Shown piece by piece: positions 1 to 64,000 of a stretch of 64,000 bases of DNA. Source of the stretch: Flavobacterium sp. 9 (GTDB taxonomy: Bacteria > Bacteroidota > Bacteroidia > Flavobacteriales > Flavobacteriaceae); contig NZ_PEEU01000001.1 of NCBI RefSeq assembly GCF_002754195.1, positions 6,138,001 to 6,202,000 of the forward strand, given 5' to 3'. A model generated the notes under the pieces. That model saw nothing but the letters and a program-made list of their open reading frames with translations. It did not search any database and was not told the origin of the DNA. A program made the translations under genes and the position numbers. Positions within the stretch are counted from its first letter, which is position 1. Each line of letters opens with the position of its first letter.

Positions 1-2
1 CA

Positions 3-260
3 AATACTGCCGGACTAACAATGGCTCCTTTTGCTAAAAATGCCGGAAGCGCTTCAGCTTTAATGGGTGCTATTCAATTAGGTTTGGGTGCTTTAGCTTC
101 TTTTGCAGTTGGAATTTTTGTGAAAAACTCTGTTGTACCAATGGTTTTAATCATGACTACAACTACAATTATAGCTTTTATTGTTCTAAATATTGGTAAA
201 CGTTTTATCAAACAAAAAGTCGAAATTTCTGAAAATGATGATGTTGTGGTTGGACATTAG
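3..260 (+). CDS. Bcr/CflA-type multidrug efflux MFS transporter, C-terminal fragment
   Basis: The frame is open from the window edge (base 3) to the stop at 258-260, so this is the last 85 residues of a longer gene. It reads NTAGLTMAPFAKNAGSASA and then two hydrophobic segments (about residues 24-44 and 47-65) before a short charged tail. The APFAKNAGSASAL stretch is typical of the last transmembrane helices of Bcr/CflA drug-resistance transporters, inner-membrane proton antiporters of the major facilitator superfamily. The substrate cannot be told from this fragment. A palindromic repeat and a bidirectional terminator follow, separating it from the convergent gene. Confidence 0.8.
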   Translation, partial: NTAGLTMAPFAKNAGSASALMGAIQLGLGALASFAVGIFVKNSVVPMVLIMTTTTIIAFIVLNIGKRFIKQKVEISENDDVVVGH

Positions 261-290
261 ATAAAGTAAATTTCAAATTTTCACGCAATC

Positions 291-392
291 TTGTCATTTC
301 GAGGAACGAGAAAGCACACACGGAATTGGACAAAGATTGACAACTTTAGGAATGTAGTTTCTTGTGTGATTTCTGGTTCCTCGAAATGACAA
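291..392. repeat. 102-bp palindromic intergenic element, copy 1
   Basis: The outer arms begin TTGTCATTTCGAGGAACGAG (from 291) and end with the complementary TTCCTCGAAATGACAA at 392. The centre carries AAAGATTGACAACTTT-type sequence. The same arms recur at 11648-11749 (also exactly 102 bp) and, longer, at 15616-15744. It lies in the 3' space between convergent genes, beside a terminator. It looks like a REP- or MITE-like mobile palindrome. Confidence 0.75.
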
Positions 393-402
393 AAATGAGC
401 AT

Positions 403-441
403 AAAAAAAGCCTGAATCTACAATGATTCAGGCTTTTTTTT
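403..441. terminator. Bidirectional terminator between MFS and NDH-2 genes
   Basis: AAAAGCCTGAATC and GATTCAGGCTTTT form a perfect stem around a six-base loop, with A-runs on the left and T-runs on the right. It can therefore end transcription of both convergent genes. Confidence 0.85.
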
Positions 442-468
442 ATTTAATATTCGTTATACAATTGGAGT

Positions 469-1746
469 TTAAATTTCTTTATCTTCTAAGGATCTTTTTT
501 CTGGTCTGATAATCATTCTCAGAGATTGATCTCTGGCGAAATAAGCAACCATCCAGTTCCAGAAAGTATTTAATCTGTTTCTATAGGTAATCAAGGAAAT
601 TAAATGAATAAAAAGCCAAATGATCCACGCAAAAAATCCTTTGAAATGCCATTTTAGACTTGGTAAATCAACCACGGCTTTATTTTTTCCAATAATTGCC
701 ATCGAACCTTTGTCATTGTAAGCAAAAGGTTTAAGTGGTTTATTTTGAACTAAAGCTTTAAAGTTTTTGGCTAAATTTAATCCTTGTTGAATTGCAACCT
801 GAGCCACTTGCGGATGTCCGTCTGGGAAATTTTTATCTCCGGCTAAAATTGCAGTATCGCCAATTGCATAAATATTTTCGAAACCATTTACTTTATTGTA
901 CTGATCTGTTGCCATACGTCTTCCACGACCATAACTTTCTTTAGGGATTCCGTCAAAAAGTTTAGCAGAAACTCCGGCTGCCCAAATTAAATTTTTGGTT
1001 TTAATAGTTTCTCCGTTTTCAAAAAATACAGTATCATCAACATAATCAGTTACTCTGGTATGCAATTTAACTACAACGCCAAGTTTTGTAAGTGCTTCTA
1101 AAGTGTCTTTTTGAGAAGCTTCGCTCATAGGCGAGAGTAGTGCGTCTCCCCCATCGACCAAATAAACATTACTGGCAGAAGTTTCTAATTCAGGATATTC
1201 TTTTAATAGAATGTTTTTTCGCATTTCGGCAAACATTCCTGAAACCTCTACTCCTGTTGGTCCGCCTCCCGCAACTACGATCGTCAATAGTTTACGGCGT
1301 TTACGCATATCTTTGGTAATAGCTGCTTTTTCAAGGTTTTTTAGCAACGCATTACGCATTTCGATGGCATCATTTAAGGTTTTCATCGGAATAGCGTTTT
1401 TCATTACGTTTTCCATGCCAAAATAGCTTGTTTCAGCTCCGGTAGCAAAAACTAAGTAATCGTATGTTAATTCACCATTGCTGAGGATTATTTTATTCTC
1501 GGCAGGAACTGCAGAAAGTAATTCGCCTAAGCGAAATTGCAGGTTTTTTTTGCCTGCAAAGAATTTTCTAAAAGGATAACTAATGCTTGACGGTTCTAAA
1601 AATGCGGTTGCAACCTGATATATTAGTGGCGGAAAAAAGTTATAATTGTTTTTGTCTACAAGTGTTACTTGTATTTGAGGATGGTTTACAAGCTCTTTTG
1701 CGAGATTGATCCCTGCAAAACCACCTCCTATAATGACTATTTTCAT
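469..1746 (-). CDS. NAD(P)/FAD-dependent oxidoreductase, type II NADH dehydrogenase family
   Basis: This 425-residue protein begins with an FAD-binding Rossmann motif (IIGGGFAG, residues 5-12) and has a second dinucleotide motif (AGGGPTGVEVSG, about residue 160) for NAD(P)H. AIGDTA near residue 295 is the C-terminal FAD contact. A hydrophobic stretch around residues 370-395 (WHFKGFFAWIIWLFIHL) resembles the amphipathic membrane anchor of NDH-2 enzymes. Such enzymes pass electrons from NADH to quinone at the inner face of the cytoplasmic membrane without pumping protons. Length matches the family. It is a single gene with its own terminator. Another quinone or thioredoxin-type reductase role cannot be excluded. 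Confidence 0.85.
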   Translation of the reverse strand: MKIVIIGGGFAGINLAKELVNHPQIQVTLVDKNNYNFFPPLIYQVATAFLEPSSISYPFRKFFAGKKNLQFRLGELLSAVPAENKIILSNGELTYDYLVFATGAETSYFGMENVMKNAIPMKTLNDAIEMRNALLKNLEKAAITKDMRKRRKLLTIVVAGGGPTGVEVSGMFAEMRKNILLKEYPELETSASNVYLVDGGDALLSPMSEASQKDTLEALTKLGVVVKLHTRVTDYVDDTVFFENGETIKTKNLIWAAGVSAKLFDGIPKESYGRGRRMATDQYNKVNGFENIYAIGDTAILAGDKNFPDGHPQVAQVAIQQGLNLAKNFKALVQNKPLKPFAYNDKGSMAIIGKNKAVVDLPSLKWHFKGFFAWIIWLFIHLISLITYRNRLNTFWNWMVAYFARDQSLRMIIRPEKRSLEDKEI

Positions 1747-1868
1747 ATATATTGCTTATTAAGTAGGATTTATGAGTGAAACTATTTTTGCTTTTGCAGT
1801 TCTATAAATTTAACATTATAATTTCAAATAAAAAATCCATTTAAGGTTTTCTTTTGATTCTTAAAAAA

Positions 1869-2393
1869 TTAATTTATAAGTTTGAGTTTCATCATAATAT
1901 CAGTCTGTTCATCGTTTCCAAGTTTAAAAATGTGTTTATCAAATTCGACAAAATCATTCTTTTTATAAAAACTTAAAGCTCGATGATTTTCTTCCCAGAC
2001 ACCTAACCAAACATAGTCAACATTCTTGGTTTTGGCTATTTGTATCGCTTTTTCGTAAAGTATTTGTCCGACTTTTTTACCATGAAATTCTTTCGAAACG
2101 TAGATTCTCTCTATTTCCAAAGCCTTGGCATCTTGCAATTCGGTTTGAGATTCGCCAAAATTTACTTTTAAATAACCAATAACATTATTCTCAAGTGTTG
2201 CAAAATAAAATTCAGAATTGGTATTTTTAAGTTCTTCGGTTAATTTGTCGCTGGAGAACTTTTCGTCAAGATACTTTTTCATATTTTCTTCATCATTTGA
2301 TTCTGAAAATGTTTCCTGAAAAGTTTTTCGGCCAATTTCTTTCAATTGATCAATCTCCTGTATTGTTATTCTTTTTATTTCAATAGTTTCCAT
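1869..2393 (-). CDS. GNAT family N-acetyltransferase
   Basis: This 174-residue single-domain acetyltransferase fits the Gcn5 fold. It has ALEIERIYVSKEFHGKKVGQ (strand beta4 and the pyrophosphate-binding loop, about residues 90-109) and LGVWEENHRALSFYKKNDF (about residues 132-150) at the usual spacing. The acetyl-CoA loop is HGKKVGQ, a variant of Q/RxxGxG/A. The substrate is unknown; small-molecule or protein N-acetylation are both possible. It is transcribed alone, convergent with nothing and about 85 bases downstream of the helicase start. Confidence 0.85.
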   Translation of the reverse strand: METIEIKRITIQEIDQLKEIGRKTFQETFSESNDEENMKKYLDEKFSSDKLTEELKNTNSEFYFATLENNVIGYLKVNFGESQTELQDAKALEIERIYVSKEFHGKKVGQILYEKAIQIAKTKNVDYVWLGVWEENHRALSFYKKNDFVEFDKHIFKLGNDEQTDIMMKLKLIN

Positions 2394-2477
2394 AGGTAAC
2401 TTCCTGTTGTTTTTTTTAAGGTTTAGAATACCCTATAAAAATACAACAGAAACTATGAAAAGTAATAATTCAGAATG

Positions 2478-3812
2478 TTACTTTTTGAATTTTTTAACAG
2501 GTTTTTCAGTTACTTCAACTTTGTTTTGTAAAACGTAATTTGCCATCAATTTTTCAATTAATTCATCCTTTGTAAGATGGTGAAAAACTGTTTTTACCTT
2601 TGTTTTTAAATCTGCTGAAATATCGTGATTTGGCTTCGTTTTAAAGATTTGTTTCGCCCATAAAAGCGTATTGTTTTCTTCTAAACTTACAACTGAAGGT
2701 TTTTGGAATTTAGTAAATTTTATCCCTAATTCTTTTTCAAATTCCGGAATTTCAACCACTTCTTCCTCTTGCAAAACCGTTAAAGAAAGTCCTTTTGCTC
2801 CTGCTCTCGCAGTTCTTCCGCTTCTGTGAACGTAAGTTTCATAAGTATCCGGTAAATGATAATTTACAACATATGAAATTTCTTTTACGTCGATTCCTCT
2901 CGCAGCTAAATCTGTAGCAACCAAAATATTAATGTGTCCTTCACGGAATTGCTCCATTATTCTGTCTCTAATTCCTTGTGATAAACTACCGTGAAGCGCG
3001 CCTGAAGAAAAACGGTTTATGGCTAAGTTTTTAGCCAGTTTATTTACTGCAGCTTTAGTTTTACAGAAAATGATTCCGCGTTCGCCATCTTTTGAATTTA
3101 AAAAATACATTAAAACATCCAATTTTTCGATTGGATCAACAACAATATATTCGTGATCAATTCCTTGGTTACCAACAGTTTCCATGTTTGCGCTAACCTG
3201 AACTACATTTTTGTTTAAGTAATTCTGAATCAATTGTTTAATTATTCCCGGTAAAGTTGCAGAGAACAATAAAGTGCGGTGTTTTTTAGGAAGTTCGGCT
3301 ACGATTTCGTCCAAGCTTTCCTTTAGAATTGAAACCATTTCATCTGCTTCGTCTAAAACTAAATATTCAGCTTGTTTTAAGTCAATTGCTTTACGCTGAA
3401 TCAAATCGATCAAACGTCCCGGAGTTGCAACAACAATATGTGTTGGTTGTGTAAGGCGTTCAATTTGTGGCTTAATGGGGATTCCACCACAAGTTGAAGC
3501 TATAGAGATATTTGGAATATGTTTTCCAAAATCCTCTAAATTTCTGAATATTTGCTGTCCAAGTTCTCTGGTTGGAACCAAAATAACGGCTTGAACAACA
3601 GAAGATTTTGTATTGATTAATTGCAATAATGGCAATCCGAAAGCGGCAGTTTTACCGGTTCCGGTTTTGGCTAAACCTACAACATCATGACTTTCAGATA
3701 AAAGTAACGGAATTGTTTTTTGCTGAATTTCTGTTGGTTCAACAATATTCAATTCGCTTAAAGCTTTTAAAATTGGTGCTGAAATTCCTAATGATGAGAA
3801 TTGTTTAGACAT
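2478..3812 (-). CDS. DEAD-box ATP-dependent RNA helicase
   Basis: All core motifs are visible in the 444 residues: Q motif region (LSELNIVEPTEIQQKTI), motif I AKTGTGKT, Ia PTREL, Ib TPGR, II DEAD, III SAT, IV IIFCKT, V ATDLAARGID and VI HRSGRTARAG. The C-terminal tail is lysine-rich (EKPVKKFKK), as in RhlE/CsdA-like helicases that remodel rRNA or cold-stabilised mRNA. It probably acts in ribosome assembly or RNA turnover in the cytoplasm. Stand-alone gene with a 200-base upstream spacer holding an inverted repeat. Confidence 0.92.
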   Translation of the reverse strand: MSKQFSSLGISAPILKALSELNIVEPTEIQQKTIPLLLSESHDVVGLAKTGTGKTAAFGLPLLQLINTKSSVVQAVILVPTRELGQQIFRNLEDFGKHIPNISIASTCGGIPIKPQIERLTQPTHIVVATPGRLIDLIQRKAIDLKQAEYLVLDEADEMVSILKESLDEIVAELPKKHRTLLFSATLPGIIKQLIQNYLNKNVVQVSANMETVGNQGIDHEYIVVDPIEKLDVLMYFLNSKDGERGIIFCKTKAAVNKLAKNLAINRFSSGALHGSLSQGIRDRIMEQFREGHINILVATDLAARGIDVKEISYVVNYHLPDTYETYVHRSGRTARAGAKGLSLTVLQEEEVVEIPEFEKELGIKFTKFQKPSVVSLEENNTLLWAKQIFKTKPNHDISADLKTKVKTVFHHLTKDELIEKLMANYVLQNKVEVTEKPVKKFKK

Positions 3813-3842
3813 CTTTTATTTTTGTTTATTTTGTTTTTATTT

Positions 3843-3990
3843 GTTTCAAGTTTCAGGTTGCTTCGAAAACTTAAAAATGAGTTTCTAGTAATTTGCAAAG
3901 GAGAAATCGCAATAGAATAAATTACTCTAAAATGCTATTTCTCCTTTATAAGAATATAATTTTGTCTAGATTCCAAAAAAAACTTGAAAC
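3843..3990. repeat. Nested inverted repeat of the GTTTCAR family
   Basis: Outer arms GTTTCAAGTTT (3843-3853) and AAACTTGAAAC (3980-3990) are perfect complements. Inner arms AAAGGAGAAAT (3897-3907) and ATTTCTCCTTT (3937-3947) are also perfect. The heptamer GTTTCAR that makes the outer arm recurs at 7842-8021 and 21164-21195. It fills the gap between the two helicase genes. Confidence 0.6.
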
Positions 3991-4010
3991 CTTAAACCTA
4001 AAACAACTTT

Positions 4011-5552
4011 CTATTCGTCCGGTTCGTTCATGATTTTTTCACGATACTTTTTACCAATTAACAAAACTAGTTTTAGTTTGTAATCGTCAACCAGCCATTC
4101 GCGGTAGTTTTTACTACATTGACTCAAACATTTTGCATAACGTTTGATACGGCATTCGATATCGTCATCAAGCTCTTTTCCTAATGATTTTGCTTCTTGT
4201 AATGTTTCTGTATTGTCGACACACATTGCTGCGTGTTGTTCTAATGATTTGTCTAATACAACTTTAGAACGTAAATTTTGTTTGATGATTAATTTGTGTT
4301 CTTCATCAACATCAAAAGTTACATCTGCAGTTTTGCTGAATTTTGCTCTTAATTCAGGCGGCATGCTGTATTTAAAATACAACTCAATTTCGGTATCATC
4401 ACGTAAGTTCTCCAAATAAAACTCAGGTGATTTAAAAATGTGCTGCCAATTTACAGGCTCGCTCCACAGACCAAAACGTGCTGCATTATTTCCTAAATCG
4501 ATCACCGTAAACTCATCTTTACCAGGTAATTTACGAGATCCACGACCAATCATTTGGTAGTATAAAGTTAATGATTTTGTTGCTCTGTTCAGGATAATTG
4601 TTTCAACTGTAGGTTCATCAAAACCAGTTGTTAAGATTCCTACCGAAGTCAAAATTGCATCCGGAGTCTTTTTAAACCATTGTAAGATGTCTTTACGTTC
4701 TTCAGAACTACTTGTATTGTCAAGGTGTCTAATGTCGTAACCGGCTTCTCTAAACGTCTCATATACATATAATGAAGTATGAATACCGTTGTTGAAAATC
4801 AACGTTTTCTTACCTAATGAACGTTCTGTATACGCATGCAAAAGTTTTTCCTGCATGATGGTATTCGTATATAAATCATCTGATGATTTTACGGTGTAAT
4901 CTCCATTGATACCAACTTTTAGAGATGTCAATCCCACATCATAACTATAAGTTGTAGCACGAGCAAGGAAACCTTTGTCAATCAATGAACTAATGGTGTC
5001 TCCCACAATAAGTTCATCGTAACTCTGGTGCATTGGTAATTTTATATTCGAACTCAAAGGTGTTGCTGTTACTCCAAGAATAAAAGCGTTTTTGAATGAG
5101 TTTAATAATTTTCTGAATGAATTGTAATGTGCCTCATCAATAATAACCAAACCAATGTTGTCAAGATGTAATTTCTCGTCGTTGATACGGTTTTTCAAAG
5201 TTTCTACCATCGCCACAAAACAAGAAAAGTCGTTTTGATCCGGTAATTCTTTTACTTTACTATTGATAATTTTATTAGAAACGCCAAAACCTTTTAACAT
5301 TTTTGAGGTTTGTTTACAAAGCTCGATACGGTGTGTTAAAACAACCACTTTTTTATCATTATTAGCTAAATAACGACGCACGATTTCGGAAAAAATCACT
5401 GTTTTTCCGCCACCTGTAGGCAATTGGTATAATAAATGATGTTTCGAAGGAGCATTGTCTAAACGTTCAAAAATGGCGTCAATATCGCCTTTTTGGTATG
5501 CATAAAGTTCTTTTTTCTCTTCTCTTTCTATTTCTAAAGTGTTTTGAGACAT
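4011..5552 (-). CDS. Superfamily II DEAH helicase (RadD/type III restriction-like)
   Basis: This 513-residue protein has an N-terminal ATPase domain with Walker A LPTGGGKTVIF (about residues 44-54), motif II DEAH (about 139-142) and motif III TATP. The second RecA domain carries GILTTGFDEPTV and MIGRGSRK (motif VI). The layout resembles RadD/YejH and the helicase half of restriction enzymes, which act on DNA. No nuclease or methylase domain is present, and no neighbouring modification gene is seen. It therefore looks like a house-keeping DNA-repair helicase rather than a defence system. The C-terminal third (about residues 380-513) is not a domain I recognise. Confidence 0.85.
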   Translation of the reverse strand: MSQNTLEIEREEKKELYAYQKGDIDAIFERLDNAPSKHHLLYQLPTGGGKTVIFSEIVRRYLANNDKKVVVLTHRIELCKQTSKMLKGFGVSNKIINSKVKELPDQNDFSCFVAMVETLKNRINDEKLHLDNIGLVIIDEAHYNSFRKLLNSFKNAFILGVTATPLSSNIKLPMHQSYDELIVGDTISSLIDKGFLARATTYSYDVGLTSLKVGINGDYTVKSSDDLYTNTIMQEKLLHAYTERSLGKKTLIFNNGIHTSLYVYETFREAGYDIRHLDNTSSSEERKDILQWFKKTPDAILTSVGILTTGFDEPTVETIILNRATKSLTLYYQMIGRGSRKLPGKDEFTVIDLGNNAARFGLWSEPVNWQHIFKSPEFYLENLRDDTEIELYFKYSMPPELRAKFSKTADVTFDVDEEHKLIIKQNLRSKVVLDKSLEQHAAMCVDNTETLQEAKSLGKELDDDIECRIKRYAKCLSQCSKNYREWLVDDYKLKLVLLIGKKYREKIMNEPDE

Positions 5553-5663
5553 TGTTTATTTTTGGATTTTTGCAAAAATACACCGAAAAAACAGTTATTC
5601 ATCTTATTTTAACTTAAAATAAATGTTTTTTTTAAATAAGATTTTTTATGAGAAGTACTTTTT

Positions 5664-6194
5664 TTAGTCGATTTTGTCTAAGATTGCTTCAAAATCGTAC
5701 TTATTTTTCCATTTTTGTTGAATAGTTTCTTTTTCGATTGCAATAATTCTTTCTCTGAAATCAGATAAAATTCCGTTTGAAATCGAAAAATTTACGGCTT
5801 GTTCAAATGAGTTAAATATACTCTTGTAAAATAATTCCTGCTTTATAAAATTTTGCGACGAATAAGTTTGAGCAATTTCGATGTTGTAAAGCATAATATC
5901 AGCAATTACAAAAGGATCAACACCCAATAAAATGAAATGTTTTATGTATTTCTGAGCTACAGAACGACGCATTTTGGCTTTCGGACGTCGTTTTGAATTG
6001 GGCTTTTTAATTGGAAAATATTCCTGCGAGATTTTGACTTTGCATTCCTGCAGCAATTTGTCTTCTTTTGGATTGAAAACAAAATCATAATAGACTTTTA
6101 CAGGACTAAACTTTTCATACAACTGAATTATTTGTTCTTCGAGTTGTTCTTTGCTCAATTCGTTCAAATATTTTTTTAAATCGCGTTTACTCAT
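5664..6194 (-). CDS. DUF6155 family protein
   Basis: The 176-residue product is basic and helical, starting MSKRDLKKYLNELSKEQLE. It has a lysine/arginine cluster (KKPNSKRRPKAKMRRS, about residues 68-83). I recognise the overall sequence as the DUF6155 family found mainly in Bacteroidota. The ATG at 6192-6194 is preferred over an upstream TTG at 6200. The basic patch suggests nucleic-acid contact, but no function is known. It lies about 110 bases upstream (in its own direction) of the DEAH helicase gene and could be co-transcribed with it. Confidence 0.7.
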   Translation of the reverse strand: MSKRDLKKYLNELSKEQLEEQIIQLYEKFSPVKVYYDFVFNPKEDKLLQECKVKISQEYFPIKKPNSKRRPKAKMRRSVAQKYIKHFILLGVDPFVIADIMLYNIEIAQTYSSQNFIKQELFYKSIFNSFEQAVNFSISNGILSDFRERIIAIEKETIQQKWKNKYDFEAILDKID

Positions 6195-6297
6195 TATCAA
6201 AGTTTAAGATTACAAAAGTAAATTACTTTCCTGATTCATGTCGCAAAAACCAACCATAATACTTAATTTTGCTTCAATAAACTCAAAATATATATAC

Positions 6298-6585
6298 ATG
6301 CTCAAGATTTTCAAAGTTACTGCAATTTTAGAGGGAATCTCTTATTTAGTGTTATTTACCAATATGCTTTTCATTAAAACCAACAATCCTGAACTTTACC
6401 ATACCTTATTACGTCCGTTAGGAATGACGCACGGCGTTCTATTTATAGGATATGTTTTGTTGGCATTTTTACTTAGAAAGCCACAAAACTGGGATTTAAA
6501 AACTTTCGCAATTATTCAAATAGCTTCTCTTATTCCTTTTGGAACTTTTTATATCGAGAAAAAATATTTAGAAAATAATGCCTAA
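6298..6585 (+). CDS. DUF3817 domain membrane protein
   Basis: The 95-residue product starts MLKIFKVTAILEGISYLVL and has three hydrophobic segments. It contains the ExxSYL and HPLGMTHG-like pattern (here LRPLGMTHGVLF) characteristic of DUF3817, a small integral membrane family of unknown role. The internal ATG at 6298 is chosen over 6238 because the family begins at this residue. Its stop overlaps the start of the mechanosensitive channel gene by eight bases, so the two are probably translated together. Confidence 0.85.
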   Translation: MLKIFKVTAILEGISYLVLFTNMLFIKTNNPELYHTLLRPLGMTHGVLFIGYVLLAFLLRKPQNWDLKTFAIIQIASLIPFGTFYIEKKYLENNA

Positions 6586-7834
6586 TCTTTTGAATAAAAT
6601 ATTCAACTTTTTATACCCTCTTTTTAGAGACTGGGGAATGAGCCGCAATTTTGCGTCTTATGTCAGCCTTGTCTTTAATATTGCTATAATGATCGTTTTG
6701 GCTTATGCCATTTATTATATGGCAAAATTTGTTTTGGTAACCTTAACGGCAATTTTTGCACAAAAGACCAAAACAAAATTTGACGATTATTTAATTCACA
6801 ATAAAACCACAAAATACACCGCGTATTTAATTCCGTTTTTCTTTATTTATAAAGCCGTTCCAATTATTTTGGACAAATATGAATATTGGGAAACGCTTTT
6901 TGGAAAAATCGTAGGTATTTATATCGTTTTAATCAGTTTATGGATTATTAGAACGATTTTTAATGCCTTACGCGATTATCTAAAACAAAAACCGGAATAC
7001 AGCGATAAACCGATCGATAGTTTCGTTCAGGTTATTATGATTGTACTTTGGATTTTTGGTGTTGCCATGATTATTTCGACTTTATTCGGAATCAAACAAG
7101 GCGAATTGTTGACGATTTTAGGGACACTTTCGGCAATTATTATCTTGATATTCAGAGATACTATTCTAGGATTTGTATCCAGTGTTCAGGTGGCCATAAA
7201 CGATATGGTTCGTATTGGTGACTGGATTACGATGGATAAATTTGGTGCTGATGGTGACGTAATTGAAATTAATCTTACAACGGTTAAAGTTCGAAATTTC
7301 GACAACACGATTACTACAATTCCAACTTATGCTTTAAGTTCAGACTCGTTCCAGAACTGGCGTGGAATGCAAAAATCTGCCGGAAGACGTATTAAAAGAC
7401 ACGTTTTGATTAAAAGCAGCAGTATTCGTTTCTTAACGGATGAAGATTTGGAACAAATGAAAAAAGTACAACTTCTAAGCAATTACATCGAAACAAGACA
7501 ATCCGAAATTGTAAAATACAACGATATTCGTGGCGTAGACAAAACTTTGGCGCTTAATGGCCGAAATATGACTAATCTGGGATTATTTAGAAAATATATT
7601 ATTCAATATTTAATCACACATCCTGGTTTAAATAAAGAAATGCATATGATGTGTCGTCAGTTACAATCGACTGCACACGGAGTTCCGTTAGAAATTTATG
7701 CTTTTTCAAGTGATAAACGCTGGGCAAACTACGAATATATAATGGCCGATATTTTTGACCACGTTATGGCTTCTGTAGAATATTTTGACCTCGAAATCTT
7801 CGAATTACCATCGAAAATTGGGCATTTAGATTAG
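6578..7834 (+). CDS. Mechanosensitive ion channel, YbdG-like
   Basis: The 418-residue protein has about five N-terminal membrane helices. These are followed by an MscS core: a pore helix and VAINDMVRIGDWITMDKFGADGDVIEINLTTVKVRNFDN (about residues 205-243, matching the MscS beta domain with its GDVxEI and TTxxxxD pattern). Length and C-terminal extension (about 140 residues past the beta domain) match YbdG/MscM-type channels, which open on hypo-osmotic shock in the inner membrane. It overlaps the DUF3817 gene upstream. Confidence 0.88.
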   Translation: MPNLLNKIFNFLYPLFRDWGMSRNFASYVSLVFNIAIMIVLAYAIYYMAKFVLVTLTAIFAQKTKTKFDDYLIHNKTTKYTAYLIPFFFIYKAVPIILDKYEYWETLFGKIVGIYIVLISLWIIRTIFNALRDYLKQKPEYSDKPIDSFVQVIMIVLWIFGVAMIISTLFGIKQGELLTILGTLSAIIILIFRDTILGFVSSVQVAINDMVRIGDWITMDKFGADGDVIEINLTTVKVRNFDNTITTIPTYALSSDSFQNWRGMQKSAGRRIKRHVLIKSSSIRFLTDEDLEQMKKVQLLSNYIETRQSEIVKYNDIRGVDKTLALNGRNMTNLGLFRKYIIQYLITHPGLNKEMHMMCRQLQSTAHGVPLEIYAFSSDKRWANYEYIMADIFDHVMASVEYFDLEIFELPSKIGHLD

Positions 7835-7841
7835 GAATTTT

Positions 7842-8021
7842 GTTTCAGGTTTTCTTTGTTTCAAGTTTGAAAAATGTTCTTAACCGCAAAGTTCGCAAAG
7901 TTTTTTCGCAAAGATCGCAAGGCAATACTTTGCGTTCATAGCGTAAAACTTTGCGAACTTTGCGGTTAAATTATGCTCAAAGCAAAACAACCTGAAACCT
8001 GAAACAAAGAAAACCTGAAAC
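7842..8021. repeat. 180-bp nested inverted repeat
   Basis: The outer arms start GTTTCAGGTTTTCTTTGTTTC at 7842 and end with the complementary GAAACAAAGAAAACCTGAAAC at 8021. The inner arms are TTAACCGCAAAGTTCGCAAA (from 7880) and its complement ending TTGCGGTTAA near 7968. The element ends on the stop codon of the next minus-strand gene. Degenerate pieces of the same two motifs occur at 21164-21300. Confidence 0.75.
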
Positions 8022-8449
8022 TATTTTTTAACTTCTTCAAAAACAAACTCAGCTTTATTATATTCTATAGGCTGATCCGGCATAAAAAGCGGAAGATTAA
8101 AATAAGTTCCAATTACTCCTTTTCCCATAAAAAGTTTGTTTTCTTTTTTCAAGATTGCCAGCGGAATCCTTTTCCAGCTTCCTCCGTTTGAGATATAATG
8201 AAAATCACCTCGTAGCGTATCGCCTTTTATATCTCCCCTAACATCTCCGGAATCTTTACCGATTTTATAATACGAGATTTCATAACGACCGTAAAAGCGT
8301 TTGTCGTTTATATTCAGGCTTAAAATTGCGGTATCTTTATTATGTACAGCACGGTACATAACCTGATTATACTGACTTTTATCTTCCTTATTATTGCAGG
8401 AAACCAGAAACATAATCGACAAAGAAACCAGTATAATTTTTTTAGTCAT
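8021..8449 (-). CDS. Hypothetical lipoprotein
   Basis: The 142-residue product has a lipoprotein signal (MTKKIILVSLSIMFLVSC, lipobox LVSC at residues 15-18) and then a soluble, probably all-beta domain rich in alternating polar and aromatic residues. I do not recognise a named family. It is likely an outer- or inner-membrane-anchored periplasmic protein. The stop codon is formed by the terminal base of the adjoining repeat. Single gene, with a second palindromic repeat directly upstream. Confidence 0.75.
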   Translation of the reverse strand: MTKKIILVSLSIMFLVSCNNKEDKSQYNQVMYRAVHNKDTAILSLNINDKRFYGRYEISYYKIGKDSGDVRGDIKGDTLRGDFHYISNGGSWKRIPLAILKKENKLFMGKGVIGTYFNLPLFMPDQPIEYNKAEFVFEEVKK

Positions 8450-8466
8450 TTTTGAGAAGGATTTTT

Positions 8467-8530
8467 AACCATTTAAGTTATGTAAGGAATTATAAGTTTA
8501 GCTTAAATTAACTTAAATAACTTATATGGT
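8467..8530. repeat. 64-bp palindromic repeat, copy 1
   Basis: It reads AACCATTTAAGTTATGTAAG at the left and ends AACTTATATGGT, giving an imperfect hairpin. A second copy in the same orientation lies at 10461-10524. It sits between the lipoprotein and thioesterase genes. Confidence 0.65.
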
Positions 8531-8537
8531 GAATAAA

Positions 8538-8921
8538 TTATAAACGATCTTTTACGAATTCGATTTGGGTTTTTCCATGCGCTTTTGGTTTTCCGTTTTC
8601 GTCAAGATTTACCATTGTCGTTTGATCGATTGTAATAATGATTTCGCGAGTCATCATATTTCGAACGGCACAAGTTAAAACCAAAGAAGTATTTCCGAAT
8701 TTCACAACATCAATTCCAATTTCGACAATATCACCTTGTCTGGCCGAACTCTTAAAATTAATTTCAGACATGTATTTAGTTACAACTCTGGTGTTTTCTA
8801 ACTGAATTATCGTGTACAATGCCAGTTCTTCGTCGATCCAGGCCAATAATTTTCCGCCAAATAAAGTTCCGTTTGGATTTAAATCTTCGGGTTTAACCCA
8901 TTTTCTGGTATGAAATCGCAT
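8538..8921 (-). CDS. Acyl-CoA thioesterase (hotdog fold, YciA/BACH type)
   Basis: The 127-residue single hotdog domain has the catalytic-helix signature DLNPNGTLFGGKLLAWIDEE (about residues 14-33). The acidic residue there activates water for hydrolysis of acyl-CoA to free acid and CoA. A C-terminal strand region follows (MMTREIIITIDQTTMVNLDENGKP). Length is that of a single-domain YciA-like enzyme, usually hexameric in the cytoplasm. Substrate chain length cannot be told. Divergent from the gene at 8981 with a 59-base spacer. Confidence 0.88.
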   Translation of the reverse strand: MRFHTRKWVKPEDLNPNGTLFGGKLLAWIDEELALYTIIQLENTRVVTKYMSEINFKSSARQGDIVEIGIDVVKFGNTSLVLTCAVRNMMTREIIITIDQTTMVNLDENGKPKAHGKTQIEFVKDRL

Positions 8922-8980
8922 AATTTTAGTTTAAATAAAAATTTTTGTATTGGAATTTTTTCTAAATTTAAAGAAAAAAC

Positions 8981-9388
8981 ATGGAAGATAGAGATGCTTT
9001 TTTAAGAGAATTCAGAGGCGAAACTTTAGGAACTGTAAGCGCTCAATCTTCACCAGATGAGTTGTTTCAAAATCAGACGATTAGACCAATTTTAAAACTT
9101 CAAAATGATTTGTTTATTGCGGTTTTTATAAATTATGTAAATAAAAACAAGGCCGATTTCTATTCTTATACAGTTGAGAAAAAACTTCAGGTTATCGAAA
9201 ATTCTATTCAAAAAGACATTAAGTTCAGAAATTCTCTTAAAGGAATTGTCATGGCACTTTTTACCATTGAAGAATATGAAACTTATATTCAAAACTCGTC
9301 AAGCTTAAACAAAAGAATGATGAATTTATTAATTGAACGATTAAAAAGTCAGGTTCAATTGTTTGAATTAGAGTCTAATTCGAATTAG
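8981..9388 (+). CDS. Conserved protein of unknown function (historically labelled glyoxalase)
   Basis: The 135-residue helical product begins MEDRDAFLREFRGETLGTVS and contains FRNSLKGIVMALFTIEEYE and LNKRMMNLLIERLKS. I recognise it as a short protein conserved in Flavobacteriaceae, often named glyoxalase in databases. No glyoxalase metal ligands or VOC repeats are visible, so that name should not be trusted. No signal peptide; probably cytoplasmic. It is followed at ten bases by another small gene and then a Crp/Fnr regulator. Confidence 0.65.
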   Translation: MEDRDAFLREFRGETLGTVSAQSSPDELFQNQTIRPILKLQNDLFIAVFINYVNKNKADFYSYTVEKKLQVIENSIQKDIKFRNSLKGIVMALFTIEEYETYIQNSSSLNKRMMNLLIERLKSQVQLFELESNSN

Positions 9389-9397
9389 AGATTCTGG

Positions 9398-9853
9398 ATG
9401 GAAATAGAAATAATCGAAAAGCAAAATCAGAGTTTATTTGTTTATAAAAAAGGTGAACTTTTATTTTATTCAACAGTAAAATTTAATTGGTTCAATAAAA
9501 TTATAAAGATATATAATCCTTATGATGTGTTAGCTTTAGAATTAAAAAACGATCCTTTTTTCTGTGAGATTTTCCATCAAAACAAATTTATGACTAAGCT
9601 TATATGTAAAATTAATAACGAAGCTATAATTTTCGATAATGATAAGCGTTTGTATATTAAATCGGCATATTTCATTTCTATAAATAATAATTTTAATTAC
9701 TTTTTTGAAGGAAGAAAAATAGCTCAGGTAAAACAAAAGATCGTGGGTTTTTCGACTAAGTTTTTATTAACTGTAAATGATGAAAATTTAGATTTTCTAG
9801 ATCAAATCATCTTTCATATACTATCAATTAAAACGGGTTTTTCAATAGATTAA
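9398..9853 (+). CDS. Hypothetical protein
   Basis: The 151-residue product is not recognised. It lacks a signal peptide and alternates hydrophobic and charged residues, as in a beta-rich fold (IKIYNPYDVLALELK, IIFDNDKRLYIKSAYFI). It begins nine bases after the preceding gene and ends 21 bases before the Crp/Fnr gene. The three probably form one transcription unit. Confidence 0.6.
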   Translation: MEIEIIEKQNQSLFVYKKGELLFYSTVKFNWFNKIIKIYNPYDVLALELKNDPFFCEIFHQNKFMTKLICKINNEAIIFDNDKRLYIKSAYFISINNNFNYFFEGRKIAQVKQKIVGFSTKFLLTVNDENLDFLDQIIFHILSIKTGFSID

Positions 9854-9874
9854 AAACCTCAAATAGATAAATTA

Positions 9875-10450
9875 ATGTTCAGCCAATTCCGAAATAAATT
9901 TCCATTAACAGATGAAAAATGGATCGAATACACCAACTATTTCAAGCGTCTTGAAGTTCCTGCTAAAACAGTTCTTTTAGAAGAAGGAGAAATCTCAAAA
10001 AGGCTTTTTATTATCGAAAAAGGCTGTATCAGAGTTTGGTTTAATAATAACGGAAAAGATTTGACAACTCAGTTTTTTTTCGAAAATCAAAGTGTGGCTT
10101 CTATAGAAAGTTTCATGAAAAAATTGCCAAGTCCTGTGGTTGTTGAAACTATAGAAACCTCGATAGTTTGGTGGATTTCTAAAAATGATTTAGATAAAAT
10201 CCTCGAAGAAATCAAAGAAATCCCAGCGTTGAGAGATCGTTTTATAGATATGCTTTTTCAGCGTACATTTGATTATATGAAATATTTTGTTTCTTTTATA
10301 AAGAACTCTCCTACTCAGCGTTATCTTAACTTAATTGAAGAAAGACCTCAAATCATTCAACGAGTTCCACAACATTATATTGCTTCTTATTTAGGAATTA
10401 CCACAGTTCATTTAAGCCGAATAAAAAGCAAATTAGTGCACAAAAAATAA
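9875..10450 (+). CDS. Crp/Fnr family transcriptional regulator
   Basis: The 191-residue protein has an N-terminal cyclic-nucleotide-binding-like beta roll (LLEEGEISKRLFIIEKGCIR, about residues 31-50). Its C-terminal winged helix has the recognition-helix segment HYIASYLGITTVHLSRIKSK (about residues 168-187). The phosphate-binding cassette is incomplete, as in many Bacteroidota members that do not bind cAMP. It probably controls nearby stress or reductase genes; the ligand is unknown. A 64-bp palindromic repeat follows directly. Confidence 0.88.
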   Translation: MFSQFRNKFPLTDEKWIEYTNYFKRLEVPAKTVLLEEGEISKRLFIIEKGCIRVWFNNNGKDLTTQFFFENQSVASIESFMKKLPSPVVVETIETSIVWWISKNDLDKILEEIKEIPALRDRFIDMLFQRTFDYMKYFVSFIKNSPTQRYLNLIEERPQIIQRVPQHYIASYLGITTVHLSRIKSKLVHKK

Positions 10451-10460
10451 CGAGATTTTA

Positions 10461-10524
10461 AACCATATAAGTTATATAAGAAATTATAAGTCAAGCTTAA
10501 ATGGACTTATATAACTTAAATGGT
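10461..10524. repeat. 64-bp palindromic repeat, copy 2
   Basis: The left arm AACCATATAAGTTATATAAG pairs with CTTATATAACTTAAATGGTT on the right, around AAATTATAAGTCAAGC. It matches copy 1 at 8467-8530 along its length with scattered changes. Confidence 0.7.
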
Positions 10525-10603
10525 TTATAATTTCATTTGATAACAAATGTTATCGTCTGCCCATAAATGTCTACCGAACTTTGCATCATAAAATTTAATA
10601 ATT

Positions 10604-11575
10604 ATGAAAGCAGCAGTAGTTTATACAAAAGGCGAAATGCCAAAATATGCAGATTTTGCAGAACCGATTCCGCAAAACGAAAATCAGGTTTTAATTTCAG
10701 TAAAAGCCGTAGCGATTACAAATCTCGATAAAGGAAAAGCCAGCGGTAAACATTATTCGTCAGAAAATCACAATCAAAATGGTTTTGTAATTGGAAGTGA
10801 CGGCGTTGGTTTACTCGAAAACGGAACGAGAGTTTATGCTCGAGGAATTAGCGGTACAATTGCCGAAAAAGCAATTATCGATAAGAACATTTTAGTACCA
10901 TTACCTGACGGAATTAGTGATGGAGTTGCGGCTTCATTGCCCAATGCGGTTGCAGGATCTGCAATGGCGTTAAAATTTAGAGCCGGAATAAAAGAAGGTG
11001 AAACTGTTTTAATTAATGGCGCAACTGGTTTTACAGGACAAATGGCGATTCAGCTTGCCAGACATTACGGCGCAAAGAGAATAATCGTAACCGGAAGAAA
11101 CGAAAAAACTCTTCAAAGTCTATTAGAATTAGGTGCTGACGAGATTATTTCGCTTAAGCAAAATGACGAAGAATTTATCAAACAACTTAAAGAAATTCAC
11201 TCCACTACTCCAATCGATATTATTCTGGATTATTTGTGGGGACATCCTGCAGAATTGATTCTTAGTGCTTTAAAAGGAAATGGTTCCTTCACAAACAAAG
11301 TAAGATACGTGAATATTGGCGGAATGGCGGGCGATTCGATTCAGTTATCAGCAGGTATTTTGAGAAGCGTAGATTTGCAATTATCTGGTTCCGGTTTAGG
11401 AAGTTGGTCTAAAGCCGAAGTGAAATTACTATTCTCAGAAATACTTCCCGAAATGTTTCTTTTGGCAGCTCAAAACAAACTAAAAGTCAATATTCAAGAA
11501 GTTAAAATAGCTGATATCGAAGAAATGTGGGCAAAAGAAGCTCTTGATGGTCAACGATTGGTGGTTATTATTTAG
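10604..11575 (+). CDS. MDR superfamily quinone oxidoreductase / alcohol dehydrogenase-like protein
   Basis: This 323-residue medium-chain reductase has an N-terminal GroES-like domain (VLISVKAVAITNLDKGKASG). Its NAD(P)-binding Rossmann domain contains INGATGFTGQMAIQLARHYG (about residues 138-157), the AxGxxG-type loop of quinone oxidoreductases. The catalytic-zinc cysteines of alcohol dehydrogenases are absent from the expected positions. A zinc-free NADPH:quinone-type reductase is therefore more likely than an alcohol dehydrogenase. It sits just after the Crp/Fnr gene and is probably transcribed separately, since a repeat and 150 bases intervene. Confidence 0.82.
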   Translation: MKAAVVYTKGEMPKYADFAEPIPQNENQVLISVKAVAITNLDKGKASGKHYSSENHNQNGFVIGSDGVGLLENGTRVYARGISGTIAEKAIIDKNILVPLPDGISDGVAASLPNAVAGSAMALKFRAGIKEGETVLINGATGFTGQMAIQLARHYGAKRIIVTGRNEKTLQSLLELGADEIISLKQNDEEFIKQLKEIHSTTPIDIILDYLWGHPAELILSALKGNGSFTNKVRYVNIGGMAGDSIQLSAGILRSVDLQLSGSGLGSWSKAEVKLLFSEILPEMFLLAAQNKLKVNIQEVKIADIEEMWAKEALDGQRLVVII

Positions 11576-11647
11576 GTTTCAGATAAGATCTTTGTCAAAG
11601 TTTTAAACTTTGACAAAGATTTACGAGTATTAGAATCAGTCCAATCT

Positions 11648-11749
11648 TTGTCATTTCGACGGAGGAGAAATCACACGCGAAACTCGATAAAGATTGGCGA
11701 CTTTCTATACGGAGTTTCTAGTGTGATTTCTCGTTCCTCGAAATGACAA
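11648..11749. repeat. 102-bp palindromic intergenic element, copy 2
   Basis: The left arm runs TTGTCATTTCGACGGAGGAG from 11648. The right arm from 11721 (GTGTGATTTCTCGTTCCTCG) ends TGACAA at 11749. The ends GAAATCACAC/GTGTGATTTC pair perfectly. It is the cleanest of three copies and lies between convergent genes. Confidence 0.8.
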
Positions 11750-11766
11750 GATTGCGGTTAATTTTA

Positions 11767-12558
11767 CTACTTCTGTTCCATTAGTTTTTTTGGCGCAAAA
11801 CCAAATAACTTTTTAAAGGCAAACGAAAAATGAGATAAATCTTCAAAACCTAGATCAAGATAAATATCAGAAGGCTTTTTGTCTTTTTTCTCAATTAGAA
11901 AATAAGCTTCTTCCAATCGTTTTTGTGTTAGCCAATGACTTGGTGTTGTATTGAATATTTTAACAAAATCCCTTTTAAAAGAAGATAAACTTCTGCCGGT
12001 TAAATACGCAAAACGTTCCAGACTCACATTGAATTTGTAATTGTGGAGCATGAATTTCTCCAGATTAATTTTCTCAGGAACATTAAAATCAAAGAAAATC
12101 GTTGCCAGTTCAGGTTTTAACTTTAGCAGAATAAAAACTAATTCTTCTCTTTTTATATCCGAAAATGTATCATCGATATCGCCTGTTTGATTATAATAAG
12201 GCGACAAGGACTGAATGAAATTCGGAATTAAATCATTTTTTTCGAATGTTAAAAAAGCTTCAGTTGGTTTAGAACTTGAAACTGATATTTGATGTCTGTC
12301 TTTGATCTTTTTTAGAAATTGTTCATCGAGAATTATAACTACTTTTTCGAACTCTTCATTCTCTTTTTCTTTGTTATATCTGGCGAGATAGTTTTTACGC
12401 ACAATGCAATAATCTCCTGATTTTAGGGTATAATTTTTATTGCCGTCGTAACCATGAACAGTGCCTTTTGCGAGATACAAAAAGAAATGCTCTGCGATAA
12501 ATTGCTCAGGCGAAATCTCAGGTCCGATATAACATGATTTTATTTCTGTAATTTTCAT
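11767..12558 (-). CDS. AraC family transcriptional regulator
   Basis: The 263-residue protein has an N-terminal cupin-like sensor region (LAKGTVHGYDGNKNYTLKSG) and a C-terminal double helix-turn-helix. The latter is FAYLTGRSLSSFKRDFVKIF followed by IYLDLGFEDLSHFSFAFKKL and FGFAPKK. The ATG at 12558 is preferred to a TTG at 12567. It is the last gene of a minus-strand run (14 bases after the MBL hydrolase gene) and may regulate that run. The effector is unknown. Confidence 0.88.
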   Translation of the reverse strand: MKITEIKSCYIGPEISPEQFIAEHFFLYLAKGTVHGYDGNKNYTLKSGDYCIVRKNYLARYNKEKENEEFEKVVIILDEQFLKKIKDRHQISVSSSKPTEAFLTFEKNDLIPNFIQSLSPYYNQTGDIDDTFSDIKREELVFILLKLKPELATIFFDFNVPEKINLEKFMLHNYKFNVSLERFAYLTGRSLSSFKRDFVKIFNTTPSHWLTQKRLEEAYFLIEKKDKKPSDIYLDLGFEDLSHFSFAFKKLFGFAPKKLMEQK

Positions 12559-12572
12559 TATTCCCAATTAAA

Positions 12573-13703
12573 TTAATTGACATTTTCCCACCAACGCTTA
12601 AATGGTTGCTGATTATTGTTCAAATCTACTTCCTGACCAATCATTGGTGTAACTAATCGATACGGTTTATTTAGAGACAATTGCGTAATTTTTTTCAAAG
12701 GTTCGTCCCAAGCATGTTTTCCTAAAGTAAATTTTGAATTATGCACCGGAATCATATTCTTTGCACCTAAATCAACGGCTGCTTGTGCAACTTCTTCGGG
12801 TAAATTATGAACAGATTGCCATGCTTTATCATATTGACCACATTCTAAAATCGCCCAATCAATTGGTCCAAATTTCTCACCAATTTTTTTAAATCGGTCA
12901 TCAAAACCTCCGTCTCCGCTAATGTAAATTTTTAAGCTTGGAGTTTGGATTAAATAAGACATCCACAAGGTTTTACCGCGCACAAATCCCCTACCCGATT
13001 CATGATGAGATGATTCTGTAAAAATAGTAAAGTTATGATCTAATTCGATTTTTTTATTCCAGTCTTTCTCGATTATTTGCTCCGGTTTATAACTCCAACG
13101 TTCAAAATGTGCTCCTACTCCAAGTCCGCAAACAACGTGTTTTACTTTGTCTTTCAAGCCAATAATAGTTTCATAATCTAAATGATCATAATGATCGTGA
13201 GAAATGAATAAATAATCAATTTCAGGCATATCGGCAACGGTATAAATATCGCTTCCTTTGTAGGCGCTTACTCCCCAAGGCAATGGCGATGCTTTGCCGC
13301 TAAAAACGGGATCAATCAGGATTTTTTTGCCTTCAAGCTGCATAAAAACCGACGAATGTCCAAACCAAACCAGTGCGTTTGAATTAAGCGGAATGTTTTT
13401 TAAATCTGTTCTTACAGATGGCAAAGAATCTTTCGGTTCTCTTCTTGGGTATTCTTTAAAAACGACACTATACATTTCTCCCAACATTGTATATCCTTCT
13501 GATAAGGTTGGTCTTTCGACTAAATTATTAAATCTGTCATTTTTAAAATGAGCCGATTTTTCGATTTCGACAAGTCGTTTTCCTGATGGGTTTTCGCCAA
13601 ATTGTGACAGTTGCAAGTACAAATATGTAATCGTTGCAAGGAGAAATATAATAATAAAAAAAGTGATCATAATTTTCTTAAATCTTTGTATGGATTTTTT
13701 CAT
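12573..13703 (-). CDS. MBL-fold metallo-hydrolase (UlaG/NAPE-PLD-like)
   Basis: The 376-residue protein has an N-terminal membrane anchor (about residues 11-31). The metallo-beta-lactamase fold follows, with WFGHSSVFMQLEGKKILIDP (about residues 113-132), the metal ligand motif SHDHYDHLDYE (HxHxDH) and later ligands in SGDGGFDDRF and PVHNSKF. The GHSS start and the HNSKF end resemble the UlaG/NAPE-phospholipase D branch. A lipid phosphodiesterase or lactonase activity is possible, at the periplasmic face. It sits six bases after the gene at 13710, in one operon. Confidence 0.85.
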   Translation of the reverse strand: MKKSIQRFKKIMITFFIIIFLLATITYLYLQLSQFGENPSGKRLVEIEKSAHFKNDRFNNLVERPTLSEGYTMLGEMYSVVFKEYPRREPKDSLPSVRTDLKNIPLNSNALVWFGHSSVFMQLEGKKILIDPVFSGKASPLPWGVSAYKGSDIYTVADMPEIDYLFISHDHYDHLDYETIIGLKDKVKHVVCGLGVGAHFERWSYKPEQIIEKDWNKKIELDHNFTIFTESSHHESGRGFVRGKTLWMSYLIQTPSLKIYISGDGGFDDRFKKIGEKFGPIDWAILECGQYDKAWQSVHNLPEEVAQAAVDLGAKNMIPVHNSKFTLGKHAWDEPLKKITQLSLNKPYRLVTPMIGQEVDLNNNQQPFKRWWENVN

Positions 13704-13709
13704 TTAGAG

Positions 13710-14354
13710 TTATTTTGCGGCGATTTTTATATCATCGATTTCGAGTATATTTTTCGAATATCCACGAACTACGCAGTTTATCATTGCTTGTCCCACTTGT
13801 TTTAAGGTTAATGATTTTGTGGGAAGTAAAATCGGAAACAAGAAAATCAGCGGTTTAAAAAAGGCCTTTACATTTTTTTGTCCTTTGAATGGTTTCATAA
13901 AACCTGGTCTAAAATTGTAGGCTTTTTTAAAAGGCAATTTCAGTAAATCATTTTCGGTTTTTCCTTTTACTCTCGCCCACATTACTCTGCCTTTTTCTGA
14001 ACTGTCCGTATGACTTCCGGAAACGTAAGTAAAAACCATATTTGGGTTTAAAGACGCTAGTTTACTCGCAAAACTTATTGTTGTATCATAAGTTATTTGT
14101 GTAAATTTTGCTTCGTCCATACCAACAGAACTTATTCCGGCACAATAAAAACAAGCGTCATAACCTGTAAGTTGGGCTTCAAAAACGCTTAAATCCATGA
14201 AATTTGGAACAATTAACTCCGTCAATTTTGGGTGTTTTACAGGCGATGGTTTTCTGTTTACCATTAAAACTTTTTTTACTGCGTCGTTTTCAAGGCATTC
14301 AAACAAAACGCCTTCACCAACCATTCCTGTTGCACCAGTTATAATAACTTTCAT
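13710..14354 (-). CDS. NAD(P)-binding epimerase/dehydratase-like protein
   Basis: The 214-residue atypical short-chain dehydrogenase begins with the nucleotide loop ITGATGMVGEGV (residues 4-15) and has FYCAGISSVG and FTYVSGSHTD downstream. The canonical YxxxK pair is not evident, so it may bind NAD(P) without classical epimerase activity. This is common in this HTATIP2/YwnB-like group. It is the middle gene of the minus-strand run 15413 to 11767. Confidence 0.82.
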   Translation of the reverse strand: MKVIITGATGMVGEGVLFECLENDAVKKVLMVNRKPSPVKHPKLTELIVPNFMDLSVFEAQLTGYDACFYCAGISSVGMDEAKFTQITYDTTISFASKLASLNPNMVFTYVSGSHTDSSEKGRVMWARVKGKTENDLLKLPFKKAYNFRPGFMKPFKGQKNVKAFFKPLIFLFPILLPTKSLTLKQVGQAMINCVVRGYSKNILEIDDIKIAAK

Positions 14355-14366
14355 ATCTTTTTTAAA

Positions 14367-15413
14367 TTAAATTTTTACTCCTCCAAATTGAAATAAACTT
14401 TCGGCAGAAGCCAATAATGCTTCCTCGCTGGTTCTGGGTTTCCAGTTCAAAGTTGTTTTTGCTTTAAGATTACTTGCATTTTTTATTCTGTTCAATTGAG
14501 GGACAATATTTTTGGCTTTATCATTAAATAAAGCAATAATACGAACGGCCCAATTGGGTAAAATTGTTGTAGAAACCTTGCTGGCTTTATTTCCTAGTTT
14601 ATTCTTTAAAAGCTGAGCGATTTCAGGCAATGAGATTATTTCTCCTGCAAATGCCAGAAAGCGTTCACCGTTTGCAGCGGGATTTATCATAGCGCGCAAA
14701 TGTAAATCGGCGACATCGCGAACGTCTACAATCCCAAAAGAAACTTTAGGAATCGCTTTCATTGTTCCGTCAAGCATTTGTTTTAAAACTTCAAAACCAC
14801 TCGAAATATCCGGTCCTAAAGATGGTCCAAAAATCCCCATTGGATTAATTACAGAAAGTTCTAACCCTTTTCCTTCGTTTGCGATATAATTCCAGGCTGC
14901 TTTTTCTGCCAGAGTTTTTGATTTTAAATACGCCGAAAGCGTTTTGTCAGTTGGGTCTGTCCAGGATTCTTCGGTAATTAAGGTTTTGGGATCATTGTGG
15001 CTGTAGCCAACGGCAGCAAATGATGAAGTTAATACAACTCTTTTTACGCCGGCTTCTTTTGCTGCTTTCAAAACTCTTAAAGTTCCTTCAACAGCGGGTA
15101 AAATCACATCATTTTCGTCTTTTGGAACTTCCAGCGAGATTGGTGTTGCAACGTGCAAAACGTAATCACAATTTTTTACGGCTTCATTCCAATTATCGTC
15201 TTTTGAAAGGTTTGCTTCTATAAAAGATAAATTTTCGAAGGAAGAAATACCGCCAAATCGCAGCATATCCTTCACTTCTTCTTGTCTGTTCATAGAACGA
15301 AGTGTTGTTTTTACAGTATAACCTTGTTCGAGCAATTGCAAAATACAATGTATGCCCACGAAACCTGAGCCGCCTGTAACCAGAACTGTTTTATCTTTAT
15401 TTGAATTTGTCAT
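14367..15413 (-). CDS. NAD-dependent epimerase/aldehyde reductase (extended SDR)
   Basis: This 348-residue extended SDR has VTGGSGFVGIHCILQLLEQG (about residues 10-29) for NAD(P) and the catalytic pair in SAYLKSKTLAEKAAW (YLKSK). VINPMGIFGPSLGPD follows. These match dihydroflavonol-4-reductase-like aldehyde reductases, cytoplasmic NADPH-dependent reducers of aldehydes and ketones. The ATG at 15413 (MTNSNKDKT) is preferred over one at 15443 because the Rossmann strand begins nearby. It heads the operon ending at the AraC gene. Confidence 0.87.
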   Translation of the reverse strand: MTNSNKDKTVLVTGGSGFVGIHCILQLLEQGYTVKTTLRSMNRQEEVKDMLRFGGISSFENLSFIEANLSKDDNWNEAVKNCDYVLHVATPISLEVPKDENDVILPAVEGTLRVLKAAKEAGVKRVVLTSSFAAVGYSHNDPKTLITEESWTDPTDKTLSAYLKSKTLAEKAAWNYIANEGKGLELSVINPMGIFGPSLGPDISSGFEVLKQMLDGTMKAIPKVSFGIVDVRDVADLHLRAMINPAANGERFLAFAGEIISLPEIAQLLKNKLGNKASKVSTTILPNWAVRIIALFNDKAKNIVPQLNRIKNASNLKAKTTLNWKPRTSEEALLASAESLFQFGGVKI

Positions 15414-15615
15414 TTTAATACGAATTAATAATGCAAATTTCATTATAAAATCAATTGTAAACTTTGTTTAAAAGTCCAAACTTGTTTTGTTCAGAAGTTC
15501 AAAAAAAGAATGTCTAATAATTCAATTCTATAATGTAACTGTGCTTTTATGGCACACGGATGAAACTGATTCGCTATCGCGAAAACGCAGATTTACACGG
15601 ATTTTGCTCGCATTT

Positions 15616-15744
15616 TTGTCATTTCGACGGAGGAGAAATCTTCACGAGAAGCTCCACAATGATTAGATTTTCGTTACAGAGTTACTTGCGGAGATTTACT
15701 TTGTTCGTTCGCTATCGCTCGGGTCTCGTTCTTCGAAATGACAA
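15616..15744. repeat. Palindromic intergenic element, copy 3 (expanded)
   Basis: The left arm TTGTCATTTCGACGGAGGAG and the right end CTTCGAAATGACAA match the elements at 291 and 11648. The centre is longer (129 bp in total) and includes TTCGCTATCGCTCGGG. It occupies most of the 350-base gap between the reductase and DUF885 genes. Just upstream, 15545-15600 contains pieces of an ACACGGAT...CGCAGATTTACACGGAT repeat. Confidence 0.7.
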
Positions 15745-15753
15745 AAAAATGTA

Positions 15754-15790
15754 AAAAAAAAGACTGCCCTTTTTGGGACAGTCTCTTTTT
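15754..15790 (-). terminator. Terminator of the DUF885 gene
   Basis: AAAAAGACTGCCC and GGGACAGTCTCTTTTT form a stem with one mismatch around a short T loop. It sits five bases past the DUF885 stop on the minus strand. Confidence 0.75.
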
Positions 15791-15794
15791 GAAT

Positions 15795-17537
15795 TTATTC
15801 TTTAGAAAGCATTAACTCTTTCATGTATTTTACTGGAGCACTTCCAAAACTCAGGAATTTTTCATGAAATTTTTTCAGATTAAATTTATCTCCTTCTTCT
15901 TTTTTAAGTTCTTCTCTCAGGTTGTAAATTTCGGTATATCCTGTAAAGTAAGAACATAATTGCACTTGAGATAAAGTGACGCGTTTCCATTTTCCATCGG
16001 CTTCGGCTTGTTGCTGAAAAGCTTCTTTGGTCAATAATTTCAATGCATCTTCTTTAGACATATTTTTTGTGTGAACGCTTATGTCAAGAATCGTATTGCA
16101 AGTTGCTCTTAAATTCCATTTATAGTACATCAACCACATTTCATCAGAATTTTTATAACCACTTTCAAGCATCATTTTCTCAGCATAAACTGCCCAACCT
16201 TCAATCATAGCGCCATTTCCTAAGATAGATTTTATAATACTTGGCGATTGATTGCTGTAAACCAATTGCGCGTAATGTCCAGGAATTGCTTCGTGAATAT
16301 TAAGTATCTGAAGGATATAATTGTTGTATTCTCGTAAATAACTTTCAGCATTTTCCGGAGTCCAGCCAGACATACTTCCTACATTGTAATAGGTGTTTGC
16401 GTTTTTGTCGTAAGGTCCGGGCGAAGAAATTGAAGCGCCGGCAACTCCAGCCATATAGGCCGGTTCTTTGCGCACCACAAGAGGTTTTGACGGATCGATG
16501 TACAATAAATCTTTAGCTTTTACATAAGCCGCCAATTCCGGAATTTGTTTCTCAATCTCAGATTGAAATTTCTCAGGAGTTGTATGCTGTAACGAGATTT
16601 TGTTGATTACTTGCTGAATTAACTCCAATTTATCAGTAGGTTTTGCTTCGTTTCCTTTGTATTTTGTCCAAAGTTTATCAGCCAGAACGAACATTTTATC
16701 ATGTAAATCTTTTTTGTGATCTACAGCAATTTTAAAAATTTCATCAGAAGAATATCCGGATTGAATATCATAGTTAAATTTCTTAGCATATAAAGCTGTT
16801 CCTAATCTAAAAGAACGAGGTGTTTTATTTGGTAGGTTTTTTAACCAATTTGCATAATCAGTAATTGCTTTTACAGAAACTTGAGCTTTTGCAAGCATTT
16901 CTTTTTTCTCAGTATCAGTTAATTTACTTTTATCTAATGCCGTTTTTAGTTCATCCTGAAATACCGTTGATCCTCCAAGATTTTGATTTATAGCAAGTTC
17001 TGTATGTTCAACAGTTGGATTTTTGATATTCTTTTTGGCAGCTTCATAATAAGCTGGAATATTATTCATTTTTGCGTTAAAAGCGCGTAAACGAATTTCT
17101 GGAGTGTCGTAACTACCATTTAGAATTTCGGCAAAAGCACCACAAACATTGTAGCTGGAAGGATCCCATTCGCCTGATTTCAATTCATTAATATCGAAAA
17201 TAACAGTTTCGAGTTCATTTTTAATCAAATGAAAATCAGTTTTGTTATTATCCGATAATTCATCAATATTGAACTTTTTTAAAGAATCTAATTGCGCATT
17301 GACAAAATTAAGGTCTATCTTTTTTTGATTGTCATTTGGTACAATCAAAACACTATCTAGTTTGTGATAACCAACACTTGAAGCCCAATTTGGACTAATT
17401 TTCCATAAAGCGGTTACATATCCATCTTTATAAGTGTCAAATTTTTGATCTAAAGCTTTGTCTTCATTAGACTTAGTACTTTTATTACAAGAAAAAAGTA
17501 AAGTCATTGCGAAAAAAGAAACGAAAAGTTTTTTCAT
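15795..17537 (-). CDS. DUF885 family lipoprotein, putative zinc metallopeptidase
   Basis: The 580-residue protein has a lipoprotein signal (MKKLFVSFFAMTLLFSC) and the DUF885 signature. The latter includes the metal-binding motif LNIHEAIPGHYAQLVY (HExxxxGH, about residues 410-425) and EGWAVYAEKMML further on. Family members are predicted periplasmic, membrane-tethered peptidases of the M1/M3-like glu-zincin type with poorly known substrates. It is a single gene with its own terminator and the usual Bacteroidota length of 570-600 residues. Confidence 0.85.
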   Translation of the reverse strand: MKKLFVSFFAMTLLFSCNKSTKSNEDKALDQKFDTYKDGYVTALWKISPNWASSVGYHKLDSVLIVPNDNQKKIDLNFVNAQLDSLKKFNIDELSDNNKTDFHLIKNELETVIFDINELKSGEWDPSSYNVCGAFAEILNGSYDTPEIRLRAFNAKMNNIPAYYEAAKKNIKNPTVEHTELAINQNLGGSTVFQDELKTALDKSKLTDTEKKEMLAKAQVSVKAITDYANWLKNLPNKTPRSFRLGTALYAKKFNYDIQSGYSSDEIFKIAVDHKKDLHDKMFVLADKLWTKYKGNEAKPTDKLELIQQVINKISLQHTTPEKFQSEIEKQIPELAAYVKAKDLLYIDPSKPLVVRKEPAYMAGVAGASISSPGPYDKNANTYYNVGSMSGWTPENAESYLREYNNYILQILNIHEAIPGHYAQLVYSNQSPSIIKSILGNGAMIEGWAVYAEKMMLESGYKNSDEMWLMYYKWNLRATCNTILDISVHTKNMSKEDALKLLTKEAFQQQAEADGKWKRVTLSQVQLCSYFTGYTEIYNLREELKKEEGDKFNLKKFHEKFLSFGSAPVKYMKELMLSKE

Positions 17538-17604
17538 AAATTATTTTTTTATTGTTTAAAGATAAAAAAAATGTTGTTTATGCAAAACTATTTACTATTT
17601 GCGT

Positions 17605-19581
17605 CTAATATTTTAATAAATCTAACAAAACATTCTCAAAACGATCTTTTGGCAAAAACTGATCTTCCAACGCTTTAGTAAATGGAATTGGCGAATCTAA
17701 ACTGGCAACTCTTTTTACCGGAGCGTCAAGATATTCGAAACATTCTTCCATAATTAGTGCCGAAATATCGCTTGCAATTCCGCCAAACAAAGTGTCTTCC
17801 TGGTAAATAATGACTTTTCCTGTTTTTCTGACCGAAGCAAAAATAGTTTCAGTATCTAAAGGCTGTAAAGTTCTTAAATCTATTAAATCAGCTTCAATTT
17901 CGGGATATTTTGCCAATGTTTCTAATGCCCAATGTACCGGAGCGCCAAAAGCAATAATGGTTATAGAACTTCCTTCTTTCAATAAAGCTGCTTTTCCTAA
18001 CGGAATTGTGTAATAATCTGTTGGAACATCCTGATAAACGCTTCTGTATAATTGTTTATGTTCGAAAAACAAAACCGGATTTGGATCATTTATCGAAGTG
18101 TTTAGTAATCCTTTCGCATCATATGGAAACGCTGGATATACGACTTTTAACCCCGGAGTTTTGGTAAACCAGGCTTCATTTGTCTGTGAATGAAATGGCC
18201 CCGCCTGAGTTCCACCGCCACAAGGCATTCGAACGACAACATCGGCTTTTTCGCCCCAGCGATAATGTGATTTTGCCAATAAATTTACAATTGGATTAAA
18301 TCCTGTAGAAACAAAATCGGCAAATTGCATTTCTACAATTGCCTTATATCCGTTGATTGATAAACCCATTCCGGCAGATATTACAGCGCTTTCGCAAATT
18401 GGAGTATTACGTACACGTTCTTTTCCAAACGTTTCAACAAAACCTTCCGTGATTTTAAAAGCACCACCATATTCAGCAATATCCTGACCCATAATAATCA
18501 GGTTTTCGTGGCGCTGCATAGATTGGTCTAAACTGTTTCTGATAGCGTCTATAAACCGAATATTCTTAGATTCTGAATCTGTATTAACTTCTTCATATTG
18601 AAAAGGTTCATACACATCGTTTAATTCTTCGCTATAAGTTGGAATAATTTCAGGTTCGGCATTTGCAATAGCCCAATTTTCTTCGATTTCATGTTTAATT
18701 TCTTCATGTAAAGCTGCATCGTATTCTTCGGTTAAGATACCTTCTTCCAGTAAAAACATTCTGTAATTATCGACAGGATCTTGTGTTGCCCATTTTCTTA
18801 ATAATTCATCGGGAACATATTTTGTGCCACTCGCCTCTTCATGTCCGCGCATTCTAAAGGTTTTAAATTCCAATAAAACTGGATGCGGATCATTTTGCAT
18901 ATGTTCTTTGAGCTGCGTTATTTTGTGATAGACTTCAAGGATATTATTTCCGTCAATTATATAACTGTCGATTCCGTAACCAATGCCTTTATCGGCGAGA
19001 TTTTCGCAGGAATATTGTTCGTTTGTTGGAGTCGAAAGCCCGTAACCATTGTTTTCGATGATAAACATTACAGGCAATTTCCAAACGGCAGCAATATTTA
19101 ATGCTTCGTGAAAATCTCCTTCGCTTGTAGCGCCTTCACCGGTAAAAACGGCTGTAACTTTTTTATTATTCTGAAGTTTATCGGCAAGAGCGATTCCGTC
19201 TGCGATCCCTAATTGCGGACCTAAATGCGAAATCATTCCGATAATATTGTATTCCTGAGTTCCAAAATGAAAACTGCGATCTCTACCTTTTGTAAAACCA
19301 TTTGCTTTTCCTTGCCATTGCGAGAATAATCGATGCAACGGAATGTTTCGGGTTGTAAAAACGCCTAAGTTTCGGTGCATTGGCAAGACATATTCATGGT
19401 CTTCTAATGCAGCGGTAATTCCCACAGCGATTGCCTCCTGCCCGATTCCGGAAAACCATTTTGAGACTTTTCCCTGCCGAATGAGAATTAGCATTTTTTC
19501 TTCGATCAAACGAGGTTTTAGAATTTTTTTATATAAGTCTAATAATTGAGTATCAGTAAGGTTCTGTTTATAAAAAATCAT
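17605..19581 (-). CDS. Fused E1 alpha/beta subunit of a 2-oxo acid dehydrogenase complex (branched-chain type)
   Basis: The 658-residue fusion has an N-terminal E1 alpha domain with the thiamine diphosphate/Mg loop GEGATSEGDFHEALNIAAVW and IIENNGYGLSTP (about residues 146-185). The C-terminal E1 beta domain (about residues 335-658) includes IIMGQDIAEYGGAF, MGLSINGYKAIVEMQFADF and a transketolase C-terminal part. It decarboxylates branched-chain 2-oxo acids and feeds the lipoamide of E2. No E2 or E3 gene is adjacent, so the complex is assembled from elsewhere in the chromosome. The fused arrangement is common in Bacteroidota. Confidence 0.9.
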   Translation of the reverse strand: MIFYKQNLTDTQLLDLYKKILKPRLIEEKMLILIRQGKVSKWFSGIGQEAIAVGITAALEDHEYVLPMHRNLGVFTTRNIPLHRLFSQWQGKANGFTKGRDRSFHFGTQEYNIIGMISHLGPQLGIADGIALADKLQNNKKVTAVFTGEGATSEGDFHEALNIAAVWKLPVMFIIENNGYGLSTPTNEQYSCENLADKGIGYGIDSYIIDGNNILEVYHKITQLKEHMQNDPHPVLLEFKTFRMRGHEEASGTKYVPDELLRKWATQDPVDNYRMFLLEEGILTEEYDAALHEEIKHEIEENWAIANAEPEIIPTYSEELNDVYEPFQYEEVNTDSESKNIRFIDAIRNSLDQSMQRHENLIIMGQDIAEYGGAFKITEGFVETFGKERVRNTPICESAVISAGMGLSINGYKAIVEMQFADFVSTGFNPIVNLLAKSHYRWGEKADVVVRMPCGGGTQAGPFHSQTNEAWFTKTPGLKVVYPAFPYDAKGLLNTSINDPNPVLFFEHKQLYRSVYQDVPTDYYTIPLGKAALLKEGSSITIIAFGAPVHWALETLAKYPEIEADLIDLRTLQPLDTETIFASVRKTGKVIIYQEDTLFGGIASDISALIMEECFEYLDAPVKRVASLDSPIPFTKALEDQFLPKDRFENVLLDLLKY

Positions 19582-19694
19582 TTGATCGGCTGTTTAAGTA
19601 TTTCAAATATAGAAAATTATAACAATTTTATTTCTTTTTGTTAGATATTTTTAATTTTATTCTAACTTTTAAAATTCAAATATAAAATATTCTC

Positions 19695-19702
19695 TACCTT
19701 TG
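19695..19702 (+). promoter_or_regulatory. Candidate -7 promoter element of the oxygenase gene
   Basis: TACCTTTG matches the Bacteroidota -7 consensus TAnnTTTG. The expected TTTG at -33 is not obvious. A perfect 7-bp hairpin AAAGGTC/GACCTTT (19709-19728) lies at the predicted transcript start. Confidence 0.5.
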
Positions 19703-19752
19703 TTATTGAAAGGTCTTAATTGACCTTTTATCTTTAAATAAAAATGTAAAGT

Positions 19753-20703
19753 ATGCAAAACATTCCTAGTGTAGACTTACGTGATTTCCTTTCGGACGAC
19801 CCGAAACGTAAACAAAAATTTGTAAATGAAATCGGCAGTGCATTTGAAAACATTGGCTTCGTAGCCCTAAAAGGTCACTTTTTAGACGACCAGTTGGTAG
19901 ACGAGCTTTATAGCGAAATTAGAGAATTTTTCGCTTTGCCAGTGGAAACTAAGCATAATTATGAAATTCCCGGTATTGGCGGACAACGAGGTTATGTATC
20001 TTTTGGAAAAGAACATGCTAAAGGACGTAAAGAAGGTGATTTGAAAGAATTTTGGCATTTTGGACAATATGTTGATGCTTCTTCAAAATATGCTTCGGAA
20101 TATCCGGAGAATGTTGAAGTAAAAGAATTACCTCGTTTTAATGTTGTAGGTAAAGAAGCGTATCAAATGCTTGAAAAAACAGGTGTTTATGTATTAAGAG
20201 CTTTGGCTTTGCACTTAGGTTTAGATGAATTTTATTTTGACCAGTATGCAAAAGAAGGAAACTCTATTTTGAGACCAATTCATTATCCACCAATTACTTC
20301 TGAGCCAGAAAACGCAATTCGCGCAGCTGCTCACGGTGATATTAACCTGATTACCTTATTAATGGGTGCGCAGGGAAAAGGATTACAGGTTCAAAATCAT
20401 GATGGCGAATGGATTGATGCAATCGCTGCAGACGATGAATTAGTAATTAATGTTGGAGATATGTTGTCAAGACATACTAATAACAAACTAAAATCTACGA
20501 TTCACCAGGTTGTAAATCCGCCTAGAGAATTATGGGGAACTTCTCGTTATTCAGTTCCGTTTTTTATGCATCCGGTAAGCGATATGCGTCTGGATTGTCT
20601 TGAAAACTGTATCGATGCTGAGAATCCTAAGAAATTCGAAGATATTACAGCGGGAGATTATTTATATGAACGTTTAGTAGATTTAGGGTTAATTAAAAAA
20701 TAA
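19753..20703 (+). CDS. Isopenicillin N synthase family 2-oxoglutarate/Fe(II)-type dioxygenase
   Basis: The 316-residue protein has a DIOX_N N-terminal domain (PSVDLRDFLSDDPK) and the jelly-roll core with iron ligands in AAHGDINLIT (HxD) and STIHQVVNP (distal His). RYSVPFF follows, the RxS that binds the co-substrate carboxylate. It is a soluble non-heme iron oxygenase; its substrate is unknown. Neighbours give no pathway, so the family name does not imply antibiotic synthesis. A near-perfect 17-bp hairpin follows the stop. Confidence 0.87.
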   Translation: MQNIPSVDLRDFLSDDPKRKQKFVNEIGSAFENIGFVALKGHFLDDQLVDELYSEIREFFALPVETKHNYEIPGIGGQRGYVSFGKEHAKGRKEGDLKEFWHFGQYVDASSKYASEYPENVEVKELPRFNVVGKEAYQMLEKTGVYVLRALALHLGLDEFYFDQYAKEGNSILRPIHYPPITSEPENAIRAAAHGDINLITLLMGAQGKGLQVQNHDGEWIDAIAADDELVINVGDMLSRHTNNKLKSTIHQVVNPPRELWGTSRYSVPFFMHPVSDMRLDCLENCIDAENPKKFEDITAGDYLYERLVDLGLIKK

Positions 20704-20723
20704 ACTTTTAAAGCTTCAATTTT

Positions 20724-20767
20724 TTAAATTCCAAATTCCAATGCTAACTTTGGAATTTGGAATTTAA
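20724..20767. terminator. Strong hairpin after the oxygenase gene
   Basis: Arms TTAAATTCCAAATTCCA and TGGAATTTGGAATTTAA are 17 bp and perfectly complementary around a 10-base loop. There is A/T flanking but no long U-run, so it may be a terminator or a repeat palindrome. Confidence 0.6.
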
Positions 20768-20815
20768 TTTTTACAAACTATATTTATTGAAATTTATTTT
20801 CAGAATAAAAATTAT

Positions 20816-21148
20816 ATGGACTTACAAGATCAATTAAAAAACTTATTTCCGGATCATGTTGAATCAAATGAGCCTGAGGAAATTCAGGAGCAAGCTCATG
20901 TGCTTTATATTCAAAAAGAGCCTATGATTTGCAAATTTGAAAAACGAAAAGGAAAAGCCACCACGATTATCGAAGGTTACGAAGGATCTGATGAAGATTT
21001 TAAAGTTCTCGCCAAAGAAATTAAAACCAAATTAAGCGTGGGCGGAACTTTTAAAGATAGTTCGATCATTATTCAAGGCGATTATCGCGATAAAATAATG
21101 GAAATCCTAAAAGCAAAAGGATTTAAAACGAAACGTGTTGGAGGATAG
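20816..21148 (+). CDS. SUI1/YciH-type translation initiation factor
   Basis: The 110-residue protein ends in the SUI1 fold: KRKGKATTIIEGYEGSDEDF, then KTKLSVGGTFKDSSIIIQGD (about residues 70-89). The basic GGTFKD loop is the hallmark of eIF1/YciH proteins that discriminate start codons on the 30S subunit. Length matches bacterial YciH. It appears to be a single gene; a repeat-rich spacer follows. Confidence 0.88.
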   Translation: MDLQDQLKNLFPDHVESNEPEEIQEQAHVLYIQKEPMICKFEKRKGKATTIIEGYEGSDEDFKVLAKEIKTKLSVGGTFKDSSIIIQGDYRDKIMEILKAKGFKTKRVGG

Positions 21149-21163
21149 AAAAAGTTTAGAATT

Positions 21164-21596
21164 GTTTCAGGTTTCAGGTTTCAAGTTTCAAGTTTGTTGT
21201 TGAGACTTAAAATGATTTTAAAAATTTAACCGCAAAGTTCGCTAAGAATTATAATTTGATACCGAAACGTTGGGTGTTAAAAACACAAAGATCGCAAAGC
21301 TTTGTCTTGAAAAATTAGATTTCCAGTTATTGAAAAATTAGAAAAAAAATAAAAATCAGTGGCAATCTGTTAAATCCGTTAAATCTGTGGGCATAAAAAA
21401 AAGACGCACTGCTGTGCGCCTCTACAGAAAACCTTTGTGCCTTTGTAACTTTGCCACTTTGAACCTTAAAAAAAAATAAATCAGTGACAATCAGTTCGAT
21501 CTGTTAAATCTGTCGGCATAATAACACACAAAGTTATACGTCTCCAAAGAAAACCTCAGAACCTCAAAACCTTTGCCACTTTGAACCTCAAAAAAA
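21164..21596. repeat. Gene-free, repeat-rich spacer
   Basis: This roughly 430-base gap has no supportable gene. It starts with four tandem GTTTCAR heptamers (21164-21195). Degenerate ACCGCAAAGTTCGCTAAG and AAAGATCGCAAAG pieces follow (21230-21300) related to the element at 7842. Then come AATCTGTTAAATCCGTTAAATCTGTGG (about 21364-21390), a GACGCACTGCTGTGCGCCTC palindrome (21403-21422) and CCTTTGTGCCTTTG/CTTTGCCACTTTG pieces near 21430-21590. These are several dispersed repeat families piled together. Confidence 0.65.
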
Positions 21597-22466
21597 ATGA
21601 TACAAAACTCAGAATTAATACTAAATCCAGACGGAAGCGTTTACCACTTAAACCTTCGTCCTGAACATATTGCTCACGATATAATTTTTGTTGGAGATCA
21701 AAACAGAGTAGAGAAAATCACTCAGTTTTTTGATTCTATCGAATATTCAACTCAAAAAAGAGAGTTTAAAACGCAAACCGGAATCTATAAAGGAAAAAGA
21801 ATATCTGTAATGTCAACAGGAATTGGTCCTGACAATATTGATATTGTTGTGAATGAATTAGACGCTTTGGTAAACATAGATTTAGAAACTCGTTTACCTA
21901 AAGAAAATCTGACTTCGCTAAATATTATCAGAATCGGAACTTCGGGTTCTTTGCAGACAGATATTCCTGTGGATAGTTTTGTAATGTCTAAATTTGGATT
22001 AGGATTAGACAATATGCTTCGCTCCTATTTGATCGACGAAGTTTCGAATGCCGCTATCGAAGATGCTTTTATTGCACACACAAATTGGGATATTAGAAAA
22101 GGAAGACCTTATGCAATTGCGTGTTCTGAAAAATTGGAAAAGATCATTGAATCTGATAAGATTTTCAAAGGAATCACTGCAACTGCCGGAGGATTTTACG
22201 GACCACAAGGACGTGTTTTACGCTTGAATATTCAAGATGAAGAATTAAACAATAAAATGGATAATTTTAATTTTGATAACCAAAGAATCACTAATTTAGA
22301 AATGGAAACGGCTGCGATCTATGGGCTTTCGGCGCTTTTGGGACATAATGCTTTGTCTTTGAATGCTATTATTGCAAATCGCGCATCTGGAACTTTTAGT
22401 GAGGATCCTTATAAAGCTGTTGATGAATTGATTACTTATACATTGAACAAACTGGCGAGTAATTAA
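21597..22466 (+). CDS. Nucleoside phosphorylase (PNP/UDP family)
   Basis: The 289-residue protein has phosphate/nucleoside site signatures: RIGTSGSLQTDIPVDSFVMS (about residues 104-123) and NLEMETAAIYGLSALLGHNA (about residues 232-251). The latter Met-Glu pair binds ribose. It catalyses phosphorolysis of a nucleoside to base and ribose-1-phosphate; uridine-type preference is plausible but not proven. It overlaps the next gene by one base (TAATG), so the two are translationally coupled. Confidence 0.87.
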   Translation: MIQNSELILNPDGSVYHLNLRPEHIAHDIIFVGDQNRVEKITQFFDSIEYSTQKREFKTQTGIYKGKRISVMSTGIGPDNIDIVVNELDALVNIDLETRLPKENLTSLNIIRIGTSGSLQTDIPVDSFVMSKFGLGLDNMLRSYLIDEVSNAAIEDAFIAHTNWDIRKGRPYAIACSEKLEKIIESDKIFKGITATAGGFYGPQGRVLRLNIQDEELNNKMDNFNFDNQRITNLEMETAAIYGLSALLGHNALSLNAIIANRASGTFSEDPYKAVDELITYTLNKLASN

Positions 22467-22729
22467 TGTTTAGTTTTTTTATCGATCATTTGATTTATAA
22501 ACCGCTAAGAAAATTTACTTTAGGTATGGGAGGTTTGTTTAGATGGAGTTTTTTTCAGTTTCTAAATGTATCAATCGAAGAAAAATATCCTAAAAGTTTA
22601 GATTATTATTGGGATAATGATGATGAAAGTATTGATAAAAATGGATTTACAACTGCTCAGAAAAATTTATTTGCTGGATTTATGCTTTTTATTTGTTTTA
22701 TAATTTTGATTGAAAAAATAGAAGGCTGA
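22466..22729 (+). CDS. Small hypothetical membrane-associated protein
   Basis: The 87-residue product is not recognised. It has a basic aromatic N-terminus (HLIYKPLRKFTLGMGGLFRW) and a C-terminal hydrophobic helix (about residues 67-84). The start overlaps the stop of the nucleoside phosphorylase. It ends 26 bases before the DinB gene, within an apparent operon 21597-23593. Confidence 0.6.
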   Translation: MFSFFIDHLIYKPLRKFTLGMGGLFRWSFFQFLNVSIEEKYPKSLDYYWDNDDESIDKNGFTTAQKNLFAGFMLFICFIILIEKIEG

Positions 22730-22755
22730 TCTGAAATCAAAAAAAATAACTATTC

Positions 22756-23196
22756 ATGCAAGAAGCTATTCTTAAATTTGAAAGATTATTGTTGGAGAAT
22801 GTTTCTTATTTTCCAACAATAAATCAAAATACTTTAGAAGAAAGAAAACCTGGAAAATGGTCTAAAAAAGAGGTTTTAGGGCATTTGGTTGATTCTGCAA
22901 TTCATAATCTGGTTCGTTTTACAGAAATAAATTATGTAGAAAAACCTTATCGACACAGGCCATATAGTCAAATAGATTTGGTAAATTTAAACCAATATCA
23001 AACAATGGATATTGACGAGTTGACGCAGTTGTGGTTTGTGCTTAATAAACAGATTGTCAGACTTATGAAATCTGTTGATGAGAAAGCTTTAGATTATGAA
23101 ATTGTGCTAAGTGACGGTTCTGTAATTGATTTAAAGTTTCTGATGACAGATTATGTGGAACATTTAGAACATCATATAAACCAGATAAAAGCTTAA
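22756..23196 (+). CDS. DinB-like domain protein
   Basis: The 146-residue helical bundle has ERKPGKWSKKEVLGHLVDSAIHNL (about residues 28-51) and a C-terminal DYVEHLEHHINQI. The three metal-liganding histidines of the DinB/YfiT fold are thus in the expected places. Members include thiol-transferases and bacillithiol-linked enzymes; the exact reaction is unknown. It is followed at four bases by the VOC gene. Confidence 0.87.
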   Translation: MQEAILKFERLLLENVSYFPTINQNTLEERKPGKWSKKEVLGHLVDSAIHNLVRFTEINYVEKPYRHRPYSQIDLVNLNQYQTMDIDELTQLWFVLNKQIVRLMKSVDEKALDYEIVLSDGSVIDLKFLMTDYVEHLEHHINQIKA

Positions 23197-23200
23197 GATT

Positions 23201-23593
23201 ATGTTTTTGAGAGTTGCCCGACATACTGATGATTTAGAAAGAATTGTAAACTTTTATGTTGATATTCTTGGTTTTGAACTATTAGGAGACTTTCAGAATC
23301 ATAATAATTATGACGGTATTTTTGTTGGGAAATCCGGTTTAGACTGGCATTTTGAATTTACAAAATCACACGAAAAAGCGAATCATACTTTTGATCAGGA
23401 CGACGTTATTGTGCTTTATCCAAAATCAATTATAGATTATGATGTATTGGTTAGTAATCTGTTACATGCGAATATTTCAATAGTAACTGCAAGTAATCCT
23501 TTCTGGAATGAAAACGGAAAAATGTTTCTCGATCCAGATGGTTATCGCATTGTTATATCACCGTTGAAAGCAATAATAAATGAAATTAACTAA
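23201..23593 (+). CDS. VOC (glyoxalase/bleomycin resistance) family protein
   Basis: The 130-residue product has two beta-alpha-beta-beta-beta units. RHTDDLERIVNFYVDILGFE (residues 7-26) opens the first and FLDPDGYRIVISP (about 109-121) closes the second. This is the vicinal-oxygen-chelate fold that binds a metal between paired modules. The role could be detoxification or dioxygenation; no specific assignment is safe. End of the phosphorylase-DinB-VOC operon. Confidence 0.85.
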   Translation: MFLRVARHTDDLERIVNFYVDILGFELLGDFQNHNNYDGIFVGKSGLDWHFEFTKSHEKANHTFDQDDVIVLYPKSIIDYDVLVSNLLHANISIVTASNPFWNENGKMFLDPDGYRIVISPLKAIINEIN

Positions 23594-23668
23594 TTAGATA
23601 ATTAGTCAATTTGAGAATTAGATAATGATTCTAATTCTTAAGCTTAAAAAAATATTACAAAAAATATA

Positions 23669-24142
23669 ATGGCAGAAACACACAAAAAAATCTTATTTAA
23701 ATATTACAGTACTTATCTGGAAGAAATAGTTTCAGAAACCATGTGGGCTGAAATTATAGATTTGGAAAAAGGATATTTTAAATTGGATAATATTCCGTTT
23801 TTTGGACCTTTGATTGCAACGGATGATATTTTTCGTGCAGAATATGACGAGACCGAAAAATGCTTTATTCACAGAGAAACACTTGAAAGCTCAGGAAATT
23901 CAATTGTTCAGATTTTAATTTTAGAAGGAGGTTTTGACAAAGAAATAATTAGAGAAAAATTAAAATCAATTAATTGCATATCAGAAAGCCTGAACGATAC
24001 ATTTCTTGCAGCCGAAATCGTAAAAGAAGTAGATTATTCGATCGTAAAAAATATTTTGGATGAGTATGAATCAAATTCAGTTATAGAATTTGCAGAACCT
24101 TGTCTTTCTGAAAAACACCGTGCCGATTTATTAAAAAACTAA
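23669..24142 (+). CDS. DUF4265 domain protein
   Basis: The 157-residue cytoplasmic protein has the ETMWAEIIDLEKGYFKLDNIPFFGPLIATDD pattern (about residues 19-49) that I recognise as DUF4265. Its function is unknown; some relatives accompany toxin-immunity type loci. Nothing here supports that except the abundance of small genes downstream. Independent of the VOC gene by a 75-base spacer. Confidence 0.72.
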   Translation: MAETHKKILFKYYSTYLEEIVSETMWAEIIDLEKGYFKLDNIPFFGPLIATDDIFRAEYDETEKCFIHRETLESSGNSIVQILILEGGFDKEIIREKLKSINCISESLNDTFLAAEIVKEVDYSIVKNILDEYESNSVIEFAEPCLSEKHRADLLKN

Positions 24143-24206
24143 ACCCAAATAAAACACAAACAAACTTATAATACGCATACCAAACTTAACTTAAACTTAA
24201 ACTATA

Positions 24207-25058
24207 ATGAAAACTGTAAAAATTGTAGGTGTTCCCGAACACTTCAATTTGCCATGGCATCTATGCATTGAAAATGGCGAATTTGAAGCTGAAAACATTG
24301 ATTTGCAATGGAAAAATATTCCGGAAGGTACTGGTAAAATGTGTCAGATGCTGCGTGACGGAGAAGCTGATATAGCAGTTATTCTAACGGAAGGAATTGT
24401 AAAAGATATTGTTGCCGGAAATCCAAGTAAAATTGTTCAGATTTATGTGCAATCGCCTTTAATTTGGGGCATTCACGTTGCCGAAAAATCAGATTTTCAT
24501 ACCGTAAGTGATCTTAAAGACAAGAAAGTTGCAATTTCAAGAATAGGTTCAGGATCTCAGTTAATGGCGTATGTAAATGCACATGAACAAGGTTGGGAAA
24601 CTGATAATTTGCAGTTTGAAATCATCAATACTATCGATGGCGCGGTTGAAGCGCTAACAAACGGAACTGCTGATTATTTTATGTGGGAACGTTTCATGAC
24701 AAAACCTCTTGTTGATAAAGGTGTTTTTAGACGCGTTGGCGATTGCCCTACTCCATGGCCGTCATTTGTGATTACCGTTCGCGACGAATTCTTGAAAAAG
24801 AATCCAAAAACTGTCGAGAAAATTCTTGAAATTATAAATAATACAACCCACGATTTTACTCAGATTCCTGATATTGATAAAACTTTATCGGAGCTTTTTA
24901 ATCAAAAATTAGAGGATATTCAGGAATGGTTAAAGCTTACACAATGGTCTCAGAAACATTTAAGCGAAAAAGCATTTATTAAAATCCAAAATCAATTATT
25001 TGACCTAGGTATTATTGATAAAAAAAGTACTTTTGTTGAAACGGTAAAAGCACTGTAA
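24207..25058 (+). CDS. ABC-type substrate-binding protein-like domain (NMT1/SsuA type), no signal peptide
   Basis: The 283-residue protein has the two-lobe periplasmic-binding fold of the NMT1/ThiY/SsuA group: GVPEHFNLPWHLCIENGEFE, DGEADIAVILTEGIVKDIV and DLKDKKVAISRIGSGSQLMA. It starts directly at the first strand (MKTVKIVGVP) with no signal peptide or lipobox, and no permease or ATPase genes adjoin it. It may therefore be a cytoplasmic ligand-binding or enzymatic derivative (such as a pyrimidine or menaquinone-type enzyme) rather than a transporter component. The next gene starts about 20 bases downstream. Confidence 0.75.
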   Translation: MKTVKIVGVPEHFNLPWHLCIENGEFEAENIDLQWKNIPEGTGKMCQMLRDGEADIAVILTEGIVKDIVAGNPSKIVQIYVQSPLIWGIHVAEKSDFHTVSDLKDKKVAISRIGSGSQLMAYVNAHEQGWETDNLQFEIINTIDGAVEALTNGTADYFMWERFMTKPLVDKGVFRRVGDCPTPWPSFVITVRDEFLKKNPKTVEKILEIINNTTHDFTQIPDIDKTLSELFNQKLEDIQEWLKLTQWSQKHLSEKAFIKIQNQLFDLGIIDKKSTFVETVKAL

Positions 25059-25078
25059 AAAAACTGCTTTTGATTCTT

Positions 25079-26011
25079 ATGATAAAATTCCCTAAAATTG
25101 ACTTTCCGCAATTAAAATCCAAGTTACAGGTGAAATCACCTTGGGATAGGGTTATTATTATGATATTGAGTCTTTTGATCACAATCCCAATTTTTATCAT
25201 TTTGCACCAGAATTTAATTGATTTAAATTGGGCTTTTAACTTAGATCGTGTATTCATATTTATATTTGTTTTTGCTGCAGTTTTCTTTCTTTTAATGCTG
25301 TTGCGAACGATTATAATATTGTGTATCGCGGTTTATTTATTGATTTTAGTTTACGGAACCGTTATCGGGAATTATGGATTTAGTGAGATTTCCGAAGATT
25401 ATAATTCGATGATTTATACGATGTCAGATAATCCCTTTCCGCAGGATATTATTGTGGCAAAGTTGCTTCCGTTTCCAAATAAATCAAAAATCATAAACGC
25501 CATAGAATATCAGAATCCAAAAGTTCGGAATTTTGCTATTATGGCAACTACAAAGCATTTTAAAGGCATAAAAGGATATTCTGATTACAGAACCATTATT
25601 CAGTGTTTTGCGGTCTTTAAAGAGATTAATAGCCGTTGGAATTATGTCAACGACCCAAAAGAAGGTGATTATATTGCAACAGCAAGTGAATCGTTAGAAT
25701 ATTTCTCTGGAGATTGTGACGATCATTCTATTTTAATTGCTGCTGCAGTGCGCTCTATTGGCGGAACTCCACGATTAATTCATACCAAAGGGCATATTTA
25801 TCCTGAAATATTAATTGGCTCTTTAATCGATTTAGAGAAAGTCAATTATTTGATTAAAAACGTGCTTTTTGTTAAAGAAAGTTACGGCAAAAAAATACAT
25901 TATCATGTTGATGATCGTGGTCAGGTTTGGATGAATCTGGATTATACCGCGAAATATCCCGGAGGACCATTTTTGTACGAAGAGATTTTGGGAGCGTTAA
26001 CTCTTAATTAA
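25079..26011 (+). CDS. Transglutaminase-like membrane protein
   Basis: The 310-residue protein has two or three N-terminal hydrophobic segments (about residues 23-46, 57-80 and 82-100). A soluble transglutaminase-like domain follows, with the Cys-His-Asp triad in GDCDDHSILIAA, TKGHIYPEI and WMNLDYTAKYP. It is likely a membrane-anchored cysteine protease or isopeptidase facing the periplasm; the substrate is unknown. The ATG at 25079 is preferred to a TTG at 25070. It probably shares a transcript with the substrate-binding-like gene upstream. Confidence 0.8.
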   Translation: MIKFPKIDFPQLKSKLQVKSPWDRVIIMILSLLITIPIFIILHQNLIDLNWAFNLDRVFIFIFVFAAVFFLLMLLRTIIILCIAVYLLILVYGTVIGNYGFSEISEDYNSMIYTMSDNPFPQDIIVAKLLPFPNKSKIINAIEYQNPKVRNFAIMATTKHFKGIKGYSDYRTIIQCFAVFKEINSRWNYVNDPKEGDYIATASESLEYFSGDCDDHSILIAAAVRSIGGTPRLIHTKGHIYPEILIGSLIDLEKVNYLIKNVLFVKESYGKKIHYHVDDRGQVWMNLDYTAKYPGGPFLYEEILGALTLN

Positions 26012-26064
26012 AAAGGTACAATCCCGAAGCTTCGGGACTGAGGTACAAAGGGACAAAGGTTTTT

Positions 26065-26168
26065 CTGTAGAGGCGCACAGCAGTGCGTCTTTTTTGTTTT
26101 ATCTGTTTTTTAATAATTTATCCGTGCTTTCCAATCTTTGCGGAGACGCACTGCTGTGCGCCTTTACG
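26065..26168. repeat. Inverted pair of GACGCACTGCTGTGCG repeats
   Basis: CTGTAGAGGCGCACAGCAGT (from 26065) and the reversed AGACGCACTGCTGTGCGCCT (from 26144) are inverted copies flanking about 53 bases. A third copy lies at 21401-21427. A small open frame across this stretch shows no protein-like signal. No other feature is seen in the 26011-26349 gap. Confidence 0.7.
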
Positions 26169-26348
26169 TTTATTGGTGGCTATAAATGGAATTACGTTAA
26201 TGTTCTCTTTTCTATGTGTTTATAAAAAACGTCATTTTAGATTAAAATTCCATATTCAATTCCTGCCGCTTTATAAATATTTGATTTTTAGATTTTTAAT
26301 TAGAAAAAATTTTGTAATTTTCTGTAGTTTAACTTTAATCACAAAATC

Positions 26349-26717
26349 ATGAAAAAATCTAAATTATTTATCTTCGGAATTGCAATGGTGGCAGTATTAA
26401 TGATTTCATGTCATAAGAGTAGAAATGAATTGGTGAACTCCTGGAAAGTTACCGCCGTTGAGCCTAAAATGCCTCTCTCTGATTCAATAAAAAATGTAAT
26501 TCTAACTGAAGGAACATTAACCTTCACTAAAGATGGGCATGTAACTGGATATTTGCAGAGCGAAATCAATAATGGTACTTATGCTTTGACAAAAGGAGGA
26601 AAAAGTTTAGTAATTAAAGATGAAACCGGTACTCCATACCCTTGCGAAAGTACTATAACAGAAGACAAACTGATACTGGATAGTAAAGAAATGAAACTTA
26701 CCCTTAGCAAAATATAA
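26349..26717 (+). CDS. Lipocalin-like lipoprotein
   Basis: The 122-residue product has a lipoprotein signal (FGIAMVAVLMISC). A short beta-barrel-like domain begins NSWKVTAVEPKMPL and includes FTKDGHVTGYL. This is the pattern of the lipocalin-like DUF4923/DUF5004-type lipoproteins of Flavobacteria. It is probably periplasmic and membrane-anchored. A terminator follows within 45 bases, so it is monocistronic. Confidence 0.75.
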   Translation: MKKSKLFIFGIAMVAVLMISCHKSRNELVNSWKVTAVEPKMPLSDSIKNVILTEGTLTFTKDGHVTGYLQSEINNGTYALTKGGKSLVIKDETGTPYPCESTITEDKLILDSKEMKLTLSKI

Positions 26718-26760
26718 CCATCAAAGTTCATTGTTTATGAACTCAAAATATTTAATCAGC

Positions 26761-26798
26761 AAACCATATTGTACCCAAAAGCAATATGGTTTTTTTAT
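26761..26798 (+). terminator. Terminator after the lipocalin-like gene
   Basis: AAACCATATTG (26761-26771) and CAATATGGTTT (26782-26792) form a perfect stem followed by a T-rich run. Confidence 0.85.
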
Positions 26799-26959
26799 TT
26801 TTTTTTAAAAGAGTTTGCCACGATTTTTGCGAATTAATTTCGGGCAATAAATATTAAAAAAAATCTGTTTAAATCTGCGTAAATCTGTGGCTAATTTTTA
26901 AGCAGTTTCAAAATAAAAATTTGAAAAAATTCGTTACAAAAAAACAAATTCCCCTACCC

Positions 26960-26991
26960 TTTGCACACTAAAACATAAAATTATATCTTTA
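26960..26991 (+). promoter_or_regulatory. Promoter of the ABC-F gene
   Basis: TTTG (26960-26963), a 20-base spacer and TATCTTTA (26984-26991) match the Bacteroidota -33/-7 pattern TTTG...TAnnTTTG, apart from the last base. It predicts a transcript start near 26998 and a leader of about 108 bases. Confidence 0.65.
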
Positions 26992-27020
26992 CAAAGCTTA
27001 TAACTAAAGCATTAATTTAT

Positions 27021-27050
27021 GTGAAAAATAATTTCTTTCAGGCAATTTAG
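27021..27050 (+). CDS. Putative leader peptide (9 codons) upstream of ABC-F gene
   Basis: A GTG start at 27021 opens a frame fMKNNFFQAI with stop TAG at 27048-27050. It lies about 23 bases after the predicted transcript start and 55 bases before the ABC-F ATG. Codons 3-7 contain the left arm of a perfect 12-bp inverted repeat whose right arm covers the ABC-F start codon. It is too short to judge by composition. The case rests on its placement. Confidence 0.45.
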   Translation: MKNNFFQAI

Positions 27051-27107
27051 AGAGTAAACCGCAATTTGTGGTGGCTCAATTTATTCATCTTTAGAGAAAG
27101 AAATTAT
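27028..27107 (+). promoter_or_regulatory. Putative translational attenuator hairpin sequestering the ABC-F start
   Basis: ATAATTTCTTTC (27028-27039) and GAAAGAAATTAT (27096-27107) are perfect 12-bp complements. The second arm includes the first two bases of the ATG (27106-27108) and the preceding purine-rich stretch. A nested 5-bp hairpin ACCGC-AATTT-GTGGT lies in the loop near 27059. A ribosome stalled on the leader ORF would cover the left arm and free the start. Confidence 0.5.
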
Positions 27108-28692
27108 GCTTATTCTACAAAACATTTCATATAAACACAATAACAAGGAATTGTTATTTGACAACATCAGTTTTACTGTAAACAATCACGAAAAAATTGC
27201 ATTAATTGGTAATAATGGTTCGGGAAAATCGACTTTACTAAGGATTATTGCAGGCGAATCAGAACCTTTAAACGGAGAGTTGAGATTAGGTTCTGAACCC
27301 TATTATATTCCGCAGATTTTTGGACAATACAATGAACTTACAATTGCCGAAGCATTGCGTATTGCCGATAAACTTAAGGCATTTAAAGAGATAATCGAAG
27401 GCAATGTTACCGAAGAAAATCTAAATATTCTAAACGATGACTGGACAATTGAAGAGCGCTGTAATAATGCTTTAAAATACTGGAAATTACAAGATTTAGA
27501 CCTAACGGCAAAAATGAATACTTTAAGTGGCGGACAAAAGACAAAAATCTTTCTTGCCGGTATTTTAATTCATCAGCCGGAACTGGTTTTGATGGATGAA
27601 CCCAGCAATCATCTCGACGCAGCTGCCAGAGAATTGTTATATAATTTTATTGAATCTACATCGAGTACTTTGCTAATTGTGAGTCACGACAGAAGTTTGC
27701 TAAACAAACTCAATACAACTTATGAATTAAACAAACACGACGTTGCTGTCTATGGCGGGAATTATGATTTTTATGCTGAGCAAAAGCAAATCGAAATAAA
27801 TGCTTTAAATCAGGATTTACAGTCCAAAGAAAAAGCACTTCGAAAAGCCCGCGAAAAAGAAAGGGAAACATTAGAAAGACAGCAAAAACTAGATGCTCGG
27901 GGTAAAAAGAAACAGGAGAAATCCGGAGTTGCGAGAATCATGATGAACACGCTGCGCAATAATGCCGAAAATAGCAGTTCGAAACTAAAAGGAGTTCATG
28001 CAGAAAAGATTGATGGTATTTCGCAGGAATTACGTGAATTGCGCTCTTCGATTCCTGATATTGATCAAATGAAAATAGGTTTTGATAATTCAATCTTACA
28101 CAAAGGAAAAGTGCTTTTTAAGGCAAATGAAATTAATTTTAAATATAAAGAACAACTTCTTTGGAAAGAAAATCTAAATATCGAAATCATCAGCGGAAAT
28201 AGAATTGCATTAAAAGGCGCGAATGGTTCCGGTAAAACGACTTTGATTAAAATTATATTAGGAGAATTAGATACCCAAATAGGAACTGTTTTTAGAGCTG
28301 ATAATAAATCAATTTATATCGATCAGGATTATTCTTTAATTCAAAATCAGCTTAAAGTTTATGATCAGGCTCAATATTTCAATACATCTGGATTAGAAGA
28401 ACATGAAATCAAAATGCGTCTTAATCGCTTCTTGTTTTCAAGAGAAGATTGGGATAAACCTTGTTTTGCTTTAAGCGGAGGCGAAAAAATGCGCTTAATG
28501 CTTTGTTGTCTTACGATAAACAAAGAATCTCCGGATCTTATTATCTTAGACGAGCCAACAAATAATTTGGATATTCAGAATATTGAAATCCTGACCAAAG
28601 CAATTAACGAATATCAAGGTTCACTGATTGTAGTTTCGCACGATACTTATTTCTTGGAACAGATTAATATTGAGAACTTTATAGTATTATAA
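27106..28692 (+). CDS. ABC-F family ATPase (possible ribosomal-protection type)
   Basis: The 528-residue protein has two ABC domains in tandem without membrane segments. The first has Walker A GNNGSGKST (about residue 36), signature LSGGQKTK and LMDEPSNHLD. The second has GANGSGKTT, LSGGEKMR and LDEPTNNLD. The interdomain linker (about residues 225-320) is strongly charged and coiled (KALRKAREKERETLERQQK), as in ABC-F proteins that enter the ribosomal E site. The group includes antibiotic-protection factors and house-keeping translation factors, and sequence alone cannot decide. The leader-peptide arrangement upstream resembles inducible resistance genes. Monocistronic with a terminator. Confidence 0.87.
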   Translation: MLILQNISYKHNNKELLFDNISFTVNNHEKIALIGNNGSGKSTLLRIIAGESEPLNGELRLGSEPYYIPQIFGQYNELTIAEALRIADKLKAFKEIIEGNVTEENLNILNDDWTIEERCNNALKYWKLQDLDLTAKMNTLSGGQKTKIFLAGILIHQPELVLMDEPSNHLDAAARELLYNFIESTSSTLLIVSHDRSLLNKLNTTYELNKHDVAVYGGNYDFYAEQKQIEINALNQDLQSKEKALRKAREKERETLERQQKLDARGKKKQEKSGVARIMMNTLRNNAENSSSKLKGVHAEKIDGISQELRELRSSIPDIDQMKIGFDNSILHKGKVLFKANEINFKYKEQLLWKENLNIEIISGNRIALKGANGSGKTTLIKIILGELDTQIGTVFRADNKSIYIDQDYSLIQNQLKVYDQAQYFNTSGLEEHEIKMRLNRFLFSREDWDKPCFALSGGEKMRLMLCCLTINKESPDLIILDEPTNNLDIQNIEILTKAINEYQGSLIVVSHDTYFLEQINIENFIVL

Positions 28693-28735
28693 ATTAACGC
28701 AATAGATATTCTGTCATATTTAAAACATTTAAAAT

Positions 28736-28775
28736 AAAAAAAAAGCCTCCAAAATCCAGGATTAAGGAGGCTTTC
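28736..28775 (+). terminator. Terminator after ABC-F gene
   Basis: AAAAAAAAGCCTCC and GGAGGCTTTC pair around a 15-base A/T-rich loop. The T-run is short on the right while the A-run is long on the left. Confidence 0.7.
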
Positions 28776-28877
28776 GATTTAGTGATTAGTGGTTGAAATC
28801 CTCTAAATCAAGGAAACAAATCGTTTTTGATATTATTTGCCTTATTATGTTTTATAATATTAGATTATTCTACTTTT

Positions 28878-29072
28878 TTAAAGTGTTTTTAGAAGCGTTG
28901 CAATTGCAATTTCCATCTTTTTGTAATCTTTTCTTACAGTATCCGTCATCTCACTTTTTCGATCACCGGAAAGGCTCATTGTGATAAATCTTTTTGATAA
29001 ACCATATTTTTCTTTGATACGATTAAGGATTTCTGTGTTGTAAATGTTTTTCTTTTTCGTTTCTTTGTCCAT
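28878..29072 (-). CDS. Small putative DNA-binding protein (64 aa)
   Basis: The 64-residue basic protein starts MDKETKKKNIYNTEILNRIK. It has IKEKYGLSKRFITMSLSGDR (about residues 18-37), a plausible helix-turn-helix of the type seen in phage Cro-like or Arc-like regulators. Its start faces the S24 repressor-like gene across an 86-base divergent spacer carrying a palindrome. A near-perfect -7 box TATATTTG (minus strand, 29099-29106) fires into that palindrome. The pair resembles a repressor and its first target. Unlikely to be a chance frame, given its codon use and position. Confidence 0.65.
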   Translation of the reverse strand: MDKETKKKNIYNTEILNRIKEKYGLSKRFITMSLSGDRKSEMTDTVRKDYKKMEIAIATLLKTL

Positions 29073-29081
29073 TGCCTTGTC

Positions 29082-29106
29082 TGTTCCTGTTGCGGGAACA
29101 AATATA
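29082..29106. promoter_or_regulatory. Palindromic operator overlapping the minus-strand promoter
   Basis: TGTTCC-TGTTGCG-GGAACA (29082-29100) is a perfect 6-bp inverted repeat with a 7-base spacer. The minus-strand -7 element TATATTTG (29099-29106) overlaps its edge, so transcription of the 64-aa gene would start inside the palindrome. It is a good candidate binding site for the S24-type regulator encoded on the other side. Confidence 0.65.
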
Positions 29107-29158
29107 TAAACAATAGTCTATAAAACAGCAAGGTTTAGTAAATATTTTCTTATATTTT

Positions 29159-29872
29159 ATGAAAGCAATTGAAAGACTCTATCAATACCTTGATTATAAA
29201 GGAATTAAGCCAACTCGTTTTGAGAAGGAGAATGGCTTGTCCAATGGATATTTAGGTACCCAATTAAAAAGAAATGGAAATTTAGGAGAAGATGTCTTCA
29301 ATAAGATAATAAACAATTGTTTAGATCTAAATCCGGTTTGGTTGCTTACAGGAAAGCAAAAAATGGTCAAAAATCAGATTTATAGTGAAAATTCGAATAG
29401 TGAACATAATAATTTTGTAAACGAATCTCAATCAGAAGAAGACGAATATCAAAAGCAAAATATTCCACTTTTTGACGTTCACGCATCCGCATCAACATTA
29501 TTTGATGACGAAAGTACAGAGAAGTTAATTGATCAGATTACGGTGCCAAATTTACCAAAATGTGATGGCGCAGTTTATGTAAGCAGCGATAGTATGTATC
29601 CGCTGCTAAAATCGGGAGATATCATTATATATAAAAAGATCACAACTTCGATCGGGAATATTTATTGGGGCGAAATGTACCTGATTTCCTTAGTTAATGA
29701 TGAAGGTGAAGAATTTGTGATGGTAAAATGGATTCACAAATCTGAGAAAGGTGACGAATTTATAAAACTCGTTTCTGAAAATAAACACCATCAGCCGAAA
29801 GACTTTCATATTGATGCTGTAAAAGGCTTAGCGCTTATAAAAGCCAGCATTAGAATAAATGCTACTTATTAA
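29159..29872 (+). CDS. S24/LexA-like repressor (CI-type)
   Basis: The 237-residue protein has an N-terminal helix-turn-helix (RFEKENGLSNGYLGTQLKRNGN, about residues 20-41). Its C-terminal S24 peptidase fold has the catalytic Ser in YVSSDSMYPLLKSGD (about residues 139-153) and the Lys in FVMVKWIHKS (about residues 182-191). Such proteins dimerise on operators and may self-cleave when bound to RecA filaments. The cleavage-site Ala-Gly is not obvious; HASASTLF just before the domain could serve. Divergent from the 64-aa gene across a palindromic operator. Confidence 0.82.
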   Translation: MKAIERLYQYLDYKGIKPTRFEKENGLSNGYLGTQLKRNGNLGEDVFNKIINNCLDLNPVWLLTGKQKMVKNQIYSENSNSEHNNFVNESQSEEDEYQKQNIPLFDVHASASTLFDDESTEKLIDQITVPNLPKCDGAVYVSSDSMYPLLKSGDIIIYKKITTSIGNIYWGEMYLISLVNDEGEEFVMVKWIHKSEKGDEFIKLVSENKHHQPKDFHIDAVKGLALIKASIRINATY

Positions 29873-30140
29873 TTTTTACTTCTACTCTAACCCGTTGAGT
29901 GTATAGCAAAATCCGTTTTAATCAGCGTTTTCGCTTTAGCGAATCAGTAAAATCAGCGTTTAATTTTGACGCGGATAAAACAGATTTACTTCGTAAAGAC
30001 GCAGATAAAAACTGAATTTTTTTTAAGCTTAACTTAATGAAATCGTAGTTAACAGGTTTTTATTCTACTCTTTTTTAATAATTTACATTTAGGTTTTTTA
30101 AATTATTTTAAGGTTTTACTTAAAAAAAGTCTTCAAAAAA
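29873..30140. repeat. Spacer with degenerate GATTTAC/CGCGGATAAA repeats
   Basis: This gap holds ATCCGTTTTAATCAGCGTTTTCGC, AATCAGTAAAATCAGCGTTT and CGCGGATAAAACAGATTTAC pieces. They belong to the same dispersed family as 21364-21390, 26866-26895 and 15545-15600. No gene is seen. It is followed by A/T-rich sequence to the ArsR promoter. Confidence 0.55.
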
Positions 30141-30187
30141 TTTGTGCAGTCAAATAACTGCATTATATTTGCAGTCAAATAACTGCA
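30141..30187 (+). promoter_or_regulatory. ArsR-operon promoter with two tandem operator palindromes
   Basis: TTTG (30141-30144), 19 bases and TATATTTG (30164-30171) form a full Bacteroidota promoter. Two identical 18-bp near-palindromes TGCAGTCAAATAACTGCA lie at 30145-30162 and 30170-30187. One sits between the boxes and one covers the transcript start. This arrangement suits autorepression by the ArsR-type protein whose ATG is at 30190. Confidence 0.8.
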
Positions 30188-30189
30188 CA

Positions 30190-30513
30190 ATGGAAATTAG
30201 AAGAGACGTTTTTCAGGCAATAGCAGATCCTACTCGCAGAGCAATCTTGAGTTTGGTTGCGCTTCAGGCTATGACACCAGGTACAATAGCGGAGAATTTT
30301 AGTTCGTCACGACAAACTATTTCAAAACACATTCAGATTTTGAGTGAATGTGAATTATTACATCAAACACAAAACGGAAGAGAGATTTATTATCATTTAA
30401 ATCCCGAAAAGATCAAGGAAATTGACAATTTCATAGAGCCTTTTAGAAAAATGTGGGACGAAAAGTTCAATAAACTCGAAGCCATAATGAAGAACTATCA
30501 ACCTAAAAAATAA
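30190..30513 (+). CDS. ArsR/SmtB-type winged-helix regulator
   Basis: The 107-residue protein starts [20 protein letters not shown]. It has recognition helix [20 protein letters not shown] (about residues 36-55) and the wing [14 protein letters not shown]. The ATG at 30190 is chosen because upstream in-frame starts would place coding sequence inside the operators. No metal-binding Cys motif (ELCVCDL type) is visible, so it belongs to the metal-free group that accompanies SRPBCC proteins. It heads a three-gene operon. Confidence 0.9.
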
Positions 30514-30518
30514 AATTC

Positions 30519-30986
30519 ATGGAACCAAAAACTAAAATTCATGCCGAAAATGGCAAACAGGATTTAGTAATTACGAGAGAATTTGATTTGCCTCTTGAAT
30601 TACTTTTCAAAGCTTATGTAGAGGCTGAAATTGTTGAACAATGGATGGGAACAAAAGTTTTGAAACTTGAAAATGTAAAACATGGCGGTTGGCAATTTGA
30701 AACCACAGATGCTAAAGGAAATGTGGTATTTCAGGCAAATGGCGTGATTCACGAAATAATCGAAAATAAAAGAATCACCAGAACTTTTGAGATGGAAAAT
30801 ACTCCTTTTCCGGCACAACTTGAGTTTTTAGAATTCACAAAAGTATCAGATCAAACGAGCGCACTTACAATGCAAATCGTTTACAAATCACCGGAACTTA
30901 GAGATCAAATGCTGAAACTTCCGTTTGCTCAGGGCATTAATATGGCGCATAACCGTTTACAGGATTCTGTAAATAAATTAAAATAA
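30519..30986 (+). CDS. SRPBCC (AHSA1-like) domain protein
   Basis: The 155-residue START-like fold has LVITREFDLPLELLFKAYVEAEIVEQWMGT (about residues 16-45). C-terminal MLKLPFAQGINMAHNRLQDSV forms the long helix closing the hydrophobic cavity. It is likely a ligand-binding protein in the cytoplasm; the ligand is not known. It lies five bases after the ArsR-type gene and is conserved in such pairs. Confidence 0.9.
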   Translation: MEPKTKIHAENGKQDLVITREFDLPLELLFKAYVEAEIVEQWMGTKVLKLENVKHGGWQFETTDAKGNVVFQANGVIHEIIENKRITRTFEMENTPFPAQLEFLEFTKVSDQTSALTMQIVYKSPELRDQMLKLPFAQGINMAHNRLQDSVNKLK

Positions 30987-31012
30987 CTAACAACTAATTA
31001 AATCAAGTAATT

Positions 31013-31390
31013 ATGACTAAGAGAAACAAGATTATCTATTGGGTTGCAACGCTTTGGCTTGCATTAGGAATGACTGCAACTGGAATTGTACAATTTATAA
31101 AAGTAAAAGATCAAGGTGATATGATGGCTCATTTGGGATATCCGCTTTATTTTTTAACGCTTTTGGCTGTTTGGAAATTTTTGGGTGTTATTGCGATTCT
31201 TATTCCAAAGTTTGCGTTGTTGAAAGAATGGGCTTATGCTGGATTTTTCTTTGCGATGTCTGGTGCTATTTTCTCTCACGTAGCAAGCGGAGATGCGGCT
31301 AAAGAACTTTTTGGACCACTATTATTAATCGTTTTAACAGTAATATCGTGGTATTTTAGACCTGCTGACCGAAAAACGGTTTTGGCTTAA
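31013..31390 (+). CDS. DoxX family membrane protein
   Basis: The 125-residue protein has four hydrophobic helices (about residues 8-27, 43-64, 70-88 and 96-115). It has the DoxX-like YPLYFLTLLAVWKFLGVIAIL and HVASGDAAKELFGPLL stretches. It is an inner-membrane protein, possibly involved in redox or quinone-related stress responses in the wider family. Third gene of the ArsR-SRPBCC-DoxX operon, followed by a terminator. Confidence 0.87.
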   Translation: MTKRNKIIYWVATLWLALGMTATGIVQFIKVKDQGDMMAHLGYPLYFLTLLAVWKFLGVIAILIPKFALLKEWAYAGFFFAMSGAIFSHVASGDAAKELFGPLLLIVLTVISWYFRPADRKTVLA

Positions 31391-31416
31391 TTAAGTTTAA
31401 AACTGAAATATATTTA

Positions 31417-31447
31417 AAACTCCATTGTATTCAATGGAGTTTTTTTA
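31417..31447 (+). terminator. Terminator of the ArsR-SRPBCC-DoxX operon
   Basis: AAACTCCATTG and CAATGGAGTTT form a perfect stem around a short loop (TATT), followed by a T-run. Confidence 0.88.
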
Positions 31448-31553
31448 TTGCCTTTACAAATCGTTTTCTGCAATAATATAAACATAATTGAATTTATAAT
31501 TTCTATTTTCGTCTGACAAATATTTCGCTAAAAGAAGATATAAAATTGAATTT

Positions 31554-32627
31554 ATGGAATCGGTAACTTATAAATTGACAGAAGATATTCAGGTTTCTTA
31601 CGGGAATATTTTAAAGATGCATTTTATTCCAAATTCTAATAAACTTGCATTGCTTAGGGTTAATTCATCTTGGGGATTATTTGTTGAAATTATCGATTTT
31701 AATAGTTCTTTAAAAACAAAAATTACGCTCGACAATAAGTTGCGTATTTATTATAGTGAATTTGAACATAATACTTTTGTCAATTATAGTAAGGATTTGA
31801 GTCATTTAGGCGAATATTCTTTAAGACATATTTTTAAGTTTTATTTATCTGAAGATTTAGAATTCATTTATTTAAAAGCAAGATTTAAAAAATCTAAAGA
31901 GGAAGTTTGTCATTTTAAAATTGATTTGGAAGGAAAAGTAGTTCTTGAAAAAATAGAAGACGAATCCCATAACCCTCTGGACGATTACTGTTTTTTGAAG
32001 AAATATCTTGTAAGTGATAATTTTATTTTTTTAGATTTAGAGGACTTTAGCGAACATGATTTAGCAGATTTTTTTGATACGGTTTTTTATAAAGACGATT
32101 TCTTATTTTTAAGATTCAATGGTGATGAATATCCAATATTTTCATTGCCTGATAAAAATCTTCTTGGTTTGGTTTTTTTCGACAGAGACGGAAATTATCC
32201 AAGAGGAAGTTTTAATATTTTTAGAATTAATGATATAAAAAAACCTGTGCTTCTGTTTTCTTATAAAATCGATGAATTTGGAAGTAATCATATTTTTAAT
32301 TCTAGTGGAAATAAAATAGTGTATTACAATCATATAGATTTTGGTGAGATAAAAATTAAAATAAGAGAACTGTCTCAAGATGATTTTGAGAATGCTATTG
32401 AGTTTACACTTTCTTATTCAAAAGAGGATTCAGCTCCGCACGAACTATTTTTGTCTGATACCAATTTAATTTTATTGGTTTTTTACGATAGAATTGAAGT
32501 TTATAACATTCATACCTTAGAACGAATTTCTATTTATAATCGTGATATAGGAACTTCGTATTGTTTTGATAAGAATAAGTTATTCTATATTTATTTGAAT
32601 AAATTAAAAATGGAGATTTTGGCTTAA
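31554..32627 (+). CDS. Hypothetical protein, possible beta-propeller
   Basis: The 357-residue product has no signal peptide and is not a family I recognise. Repeated short strands with D/E-rich turns (KLALLRVNSSWGLFVEIIDF, KIVYYNHIDFGEIKIKIREL, NLILLVFYDRIEVYNIHTLE) look like WD40/propeller blades. A promoter-like TATTTTCG lies at 31504-31511. It may be a stand-alone protein or part of the small-gene accessory set. No neighbour suggests a role. Confidence 0.55.
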   Translation: MESVTYKLTEDIQVSYGNILKMHFIPNSNKLALLRVNSSWGLFVEIIDFNSSLKTKITLDNKLRIYYSEFEHNTFVNYSKDLSHLGEYSLRHIFKFYLSEDLEFIYLKARFKKSKEEVCHFKIDLEGKVVLEKIEDESHNPLDDYCFLKKYLVSDNFIFLDLEDFSEHDLADFFDTVFYKDDFLFLRFNGDEYPIFSLPDKNLLGLVFFDRDGNYPRGSFNIFRINDIKKPVLLFSYKIDEFGSNHIFNSSGNKIVYYNHIDFGEIKIKIRELSQDDFENAIEFTLSYSKEDSAPHELFLSDTNLILLVFYDRIEVYNIHTLERISIYNRDIGTSYCFDKNKLFYIYLNKLKMEILA

Positions 32628-32660
32628 AAGAATTCTTGTTTAAAGATGCCAATTTTTGAG

Positions 32661-32682
32661 TATTATTATTATTATTATTATT
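32661..32682. repeat. Trinucleotide tract
   Basis: Seven consecutive TAT/ATT units lie just downstream of the propeller-like gene. It is a simple repeat with no regulatory context visible. Confidence 0.7.
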
Positions 32683-32689
32683 TATTGAA

Positions 32690-32809
32690 TTGCCTCCAGC
32701 TTTAGCTGGAGTTAATTAATATGGACAATGTAAGGCTTTAGCCAAATTCGATATTTTTGGCTAAAGCCATTTAGATTTATTTATGCAAACTCCTGCTAAA
32801 GCTGGAGCC
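32690..32809. repeat. Nested palindromic repeat
   Basis: Outer arms ATTGCCTCCAGCTTTAGCTG (from 32690) and AACTCCTGCTAAAGCTGGAG (ending 32807) enclose inner arms GGCTTTAGCCAAA (32734-32746) and TTTGGCTAAAGCC (32756-32768), which pair perfectly. The CTTTAGC core is shared by both pairs. It is REP-like, between the hypothetical gene and an AraC gene. Confidence 0.7.
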
Positions 32810-32861
32810 TATTCAAAAAACGGATTGCTTTGCTCCTGAAAATTCCCATCAAATAATTAAA

Positions 32862-32869
32862 TATCTTTG
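32862..32869 (+). promoter_or_regulatory. Candidate -7 element of AraC gene
   Basis: TATCTTTG is a perfect TAnnTTTG, 20 bases before the ATG at 32890. No clear TTTG is at the standard -33 distance. Confidence 0.5.
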
Positions 32870-32889
32870 TATAAAGAAGCAAAATTATA

Positions 32890-33750
32890 ATGTCTAAAAA
32901 AGCAAAATCAATTCCTGTAAATCCTGCTGCTGGCGAATTTGAGTCTGGAATTGCAATTATTGGAAGAATATCTGTTAAAGATTTAGATTCTTTTGAAGAA
33001 TTTGAAGAGTCGCATCGGGATAATTTTCATTTGTTTCTTTTGCAGGAAAGCGGAACTACGGGCATCGAAATTGACTTTCAGACTTATAAAATTCAGCCTT
33101 CTTCCCTACTCTATATTCATCCCAATCAGATACATCGTTTAATAGGTTTCGAAAATGTAACTTTTAGCGGTTGGGCAATTGATAATGAAAATCTAAATCC
33201 TGAATATCTGAAATTATTAGAAGATATTACGCCCGTAAAACCTTTGTTGATAAACGAGGAAACATTTTCTGTGATTTCAGAAACTATTGCGCTTGGTGTA
33301 AAGATATCCGAAAGAAACCACGAAAAGTTATATCATTCGATACTTAAAGACAGTTGCAACGTATTAATTGGATTGGTTATTTCGCAATATTTAGAACAAA
33401 CCAAAACTCCAGATTCACTTTCCAGATTTGATACAATAACCAAAGCTTTCAAAGGGCTTTTAGAACGCAATTATACTTCTGTCAAAAAACCTGTGGAATA
33501 TGCTGAAATGCTAAATATATCAACGGCTTATCTTAACGAATGCGTAAAAAATACGACAGGTTTTTCTGTTACTTATCACATTCAGCAACGCATTATTCTT
33601 GAAGCAAAACGAATGTTATATCATTCAGATAAATCTGTAAAAGAGATTGCAGCTGATTTGGGTTATGATGATTATCCGTATTTTTCGAGATTATTTTCTA
33701 AAGTAACCGGAATAACGCCTTTAGCTTTTAGAAATAAAAACCACGAATAG
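32890..33750 (+). CDS. AraC family regulator
   Basis: The 286-residue protein has an N-terminal cupin-like sensor (YKIQPSSLLYIHPNQIHRLI, about residues 66-85). Its C-terminal AraC double HTH is EYAEMLNISTAYLNECVKNT and EIAADLGYDDYPYFSRLFSK then GITPLAFRNKN. It ends 80 bases before a TetX-like monooxygenase in the same orientation and probably controls it. The effector is unknown. Confidence 0.88.
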   Translation: MSKKAKSIPVNPAAGEFESGIAIIGRISVKDLDSFEEFEESHRDNFHLFLLQESGTTGIEIDFQTYKIQPSSLLYIHPNQIHRLIGFENVTFSGWAIDNENLNPEYLKLLEDITPVKPLLINEETFSVISETIALGVKISERNHEKLYHSILKDSCNVLIGLVISQYLEQTKTPDSLSRFDTITKAFKGLLERNYTSVKKPVEYAEMLNISTAYLNECVKNTTGFSVTYHIQQRIILEAKRMLYHSDKSVKEIAADLGYDDYPYFSRLFSKVTGITPLAFRNKNHE

Positions 33751-33829
33751 TCCAATACATACTTTGTTTTGATATTTTGCATTCCGTTTAATCGCCATTT
33801 CTTTGCACTACAAATAAAAGGTATCAAAA

Positions 33830-35014
33830 ATGGAAGCATTAAAAGGAATAAATCTAATAGAAAATAAAAGTATAGCAATTATTGGCGGTGGTCCGGGCGG
33901 ACTTACTTTAGCAAGACTTTTACAGCTTAAAGGCGCAAACGTAAAAGTATACGAAAGAGACGAAAATAGACATATAAGATTGCAAGGCGCGACGCTCGAT
34001 TTGCACTTTGAATCTGGGTTGAAAGCAATTGAAGCTGCTGGTTTGCTGAACGCTTTCAAAGAAAACTACAGACCTGACAACGACAAATATCGCGTTGTGG
34101 ATCAAAACGGAATCATTTTTCATGACGATCATCAGAAAGAATCAACGGGTGATTTCGGCGACGAATGGTTTAGACCGGAAATCGATCGCGGACCGTTAAG
34201 AGATATTTTGCTAGATTCGCTTGAGTCAGAAACTGTTGTTTGGAACAGTCATATTGTTTCGGTAGAAAATATTGAGAATGTGTGGCAAATTGTTTTTCAA
34301 AACGGAAACATTGCAAATGCCGATATTGTTATTGGAGCTGATGGCGCCAATTCTAAAATCCGTCCGTTTGTTACGCCAATCAAACCTGTTTATTCGGGCG
34401 TTACTTATTTGGTTGGAAATATTGAAAACTCAGAAAAGAATACTCCGCAAATTAATGACTTATTAAAAGGCGGGAAAATATCGGCAATGGCAGATTCTAA
34501 AACCTTGTTTTTAAGCGCTAAAGGCGACGGAAGTTTAGATTTTTATATTGGATGGAAAACGGATGAAAATTGGACAGCAAAAAGTGGTATTGATTTTAAA
34601 AATGTAAAACAAGTTCAAGCTTGGTTTAATAAAGAATTCAAGAATTGGTCAGGTATTTGGCAGGAATTATTTAAGGAAAATGAAACGACTTTTGTTCCAA
34701 GACCTTTATACGGAATGCCTTCTGATCAAAACTGGGAATCGCAATCGAATATTACTTTGCTTGGTGACGCGGCGCATTTACTGCCTCCAAACGGTGAAGG
34801 TGTAAATGCGGCAATGCTTGATGCGCTTGAATTATGCGAAAATCTAACCAATGGAAAATTTCCGAATCTAAAAGAAGCAATTACTGATTATGAAAAAGAA
34901 ATGTTCGAAAGATTTGTCAAGGAAGAAAAAGTAACTGAAGAGTTTCTGGATTTTATGTACTCGCCAAAAGGCTTGGAAATCATGGTCGAAATGTTTCATG
35001 AATTACCAAATTGA
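33830..35014 (+). CDS. FAD-dependent monooxygenase, TetX-like paralogue 1
   Basis: The 394-residue group A flavoprotein monooxygenase has SIAIIGGGPGGLTLARLL (about residues 14-31) for FAD and DG/GD motif GDAAHLLPPNGEGVNAAMLD (about residues 312-331). RxxLR-like GPLRDILLDSL is also present. It resembles Tet(X) but has GATLDLHFESG where Tet(X) has GGTLDLHKGSG, and PPNGEGVN where Tet(X) has PPFAGQGVN. These lie in the flavin and substrate pocket. A tetracycline substrate is therefore doubtful. It may hydroxylate another aromatic compound. AraC gene immediately upstream. Confidence 0.85.
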   Translation: MEALKGINLIENKSIAIIGGGPGGLTLARLLQLKGANVKVYERDENRHIRLQGATLDLHFESGLKAIEAAGLLNAFKENYRPDNDKYRVVDQNGIIFHDDHQKESTGDFGDEWFRPEIDRGPLRDILLDSLESETVVWNSHIVSVENIENVWQIVFQNGNIANADIVIGADGANSKIRPFVTPIKPVYSGVTYLVGNIENSEKNTPQINDLLKGGKISAMADSKTLFLSAKGDGSLDFYIGWKTDENWTAKSGIDFKNVKQVQAWFNKEFKNWSGIWQELFKENETTFVPRPLYGMPSDQNWESQSNITLLGDAAHLLPPNGEGVNAAMLDALELCENLTNGKFPNLKEAITDYEKEMFERFVKEEKVTEEFLDFMYSPKGLEIMVEMFHELPN

Positions 35015-35134
35015 TTTTATAATGTAAAAGTTATTCTTTCGTCAAAATTTACTTCTGAAAGTGAGATAAATTCTATCTTAGCAATTGCAAAAATTAAAGA
35101 GATAGTTGAAGATTAACTTATACAGATAAAATTA

Positions 35135-35614
35135 ATGGGAGTTTACACGTACGTGGAAGTTTATAAAAAAGATCAGAGTTATATTATAAGTGAGAATTCT
35201 GTTTTAGGAATTTTTCAGGTAGATCATGAAGGTAAAGATAAATTTAGGCTGAGTAATTATTCTAAATCTTTTTATGGAGGTATTCGCTCTTTGGATATGC
35301 TTAAATTTGTAAATCTGGGTTATACGTATGAAGTTTACGAAGATTATTTTAAGCTATTTATGTTTTATGCCTTAGCTTCTGGTGATTATGGTGAAACTAC
35401 GACAACTGTAGATGGAAAAGTTGAAGGACTATTATTTGAACCTGTTCGTGTTCTGAGAGGAATTGAATCTTTATTGCAAATTATTAAATACTTTGAAAGT
35501 GATGCTTTAAAAGAACTACAAGAGTATAATGAATTGGAAAATTTAGAGGAATTAAAAGAAATTCTCCTAAAAGCTATAGAAGAGGATAGTTTGATAGGTT
35601 GTGCAACTGCTTAA
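35135..35614 (+). CDS. Hypothetical protein
   Basis: The 159-residue cytoplasmic product (MGVYTYVEVYKKDQSYIISE) is acidic and not recognised. Its C-terminal half is helical (LEELKEILLKAIEEDS). Its style resembles small immunity-type proteins of Flavobacteria, an inference from general character only. It ends 26 bases before the preferred ATG of the next AraC gene, whose possible GTG start overlaps it. Confidence 0.55.
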   Translation: MGVYTYVEVYKKDQSYIISENSVLGIFQVDHEGKDKFRLSNYSKSFYGGIRSLDMLKFVNLGYTYEVYEDYFKLFMFYALASGDYGETTTTVDGKVEGLLFEPVRVLRGIESLLQIIKYFESDALKELQEYNELENLEELKEILLKAIEEDSLIGCATA

Positions 35615-35639
35615 GGATTTAGATTTTAAAACACTAAAA

Positions 35640-36398
35640 ATGCCATCTGACGAAATTCAATATAAAAAAAACTTGTCTGACGAATCTATAACAGATTTTG
35701 TTGAGTGTTTTTGGATGGTTGATAATTCGACGGGAGTTGAAAAAGAAGTTGTTGTGATGCCAGATGCCAATTTTGACTTGGTTTTTTCGAAAGATAAAGA
35801 CGAGCCATTTCAGATTTATTTACTTGGACTTGGAACTTTATATGATAAAAGAAATATCGAAGCTAATACTAAAATGTTCTTTATTAGCTTCAAACTTTTG
35901 GCAGCTGAATATATTTTTCAGCAATCTATAGCGCATCTTTTAAATGAGTTTCAGTTATTGCCAAATAATTATTTGGGGTTTGTAGAAAGTGATCTTGATG
36001 ATTTTGATTCTTTTTGTTTGAAAGCAAATCATATTATAAAAGAATTGATTCCAAAAACGATTGACAGTAGAAAACAAAAGCTTTTTGAGTTAATTTATAC
36101 TTCAAATGGAGAAATGTCGATTAAAGAATTCTCAGAGAAAACATTCTGGGAAAGCCGACAAATAAACCGTTATTTCACAAAGTATTTTGGAATTTCTCTC
36201 AAAGTTTACTGCGGATTTCTGCGCTTTCGGGTTTCATTCGACCAAATCAAAAAAGGAGAACTTTATCCTGAACTTAATTTTTCTGATCAGGCTCATTTTA
36301 GCAGAGAAGTTAAAAAATTATCCGGCGTAAATCCGCGTGAATTATCCAGAAATGAAAACGACCGATTTATTCAAGTTTCCGCTATAGACAACAAGTAA
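35640..36398 (+). CDS. AraC family regulator
   Basis: The 252-residue protein has an N-terminal domain of the DUF6597/AraC_N type (VECFWMVDNSTGVEKEVVVMPDANFDLVFS). Its C-terminal HTH is FSEKTFWESRQINRYFTKYF and LNFSDQAHFSREVKKLSG. The ATG at 35640 is chosen; a GTG at 35601 would overlap the upstream gene. It precedes a second TetX-like gene by 32 bases in the same orientation, so both are likely in one transcript or autoregulated together. Confidence 0.85.
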   Translation: MPSDEIQYKKNLSDESITDFVECFWMVDNSTGVEKEVVVMPDANFDLVFSKDKDEPFQIYLLGLGTLYDKRNIEANTKMFFISFKLLAAEYIFQQSIAHLLNEFQLLPNNYLGFVESDLDDFDSFCLKANHIIKELIPKTIDSRKQKLFELIYTSNGEMSIKEFSEKTFWESRQINRYFTKYFGISLKVYCGFLRFRVSFDQIKKGELYPELNFSDQAHFSREVKKLSGVNPRELSRNENDRFIQVSAIDNK

Positions 36399-36403
36399 TT
36401 TTG

Positions 36404-36426
36404 TGCTGTAAATATTAAATACAGCA
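36404..36426. promoter_or_regulatory. Inverted repeat directly before the TetX-like gene 2
   Basis: TGCTGTA-AATATTAAA-TACAGCA is a perfect 7-bp palindrome with a 9-base spacer, ending five bases before the ATG at 36431. It may be an operator or a translation-control hairpin. The spacer is A/T-only. Confidence 0.5.
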
Positions 36427-36430
36427 AATT

Positions 36431-37600
36431 ATGTTATTAAAAGATAAAAAAGTAGCAATCATAGGCGGCGGACCTGTAGGCTTAACCACAGCAAGACTTT
36501 TACAGCAAAAAGGTGTAGATGTAACCGTTTATGAATGGGATAAAAATGCACAATCAAGAATATCTGGAGGAACGCTGGACATTCATAAAGGTTCTGGTCA
36601 AATGGCGCTCGAAAAAGCGGGTTTACTAGAATTATACTATCATTATGCAAGACCAACCGGAGAACGCAGTTTAGATATTCATGCCAATATTCTCGAAGAA
36701 AGTTTGCCTACGGAAGAAAACAAGTTTGATCGTCCGGAAATTGACAGAAATCATCTGAGAAAAATTCTGCTTGACAGTTTAGATAAAAATACGGTTGTTT
36801 GGGACAGTCAATTAACTGAACTTGAAAAACTAGACGATCAATATCGTTTGCATTTTCAGAACGGAAAAACTGCATTGGCTGATTTTGTAATTGTTGCTAA
36901 TGGTGGAAAAAGTAAAGCAAGACAAATAGTTACGGATATTGTTCCGCAATATACTGGTACTTATATTATTCAGGGTGAAGTTCTTGATCCCCAAAAAAGT
37001 TGTCCTTTATTTAAAAAACTTTGTGGTGAAGAAAATACAATGGCTCTTGCCGAAAGAAAAATGCTTTTTTGCCAGGTAAAATCTAACGGCGCTTTGAATT
37101 ATTATCTTTCTTTTAAAATTGACGAAAATTGGGTTGAAAAAGAAAATATGGATTTTTCTAACAAAGAAATGGTTCTTAATTATCTCGATAAACTTTTTGT
37201 GAATTGGGATTCGACATTCAAGGAATTATTTAACGCAACTGATAATTTTGTTGGATTGCCAATGCGGAGAATGTTCTTGAATGAACCTTGGCAAAGTCAA
37301 AGCAATATTACGTTGGTTGGTGACGCTGCACACGTAATGCCTCCATTTGCCGGAATTGGTGTAAATATTGGTTTACTAGACGCTTTACATTTGGCGAAAA
37401 GCCTTACTGAAGAAGATTTTCCTGATCTGCTTTCGGCCGTAAAAGATTACGAACGAAAAATGATTGTTTATGCAAGCGAAGCGCAGGAACAAACACAAAT
37501 GGCGGAAGAAGGAATACATTCTGATGAAGGTTTTGAAGAAAATCGAAAAGCTAAAGAAGAATGGGATCAAAAAATATTAGAGCCAAAAGAGATAAAATAA
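36431..37600 (+). CDS. FAD-dependent monooxygenase, Tet(X)-like paralogue 2
   Basis: The 389-residue protein keeps the features of Tet(X): VAIIGGGPVGLTTARLLQQK (about residues 8-27), SGGTLDIHKGSGQMALEKAG and GDAAHVMPPFAGIGVNIGLL (about residues 301-320). It is markedly closer to Tet(X) than paralogue 1, including the conserved Pro-Pro-Phe-Ala-Gly flavin loop. Tet(X) hydroxylates tetracyclines with FAD and NADPH; whether this chromosomal relative does cannot be judged from sequence. It lies in an AraC-monooxygenase unit and ends with a terminator. Confidence 0.87.
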   Translation: MLLKDKKVAIIGGGPVGLTTARLLQQKGVDVTVYEWDKNAQSRISGGTLDIHKGSGQMALEKAGLLELYYHYARPTGERSLDIHANILEESLPTEENKFDRPEIDRNHLRKILLDSLDKNTVVWDSQLTELEKLDDQYRLHFQNGKTALADFVIVANGGKSKARQIVTDIVPQYTGTYIIQGEVLDPQKSCPLFKKLCGEENTMALAERKMLFCQVKSNGALNYYLSFKIDENWVEKENMDFSNKEMVLNYLDKLFVNWDSTFKELFNATDNFVGLPMRRMFLNEPWQSQSNITLVGDAAHVMPPFAGIGVNIGLLDALHLAKSLTEEDFPDLLSAVKDYERKMIVYASEAQEQTQMAEEGIHSDEGFEENRKAKEEWDQKILEPKEIK

Positions 37601-37618
37601 CAATCCATTTTTTAAATG

Positions 37619-37656
37619 AAAAACCTCCAAAGTCATCTGATTTTGGAGGTTTTTTG
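37619..37656 (+). terminator. Terminator after TetX-like gene 2
   Basis: AAAAACCTCCAAA pairs with TTTGGAGGTTTTT around a 9-base loop, with a T-run at the end. Confidence 0.85.
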
Positions 37657-37893
37657 TCTTATAAGTTCATTACTTCCTTTATTGTAGATTTTTGTCATTA
37701 ATTTTGAGAAACGCTGTAGTAATTGTTTAATAAGCGCTATTATTATCTTGGATTAACTAATTATTTAACATAAATATATTTTTTATATTCAATAAAATAA
37801 TGCTATTTTTATAAAAAAAATCCTTATAATTTTAAATTATCGAGATTGTTTTATTTCCATCCAAAAGTTAACTATAAAACCCGAAAAGCCACA
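37657..37893. other. A/T-rich spacer before serine hydrolase
   Basis: I see no gene and no recognisable repeat. A/T content is high and suits a promoter region for the hydrolase gene. A weak upstream in-frame extension of that gene exists from 37846 but lacks a start with support. Confidence 0.5.
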
Positions 37894-39480
37894 ATGTTCA
37901 AAAACAATCGCTACTCCAGAAAAGGAACAACTATTTTAACTTCATTGCTTTTTATTTGCCTTGCTTCTACTCCAACTTTCGCACAATTAACATCACAAAA
38001 AATTGATTTATTGATGGAAGATGCTTTGACAAAATTTAAAGTTGCCGGCGCTTCGATCGCAATTGTCAAAGATGGAAAAATAATTCACCAAAAAGGATAT
38101 GGAGTTGCTTCTATTGAAACTAAAAAAGCGGTAAACGAGAACACAAATTTTCAAATTGCATCAAATAGTAAAGCATTTACAACTGCGGCACTTTCTATTC
38201 TTGAAGACGAAGGAAAATTGAAATGGACGGATAAAGTAAAAGATCATATTCCTGAGTTTAAAATGTATAACGATTATGTAACTGAGAATTTCAATATTCA
38301 GGATTTGTTAACGCATCGCAGCGGACTTGGTTTAGGCGTTGGTGATTTGATGTTTTTTCCTGATGGATCAAACTTTACGATTAAAGATGTCCTGAATAGT
38401 TTTCAATATTTTAAACCGGTTTCTGCTTTTAGAACGCAATATGATTATGATAATTTGCTTTATATTGTTGCAGGCGAATTGATTGCGAGAACAAGCGGAA
38501 TGAGTTATGAAGCATTTGTACAAAAGAGAATTATAGAGCCTTTGCAAATGAATAATAGTTTTGCTGCAAGCAATTTAATCAAAGACAAAAGCAATTTGGC
38601 TGTAGCACATTCATCAGAATCCGGAACTATAAAAACAATTGACAGTTTTGGAATTCAAATGAATGGCGCAGCAGGCGGAATAATTTCGAATGTTGCAGAT
38701 ATGGCAAAATGGATGACGGTTGCTATGAATAAAGGACAATATGGACCTGATTTGAAAACTACATTATTTTCTGAGAAAAACCATAACGAAATGTGGCGCA
38801 TTCATACTGTTGAAGAAGCAGATCAAAATCCCAGATATAATTCTCATTTTAGAGGTTATGGTTTAGGTTGGGAATTAGCAGATGTAAAAGGAAACTTAGA
38901 AGTATCTCACACGGGAGGTTTGCCTGGAATGTTGTCGATTGTAAAAATGTATCCTGATCAGAATCTAGGTATCGTAATTTTGACAAATACTCAAAATGGC
39001 GGCGCTGGACTTTTTATTGCGGTTTCAAATGCTATTTCGGACAGTTATTTAGGATTGGATGATTTTGGATGGACAGATAAAATGGTCACTTGGATGAGTC
39101 AGGATGAAGCTGGTGGAGACGATGTAACTAAAAAAGTATGGGAAAAAGCAGCGTCTTCAAAGAATGTAAAAATCAAAAATGAAGATTTTATAGGTGTTTA
39201 CGCAGACAAATGGTTTGGAGAAATTGAAGTTTTCGAAAAGAATAAACAATTATGGTTTAAATCATATCGTTCGCCTAAATTAAATGGCCCAATGGCTTTT
39301 TATAACGCTAATACATTTGCTATAAAATGGGAATATCGAGCAATGAATTGTGATGCATTTGCTATGTTTTCACTTGATGAAACTGGCAAAGCACAAGCTA
39401 TTAAAATGAAAGGTATTTCTCCAAATATTGATTTTAGTTTTGACTTTCAGGATTTGGACTTAAAAAGAGTTCAGAAATAA
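37894..39480 (+). CDS. Serine hydrolase (class C beta-lactamase/DD-peptidase family)
   Basis: The 528-residue protein has a signal peptide (TILTSLLFICLASTPTFAQ). The beta-lactamase-related fold has the SxxK motif ASNSKAFTTAALS (about residues 88-100), the YxN-type motif QYDYDNLLYIVAGE and HTGGLPGM near the third active-site motif. A C-terminal beta domain (about residues 415-528, DUF3471-like) follows. It is probably an exported esterase or D-amino peptidase, not necessarily a beta-lactamase. The start at 37894 is chosen because it gives the normal signal peptide. Confidence 0.87.
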   Translation: MFKNNRYSRKGTTILTSLLFICLASTPTFAQLTSQKIDLLMEDALTKFKVAGASIAIVKDGKIIHQKGYGVASIETKKAVNENTNFQIASNSKAFTTAALSILEDEGKLKWTDKVKDHIPEFKMYNDYVTENFNIQDLLTHRSGLGLGVGDLMFFPDGSNFTIKDVLNSFQYFKPVSAFRTQYDYDNLLYIVAGELIARTSGMSYEAFVQKRIIEPLQMNNSFAASNLIKDKSNLAVAHSSESGTIKTIDSFGIQMNGAAGGIISNVADMAKWMTVAMNKGQYGPDLKTTLFSEKNHNEMWRIHTVEEADQNPRYNSHFRGYGLGWELADVKGNLEVSHTGGLPGMLSIVKMYPDQNLGIVILTNTQNGGAGLFIAVSNAISDSYLGLDDFGWTDKMVTWMSQDEAGGDDVTKKVWEKAASSKNVKIKNEDFIGVYADKWFGEIEVFEKNKQLWFKSYRSPKLNGPMAFYNANTFAIKWEYRAMNCDAFAMFSLDETGKAQAIKMKGISPNIDFSFDFQDLDLKRVQK

Positions 39481-39527
39481 AGAGATTTCGCATAGATTCA
39501 GGATCAGTATTTTTAAGGTATTAAGCT

Positions 39528-40184
39528 ATGACAGCAAAAGATTTATTATACAAAATATTAGACTATAATTATTTGTGGTCTTCACCGGAAAGAAGAAATT
39601 CTAAACCTGCAAAAATTAGACTTTCGCAAATCGAAACACTTTTGGAAGCTTTTGAATTGACAAAAAAATATGTCAATCCGTTAGTGCAAATAAAATACTC
39701 GTTTACCGGTAATACCGAAAAACTTACCAGAGCGCAGCATCTAAATAAGTTAACAAATCTTGAATATGTCTTATCAGGAGAATTTCTTCATGACAGAGAA
39801 AAAGATGCAAATAATGAATTATCAGATAAAATAATAACACAAATAACGGCTTTGTATTCTGATCCTGACCTTCTTGATCATATCAGGCACAGAACGGTTG
39901 ATATTGGTTGGCTTTTTAGTGATTTGATGAATTTTAGAGAAGAAATTTATAAAGTAACGCTTCCGGAAAACGGAATGTCAGAAGGCTTTTCAAGCGGATT
40001 GCATTATAGTTTTTATCTAAAAAGACAACTGAAAGATATAATAAAAGCAAATCTTTCAGACATTGACGAAACGCTTTGGGAAATCCTGGATCCTTATAAA
40101 AGAGAAGTTAGCAAAGAAGAAATCAATTATCAGGATGTAAACTTAGATGTTATTGATCATGAATGGATAATCGATAATTATTAA
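39528..40184 (+). CDS. Hypothetical protein
   Basis: The 218-residue cytoplasmic product is acidic and helical and not recognised. It starts MTAKDLLYKILDYNYLWSSP and ends in a D/E-rich tail (YKREVSKEEINYQDVNLDVI). It follows the serine hydrolase by 48 bases and may be co-transcribed. No function is suggested. Confidence 0.55.
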   Translation: MTAKDLLYKILDYNYLWSSPERRNSKPAKIRLSQIETLLEAFELTKKYVNPLVQIKYSFTGNTEKLTRAQHLNKLTNLEYVLSGEFLHDREKDANNELSDKIITQITALYSDPDLLDHIRHRTVDIGWLFSDLMNFREEIYKVTLPENGMSEGFSSGLHYSFYLKRQLKDIIKANLSDIDETLWEILDPYKREVSKEEINYQDVNLDVIDHEWIIDNY

Positions 40185-40232
40185 AATTTTCGGCATAAAT
40201 AAAAACTTTAATTTTTTTCGGATAATCTTTTT

Positions 40233-40240
40233 TATATTAG
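40233..40240 (+). promoter_or_regulatory. Candidate -7 element TATATTAG upstream of the AlgI-like gene
   Basis: TATATTAG followed by C is a TAnnTTTG variant, about 144 bases before the AlgI-like ATG. The same TATATTAGC occurs at 57352, 59344, 59963 and 61495. Confidence 0.4.
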
Positions 40241-40384
40241 CCGAAAATACCAGTATTATTTATACTTAAAGACAATCTGAATTGAAGCTATTGGAGTCAA
40301 TTTTATTGTTAGTCTAAACATTTTGCATTATGCTGAATGAAACTACTGGACAAACAATAAATACCACAAAAATAGACTAAAAAC

Positions 40385-41821
40385 ATGCTTTTTAATTCCA
40401 TAAACTTTGTTCTCTTTTTACCGTTTGTTTTTATATTATATTGGTTTATTGCAAAAGGAAATTTAAGGCTTCAGAATGTAATTTTACTTGTTTCCAGTTA
40501 CTTTTTTTATGCTTGTTGGGATTGGAGATTTCTATTTCTTCTCGTTTTCTCGACATTATTAGATTATTACACAGGTATTAAAATGTGTGATGCGAAAACT
40601 GAGAAAGCTAAGAAGTTTTGGTTTTGGTTAAGTATTTCTGTTAATCTTGGTTTTCTTGGAGTTTTTAAATATTACAATTTTTTCATCGAATCTTTTTCAG
40701 AAATTTTAAGTGGCGTTGGATTAAAGTTTGATGTCTGGACCTTAAAAATTATACTTCCCGTAGGTATTTCGTTCTATACCTTTCACGGTTTATCTTATGT
40801 AATTGACATTTATAAAAACCGAATAAAAGCAGAGAAAAACTTTATCGATTATTCACTTTTTGTTAGCTTTTTCCCATTGTTAGTTGCGGGGCCAATCGAA
40901 CGTGCGACGCACCTTTTGCCTCAAATTCAAAAAAAGAGAACTTTTGATTACGCAAATGCTGTAGATGGTTTGAGGCAGATTTTGTGGGGATTATTCAAGA
41001 AAATCGTCATTGCAGATCAATGTGCCGAATATGCAAATCAGATTTTTAATGGTTCTGAAGCTTATTCCGGGAGTGATCATGTTTTAGGCGCTATTTTCTT
41101 TACGTTTCAAATTTATGGTGATTTCTCCGGTTATTCTGATATTGCTTTAGGAACCGCGCGTTTGTTTGGAATCGAGTTATTGAGAAATTTTGCTTTTCCG
41201 TATTTTTCACGTGATATTGCCGAGTTTTGGAGACGTTGGCACATTTCGCTTTCTACTTGGTTTAGAGATTATCTCTATATTCCGCTTGGCGGAAGCAAAG
41301 GAAGCATGTTGATGAAAGTGCGAAACGTTTTAATTATTTTCATCGTAAGCGGATTATGGCATGGCGCAAATTGGACTTTTGTAGTTTGGGGATTACTGAA
41401 TGCGCTATATATTATGCCTTCGATTGTATTAAATTCGAATAGAAATAATCTCGAAATTGTTGCAAAAGGAAAATATTTACCAAGTTTGAAGGATGTATTC
41501 GCTATCGCAATTACATTTGGTTTAACCGTTTTTGCATGGATTTTCTTCAGAGCCGAAAGTTTAAGTCGTGCAATACAATATATTTCTCAAATATTTTCAA
41601 AATCCTTATTCTCAGTTCCTACTGTAAGACCATCTTATTTGTTTGTTTTGCTTTTAATTTTTATACTTATCGAATGGTTTGGCAGAGAAAGAGAATATGC
41701 AATTGCTCGCCTTGGTTTAAAATGGAATCGAGGTTTTAGATATGCAATGTATTATGCCATTATTATCGCAGTATTTTGGTTTGGAGGAAAAGAATCTCAA
41801 TTTATTTACTTCCAATTTTAA
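40385..41821 (+). CDS. MBOAT O-acyltransferase (AlgI-like)
   Basis: The 478-residue membrane protein has about ten transmembrane segments. Its MBOAT signatures are NLGFLGVFKYYNFFIESFSE, WRRWHISLSTWFRDYLYIPL (about residues 282-301) and the catalytic His in SGLWHGANWTFVVW (about residues 323-336). Such enzymes bring an acetyl group across the inner membrane for O-acetylation of an exopolysaccharide or cell-wall glycan. A partner gene starts four bases after the stop. No polymerase or export genes adjoin. Confidence 0.9.
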   Translation: MLFNSINFVLFLPFVFILYWFIAKGNLRLQNVILLVSSYFFYACWDWRFLFLLVFSTLLDYYTGIKMCDAKTEKAKKFWFWLSISVNLGFLGVFKYYNFFIESFSEILSGVGLKFDVWTLKIILPVGISFYTFHGLSYVIDIYKNRIKAEKNFIDYSLFVSFFPLLVAGPIERATHLLPQIQKKRTFDYANAVDGLRQILWGLFKKIVIADQCAEYANQIFNGSEAYSGSDHVLGAIFFTFQIYGDFSGYSDIALGTARLFGIELLRNFAFPYFSRDIAEFWRRWHISLSTWFRDYLYIPLGGSKGSMLMKVRNVLIIFIVSGLWHGANWTFVVWGLLNALYIMPSIVLNSNRNNLEIVAKGKYLPSLKDVFAIAITFGLTVFAWIFFRAESLSRAIQYISQIFSKSLFSVPTVRPSYLFVLLLIFILIEWFGREREYAIARLGLKWNRGFRYAMYYAIIIAVFWFGGKESQFIYFQF

Positions 41822-41824
41822 GCC

Positions 41825-42859
41825 ATGAAAAAATTTATTTTCAAAACCCTATTGTTTACGGTTCCTTTTTTGGCTTTATACATTATTACGTCTTTGTTTT
41901 ATTCTACAAAAGAAACTCCGGACTTATTGCGACTTGGTTATATACCAAATATTTATCAGGATTATAGAAAAGCTTTTGATTTTAGTAAAACTAAAAAGTA
42001 TGAGTTATTGTCTAAATCGAAACACAGAAAATTCAAAATTCTTACCATTGGAGATTCCTTTTCTGAGCAAGGCGCTATAGGATATAAAAATGAATTGGCA
42101 AATGATTTTACAGTTCTTCATGTTAACAGATTTATATCGAATAATCAAATTCAGACGTTAATGAATTTAGTAAATGGAGACTTTTTTGACACTTACAAAA
42201 TCAAGTATGTTGTGCTTCAAAATGTGGAACGCTTTATTATAGATAATAGCGAAAACATTGATTCTAATAGTAAATTAACTATTAAAGATATCGATACTTT
42301 GGTTGCTAATTCTAAACCCAAAAAAGAGGTTTTTAAATATGATTTTTTCTCCAGCGCAACCCTGAAATTTCCTTTATCGTCTACTCTGTTTTTCTTTAAG
42401 GAGAATTATTTGTCCAATAAACAGGTTTATAATGTTCAGCTTAATAGTAAATCTTTGTTTAGTAATAATTCGGATAAATTGCTGTTTTTCTATCAGGATT
42501 TTACTCAAACCAATAAAAATAATTTGGTAGAAAATTCAGAAAAACTCAATGAAATTTTAAATACAATATCTGGAAAACTCAAACAAAAAAATATAAAACT
42601 AATCGTGTTGCCATCACCGGACAAATACGATATGTATTATGATTATATAGTTGATAAAAAGAGTTTTACAAAGCCTTTGTTCTTTGAAAACTTTAAGAAA
42701 TTAAAAAAGGATTATAGCTATATTGATTCAAAGAAAATATTGTCTGAAAAATTAAAAACTCAAAAGGATATTTACTTTTTTGATGATACACATTGGTCTC
42801 CAATAGCATCAAAATTAATAGCAAACGAAATTAAAAATGTTATAAAAAAAGCTCCATAA
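41825..42859 (+). CDS. AlgJ/AlgX-like SGNH O-acetyltransferase partner
   Basis: The 344-residue protein has an N-terminal membrane anchor (FKTLLFTVPFLALYIITSLF). The SGNH-type active site has the nucleophile motif ILTIGDSFSEQGA (about residues 73-85) and the distal FFDDTHWSPIASK (DxxHW type, about residues 319-331). This arrangement is seen in AlgJ, AlgX and DltD-like acyl transferases that accept acetyl from AlgI at the periplasmic face. It is directly coupled to the MBOAT gene. Confidence 0.8.
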   Translation: MKKFIFKTLLFTVPFLALYIITSLFYSTKETPDLLRLGYIPNIYQDYRKAFDFSKTKKYELLSKSKHRKFKILTIGDSFSEQGAIGYKNELANDFTVLHVNRFISNNQIQTLMNLVNGDFFDTYKIKYVVLQNVERFIIDNSENIDSNSKLTIKDIDTLVANSKPKKEVFKYDFFSSATLKFPLSSTLFFFKENYLSNKQVYNVQLNSKSLFSNNSDKLLFFYQDFTQTNKNNLVENSEKLNEILNTISGKLKQKNIKLIVLPSPDKYDMYYDYIVDKKSFTKPLFFENFKKLKKDYSYIDSKKILSEKLKTQKDIYFFDDTHWSPIASKLIANEIKNVIKKAP

Positions 42860-42877
42860 TCTAATGGAGCTTTTTTA
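42844..42877 (+). terminator. Terminator overlapping the stop of the AlgJ-like gene
   Basis: AAAAAAGCTCCAT and ATGGAGCTTTTTT form a stem around AATCTA. The TAA stop (42857-42859) lies in the loop region. It also serves the convergent lepB gene. Confidence 0.8.
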
Positions 42878-42892
42878 TGATTTTACGAATGA

Positions 42893-44500
42893 TTATTCTT
42901 TTACTTTTTTCTTTAGTATTCTCTTTCCTATCACATAAAGAAAAACTAAAACTAAAAAGTGAATTAAATAAGATTTAGGTTCGCTGTTTCCGTTTACGAC
43001 AGAAAAAATTCGATTCCATCTTATTTTGTTCAAGCCGCTTCCCTCCTTATTCCAGCTAAACCAAATAAAAACCGGTTTGCCCAATACGTGATCAAAAGGA
43101 ACGTATCCCCAGAATCGCGCATCCAGAGAATTCTGACGGTTATCCCCCATCATCCAATAATAATCTTGTTTGAAAGTATAACTGTTGCTTACTTTTCCGT
43201 TGATTATAATTTCGTTGCCATTTACTTTTAAAGTGTTTTTTTCATATTCCTGTATAATTCGCTTATAAAACGGAAGTGTTTTTAAATCTAATTTGACAGT
43301 TGCTCCTTTTCTAGGAATATAAATTGGTCCAAAATTGTCAACATTCCAACCTAAAGAAGCCACGTGCGGAAAAACGTCTTCATTTTGTCCCTTTGGTGAC
43401 AGATATTTCTTAACGCTTTTAACAACCGAATTGTTTGCAATTGCTTTTGCTTCGCTATCAGTTAGAGTTAGAAAATATTCTCCGTTACGGGTTTGAGCAA
43501 AATCTCCGTTTTCATATTTCATGCCTTCTTTTGCGCCATAATAATTTACCAGAACATCCTGATTTATGGGAACACCTTTTGTATCTACAATAAAATTAAA
43601 CTGAGGTTTAGCGCTTTGAGGTAATATGCTTAATTTTCCGTTTATATAAATATCTCCGTTTCTAATTTCCAGAGAATCGCCAGGAATTCCGACACATCTC
43701 TTTACTAAATTTGTTTTTTTATCAATTGGTTTATAATAATTTCGATCCGGTTTAAAATTATCCATATCGCGCAACGTATCTGCTGGCTGATTGAAAACTA
43801 CAATTTCGTTTCGTTGGATTGTTTCTATCGCCGGAAATCTAAAATAAGGCAACTGAAACTTGTTTAATATCGATGTTTCCTTTTTTGTCACATCATCATT
43901 AAACAAATAAGATTTTTTTCCTATAAAGGGAATTGTATCATGAACCATAGGCAATGCAACGGTAGTCATGGGAGTTCTTGCTCCGAAATGAATTTTGCTC
44001 ACAAACAGATAATCACCAATTAATAATGTTTTTTCTAATGATGAAGACGGAATTGTAAATGGCTGTATCACATAAGTATGAACCAATGTTGCAACAATAA
44101 TTGCAAATAAAAGGGAACTTATTGTGTCGCCGGTTTTTGTTCTGGGTGTTAGATCTCTATTCTCAATGTAAGTGAGATCTTTAGAAGTATAATTCAAAAA
44201 AGTAATATAAAATCCAAATGTTAGCAAAACTGCAGCAGTATCAAAACTTGAATTTTTTCCGAAACTTCTAATCGTTTCTACCCAAACTACAGGAATTACA
44301 ATAAGATTGATAATTGGAATAAAAAGCAGAAAAACCCACCAGCGAGGCCGATTTATAATTTTCATCAAAACAATCAAATTATAAATTGGTATAAATGCTT
44401 CCAGAGGTTTTCTACCTGCTTTCGAGTAAAGTTTCCAAGTCGATAAACCATGAATAAATTGCATGATTAAAATAAAAACGAGCCATTCTGATATATTCAT
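42893..44500 (-). CDS. lepB: Signal peptidase I
   Basis: The 535-residue protein has three or four N-terminal hydrophobic segments. The catalytic region follows: FTIPSSSLEKTLLIGDYLFV (Ser about residue 154), LVKRCVGIPGDSL (catalytic Lys about residue 255) and YYWMMGDNRQNSLDARFWGY (box E). It cleaves Sec signal peptides at the outer face of the inner membrane. The long Bacteroidota form carries an inserted domain between the boxes (about residues 270-440) and an extra N-terminal membrane part. Confidence 0.9.
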   Translation of the reverse strand: MNISEWLVFILIMQFIHGLSTWKLYSKAGRKPLEAFIPIYNLIVLMKIINRPRWWVFLLFIPIINLIVIPVVWVETIRSFGKNSSFDTAAVLLTFGFYITFLNYTSKDLTYIENRDLTPRTKTGDTISSLLFAIIVATLVHTYVIQPFTIPSSSLEKTLLIGDYLFVSKIHFGARTPMTTVALPMVHDTIPFIGKKSYLFNDDVTKKETSILNKFQLPYFRFPAIETIQRNEIVVFNQPADTLRDMDNFKPDRNYYKPIDKKTNLVKRCVGIPGDSLEIRNGDIYINGKLSILPQSAKPQFNFIVDTKGVPINQDVLVNYYGAKEGMKYENGDFAQTRNGEYFLTLTDSEAKAIANNSVVKSVKKYLSPKGQNEDVFPHVASLGWNVDNFGPIYIPRKGATVKLDLKTLPFYKRIIQEYEKNTLKVNGNEIIINGKVSNSYTFKQDYYWMMGDNRQNSLDARFWGYVPFDHVLGKPVFIWFSWNKEGSGLNKIRWNRIFSVVNGNSEPKSYLIHFLVLVFLYVIGKRILKKKVKE

Positions 44501-44814
44501 AGATTGAATTTTATTAGTTATTTGAATTATTTAAATCAGTCAAAATATACTGTCATATATATGTATGATTTTAACTAATATGTTACAGAATGGTTTGAAA
44601 TATTTTAATTCTTATTCATAAGATCTTTAGCATTTGTTAAAAAACATTTATTCTAACAATGTGAGTTTTAAATTATTTAGAATAAAAATTTTCTTATATT
44701 CGTTATCAGTAAATTTAATTTTAGGATTCTAAATCGACTAAATCAAAGTCAATTAAACCTGTTATTCCGATTATTAAATGAACTAAAATCATCAATCAAT
44801 CAATCAATCAAAAA
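44501..44814. other. Spacer between lepB and TlpA-like gene
   Basis: I see no gene here. TATATTCG (44695-44702) is a possible -7 element for the TlpA-like gene. Five ATCA/CAAT tetranucleotides in tandem (44788-44811) run up to the ATG at 44815. Confidence 0.5.
44788..44811 (+). repeat. Tandem tetranucleotide repeat at a start codon
   Basis: ATCATCAATCAATCAATCAA is five near-identical ATCA units, ending a few bases before the ATG at 44815. Its location in the translation initiation region makes slippage-driven variation in expression possible. Confidence 0.7.
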
Positions 44815-45603
44815 ATGAAAAAATTACTTCTTTTTGCGCTTGTAATAGCGTCACAGTCTTTTTATGCACAAACCAGTGTTGTTAAAAAACCAGAATATGT
44901 AATATTAGTTAACAACGAGATTTCGACTATGGCACAAGTCGAAAAATACGGCGCCGAAGGTTATGTCAAATCCATGAACAAAGGAGTTTCTGAAAAGGAA
45001 AGAGACGAATTAGCGAAAAAATTTGGGGATAAAATTGGAGACCGAGAGTTTATATTTAAAATTGAGCTTTATACCGAACAGGAAAAACTGGAGAATGACA
45101 AAAAAGCCAAAGTTCAGGCAATACAATTCAAAAAGATAGCTGAACCCAAAAACGAGTTTATTTTGAATGTAGAAGATAAAGCAAAAGATTTTACATTAAA
45201 ATTAATAGACGGTAAAGAAGTTAAACTTTCTGATTTAAAGGGTAAAGTTGTTCTGGTAAATTTTTGGGCAACTTGGTGTGCGCCTTGTTTAATGGAATTG
45301 TATGATATTCCTGCAAAAATCATTACGCCTAATAAAGACAAAGATTTTGTGTTTCTGGCAATTTCAATAGGTGAAAAAGAAGCTGTAGTTCAGAAAAAAG
45401 TAGAAAAACTAAGAAAAGACGGTATTGATTTTAATTTTGGACTTGATCCAAATTCAAAAATATGGAATGAATATGCTAAAGGTTCAATTCCTAAAAGTTT
45501 TATAATAGACAAAGAAGGCGTTATAAAATTTGAATCAATGGGAAATACTCCGAATAATTTAGAAAACATGGCGGCAGAAATAGAAAAATTGCTGGCTAAA
45601 TAA
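44815..45603 (+). CDS. TlpA/ResA-like thioredoxin with N-terminal extension
   Basis: The 262-residue protein has a signal peptide (MKKLLLFALVIASQSFYAQ), a unique 95-residue N-terminal region (GGSHxx-free) and a TlpA domain. The TlpA domain starts at VEDKAKDFTLKLI, with FWATWCAPCLMELYDIP (CxxC, about residues 148-164) and KSFIIDKEGVIKF. It is likely a periplasmic disulfide reductase. The next gene starts 21 bases later and is a small membrane protein. Bacteroidota TlpA-family proteins often occur in such tandem sets. Confidence 0.87.
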   Translation: MKKLLLFALVIASQSFYAQTSVVKKPEYVILVNNEISTMAQVEKYGAEGYVKSMNKGVSEKERDELAKKFGDKIGDREFIFKIELYTEQEKLENDKKAKVQAIQFKKIAEPKNEFILNVEDKAKDFTLKLIDGKEVKLSDLKGKVVLVNFWATWCAPCLMELYDIPAKIITPNKDKDFVFLAISIGEKEAVVQKKVEKLRKDGIDFNFGLDPNSKIWNEYAKGSIPKSFIIDKEGVIKFESMGNTPNNLENMAAEIEKLLAK

Positions 45604-45623
45604 AAGGTGAGAAATTGATTTTC

Positions 45624-46049
45624 ATGAAAAAAATTACAAAAGATAAGTTATTAGTTGTTTTATATAGTCTAATTGTAGGTTCGACATTTTATATGCTACT
45701 AGACAGATATCAGGAATTATGGCAAAAAGCAGCATTAGTAATGCTTGCTGTTATAACTATAGTATTGCACATTAGGAATGCGAACAGAACTTTATATTAT
45801 AAACTTATTGACGATGTTCTGGTTACTCGCCAAATATTCTCTAAACAGAAAAAATATTGCTTAAATGCTGTTTCAAGTTGGACAGAAACTCAATATCATT
45901 TTCTGGAAGTTAATACTGCTCTAATTATAGTTTTAAACATGAAGGAAGGAACTAAACTCAGTTTGTCTAAAAGGAATTCTAAAGATTTTGAAAAGCTTTC
46001 AAACTATTTGAATGAAAATATTCCTGATGCTTTTGAAAGCAAGAAGTAA
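45624..46049 (+). CDS. Hypothetical membrane protein
   Basis: The 141-residue product has two hydrophobic helices near the N-terminus (about residues 9-26 and 36-52) and a soluble C-terminal half with a PH-like feel. The latter includes LIDDVLVTRQIFSKQKKYCLNAVSSW. The ATG at 45624 is preferred to a TTG at 45615. It follows the TlpA-like gene in the same orientation and may share its transcript. Not a family I can name with confidence. Confidence 0.6.
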   Translation: MKKITKDKLLVVLYSLIVGSTFYMLLDRYQELWQKAALVMLAVITIVLHIRNANRTLYYKLIDDVLVTRQIFSKQKKYCLNAVSSWTETQYHFLEVNTALIIVLNMKEGTKLSLSKRNSKDFEKLSNYLNENIPDAFESKK

Positions 46050-46075
46050 TCCTTTATTATCATGATAATTAAAAT

Positions 46076-46114
46076 AAAACCTCCAAATTTAGTATGCTAG
46101 ATTTGGAGGTTTTC
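46076..46114 (+). terminator. Terminator between hypothetical and outer-membrane genes
   Basis: AAACCTCCAAATTTA and ATTTGGAGGTTT pair around a short loop. It sits between convergent genes and can serve both. Confidence 0.8.
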
Positions 46115-46120
46115 TTTATT

Positions 46121-46618
46121 CTAGAAAGCAATTCCAAATTGAAAACCAACCGTAAAAGTGCTCGGATGATCATTGCCAAAACGAACCGGCAACGGAACGG
46201 CTACATAATAACTACAATTGGTGCTTTTAATGTTTGTTTTATTGAATACGGGCGTGAATCCATATCTTCCGCTAGTTTCAAAAGCAAGTCTTCCTGCAAA
46301 AGTGTATCCTTTTCCTAATGCAACCAAAACTCCGGGATGAAACAATAAATTGGTTACTTTGCTTGTTCCGTTATCGTCTTTTATGTTGGGAACAAATTCA
46401 AGTGAAAATCCAATTTTTTCGCTTTTCCATATATTAATTCCGGTTGGGAAACCTACGGCATAATAATCTCTGAAATTAAGAGTCGTTTCGTCTTCGCTGA
46501 AAGTTACAATTGGATGCATGATCCCAAAATAACCCGTAATTTTAGGATATGTAGTTTGCGAAGAAACATTCAAACTGGATAATAATACTGTAATCAGAAA
46601 AGTTAATTTTAAATACAT
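46121..46618 (-). CDS. Putative outer-membrane beta-barrel protein
   Basis: The 165-residue product has a signal peptide (MYLKLTFLITVLLSSLNVSSQ). Alternating amphipathic strands rich in Gly and aromatics follow (YAVGFPTGINIWKSEKIGFS, YYVAVPLPVRFGNDHPSTFT), ending in FQFGIAF with a C-terminal Phe. That terminal signature suits recognition by the BAM complex. The start at 46618 is chosen over an upstream one because it gives a normal signal peptide. Function unknown. Confidence 0.7.
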   Translation of the reverse strand: MYLKLTFLITVLLSSLNVSSQTTYPKITGYFGIMHPIVTFSEDETTLNFRDYYAVGFPTGINIWKSEKIGFSLEFVPNIKDDNGTSKVTNLLFHPGVLVALGKGYTFAGRLAFETSGRYGFTPVFNKTNIKSTNCSYYVAVPLPVRFGNDHPSTFTVGFQFGIAF

Positions 46619-46677
46619 GGTTTTAGTCTTAGTTATAAAAACAAAGCTAAAAGTCAAGGCTCATTTAAAATAGAACC

Positions 46678-47544
46678 TTATTTACCTTTTGTATCTGAAT
46701 TACTTTTTTTAGTTTTTTTTCGATAAGAAGATGGATTTTTCCCTGTATGCGCTTTAAAAATTCGTGTAAAATGACTTTGATCTGAAAATCCTGTCATGTA
46801 AGCAATTTCGGTTAGGGAATGTGTTGAGTTTGAAATAAGATTGATTGCTTTTTCAATTCGGAGTTTTCTAACGTATTCACCAAAATTCAGATCTTCAAAA
46901 TGCTTCGAAAATTCCCTTGATAAATAAGAAGGATTTAAATCTAATTCATTCGAAATTTTCTTTAAATCGAAGGCAAATTGAGCATCGATTTGGTCTTGAA
47001 TTATTTCTTTTAAATCTTTGACCCAAGTTGGTGTTTTGGCTGCAGATTTTTTGTCTTTCAGGAATTTATTATAAACCTCGTGAAGCAAATTCTCAAAAGG
47101 ACTATTTTGTAAATGATTTTGTTTATAAAGATGCGTTGCCCAACTATATAAGGCATCGTAGAGAATCATTCCGCTTTCCAGTAGTTTACAATCGTCGGTA
47201 ATATTATAAGAAAGTCCCGCAGAAATTGCCCAAAGTCCCGCCGATTCTTTGGCTATATCGTGCCGATCTGTATCTGCGCCGCGAACAATTCCGGCAATAA
47301 TTAGAATTGCTGGATCATTGATTTCATACTTTTTAACGATGTAATCAAATGTACTTTGGTCGTTATAATGCGTAAACTCGACATCAGGAATATCAAACGG
47401 AATTGCATTTAGTTCTTTGGCTTTGTCCAAAACAAGACTAAAAGGCACATAAAAAAACTCGGCTTCCTGGTCAACAAATTTTTTAATTAACCAAGGACAT
47501 GCAATTCGATCTATTTTTGGTCTTTCTCGGGTAATCCACCTCAT
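46678..47544 (-). CDS. Fusion of ChrB-type domain and AraC-type DNA-binding domain
   Basis: The 288-residue protein has an N-terminal half matching the ChrB C-terminal domain. It includes RPKIDRIACPWLIKKFVDQE, IPDVEFTHYNDQSTFDYIVK and RGADTDRHDIAKESAGLWAI (about residues 8-125), with the Cys and His residues of that domain conserved. The C-terminal half is an AraC double HTH: ISNELDLNPSYLSREFSKHF and IAYMTGFSDQSHFTRIFKAH. ChrB controls or supports chromate resistance; here a complete DNA-binding domain replaces its usual N-terminus. No ChrA transporter is adjacent, so the target is unknown. Confidence 0.83.
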   Translation of the reverse strand: MRWITRERPKIDRIACPWLIKKFVDQEAEFFYVPFSLVLDKAKELNAIPFDIPDVEFTHYNDQSTFDYIVKKYEINDPAILIIAGIVRGADTDRHDIAKESAGLWAISAGLSYNITDDCKLLESGMILYDALYSWATHLYKQNHLQNSPFENLLHEVYNKFLKDKKSAAKTPTWVKDLKEIIQDQIDAQFAFDLKKISNELDLNPSYLSREFSKHFEDLNFGEYVRKLRIEKAINLISNSTHSLTEIAYMTGFSDQSHFTRIFKAHTGKNPSSYRKKTKKSNSDTKGK

Positions 47545-47615
47545 TTTAAATGATTAAAGTCGTTTTGGTTCTCAAATCTACTTCATTTTTATTTATAAAT
47601 GTAATCTTCAAAAAA

Positions 47616-48017
47616 TTAAATAATCTCATGCCAATCATGTCCACATCCATTTTTGCATTCCGTTTCGCGACGTTCTGTATCTGTGATTTTAAAAATCCAT
47701 AGAAGCGAAATAATTATTTTTTCATATTCACTTTCTGGTAATTCACTTAATTTGATGAAAGCAATTTTAGTCGAAAATTTAGTAAGTATAACTATTGGTG
47801 TAAAGGTTTGCTTGAGCGGAATACTTAAAATAGCTTTTTGATAAGAAGCTGAATTATAATCGGTTTTTTCAGGAATAGAATTAAAAATGAAAAATTTTAA
47901 ACTTTCAAATGTCTTCTTAAAATCGAACTCAGAATTGCTCAAAATCAATTTTACACCTTCATTAAATTCAATTCTGTTTTGAGCTATTAAATTTATTTGT
48001 TTTTCGATTGTTTCCAT
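47616..48017 (-). CDS. DUF5958-like protein
   Basis: The 133-residue cytoplasmic product ends with LLWIFKITDTERRETECKNG, then CGHDWHEII. The cysteine-histidine cluster (C, C, H, H) could bind a metal. I associate this C-terminal pattern with the DUF5958 family, with moderate confidence. It is a single gene between the ChrB-AraC fusion and a terminator. Confidence 0.6.
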   Translation of the reverse strand: METIEKQINLIAQNRIEFNEGVKLILSNSEFDFKKTFESLKFFIFNSIPEKTDYNSASYQKAILSIPLKQTFTPIVILTKFSTKIAFIKLSELPESEYEKIIISLLWIFKITDTERRETECKNGCGHDWHEII

Positions 48018-48042
48018 TTAATCAAACGTCAAATTTTATATA

Positions 48043-48075
48043 AAAAAGCCACTTCTATATTGGAAATGGCTTTTC
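48043..48075. terminator. Terminator between two minus-strand genes
   Basis: AAAAAAGCCA and TGGCTTTTCTT pair with a longer imperfect stem; T-runs flank it. It ends the PQQ-propeller transcript. Confidence 0.7.
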
Positions 48076-48083
48076 TTCTTTTG

Positions 48084-49289
48084 TTATCTAATTTTCTTTA
48101 CAAATGCGCTATAAGCATTGTCTTTAATAGAAGTTCGGAGATAAACTTCGTTTTCGTCTTTTGTTTTAAATTCAAACTGAATTAAAGCTGCATCAGAATA
48201 ATAAAACAAGGAATCATCATTTGCAAATTCAAGATTTGAAATAGGTTTCGTTGTCAATTTTGCCTCAAATGCTATTTCTCCATTCGTAATGTCAATTTGA
48301 AAAAGTTTTGCTTTGTGCGTATATCCAAATATATTATCACTTTCTTCAAGAATGTATTCGATATTATCGTCTTTAAAGTCCGTTTTCCAAAGCTGAGTTC
48401 CCGTTTTAGAATCTAACGCATATAAAGAAGAAACCGTTGTTCCTTGTGCTGCAAAGTATATTTTTTTGTCTTTGCAAACGATACGATCCTTAATATTAGA
48501 TTGATTTTCATCTATTTTAAATTGCCATAAAATATCTGGTTTATTTGGGCTTAGAGCATAAACTATATCTTTTTCATTTGCAATAAATACATTTTCACCA
48601 TCTGTTACAGGTTTTCCGTGTATAGGTTCTTCAAAGCTTTTTTGGTAAATAAGTTTTCCTGTATTTGCTTCAAAACTATAGAATTGAGTTCCGCTTTGAG
48701 TAAAAACTTTGTTGTCAAAATAGAGAACCGAAATATCATTGTTTGTAGAATCTAATTTGTAGTTCCATATTAAACTACCATCTTTTAGATCAAGCGCATA
48801 AATGTTATTGTTTGGGCTTTGCGTTGTAATAAACAGTTTCCCATCATGAATTACAGGAATTTGATCTTTTAGTATAATTTGATCTGTAATATTACCTAAT
48901 CTTGTTTTCCAGAAAACAGCTCCGGTTTGATTATCAATTGCAAAAATTTCACCGTTAATAAACGGAACGTACACTACTCCATCTAATAATGTTATTTGAT
49001 TTGCACACATTTCGGTGTGATTATCTGTAGCTTTTACGGTCCAGGCGATTGTCTCAGATTCTAAATCAAATGCAAAAAGAGAACCATCATAATCGTAAAT
49101 TAAAACTAAAGCTTCGTCTAACGGAACTTTTGCAACAGCCTTTATTACTTTATTAGTAACGATATCATTAACCGTTAATTCTTTATTGTTTGAATAATTA
49201 TTTTTGCTGGTTTTTGAAGTGTTTGGCGCTTGCCCAAACGTATTTATAACTGTAAATACAAGTAAAAGAGTTATTAGATTTTTTTTCAT
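48084..49289 (-). CDS. PQQ-like beta-propeller repeat protein
   Basis: The 401-residue protein has a signal peptide (MKKNLITLLLVFTVINTFGQ) and repeated blade motifs. Examples are LYALDSKTGTQLWKTDFKDD, IYALDLKDGSLIWNYKLDST and IFAIDNQTGAVFWKTRLGNI, the AxDxxTGxxxW signature of PQQ-type propellers. It is probably periplasmic. No dehydrogenase domain is present, so the propeller may be a binding scaffold (BamB-like) rather than an enzyme. The start 49289 is chosen over a TTG at 49295. Confidence 0.87.
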   Translation of the reverse strand: MKKNLITLLLVFTVINTFGQAPNTSKTSKNNYSNNKELTVNDIVTNKVIKAVAKVPLDEALVLIYDYDGSLFAFDLESETIAWTVKATDNHTEMCANQITLLDGVVYVPFINGEIFAIDNQTGAVFWKTRLGNITDQIILKDQIPVIHDGKLFITTQSPNNNIYALDLKDGSLIWNYKLDSTNNDISVLYFDNKVFTQSGTQFYSFEANTGKLIYQKSFEEPIHGKPVTDGENVFIANEKDIVYALSPNKPDILWQFKIDENQSNIKDRIVCKDKKIYFAAQGTTVSSLYALDSKTGTQLWKTDFKDDNIEYILEESDNIFGYTHKAKLFQIDITNGEIAFEAKLTTKPISNLEFANDDSLFYYSDAALIQFEFKTKDENEVYLRTSIKDNAYSAFVKKIR

Positions 49290-49503
49290 TTGCAAGATTT
49301 GGGGTTCATGATTTGATGTCTTTTGTTTGACAATAAGCTTGCCAAATAAAATAATATCTATGCCAAATGTAGTGAAAAATCATTTTAGCATTTAGATGAT
49401 ATTATAGTTCATTTATTTTTTTGAATCTCCTTGGTTTTAAACAGTATCAAGTCTTGTATTTGTTTAAGTTTTTGTTATTTTTACGGTCAATAATAAAATA
49501 GAT

Positions 49504-49542
49504 ATGAACAGAAAAGGTTGTCTTCCTCCGCCAAGATTTTAA
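49504..49542 (+). CDS. Putative 12-codon leader peptide with Pro-Pro-Pro motif
   Basis: An ATG at 49504 opens the frame MNRKGCLPPPRF with a stop at 49540-49542. It lies 125 bases before the EamA ATG. Three consecutive prolines are a known ribosome-stalling motif in the absence of EF-P. Its last two sense codons and stop make one arm of a perfect 11-bp inverted repeat with 49626-49636. Too short for composition tests. Confidence 0.45.
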   Translation: MNRKGCLPPPRF

Positions 49543-49636
49543 TATTTCTTAGAAATTTAAAAGTATGACTCGAATATTTTATTCGCTGCTTTGTTGTACT
49601 TAGAATTCTCGATTAAATTTTAATTTTAAAATCTTG
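49532..49636 (+). promoter_or_regulatory. Inverted repeat joining leader end to pre-start region
   Basis: CAAGATTTTAA (49532-49542) and TTAAAATCTTG (49626-49636) pair perfectly over 11 bp. A smaller hairpin CGAATATTTTATTCG sits between them, near 49572. A stalled ribosome on the leader would stop the long-range stem from forming. Confidence 0.45.
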
Positions 49637-49666
49637 TCCTTAACGGGATTGGTAGATAATTTATTT

Positions 49667-50536
49667 ATGAAAAAATCATATTTATTATTACACTTTGCTG
49701 TAATACTAGCCGGCTTTACCGGTATTTTTGGAAAACTCATTTCCCTTAATGAAGCTTTATTAACTTGGTACAGAGTATTATATTCGGCCGTTATTCTGTT
49801 TCTAATTCTAAAACTTTTCAAAATTACTAATCGAACTACATTAAAAGAAAAGTTTGATATTGCAAAAATAGGTTTACTAATCACAATACATTGGGTTTTC
49901 TTTTATGCAAGTATTAAATATTCTAATATTTCTATAGGCGTTATTTGTTATTGTTTGACAAGTTTTTTTACTGCAATTTTTAAACCTTTGATTGAAAAGT
50001 CGAAGTTTAGAATCACCGAATTATTATTAAGTGCGTTGACATTGTTTGGTATCAGTCTGATTTTTCATTTTGATAGTTCTTATCAGTTGGCGATTGCGTT
50101 GGGTGTTGTTTCGTCAGCTTTTGCGGCACTTTACACAATTTATAATGAAAGATTAGTGAAAGTTTACAACTCGATGATTATCAATTATTATCAAATGATT
50201 GGCGGCACTATTGGTTTAGGAATTCTACTTCCTGTTTACCTTTATTTTTTTCCTGTAGAAAGTCTTATTCCTAATTTGAAGGATACTTTTTACCTGATTT
50301 TATTGTCACTTTTTTGTACAGTTGGTCTATATGTTTCTTTTGCCGAAGTACTAAAAAAGATTCCTGCTTTTACGGTTAATCTAAGTTTCAATCTTGAACC
50401 CATTTATGCAATTGTATTGGCATTTATGTTTTTTGATGAAAGCAAGCAAGTAAACACTTCATTTTATATAGGATTGTTTTTTGTAATGATTTCGGTTATT
50501 CTGCAATCGGTAATTTCTTTAAGGAAAAGCAAATAG
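49667..50536 (+). CDS. EamA/DMT superfamily permease
   Basis: The 289-residue inner-membrane protein has ten hydrophobic segments and two EamA repeats. The first includes GIFGKLISLNEALLTWYRVL (about residues 18-37). The second includes VSSAFAALYTIYNERLVKVY and ends with LAFMFFDESKQVNTSFYIGL. It belongs to the drug/metabolite transporters that export amino acids or metabolites; the substrate is unknown. The ATG at 49667 is preferred to the TTG at 49634. A terminator follows directly. Confidence 0.88.
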   Translation: MKKSYLLLHFAVILAGFTGIFGKLISLNEALLTWYRVLYSAVILFLILKLFKITNRTTLKEKFDIAKIGLLITIHWVFFYASIKYSNISIGVICYCLTSFFTAIFKPLIEKSKFRITELLLSALTLFGISLIFHFDSSYQLAIALGVVSSAFAALYTIYNERLVKVYNSMIINYYQMIGGTIGLGILLPVYLYFFPVESLIPNLKDTFYLILLSLFCTVGLYVSFAEVLKKIPAFTVNLSFNLEPIYAIVLAFMFFDESKQVNTSFYIGLFFVMISVILQSVISLRKSK

Positions 50537-50551
50537 ATTATAAATTTTTTT

Positions 50552-50585
50552 AAAGGCACAAGTATTCAGTTCTTGTGCCTTTTTT
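50552..50585 (+). terminator. Terminator after EamA gene
   Basis: AAAGGCACAAG and CTTGTGCCTTT pair perfectly around a 12-base loop, then a T-run. Confidence 0.88.
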
Positions 50586-50764
50586 GTTTTAGATTTTAAT
50601 TCTGTTTTTAATTATCGAGTTATAAATTATTAAAAATATTTTCAGTTAGCTTCCCAACCTTTTTCATCCAATTGTTATCAATAAATAATAACGATGAATA
50701 TTCAGGTATTTCATTTAATAATCTATATTTTAGACTTTTTAATTCTTATTTAAGAAAGTAATAT

Positions 50765-52582
50765 ATGTTGAAAACAAAAGGATTGATTCTGTTTTTTTTG
50801 ATGTTGGTAAATTACACATTTGCTCAGCCGGGATATGTACAGATTAACAAGAATCTGAATGATTTTTCAGAAGCTGAAATTGGGAAGGGTAAAAATGATC
50901 GTTATTATAGGTTTACTTTTATCATTGATTCAACAACCAATTTAGAAAGATTAGAGCTTTTATCCTCCTTTCAATCTTTAACTTTTGTAATTGATCTGCC
51001 AGCGATTCCAAAAAAATTTAGTGCTGTAGAATTTGATAGTTTGACTGATCTTAGCATTAGATTTGGGCCAAATTTTATTAGTCTAAAAGAGTTTTCGAAT
51101 ATAAAAGCTAAAAATCTCGAAAACTTAACTATTAGTTTCCAATCTAATCTTCAGGATCTTGACGGATTAGGACATCTTACAAATCTAAAATTACTCTCCA
51201 TTTATTCTTTTAAGGGAAAAACGCTTCCGGATGAATTTGAAAAACTTTGTTCTTTATCTTTTATAGTGATTAACGGGGCAGATATTGAAAACATTGATGT
51301 CTTGACTAAAATTGAAAAATTAAACAGTATATCTTTATCTTACTGTAAGAAACTTAAAAGCTTTCCTCGATTTAAATTGAATAATACTATTGAAGATCTT
51401 GATTTATATACTGGATCTGGTTTTAATGATTATGGCAACATAAGTACATTGCAAAAACTAACCAGACTAACTATTTATGATGGTGCTATGACAAAGTTTC
51501 CTTCCAATTATAGTAAAGATCTTCGAACTGTAAATTTATATCTTTTGCCTTTGTTAGAGGATGTATCAGAACTTGCAAAATATCAAAAACTTAATTCATT
51601 TCATTTATATAAGACAGGATTAAAAAAATTAAGTGGTGATTTTTCGGCACTAAAATTATATGAATTCTCGATTTCAGAAAACGATTCCTTAAGCTCTATA
51701 GAAGCATTATCAACCATAACGTCATTAGATAAAATCGAGATTAAAGATTTATCATCTTTAGAAAAAATTGATTTTGACATGAGTAAATGCAATTTCAAAA
51801 GAATAACTTTATCAGGTCTTCCAAATCTTACAAGCATTGATGGAATTTGCAGCAATACTTCTTTAGAATATTTGTTACTATCTAAAATTGGAATAAAAGA
51901 TTTACCGACAAACTTTTATAAATTAGAAAAGCTTAAAGGGGTATATTTTGATCATAATAATCAATTGATAGATATTTCTAATCTGCGAGATATGAAATCT
52001 TTAGAGAAAGTGGAGTTCTACCAATGTCATCAATTGAAGAATATTCCATCTTCATTTTCAAGCAATTCGAATCTAATAGAATTAAGACTTCAATTGATGA
52101 AAGGATTGATTAATGTGGGCGGAATTTCAAATTTAAAAAGTTTAAAAAAATTGCATATCAGTTCGCTTAACAAGGCTTTTTCGTTGCCTGTAGATTTAGA
52201 AAAATCAAAAAAAATCGAAGAAATCGCTATTAGTGGAACTGACAATATTTCGATGATTAAAAATTTAAAAGAATTAAAATTTTTAGCGTTTAATGGTTTA
52301 TCCAAAATTCCTGCTTCTCTTTATACAAACGAAAATCTCGAATTTTTTGAACTTTATAACAGTCCTATAAAAGATCTGTCTTCTTTAATACAATTTAAAA
52401 AACTGAAAGAACTACGTTTAGGTGAAAATCCTGATTTGGTAAAAATTCCTGATCTGAAAAAGTTCAAGTCTTTGAATAAGGTTTATATTGTGCGAAACAA
52501 AAAATTACATGTTTCAAAACGCTATAATGATATTGATGAATGGGATGTATACGATAATGGACCTCAAAAGAGTGTAAATTAA
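50765..52582 (+). CDS. Leucine-rich repeat protein, exported
   Basis: The 605-residue protein has a signal peptide (FFLMLVNYTFAQ) and some 20 LRR-like units with spacing of roughly 20-24 residues. Examples are LDGLGHLTNLKLLSIYSF, SIEALSTITSLDKIEIKDL and LSSLIQFKKLKELRLGENPD. No membrane anchor or sorting domain is evident. It is probably a periplasmic or surface binding protein. It opens a region of small exported genes and is followed at 18 bases by a stand-alone CarboxypepD_reg-like gene. Confidence 0.83.
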   Translation: MLKTKGLILFFLMLVNYTFAQPGYVQINKNLNDFSEAEIGKGKNDRYYRFTFIIDSTTNLERLELLSSFQSLTFVIDLPAIPKKFSAVEFDSLTDLSIRFGPNFISLKEFSNIKAKNLENLTISFQSNLQDLDGLGHLTNLKLLSIYSFKGKTLPDEFEKLCSLSFIVINGADIENIDVLTKIEKLNSISLSYCKKLKSFPRFKLNNTIEDLDLYTGSGFNDYGNISTLQKLTRLTIYDGAMTKFPSNYSKDLRTVNLYLLPLLEDVSELAKYQKLNSFHLYKTGLKKLSGDFSALKLYEFSISENDSLSSIEALSTITSLDKIEIKDLSSLEKIDFDMSKCNFKRITLSGLPNLTSIDGICSNTSLEYLLLSKIGIKDLPTNFYKLEKLKGVYFDHNNQLIDISNLRDMKSLEKVEFYQCHQLKNIPSSFSSNSNLIELRLQLMKGLINVGGISNLKSLKKLHISSLNKAFSLPVDLEKSKKIEEIAISGTDNISMIKNLKELKFLAFNGLSKIPASLYTNENLEFFELYNSPIKDLSSLIQFKKLKELRLGENPDLVKIPDLKKFKSLNKVYIVRNKKLHVSKRYNDIDEWDVYDNGPQKSVN

Positions 52583-52600
52583 ACTAAATCAATTTTGGAT

Positions 52601-53014
52601 ATGAAAAGGAGAAAAATAGTTTTAATGATATCTCTTTTTACGCAGTTAATTTTTGCACAAAAAAGAGAAGTTAAAGGAATTGTGAAAGATAATCTTGGGC
52701 AAGTTCTTCCTGGTGCAACAATTACTATTGATGGAACAAAAAAGGGTACTCAAACAGATTTTGATGGCAACTACACTATAAAAGTTAATTCAGATCAATT
52801 TTTGGTTTTTACTTATGTGGGAATGTGTCCGGAGAAAATTATCGCAAATAAAGATCAAATAAATGTGATTTTAATGCAAGATGAACCAATTCAAGAAGTA
52901 ATCGCGCCTGATGTACCTCGTAATCGTAAAAAAGAAAAAGCTCAGTATTTGCAAATGATGAAGACAATTTCTGAGAAAGACATAAAAACAGTAAATAATA
53001 AAACAAACAAATAG
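52601..53014 (+). CDS. Stand-alone CarboxypepD_reg-like domain protein
   Basis: The 137-residue product has a signal peptide (IVLMISLFTQLIFAQ). It has the beta-sandwich motif KGIVKDNLGQVLPGATITID (about residues 21-40), as found at the N-terminus of SusC/TonB-dependent receptors. No receptor barrel follows; the frame ends after a short basic tail. It is either a free-standing adaptor domain or a truncated receptor. The next gene starts within three bases. Confidence 0.75.
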   Translation: MKRRKIVLMISLFTQLIFAQKREVKGIVKDNLGQVLPGATITIDGTKKGTQTDFDGNYTIKVNSDQFLVFTYVGMCPEKIIANKDQINVILMQDEPIQEVIAPDVPRNRKKEKAQYLQMMKTISEKDIKTVNNKTNK

Positions 53015-53016
53015 AT

Positions 53017-53367
53017 ATGAAGACGTATGATTTGTATTTCAAGGAAACTTTAATTGGATCTCTGACAGAAACAAATTGGGATATGAGAAGTTCTGGAGAC
53101 ATAATCTATGCTTTTGATTATTTAGCAGAGTTTCCTGAGAATCCACATTTGGCTAATTATATCAAACATTCTATCGAAGTGAGCCTGTTTTATGAAAATG
53201 GTGATGTAGAAAACGAAGATAAATTGATTGAGGAAGCAAATAACTATCTTGATCTGATAGATAGTTCAGATTGGTTGCTGGTAAACGATAAAGGTGAAAC
53301 TAAAAAAACTCTTTGCCCAATGTTTCATGAAAATAATGGAATTACCTGGCAAGTAGATCTTAAATAA
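53017..53367 (+). CDS. Hypothetical protein
   Basis: The 116-residue acidic cytoplasmic product (MKTYDLYFKETLIGSLTETN) is not recognised. It starts two bases after the CarboxypepD-like gene, an operon arrangement. Small acidic proteins of this kind sometimes act as immunity proteins, but nothing here proves it. Confidence 0.5.
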   Translation: MKTYDLYFKETLIGSLTETNWDMRSSGDIIYAFDYLAEFPENPHLANYIKHSIEVSLFYENGDVENEDKLIEEANNYLDLIDSSDWLLVNDKGETKKTLCPMFHENNGITWQVDLK

Positions 53368-53414
53368 CATCAGGAAGCAAATTCGTGTATTATAAGCCTA
53401 ATAAAAACCAATAA

Positions 53415-53897
53415 ATGAAAAAACTATCTCTCCTACTCCTATTGTTCTTATTTGTTTCATGCAATTCAAATAGAAATATTTACGGAACTTATAGGTCTAA
53501 TTTTGCGCAACTTGGTTTTTTTGTAACTGCAATAAAATTTAATGCCGATAGTACGGTTAAATATAAAATGGCCGGGGATTTAATGAATGAAGAATTGACA
53601 GGGAAATTTAAAATATCAAGAAATATTGCCTATATAAAGTTTGACAAACTAAAATACGATACAGCAGCAGATACTTTATCATTTGATGAATTGATGGAAA
53701 TGCCAATTGATACAAATCAGTTTCAAAATATGCATTTGTATGATTTAAAAAATGAAAATGGAATTCCGTATCATTTAAAATATAAAATAAAACACAATAA
53801 ACTTTTGGTTTATCATATGCAAACAGGCAAAATTGTTCGAAGAGCTAAAGGTTCGAAAAGAATTGCAAAATTTTATTTAAAGAAACTTCCTAATTAA
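53415..53897 (+). CDS. Hypothetical lipoprotein
   Basis: The 160-residue product has a lipoprotein signal (LLLLLFLFVSC) and a beta-rich C-terminal domain (NIYGTYRSNFAQLGFFVTAI). Its function is unknown. The style matches other small Flavobacterium lipoproteins in this stretch. Confidence 0.6.
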   Translation: MKKLSLLLLLFLFVSCNSNRNIYGTYRSNFAQLGFFVTAIKFNADSTVKYKMAGDLMNEELTGKFKISRNIAYIKFDKLKYDTAADTLSFDELMEMPIDTNQFQNMHLYDLKNENGIPYHLKYKIKHNKLLVYHMQTGKIVRRAKGSKRIAKFYLKKLPN

Positions 53898-53942
53898 TAT
53901 ATTTAGTTTGATTTAAAATTATAATAAATACAAAGTCACATC

Positions 53943-54203
53943 ATGAATATAGAACTACCAATAATGTATAGAATAGAATTAAAGGGTAAAACTGGCGAGG
54001 AATATCTGGATCATATTACAAATATCTTAGACAATTATTGTAGTGAACGAAAGCTCTTATTGTTTGTACAACAAGGTATAGATTTTATGGAGGGATTTGT
54101 AGACTATTCTGTGAATCTGGGAAGAAGAACTGAATTAATTGAAGATTTCAGAAACGAAATAGAAAAAATAGACGACAAAATAGAGATTGTATATTGTCAC
54201 TAA
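53943..54203 (+). CDS. Small hypothetical protein
   Basis: The 86-residue product (MNIELPIMYRIELKGKTGEE) has no signal peptide and no recognisable motif. It ends 24 bases before the next gene. Possibly a small regulator or immunity protein; this is inference only. Confidence 0.5.
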   Translation: MNIELPIMYRIELKGKTGEEYLDHITNILDNYCSERKLLLFVQQGIDFMEGFVDYSVNLGRRTELIEDFRNEIEKIDDKIEIVYCH

Positions 54204-54226
54204 TAGCAAATAAGCCTTATAGAAAA

Positions 54227-54868
54227 ATGAAAAAGTGTATCGCAATATTGATTTTGGTAACAACCGGGCTTTTTTCCTGTAAAAAGGATAATAAATCAAC
54301 GTCAGTTTCGGTAAAAAATGTCCAAAGTAAAAAACTAGATAAAAATGTTTGCACCAAATATGTATATACTGATTCTAACGGTGGAAGTTTAACAATACAA
54401 AACAGCTTTCCGAAAGGCGGAATAAGATATACGGATTCTAAAGGCGATGTATATGTTTACGCTGTATTCTGGACCCAAATAAGTAATAAAACAGATAATC
54501 CTCTTGAACTGAATATTGACTTTCCTCCAGATTCATTTGAGATTCCGACACTTCCGGGTAAATACTTTAAAGTGTTGATTCCTAAAGATACAATGACGTT
54601 TGAAAAAGTGTCTTTGTTTAATTATGGTTTGACAGATTTAAAGCCTTTTTTTGATAAAAACATTGATAAACCGTCTTCGCTAAAAAGAACTATTAAACCA
54701 AAAGAATCGAGTGCTTTTTATCTTGTAACGTTGCGTTTGTTTGAAGGTGTTGGTGGAGTTTTGCGAACAGAACTTAGTCTAAAAGGACAAAATCTTTATT
54801 ATAAAATAAACAATAAAGAAATTCAGTGTGGAAGTATTAGTTTAAAGAATTTAACATTAAAGAAATAA
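54227..54868 (+). CDS. Hypothetical lipoprotein
   Basis: The 213-residue product has a lipoprotein signal (ILILVTTGLFSC) and a C-terminal beta domain (DVYVYAVFWTQISNKTDNPL). Its start at 54227 is chosen over 54194 because it gives the lipobox. Not recognised. It is convergent with the gene at 54874, with only five bases between stops. Confidence 0.6.
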   Translation: MKKCIAILILVTTGLFSCKKDNKSTSVSVKNVQSKKLDKNVCTKYVYTDSNGGSLTIQNSFPKGGIRYTDSKGDVYVYAVFWTQISNKTDNPLELNIDFPPDSFEIPTLPGKYFKVLIPKDTMTFEKVSLFNYGLTDLKPFFDKNIDKPSSLKRTIKPKESSAFYLVTLRLFEGVGGVLRTELSLKGQNLYYKINNKEIQCGSISLKNLTLKK

Positions 54869-54873
54869 ACGCT

Positions 54874-55542
54874 CTAATTTACAATTTGTTGATATCCAAA
54901 ACCTTCATCTGAAATTTTTAATGAATTCCATGGAAATTCTATTTCATAATATTCATTTCGGGTTCCTTCAGTTTTAGTTAGAAATGTGATAATCCAAAAT
55001 AATTTGTTGGTTTCTTTTTTATAGATCAAATCGAATTTATAGGATTGATATTCAATATTTTTAGATGTAATGTGTTTTAAAGCTGCTGTTTCAATTTCTG
55101 TTAAAGTTTTGAATTTCTCAAAGACAAGAGTTTCTTTAGGCCAATTAGTTTCTAATATTTGTCCATATTCATCAAGTTTAATCTCTAAATAATAATTTTT
55201 TATGCCAATTGATTTATCTCTTAAGTAAAAACTTAGTTCATACGCTGGTATTATTCTGGAATTATTATAAGTTGAAGGCTCTTTTTCGAACATTTTTTTT
55301 AAATCTATAATTTGACCATGAGAAAATGTGATGCTGTCAATAATTGTTGGCAAAATCTTATTCAAATATCCTTTCAAATTAGATTGTACATTTTCTGACA
55401 AACTTTTTTCTGATCTTAATTCTTTGGCATAATTTCCATAATAAATGTTACCTCCTCTTTTATTGATAGTTTTTTCGGTTTGTGCTGTTAGACTATTTAT
55501 ACAAAAAGTTAGCAGCGTGATTATAATTAAGAGGTTTTTCAT
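54874..55542 (-). CDS. Hypothetical secreted protein
   Basis: The 222-residue product has a signal peptide (IITLLTFCINSLTAQ) and no recognised domain. It is beta-rich, with conserved-looking strands (IKNYYLEIKLDEYGQILETN). Convergent with the lipoprotein gene at 54227, so no shared transcript. Confidence 0.55.
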   Translation of the reverse strand: MKNLLIIITLLTFCINSLTAQTEKTINKRGGNIYYGNYAKELRSEKSLSENVQSNLKGYLNKILPTIIDSITFSHGQIIDLKKMFEKEPSTYNNSRIIPAYELSFYLRDKSIGIKNYYLEIKLDEYGQILETNWPKETLVFEKFKTLTEIETAALKHITSKNIEYQSYKFDLIYKKETNKLFWIITFLTKTEGTRNEYYEIEFPWNSLKISDEGFGYQQIVN

Positions 55543-55725
55543 TATGAAATTTTTATTTGCTTGTAGAATGATTTTGTGTTACAACGTTTAGAACTAAATT
55601 AAGCTTATTATTAGTCTTTTTTGAGATTTTTAAAACAATAAAATGAAATGTTTTTTAATAGATCCAAAAAAAACTCCATATTTTCGTAAGGATTTTCAGA
55701 ACCTAAGATTTAAAAAATAAAAAAT

Positions 55726-56193
55726 ATGAAAAGCACAATACTACTTTTTCTACTTTTTAATAGTTTGTATTTGTTTGCTAAGAATGTACACGAAAAGCCT
55801 AAATTATTAAAGTCTGAAAATATAAAAATGGACAGTATACAAGTTCAAGTTTCTATTTATGAAGGAAAAACATTTGTAACCGAAAGCTATTTTGAAAAAA
55901 GCAAAAGCAAATTAAGTGTTGTTTATTCAGGTTTTGGGAAATCATCCTATCAAATTTCAACAAGAGAAAATAGTGCAATGCCAGAAGATTTTTGGCGTAC
56001 GAATATATTCAAATTCGAGAATGGAAAAGTGTTGAATCGAAAAGAAAATTTTTGCTTTACCGGAAAAATGAATGCAATATTTGGAAAAACTGATGAAGAA
56101 TACAGAAAATATTTTAGTAAAACTCTAAATTCTGAATTTGTCGAAAAGTATGTTGTCGAGTTGTTTCTAAGAATTAAAAAACAAAATCATTAA
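55726..56193 (+). CDS. Hypothetical secreted protein
   Basis: The 155-residue product has an N-terminal signal (LLFLLFNSLYLFA) and a small beta domain. It is followed one base after its stop by the next gene. Not recognised. Confidence 0.5.
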   Translation: MKSTILLFLLFNSLYLFAKNVHEKPKLLKSENIKMDSIQVQVSIYEGKTFVTESYFEKSKSKLSVVYSGFGKSSYQISTRENSAMPEDFWRTNIFKFENGKVLNRKENFCFTGKMNAIFGKTDEEYRKYFSKTLNSEFVEKYVVELFLRIKKQNH

Positions 56194-56194
56194 A

Positions 56195-56566
56195 ATGAAA
56201 TACATAACAATCCTTGTATTATTTTTTACAGTAAATATGTTTGCTCAGGATAGTATAGTGATGAAACAGTCCAAATCTGTGATGTTTTCGAATTGGTATG
56301 TTTTTTATGCAGATAGTACCTTTAAACATTACTTTCAGACAGATGATGGACAAATGTGGTTTGGTGTTGGAAATTATGAAGATAAGGGACGAAAAAGAAT
56401 TTTAAAATTTAAAGATCCGGATTTGAATTTCAAATGGATTGTAAAACCTCGTTATGAATGCAATTTTGAACGTGTTTTAACGCGCAGAAAATCTCGTTTT
56501 AAATCTAAAGATTATTATCATACTTCAAAAAGAAAATTCGTCTATTTTGAACCTGATAAAAAATAA
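56195..56566 (+). CDS. Hypothetical secreted protein
   Basis: The 123-residue product has a signal peptide (MKYITILVLFFTVNMFAQ) and a basic C-terminus (RRKSRFKSKDYYHTSKRKFV). It is one base after the previous gene, so a two-gene operon. Not recognised. Confidence 0.5.
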   Translation: MKYITILVLFFTVNMFAQDSIVMKQSKSVMFSNWYVFYADSTFKHYFQTDDGQMWFGVGNYEDKGRKRILKFKDPDLNFKWIVKPRYECNFERVLTRRKSRFKSKDYYHTSKRKFVYFEPDKK

Positions 56567-56609
56567 TAAATTGAAGAAAAATAGTTAATATTCAATTTTA
56601 TCGAAAACA

Positions 56610-56636
56610 AAAAAGAGACTTTCTGAGTCTCTTTTT
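56610..56636 (+). terminator. Terminator after the two-gene operon
   Basis: AAAAAGAGACT and AGTCTCTTTTT form a perfect stem around TTCTG. It also faces the minus-strand XRE gene. Confidence 0.85.
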
Positions 56637-56661
56637 GAATTAATATATCTTGTATAAAAGT

Positions 56662-57069
56662 TTATTTATCTTTTAATAATTTCTCTAAAGCTTTAATATG
56701 TTCCTCTTTAGATTTCAAAAGTTCAAGATTTAATCTTTTGATTTCTTCTAAAGCTTCGATCCATTTATCTACAGGATTTATATTGAAAGTTGGATAATAA
56801 TTGTATCCATTAGAGTGATCATTAAAAGTATTAGAAATGATATTTATTGCTTGTTCTTCGTCAAAGTTCTGAAACGCTTCAACAGGAATTCTCAACGCGC
56901 CTGAAATTTGTTTCAACAGATTATCTTCGATTACATCTTTTTGCTCGAGTACAGAAATTTTCTTTTGATTCCAATCATTTCCCAAATTAAAAGCTAATGC
57001 TTCTTGTTTGATGCCAAGCATTTCTCTAAAACGTTTTACATTTCTTCCCTGATGTATTTTTTGTTCCAT
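56662..57069 (-). CDS. XRE-family helix-turn-helix regulator
   Basis: The 135-residue protein has an N-terminal HTH (RNVKRFREMLGIKQEALAFNLGNDWNQKKISVLEQ, about residues 9-43) and a C-terminal coiled coil (IEALEEIKRLNLELLKSKEE). It is a probable dimeric DNA-binding regulator; its target is unknown. The gene is isolated, with a 370-base A/T-rich divergent region upstream. Confidence 0.83.
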   Translation of the reverse strand: MEQKIHQGRNVKRFREMLGIKQEALAFNLGNDWNQKKISVLEQKDVIEDNLLKQISGALRIPVEAFQNFDEEQAINIISNTFNDHSNGYNYYPTFNINPVDKWIEALEEIKRLNLELLKSKEEHIKALEKLLKDK

Positions 57070-57438
57070 AATGAATATCTATTTTCCGAAGGCTTAAATA
57101 TAAAGCCATTTCGATTAAAAGTTTGAATTTCAAAGATAAATAAATATCCCGTAAATTATCTATTTGTCAGATATTATACCAACTCTATTTATGTCTTGCT
57201 CCAATGTTTTTTTGGTGTAATGCCGATGTAATATGAAAATAGTACAATGCAATTGGACTATATTGAATATACAATCGGTATTATATCTGTATTCTGTCTT
57301 GATAAAAATATGGTTTCTTGGTGTAATTTTAAGAATCGAAATTAGATTTCTTATATTAGCACAAAAGGAAATCTAATTAATGACACAAAGCTCACATCGT
57401 TTTCGAGTGTTGCAGCGATTTTAAAACAATATAAAAAA
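57070..57438. other. Divergent intergenic region
   Basis: No gene is seen. It is A/T-rich and contains TATATTAGC at 57352-57360, a candidate -7 promoter element for the gene at 57439. No other repeat is obvious. Confidence 0.5.
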
Positions 57439-58065
57439 ATGGGAGTTGATTTAAGAATTATATTTGGACATAATCTAACATCAAAAGAGATTATTGAATT
57501 CCCTTATTCGTTAAGCAAATCCAAAGAACTTAAAGACGTTTATATCGACGAAATTCAAAGTAAAATAGATCATAATGGATCTGTTGAACGTGTATTATCA
57601 AGTCTTGAGGAAGAATATAATTGGGAAAACTTTACAGAAAACGATCTCATAAATTCATGGATAAATAATGAAAACCCGGAATTAGTTGATGAAAATGGCT
57701 TTATGGCACATTCCTTAAGTACTTATTTCGGACTATTATATTTCAATAGACGAACTGTTGAAATCTTATATTTACCCGAACATAAATACGCAAACTTGAA
57801 CTATGAGTCGCACAGGAAATTTATATTTAATTATAGTAAAGCATTTGCTAAGTTTTTAGGATCTGAAAAGATCGTTTATTTTTCTGATACTTTTGAAACT
57901 CAAATTATTGAAGATTGGGCTCAGGAAGGAATGACAATCGAATCAATAATAGATTTAGCGATAGCAAAATTTGGCAAACCTTCAGAAATATTAGAACAAG
58001 CAATCGAAAACAGATTTATAATTGGCGATGTAACAAATTCTTATTTGGAAACTTTTAAAAGATAA
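57439..58065 (+). CDS. Hypothetical protein
   Basis: The 208-residue cytoplasmic product (MGVDLRIIFGHNLTSKEIIE) is acidic and not recognised. Its aromatic and acid-rich mid part (YFGLLYFNRRTVEILYLPEH) suggests a compact alpha/beta fold. It ends two bases before the next lipoprotein gene, so the two are linked. Confidence 0.55.
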   Translation: MGVDLRIIFGHNLTSKEIIEFPYSLSKSKELKDVYIDEIQSKIDHNGSVERVLSSLEEEYNWENFTENDLINSWINNENPELVDENGFMAHSLSTYFGLLYFNRRTVEILYLPEHKYANLNYESHRKFIFNYSKAFAKFLGSEKIVYFSDTFETQIIEDWAQEGMTIESIIDLAIAKFGKPSEILEQAIENRFIIGDVTNSYLETFKR

Positions 58066-58067
58066 CA

Positions 58068-58748
58068 GTGAAGCAAATACTTTGTATATTTTTATTGATT
58101 TTATTGCTTTTCAGTTGTAATCGAAATAGTAAAAAGAAAGTCTACCACGCTCCTATTCCGGCTAATAAAGACACGATTATTAAACTTAGTAAATTGCAAA
58201 AACTATTTGTAATTGGTGATTTTGATGGAAACGGAAAGCAAGACACACTTTTTCAGCATAATTTTTCGAAGAAAACACAAACTGAAATCGAGAAATCTCC
58301 TGATGTTTTTCAAAATGATTGGGATAATGTAGTAAAATGGTTTTACAATCAGGATTCAGATTTGTACTTGACCACAAATCAAAATAACAGCGACACTTTG
58401 CATCTTGGCGAAGCGCAAGGACTTTATTGCTTAATTAATATTGGAGATAATAATGGCGACAATAAAGACGAAATAGCATTAGTAATTGATAAATTAGACT
58501 TTAGCAGAGTCAACAATTGTGAAATATATTCGCTTTGTAATGAAAAATGGACAGAATTAAAGCATTTTGGAATTCACGAAGGTTCATTTGATTTTAATAC
58601 CGAAAAAGTACCCGTTTTTAGCAAAATAACTGATTTTCTTGAAAAGCAAAATGGCAAATGGGTTTACCGAGACTATTTACAAGACACCTATGAAACCGAA
58701 GAAGAAGTTGGAAAAATGAAAAGGCTAAAACTTGAGAAATGTAATTAA
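58068..58748 (+). CDS. Hypothetical lipoprotein
   Basis: The 226-residue product begins with GTG and has a lipoprotein signal (ILCIFLLILLLFSC). It has VIGDFDGNGKQDTLF and INIGDNNGDNKDEIALVIDK, which look like FG-GAP/EF-hand-like Ca-binding loops (DxDGNGKxD). These are common in Bacteroidota surface proteins. The start is two bases after the preceding stop. Confidence 0.65.
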   Translation: MKQILCIFLLILLLFSCNRNSKKKVYHAPIPANKDTIIKLSKLQKLFVIGDFDGNGKQDTLFQHNFSKKTQTEIEKSPDVFQNDWDNVVKWFYNQDSDLYLTTNQNNSDTLHLGEAQGLYCLINIGDNNGDNKDEIALVIDKLDFSRVNNCEIYSLCNEKWTELKHFGIHEGSFDFNTEKVPVFSKITDFLEKQNGKWVYRDYLQDTYETEEEVGKMKRLKLEKCN

Positions 58749-58789
58749 TAGTGGCGCAAATTCATTGTAATAATTGTTAATTGTTATTT

Positions 58790-59212
58790 TTATTTTAGAT
58801 CGGGTATTTCTATAAATTGATATTCATTTCTATTTTTAAATCCGTTTATTAAACTTTTTAATTTTAATTGAAGAACGCCATTTTCGGTTACTTTTCCTTT
58901 GTATATTACAGTTCCGTATTTATTAGTCGTTGAGAAAAAGATCGTGTCATTTTTAATTTGATAGTTACCAATAGAAATGTCCTCCTTTTTTAGATTGAAC
59001 CAGGTTTTTAGATCAAATACAGTTGCGTCACACTCAGTTGTAACAGTTATTACTTTTTGATTTGGATAAAACCGAATAAACGATTTCTCGCCGTCAGTAT
59101 CTACAGAATCACATTTTGTCTCGTAAATTCCATTGAAATTTAAAATTTCGATCTTATTTGTTTGTCCAAAAATAGATGAACAAATAAAAAATAGTAAAAT
59201 TAATGTTCTCAT
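58790..59212 (-). CDS. Hypothetical secreted protein
   Basis: The 140-residue product has a signal peptide (LILLFFICSSIFGQ) and a lipocalin-like beta domain (GTVIYKGKVTENGVLQLKLK). Not recognised. A 160-base divergent spacer separates it from the acetyltransferase gene. Confidence 0.6.
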   Translation of the reverse strand: MRTLILLFFICSSIFGQTNKIEILNFNGIYETKCDSVDTDGEKSFIRFYPNQKVITVTTECDATVFDLKTWFNLKKEDISIGNYQIKNDTIFFSTTNKYGTVIYKGKVTENGVLQLKLKSLINGFKNRNEYQFIEIPDLK

Positions 59213-59343
59213 GTACAGATATTTTTCTATGATCTAAATATAGAACAATTCTTTAAAAATCTGCTAACGAATTATTTTTAGAGAATTTAAAGAAATCACG
59301 ATCGAATCAATAATAGGTCGATAAATAGAGTACAAATATTTCT

Positions 59344-59351
59344 TATATTAG
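59344..59351 (+). promoter_or_regulatory. Candidate -7 element TATATTAG before GNAT gene
   Basis: TATATTAG followed by C sits in a 27-base block (59334-59360) almost identical (one mismatch) to 59953-59979 upstream of the NERD gene. Confidence 0.45.
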
Positions 59352-59371
59352 CTAGATAAAAACCAAAAAAC

Positions 59372-59881
59372 TTGCAAACCTTCCCTATTTTGATCACTGA
59401 TAGATTTACTCTTCGGAAACTTTCAAAAAATGATTCCGAAGAAATATTGCAATTGCGTTCTGACAAAGAAATAAATAAATTCCTTGGCAGAAAACCAAGC
59501 AAAACACTAGAAGAAGCCTTAAATTTCATTAACAATATAATTGAAAATGAAAATGAGGAACTTTTTTATTGGGCAATTACAAAGACTGGCGAGGATAAAC
59601 TAATTGGTACAATTTGTCTCTTTGACTTTATAGAAGATTCAAAGAAATGCGAAATTGGATATGAACTTCTTATCGAATATCATGGTCAGGGAGTTATGAT
59701 TGAAGCTGCGAGAAAGGTCATCGATTATGCCAGTAAAACACACGGAATAAAGATAATAGATGCACAAACACATAAAGATAACCAAAGTTCAACTAAACTT
59801 CTTCAGAAATTAAATTTTAAAATAATGGAGGATATAGTCGAAAACAATCCAAATCTTATTTTATTTAGATTGATGATTTAG
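59372..59881 (+). CDS. GNAT family N-acetyltransferase (RimJ/RimL type)
   Basis: The 169-residue protein starts with TTG (no in-frame ATG lies between the promoter and residue 1) and reads MQTFPILITDRFTLRKLSKN. It has the acetyl-CoA loop EYHGQGVMIEAARKVIDYAS (about residues 109-128) and ends with the NxSSxKLLQKLNF-type motif. These match RimJ/RimL acetyltransferases that modify ribosomal or small-molecule amines. Substrate unknown. Confidence 0.82.
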   Translation: MQTFPILITDRFTLRKLSKNDSEEILQLRSDKEINKFLGRKPSKTLEEALNFINNIIENENEELFYWAITKTGEDKLIGTICLFDFIEDSKKCEIGYELLIEYHGQGVMIEAARKVIDYASKTHGIKIIDAQTHKDNQSSTKLLQKLNFKIMEDIVENNPNLILFRLMI

Positions 59882-59962
59882 CGTTGTTAAGGCTCTAATT
59901 TAAGAGGGTTTTGGTGAAATATTTCAAGAATTGCGATCAATCATAAGAGTGAAAATATTTCT

Positions 59963-59970
59963 TATATTAG
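59963..59970 (+). promoter_or_regulatory. Candidate -7 element TATATTAG before NERD gene
   Basis: Same TATATTAGC as at 59344. The duplicated block continues from 59953 to 59979. Confidence 0.4.
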
Positions 59971-60096
59971 CTTGATAAATAGCAACGTATAATTAAGATC
60001 TGTCTTAAAAAGTTGTATTGATGCTGTTTTTTATAATAATTAATTTGTAGGGAATAATAAGTAATGATACCTAACAATTAACAAAAGGTAGATGAA

Positions 60097-61179
60097 ATGT
60101 GCAGGACTTATAATAAGATTGGTTCGCTGACGACTTTAAAATTACATTTAGAGGAAAAAAAAATCTATGACTTTAAGTCATTAAAAGAAGTTCTCGATTT
60201 TCAAAAATCATATGCAATTTTCCGACAGCAATTAATTTCTCATCACGAAAATCTAATTGAAGAAGAAAAAAAACGACTAAATAAAGATTTAACTGATTTA
60301 AATGTAGCAATCGAAATCCAAAGACAGCAGTCAGTTCAGATATTGACAAATGAAATTGAACAGCTGAAACAAGAACTTGAAACTTTAATAAGCACTGTTT
60401 CAATAAATTTATTTCAGAAACTAGCAAATCCTTTAAAACATTGGAACTATAAAAGAAAAATTAAAAACGAAGAACATAATTTTGACATTGTAGTGAAAAG
60501 GTCAATAAGTAAACTTGTTGCAGATTACCGAATCAAAAGCAATCGTTATCAATTCATAACGTCACATTTTAATGAAGCGGTAGCGCAAAGCGTTCAACAT
60601 TCTTTACTAGAACTTGAAAGAAAAAAAAAGACAGTGGACGAGCTTGACAGTTTTATATATGGTGCGTTAGGAGAGCAAAAAGTTGTTAAAATATTAGAAA
60701 ATTTATCTGACGAGTATTTTTTGATTAATGATTTTACAGTTTCATTTTTCCCTGCTATCTTTAATAGAAATGAAAATGATTATATAAAGTCTGTTCAAAT
60801 TGACCATATACTTGTTGGACCATCAGGAATATTTCTTATTGAGACAAAGAATTGGAGTGAAAAATCATTAAAAAATTTGAGTTTACGTTCCCCAATTGAG
60901 CAAATTAAAAGGTCAAATTTTGCGTTATTTTATTTGTTAAATAATGAGATTACTAATTATCATTTAGGTTTAGACATACATCATTGGGGGGAGAAAAAAA
61001 TACCAATCAAAAATCTCATTGTATTCACTAGCGCAAAACCAAAAGAAGAGTTTCAGTATGTTAAGATTTTGACTGTCAATGAACTTGTTAGTTACGTTAA
61101 ATATTTTAAACCAATATTTTCATATACTGAGACAAATAGGATTACTGAAATTCTTTTAGGAATGGGTGAAATGAAATAA
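60097..61179 (+). CDS. NERD domain protein with coiled-coil N-terminus
   Basis: The 360-residue protein has an N-terminal coiled coil (about residues 45-105, EEEKKRLNKDLTDLNVAIEI, NEIEQLKQELETLIS) and a C-terminal NERD nuclease-like domain. The latter shows GALGEQKVVKILENL (about residues 188-202) and DHILVGPSGIFLIETKNWSE (about residues 236-255). The D...E.K triad of the PD-(D/E)XK fold is present. NERD proteins are predicted DNA- or RNA-processing enzymes and sometimes occur in defence loci, but no helicase or partner gene lies here. Confidence 0.82.
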   Translation: MCRTYNKIGSLTTLKLHLEEKKIYDFKSLKEVLDFQKSYAIFRQQLISHHENLIEEEKKRLNKDLTDLNVAIEIQRQQSVQILTNEIEQLKQELETLISTVSINLFQKLANPLKHWNYKRKIKNEEHNFDIVVKRSISKLVADYRIKSNRYQFITSHFNEAVAQSVQHSLLELERKKKTVDELDSFIYGALGEQKVVKILENLSDEYFLINDFTVSFFPAIFNRNENDYIKSVQIDHILVGPSGIFLIETKNWSEKSLKNLSLRSPIEQIKRSNFALFYLLNNEITNYHLGLDIHHWGEKKIPIKNLIVFTSAKPKEEFQYVKILTVNELVSYVKYFKPIFSYTETNRITEILLGMGEMK

Positions 61180-61204
61180 AAATTTCAATATTAAAATTTT
61201 GAAT

Positions 61205-61238
61205 AAAAAAAACTCCTTAATTTCTTAAGGAGTTTTTT
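61205..61238. terminator. Bidirectional terminator between NERD gene and tRNA-Val
   Basis: AAACTCCTTAA and TTAAGGAGTTT form an 11-bp stem around TTTC with T-runs on both sides. It sits one base from the tRNA 3' end. Confidence 0.9.
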
Positions 61239-61239
61239 G

Positions 61240-61314
61240 TGGGCGATGAGGGGTTCGAACCCCCGACCCCCTCGGTGTAAACGAGGTGCTCTGAACCAGC
61301 TGAGCTAATCGCCC
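61240..61314 (-). tRNA. tRNA-Val (anticodon UAC)
   Basis: On the minus strand the acceptor GGGCGAT pairs with ATCGCCC. The anticodon stem CCTCG/CGAGG closes a TTTACAC loop with anticodon TAC. The T arm reads GGGGG-TTCGAAC-CCCTC, with a 5-base variable loop. All four arms close over 75 nt. The CCA end is not encoded, as usual in Bacteroidota. Confidence 0.93.
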
Positions 61315-61494
61315 TATTTTATTAGGCTGCTATCATTTTGTGATTGCGAGTGCAAATATACAGCTAGATTTTGTATTTGCAAGTGTTTTTAGAAAAAAAA
61401 TGAAATAATTATTCATAATCGCATCTACCAGCGTTGTGTGCTGCTTCGTGTGCATTTCCCAATCGGGATTTTAAATCTTCAAATCCAAATTTTC

Positions 61495-61502
61495 TATATT
61501 AG
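61495..61502 (+). promoter_or_regulatory. Candidate -7 element TATATTAG before WG-repeat gene
   Basis: TATATTAG followed by C lies 19 bases before the ATG at 61522. It is the closest match of this motif to a start codon in the window. Confidence 0.45.
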
Positions 61503-61521
61503 CGATGTAAAACATACATTA

Positions 61522-62859
61522 ATGGAAAATATAGATGAAATGTTCAAAAACGATTTTGGAACATTAGAAAAGTTAAATGAATACTTAAATCTAAATTCTT
61601 TAGAGAATAATTTAGATTTAGATAATTTAAAATATAAGATTTACTCCATTTCACCTATTAAAGATTCCAAATATTTGTTTAATTACAATGGAAATGAATA
61701 TGAAATATCTCAATCTGATTATTATGAAGATCGTGTTTTTTATACCTTTTCATTTTACAGATATACATTTTCTTCTAGGAACAATTTATTTGCGTCTATT
61801 AAATCTAATAAGGTTGCTATTTTGCCTTTTTTTGAAAATATTATTTTCCACGAAAAGTTTAATACAATTATTTGTTCCAGACCTCCTGACCAAATTAATC
61901 TAAATAATTTAAACGCAAAAAAACTGTATTACTTTGATATACATAGTAGATTTATTAAAGAAGAAATAGGTTTGCTAACTGATTTGCCAAATATCGCAAT
62001 GATTGAGAATGAAATTATTCCTATTTCATTTAATCGAAATTATTATTTAGAAAATATACATGATTATAACCTATTTGAAGTCTCTAAAAGAATAGATGAT
62101 GATATTGACGTTTATAGTCTTATCGATAATAATGGTATTTTGTATAGCGAAGATTTTTATAATACAATTGTTGTGAACAAAGAAAATGATAATGCTATTC
62201 TTCAAAAAGATGGTTTTATTTTTAATTTGAATATAAAAAATCGGACAACTAAAAGATTGCCTTATAATGGATTATCTGATTATAATGATAATTTAATTAA
62301 AGTGATTATTAATAATTCCGATTCAGATAAATACGGAATTATCGATTTTAGTGGTAATGAGGTAATCAAGGCAATCTTCGATTTTATTGATTTTAATCTT
62401 GAAAAAGATAAATTCAAAGTTTTTAATGGTGCTTATGAATGGGTTTCTAACAAGGAATTTCGAAATGAATTTGAAACAATAAAAGAAAAGATTAAAAATC
62501 CATATAGCATTAGAGAAGCTTATTTAGAAGGTAAACTATTGAATGGAAAATGGGGAATTATTAATTCGGATTTAGAACATATTATTCCTGTTGAATATGA
62601 TTGGATCGAGGATTATAATCAAGATTTATATCTAGCAAATATTGGAAGTAGTATTTATAAATATGCATCTTTTGATTTAGAAGCTGCAGAAAATTTTGAT
62701 AAAGAGATTTCGATTCACGATCAGATAGCTGTTTTTGGCGGAAAGTGGTTTGCAATAAATAAAAAAACATTGCAAACTGAAGAAACTAAAATAGAACTGT
62801 TTTTGGGTGGGGAATTGCTAAATGGGACACCTTTAAAATTAAGCGGATATTACGATTAA
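61522..62859 (+). CDS. WG-repeat protein
   Basis: The 445-residue protein has at least two WG-type units: KYGIIDFSGNEVIKAIFDFI (about residue 270) and GKWGIINSDLEHIIPVEYDW (about residue 350). The first 240 residues are a distinct region rich in Asn and Asp. The ATG at 61522 is chosen over 61438 because the promoter lies between them. No signal peptide is visible. WG-repeat proteins of Bacteroidota are of unknown role, often linked to accessory islands. Confidence 0.72.
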   Translation: MENIDEMFKNDFGTLEKLNEYLNLNSLENNLDLDNLKYKIYSISPIKDSKYLFNYNGNEYEISQSDYYEDRVFYTFSFYRYTFSSRNNLFASIKSNKVAILPFFENIIFHEKFNTIICSRPPDQINLNNLNAKKLYYFDIHSRFIKEEIGLLTDLPNIAMIENEIIPISFNRNYYLENIHDYNLFEVSKRIDDDIDVYSLIDNNGILYSEDFYNTIVVNKENDNAILQKDGFIFNLNIKNRTTKRLPYNGLSDYNDNLIKVIINNSDSDKYGIIDFSGNEVIKAIFDFIDFNLEKDKFKVFNGAYEWVSNKEFRNEFETIKEKIKNPYSIREAYLEGKLLNGKWGIINSDLEHIIPVEYDWIEDYNQDLYLANIGSSIYKYASFDLEAAENFDKEISIHDQIAVFGGKWFAINKKTLQTEETKIELFLGGELLNGTPLKLSGYYD

Positions 62860-63401
62860 TCTTTTCCAAGTATTTGAAGAAATAATATTTTTGTAGCATC
62901 TATTTCAAATATTAAATCAATTCCTATAAGTCTGTAGGATGAACTTTTCTCTTTGATTTTTAGTTCATATACGGCCATTGAATCAGTTATAAATTCATTC
63001 TTCAACATACTGATAAAATACTCATTAACAATTCTCGTCCGAAGTTCTAAGTCTTTGACTAAGCTGTTTTCTGTATAATCTAATTCCTGACCAGTGGATT
63101 TAGCGCTTTCTATTGGTATTCTTCTTTTTAAAGACGCATTTAATTCTGACTTTAATCTATTTTCCCAATCGTTAATTTGTTCAATTTCAATATTCCAATC
63201 ATTAGGATAAACTCCAAATAGTTCATATGCATTATTTTGAATACATTTTTCAATATCACCAGCCGAAAAGTTGAAAGCATATAATTTACATTTCATTCCA
63301 ACTATTGAATACGAATTAAGTAATGCTAGCGAAGTAAGATAGCCATTAATATAGTTGACTTTAGTATTTAAAATTTGATCTTTAAGTTCTTCGTTTAGCA
63401 T
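62856..63401 (-). CDS. Hypothetical protein
   Basis: The 181-residue cytoplasmic product (MLNEELKDQILNTKVNYING) is helical in its N-terminal half and not recognised. It overlaps the WG-repeat gene stop by four bases on the opposite strand. No partner is clear. Confidence 0.5.
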   Translation of the reverse strand: MLNEELKDQILNTKVNYINGYLTSLALLNSYSIVGMKCKLYAFNFSAGDIEKCIQNNAYELFGVYPNDWNIEIEQINDWENRLKSELNASLKRRIPIESAKSTGQELDYTENSLVKDLELRTRIVNEYFISMLKNEFITDSMAVYELKIKEKSSSYRLIGIDLIFEIDATKILFLQILGKD

Positions 63402-63439
63402 ATATTTTGTAAAAGTAAGTGATAGATTGTTATAATAGA

Positions 63440-64000
63440 TTAATTGTTAATTGATATCGTTAATGGAATCTCAGCTAAAAAGTCAACTTTTATTCCTTTG
63501 TTAATAGCTGGTTCTGTTATATTTAGTTGATTTATACTTCTCGTTACTTCATTACAGAGTTTGCTGTTTTTGTGGTTTACTTTAATGTTAATAATTTGCT
63601 TGTTTTTATCTATAACAAACTTTAAAAAAATACGGTGAGTGCCAGGAGTCAAGCCAAAAGTGTAAAAATCTACATCGGTCCAGATGTATCTCGCAATACT
63701 TTCTTTAAAACATTCTATTGATTTATCATTTTGCGTTGAGCATTTTTTTGTAATAGGAACTTGATCTACATTATTAGCTAGAAATAAATTTTTATTATCT
63801 ATTTCTCTAAAAATTAATTCTTTCTTGATAAACTGTCTTTTGAGTTTTTTTTCTCCTTCATTTCTTTGGTATTCTAATCTAACAATATATTCTTGTTTTT
63901 CTCTTTTAAACTGAATGGAAACTTTTCTATCGTCTTTATTAGCAATAAAATTGTCGCTAAATCCTGTTTTTTTATTGTCTTCAAAATCTTTGTAATGGAG
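63440..64000 (-). CDS. TonB C-terminal-like domain protein, partial (continues past window edge)
   Basis: The minus-strand frame is open from the edge (64000) to the stop at 63440, so the N-terminus lies beyond the window. The C-terminal part reads GTHRIFLKFVIDKNKQIINI, then CNEVTRSINQLNITEPAINK and IPLTISINN. This is the V.F.ID..G.I..I pattern of TonB C-terminal domains that contact outer-membrane receptors. A Cys pair (ECFKES and KKCSTQ) precedes it. It could be TonB or a TonB-like periplasmic protein. No start can be seen. Confidence 0.7.
   Translation of the reverse strand, partial: LHYKDFEDNKKTGFSDNFIANKDDRKVSIQFKREKQEYIVRLEYQRNEGEKKLKRQFIKKELIFREIDNKNLFLANNVDQVPITKKCSTQNDKSIECFKESIARYIWTDVDFYTFGLTPGTHRIFLKFVIDKNKQIINIKVNHKNSKLCNEVTRSINQLNITEPAINKGIKVDFLAEIPLTISINN

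Follow-up and report, generated by a model that had tools for sequence, protein, structure and literature searches.

How might translation of an ABC-F gene be controlled when its start codon lies inside one arm of a perfect inverted repeat? The question is raised by a locus in the window, the 64,000-nucleotide stretch of the 6.33 Mb Flavobacterium sp. 9 genome that was analysed here, in which a 528-residue ABC-F ATPase, the candidate regulated gene, is encoded on the forward strand at 27106–28692. A preliminary description had read its leader as an attenuator in which a ribosome stalled on a nine-codon GTG frame would open a sequestered start. We compared the leader with those of orthologous genes and asked which of its parts are kept.

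The ABC-F gene and its promoter

The window protein shares with ARE-ABCF structures a layout of two ABC domains and a linker of two helices; among solved sequences, VmlR2 and VmlR (chains 8buu and 6ha8) come closest to it. Its AlphaFold model (27 rows, pLDDT 84.2) gave Sal(B), VgaL, VmlR2 and VgaA-LC as best VIA-align matches, and EttA and YbiT follow close behind in the ABC-F searches. Against the NCBIfam family of ribosomal protection-like ABC-F proteins (NF000355), it scores 375 bits, below the curated cut-off of 380, and of six orthologues five score 388–391 and one 378. NCBIfam, PDB sequence and fold comparisons all point to an ARE-like ABC-F, and the gene is likely to encode a ribosome-protecting protein of this kind with a putative role in resistance; we leave the named ARE class unassigned, as EttA and YbiT are close, and the protein may represent an unlisted family.

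The promoter-like pair claimed in the preliminary description was found in its place, with TTG at 26961–26963 and a −7 box, TATCTTTA, at 26984–26991, together a Bacteroidota-type promoter (26961–26991, forward strand; box consensus TAnnTTTG), from which we infer a transcript start near 26997–27000. Of 76 orthologue leaders (see below for their choice), 72 have a TAnnTTTG box no more than 60 nt ahead of the leader ATG, and in 50 of those 72 the box lies 33–35 nt before that codon. A terminator-like hairpin with a T-tail (26761–26792) probably ends a small upstream gene (26349–26717). It is the sole terminator-like site in 26700–27200 and lies upstream of the promoter, leaving the leader itself with none; transcription attenuation was rejected on this ground, and translational control is favoured. 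Between terminator and promoter lies an AT-rich, repeat-like stretch (26856–26895; aaatctg...taaatctg...), overlapped only by a sub-threshold Rfam match to IS128 on the other strand. No Rfam family was recognised in 26600–27300, where the one match (19.5 bits against a gathering score of 80) falls outside the leader on the opposite strand, and a known RNA family was rejected for the leader since nothing exceeded a gathering score.

At E ≤ 1e-150, 88 of the 398 genus genomes and 23 of the 395 phylum genomes searched contain the ABC-F; the closest named loci belong to Flavobacterium. A search of genome contigs yielded 279 relatives, from which 80 loci were kept, including Flavobacterium, Niastella, Chitinophaga, Mucilaginibacter, Pontibacter, Runella, Dysgonomonas, Prevotellaceae and others. 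Upstream regions were extracted by script for 138 loci, many of which are the same genome present in two collections, and were thinned to 76 leaders below 90% identity (alignment A1), 57 of which make up alignment A2. Six loci had been omitted before this choice: L112 and L115, which are genuine cases against the element, L010, a partial gene, and the distant L009, L011 and L138 (31–46% identity). As a hold-out, we used 52 further loci of the genus; nine were identical to earlier ones over the last 100 bases, leaving 43 leaders, some of them near-identical to one another (L200/L201, L204/L205).

A stop codon right after the start codon

The nine-codon GTG frame exists in the window (27021–27050, VKNNFFQAI). 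As a conserved leader it did not survive the comparison: its length varies, and it is absent from 32 of the 76 leaders, in which the GTG triplet is GTA (ATGTAG or ATGTAA) and the frame is without a start codon. Among the 39 leaders that read ATGTGA, the frame runs for 2, 3, 6, 7, 9, 11, 13, 14 or 46 codons, and five have no stop within the stretch read. A classical leader-peptide attenuator built on this frame, with ATGTGA perhaps allowing termination at UGA and reinitiation at GUG, could draw on the recurrence of the nine-codon length in 18 of the 39 ATGTGA leaders and on the report that ribosomes in E. coli can reinitiate at the GUG of an AUGUGA site after terminating there (PMC9841429). Weighed against the range from 2 to 46 codons, the missing stops and the 32 GTA leaders, it appears very unlikely. 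Moreover, the codons of the frame largely coincide with the conserved left arm of the stem, so their likeness among relatives requires no peptide. The nine-codon GTG leader was therefore rejected as not conserved across orthologue leaders, an outcome that the preliminary description had itself named as counting against it.

Overlapping this GTG in the window is an ATG-TGA at 27019–27024 on the forward strand, one codon and a stop, which the first reading had missed and which we propose as the ribosome sensor. The aligned ATG is followed immediately by a stop in 71 of the 76 non-redundant leaders (TGA in 39, TAG in 16, TAA in 16); the other five have one GTG-TAA and four ORFs of two to five codons (MLV, MK, MKI and MKISK, each before a stop). 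A one-codon ORF is thus found in 72 leaders, counting 71 with ATG and one with GTG, and a short upstream ORF (uORF) precedes the ABC-F gene in all 76. As a control, 165 other ATGs within these upstream regions were considered, and 12 of them have a stop as the next codon. A quick maximum-likelihood tree built from the 76 ABC-F proteins implies that the stop codon changed between TGA, TAG and TAA at least 21 times over the 71 ATG-stop rows, the five rows with other leaders being left out; the count is approximate because 25 of the 73 inner branches are weak. In the 43 further leaders, classed by a script that took the ATG- or GTG-stop closest to the arm on its upstream side, 39 have ATG-stop, two GTG-stop and two ATG-TTG-TAA. 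The start is GTG with the stop retained in L033, L187 and L198, and the ATG-TTG-TAA leaders (L204, L205) can be read as a two-codon ORF or equally as a TTG-TAA start-stop.

A start kept as a start and a stop kept as a stop through such changes fit translation rather than a bare DNA or RNA motif. That ATGTRR is untranslated, serving as a protein- or RNA-binding motif or with the arms kept for rRNA pairing alone, would accord with the sequence conservation of both arms and with the match of the right arm region to the complement of the 16S tail; we consider it extremely improbable, given that the changes retain codon meaning (ATG/GTG; TGA/TAG/TAA), that ATG-TGG is absent among the 76 leaders, and that a sense codon follows the start only in the four leaders with ORFs of two to five codons.

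The position of the pair is also constrained. Of the 71 start-stops, 63 have 13 nt between start and arm core, and 66 of the 76 leaders have the first base of the left arm at +10, counted from the A of the leader ATG. Six loci have longer ORFs. In five of them (L006, L135, L137, L204 and L205; MLV, MK, MKI and, twice, ML), the start lies 11–13 nt from the arm and the stop floats; the exception is L136, whose five-codon ORF starts 23 nt from the arm. This suggests that the start codon rather than the stop sets the register of the device, because it is the start-to-arm distance that stays while the stop moves. The same observation bears on a second reading of the start-stop, as a sensor of termination or release-factor trouble, in which release of fMet is blocked by peptidyl-transferase inhibitors or by trapping of release factors. 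Peptidyl-transferase drugs do inhibit release, the stop would be the A-site codon of the waiting ribosome, and all three stops are used; with the start and not the stop holding its distance in five of six longer-ORF loci, we judge this reading quite unlikely. The leader ATG has T at −3 in 47 of 76 leaders, unlike the A(−3) favoured at initiation in F. johnsoniae (PMC6847099).

The stem over the ABC-F start codon

The 12-bp inverted repeat of the preliminary description is perfect in the window: its left arm (27028–27039, forward strand) is the exact complement of its right arm (27096–27107, forward strand), which overlaps the ABC-F ATG at 27106 and includes the A and U of that codon. When the leader was shuffled 20,000 times with dinucleotides preserved, the exact 12-mer complement arose in 3 cases. 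The window contains 65 ORFs of 100 codons or more; with the first ATG of each taken as its start, the ABC-F gene was the only one with a perfect repeat of at least 10 bp over its start, and none of the other 64 starts had the same layout. The fold of 26990–27130 is moderately unusual for a single sequence (z −1.94; 9 of 200 shuffles as good), so that the strong evidence is comparative.

Across the 76 leaders, 92.4% of the cells of the 12-pair stem are paired and 7 of its pairs show changes on both sides; none of 500 shuffles scored as high on any of five measures, a test that is inflated by related rows. When the stem was slid by one to three columns, 49–69% of cells were paired and both pair types and covariation score were lower; slid stems rival the real one on two-sided counts (16 cells at −3 vs 15; 7 pairs at +3 vs 7). 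It is therefore the percentage of paired cells, the pair types and the covariation score that speak for the stem. Between the arms lies an inner hairpin (27054–27075, forward strand) with two-sided changes at all 8 modelled pairs and helices paired in 58.5% and 69.8% of cells (57 leaders). Taken together in the same 57 leaders, stem and inner hairpin have two-sided changes at 15 of 20 pairs, in 84 cells vs 24–48 for slid versions. The alignment of orthologous leaders divides the earlier proposal, keeping the covarying stem and not the GTG frame. Sequestration of the ABC-F start by the stem, with attenuation at the level of translation, is well supported by these comparisons. An AGAAAG tract in the right arm region (27095–27100, forward strand) is complementary to CUUUCU in the 3′ region of the genome's own 16S rRNA, and the left arm is accordingly similar to that tail; any function of the similarity is conjecture.

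Searches with a model of the element (R1) indicate that it is tied to ABC-F starts. In its own genome, R1 finds one clear site (83.5 bits); the next match (33.1 bits, E 0.82) was rejected as a second copy, as it overlaps the 3′ end of an ORF and no start of an ORF of at least 60 codons. In 296 genomes of the phylum, searched with stricter filters under which weak members may be missed, all 14 sites at E ≤ 0.01 end at ABC-F starts. R1 also matches all 52 further genus loci, on the right strand and at the ABC-F start, where 51 of the matches have their end on the start codon and the other stops 3 nt before it. Weak opposite-strand matches on the element itself (E 0.02–0.1 in the 52 genus loci, 0.31 elsewhere) were discounted, being taken as echoes of the palindrome. 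Of the 138 earlier loci, with training rows included, R1 matches 129 (66 of 70 and 63 of 68) and misses L006, L009, L010, L011, L112, L115, L133, L136 and L138. Leader ORF and arms are visible by eye in L006 and L133, both among the 76, and less clear in L136.

The element is lacking from L112 and L115, Candidatus Symbiothrix metagenome-assembled genomes whose ABC-Fs are 69 and 67% identical, and from three gut Bacteroidales ABC-F copies (49–52% identity), and a strict pattern of the element found no match in viral contigs. A complete element (84.3 bits, ATG-TAA) lies at 2907–3003 of each of three small Empedobacter plasmids (L207, L208 and L209), before an ABC-F of about 73% identity; estT and floR follow the ABC-F gene on two of the three, and aadS is present on one. 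A Phocaeicola ABC-F copy (L211) has ATG AGA ATC TAA (MRI) about 150 nt upstream of its start, with no R1 match and no convincing stem by eye; MRI resembles the cplR uORF consensus (PMC10201436). Three ABC-F matches with one internal stop (L010, L129 and G074:C1:2860706-2862283) are possibly decayed genes.

A proposed one-codon drug sensor and its precedents

Comparison across relatives shows conservation of the start-stop, of its spacing to the stem and of the stem predicted to hide the ABC-F start, together with covariation of that stem. From this we propose that the ABC-F mRNA has a 5′ leader that works as a translation attenuator, with the one-codon ORF as its sensor, a reading that we consider likely. 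Without drug, a ribosome would initiate on the start-stop, release fMet and depart, and the stem would form and hide the ABC-F start. A drug that traps initiation, of the pleuromutilin, lincosamide and streptogramin A class, would hold the ribosome on the start-stop; the 3′ edge of the arrested ribosome, at about +16, would cover 7 of the 12 left-arm bases, those that pair with the ABC-F start. With the left arm covered, the stem would open, the ABC-F would be made and the drug would be cleared. As no leader peptide would be required, such a sensor should be independent of nascent-chain sequence. Bacteroidota mostly lack Shine-Dalgarno sites.

Several published observations agree with these steps. 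PLSA drugs trap ribosomes at initiation or just after it, and three ABC-Fs of the PLSA class were found on initiation complexes (PMC8196190). The 3′ edge of a ribosome stalled on a start codon has been placed at +16 to +18 (PMC12121999), and mRNA structure partly tunes initiation in Flavobacterium johnsoniae (PMC6847099). In silico, the unpaired probability of positions −12 to +3 of the ABC-F gene has a median of 0.21 in the free leaders (n = 76) and of 0.50 with a ribosome-sized block (−14 to +16) on the start-stop; the median is 0.21 with an equal block placed between the arms and 0.50 in shuffled leaders. The gain from the block on the start-stop exceeds 0.2 in 61 of the 76 leaders.

These figures also bear on the idea that the start-stop, as a decoy or roadblock, and the stem form a constitutive brake that keeps the ABC-F low at all times, with no drug sensing. 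E. coli start-stops have been credited with possible regulatory roles (PMC11955535, citing earlier work), which lends the idea some weight; the 13-nt spacing (63 of 71) puts a ribosome on the very arm that hides the ABC-F start, and in silico a ribosome on the start-stop makes that start more accessible, not less, and we regard a permanent brake as unlikely. As regards the attenuator of the preliminary description, the hidden start is upheld by conservation and covariation, the nine-codon leader falls away, and the start-stop pair is the more likely sensor on the comparative evidence. Induction of the gene by a ribosome-targeting drug, as that description also supposed, is plausible.

Leader attenuators are sought as peptides. 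By default, the tool uORF4u, used for Gram-positive leaders, accepts no uORF shorter than three codons, and for prokaryotes it includes a search for Shine-Dalgarno sequences (PMC10219788); at these settings a Bacteroidota start-stop would be missed. We lean slightly towards a broader claim, that the start-stop in many Bacteroidota genera is a peptide-free regulatory ORF that senses initiation arrest through occupancy of its start codon, independently of the nascent chain. If the proposed attenuator is right, the start-stop would be the simplest ribosome-based drug sensor, start-codon arrest would become separable from nascent-chain effects, and what such ABC-Fs respond to would be a directly testable question. 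The novelty for this gene group suggested in the preliminary description stands in part: uORF attenuation has been published for the Gram-positive ABC-Fs VmlR and CplR, and the literature matches listed included no ABC-F leader attenuator in Bacteroidota, no bacterial start-stop drug sensor and no one-codon version.

Outside the ABC-Fs, three systems share single features with the element. Before E. coli topAI, arrest by retapamulin or tetracycline at the start codon of the toiL uORF derepresses the downstream gene, as proposed here, whereas toiL is longer, senses other drugs at inner codons and controls a different gene (PMC12121999). Ribosome profiling in E. coli and Campylobacter has found starts followed directly, or nearly so, by stops, like those described here; the Campylobacter sites have two to three codons and are internal and out of frame, and the available part of that report gives no tie to a drug-sensing stem ahead of a resistance-type gene (PMC11955535). 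The tetQ leader of the Bacteroides element CTnDOT likewise controls a ribosome-protection gene of Bacteroidota by translation attenuation, with the differences that the drug is tetracycline and the protein is of another family; the passages on it in a review make no mention of a start-stop (PMC5418344).

The closest precedents are ABC-F leaders of Gram-positive bacteria. In Bacillus subtilis, vmlR is preceded by a very short uORF (Met-Ile-Asn), initiation on which is required for induction, and its main ribosome-binding site is hidden in a hairpin; that leader has three codons, a Shine-Dalgarno sequence and a terminator/antiterminator, whereas the one here has one codon and no terminator-like site (PMC9226507). 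In Clostridioides difficile, drug arrest just after initiation on the uORF MR[I/M] similarly governs the ABC-F gene cplR, with three codons rather than one, in a Gram-positive host and with the Shine-Dalgarno sequence of the main ORF inside a terminator hairpin; the uORF consensuses of cplR, vmlR2 and lsaA comprise three to four residues (PMC10201436). Judging by the two- to five-codon leaders found in diverged relatives, longer leaders may have shortened to a logical minimum, and the element is best read as attenuation of the VmlR and CplR kind cut to one codon.
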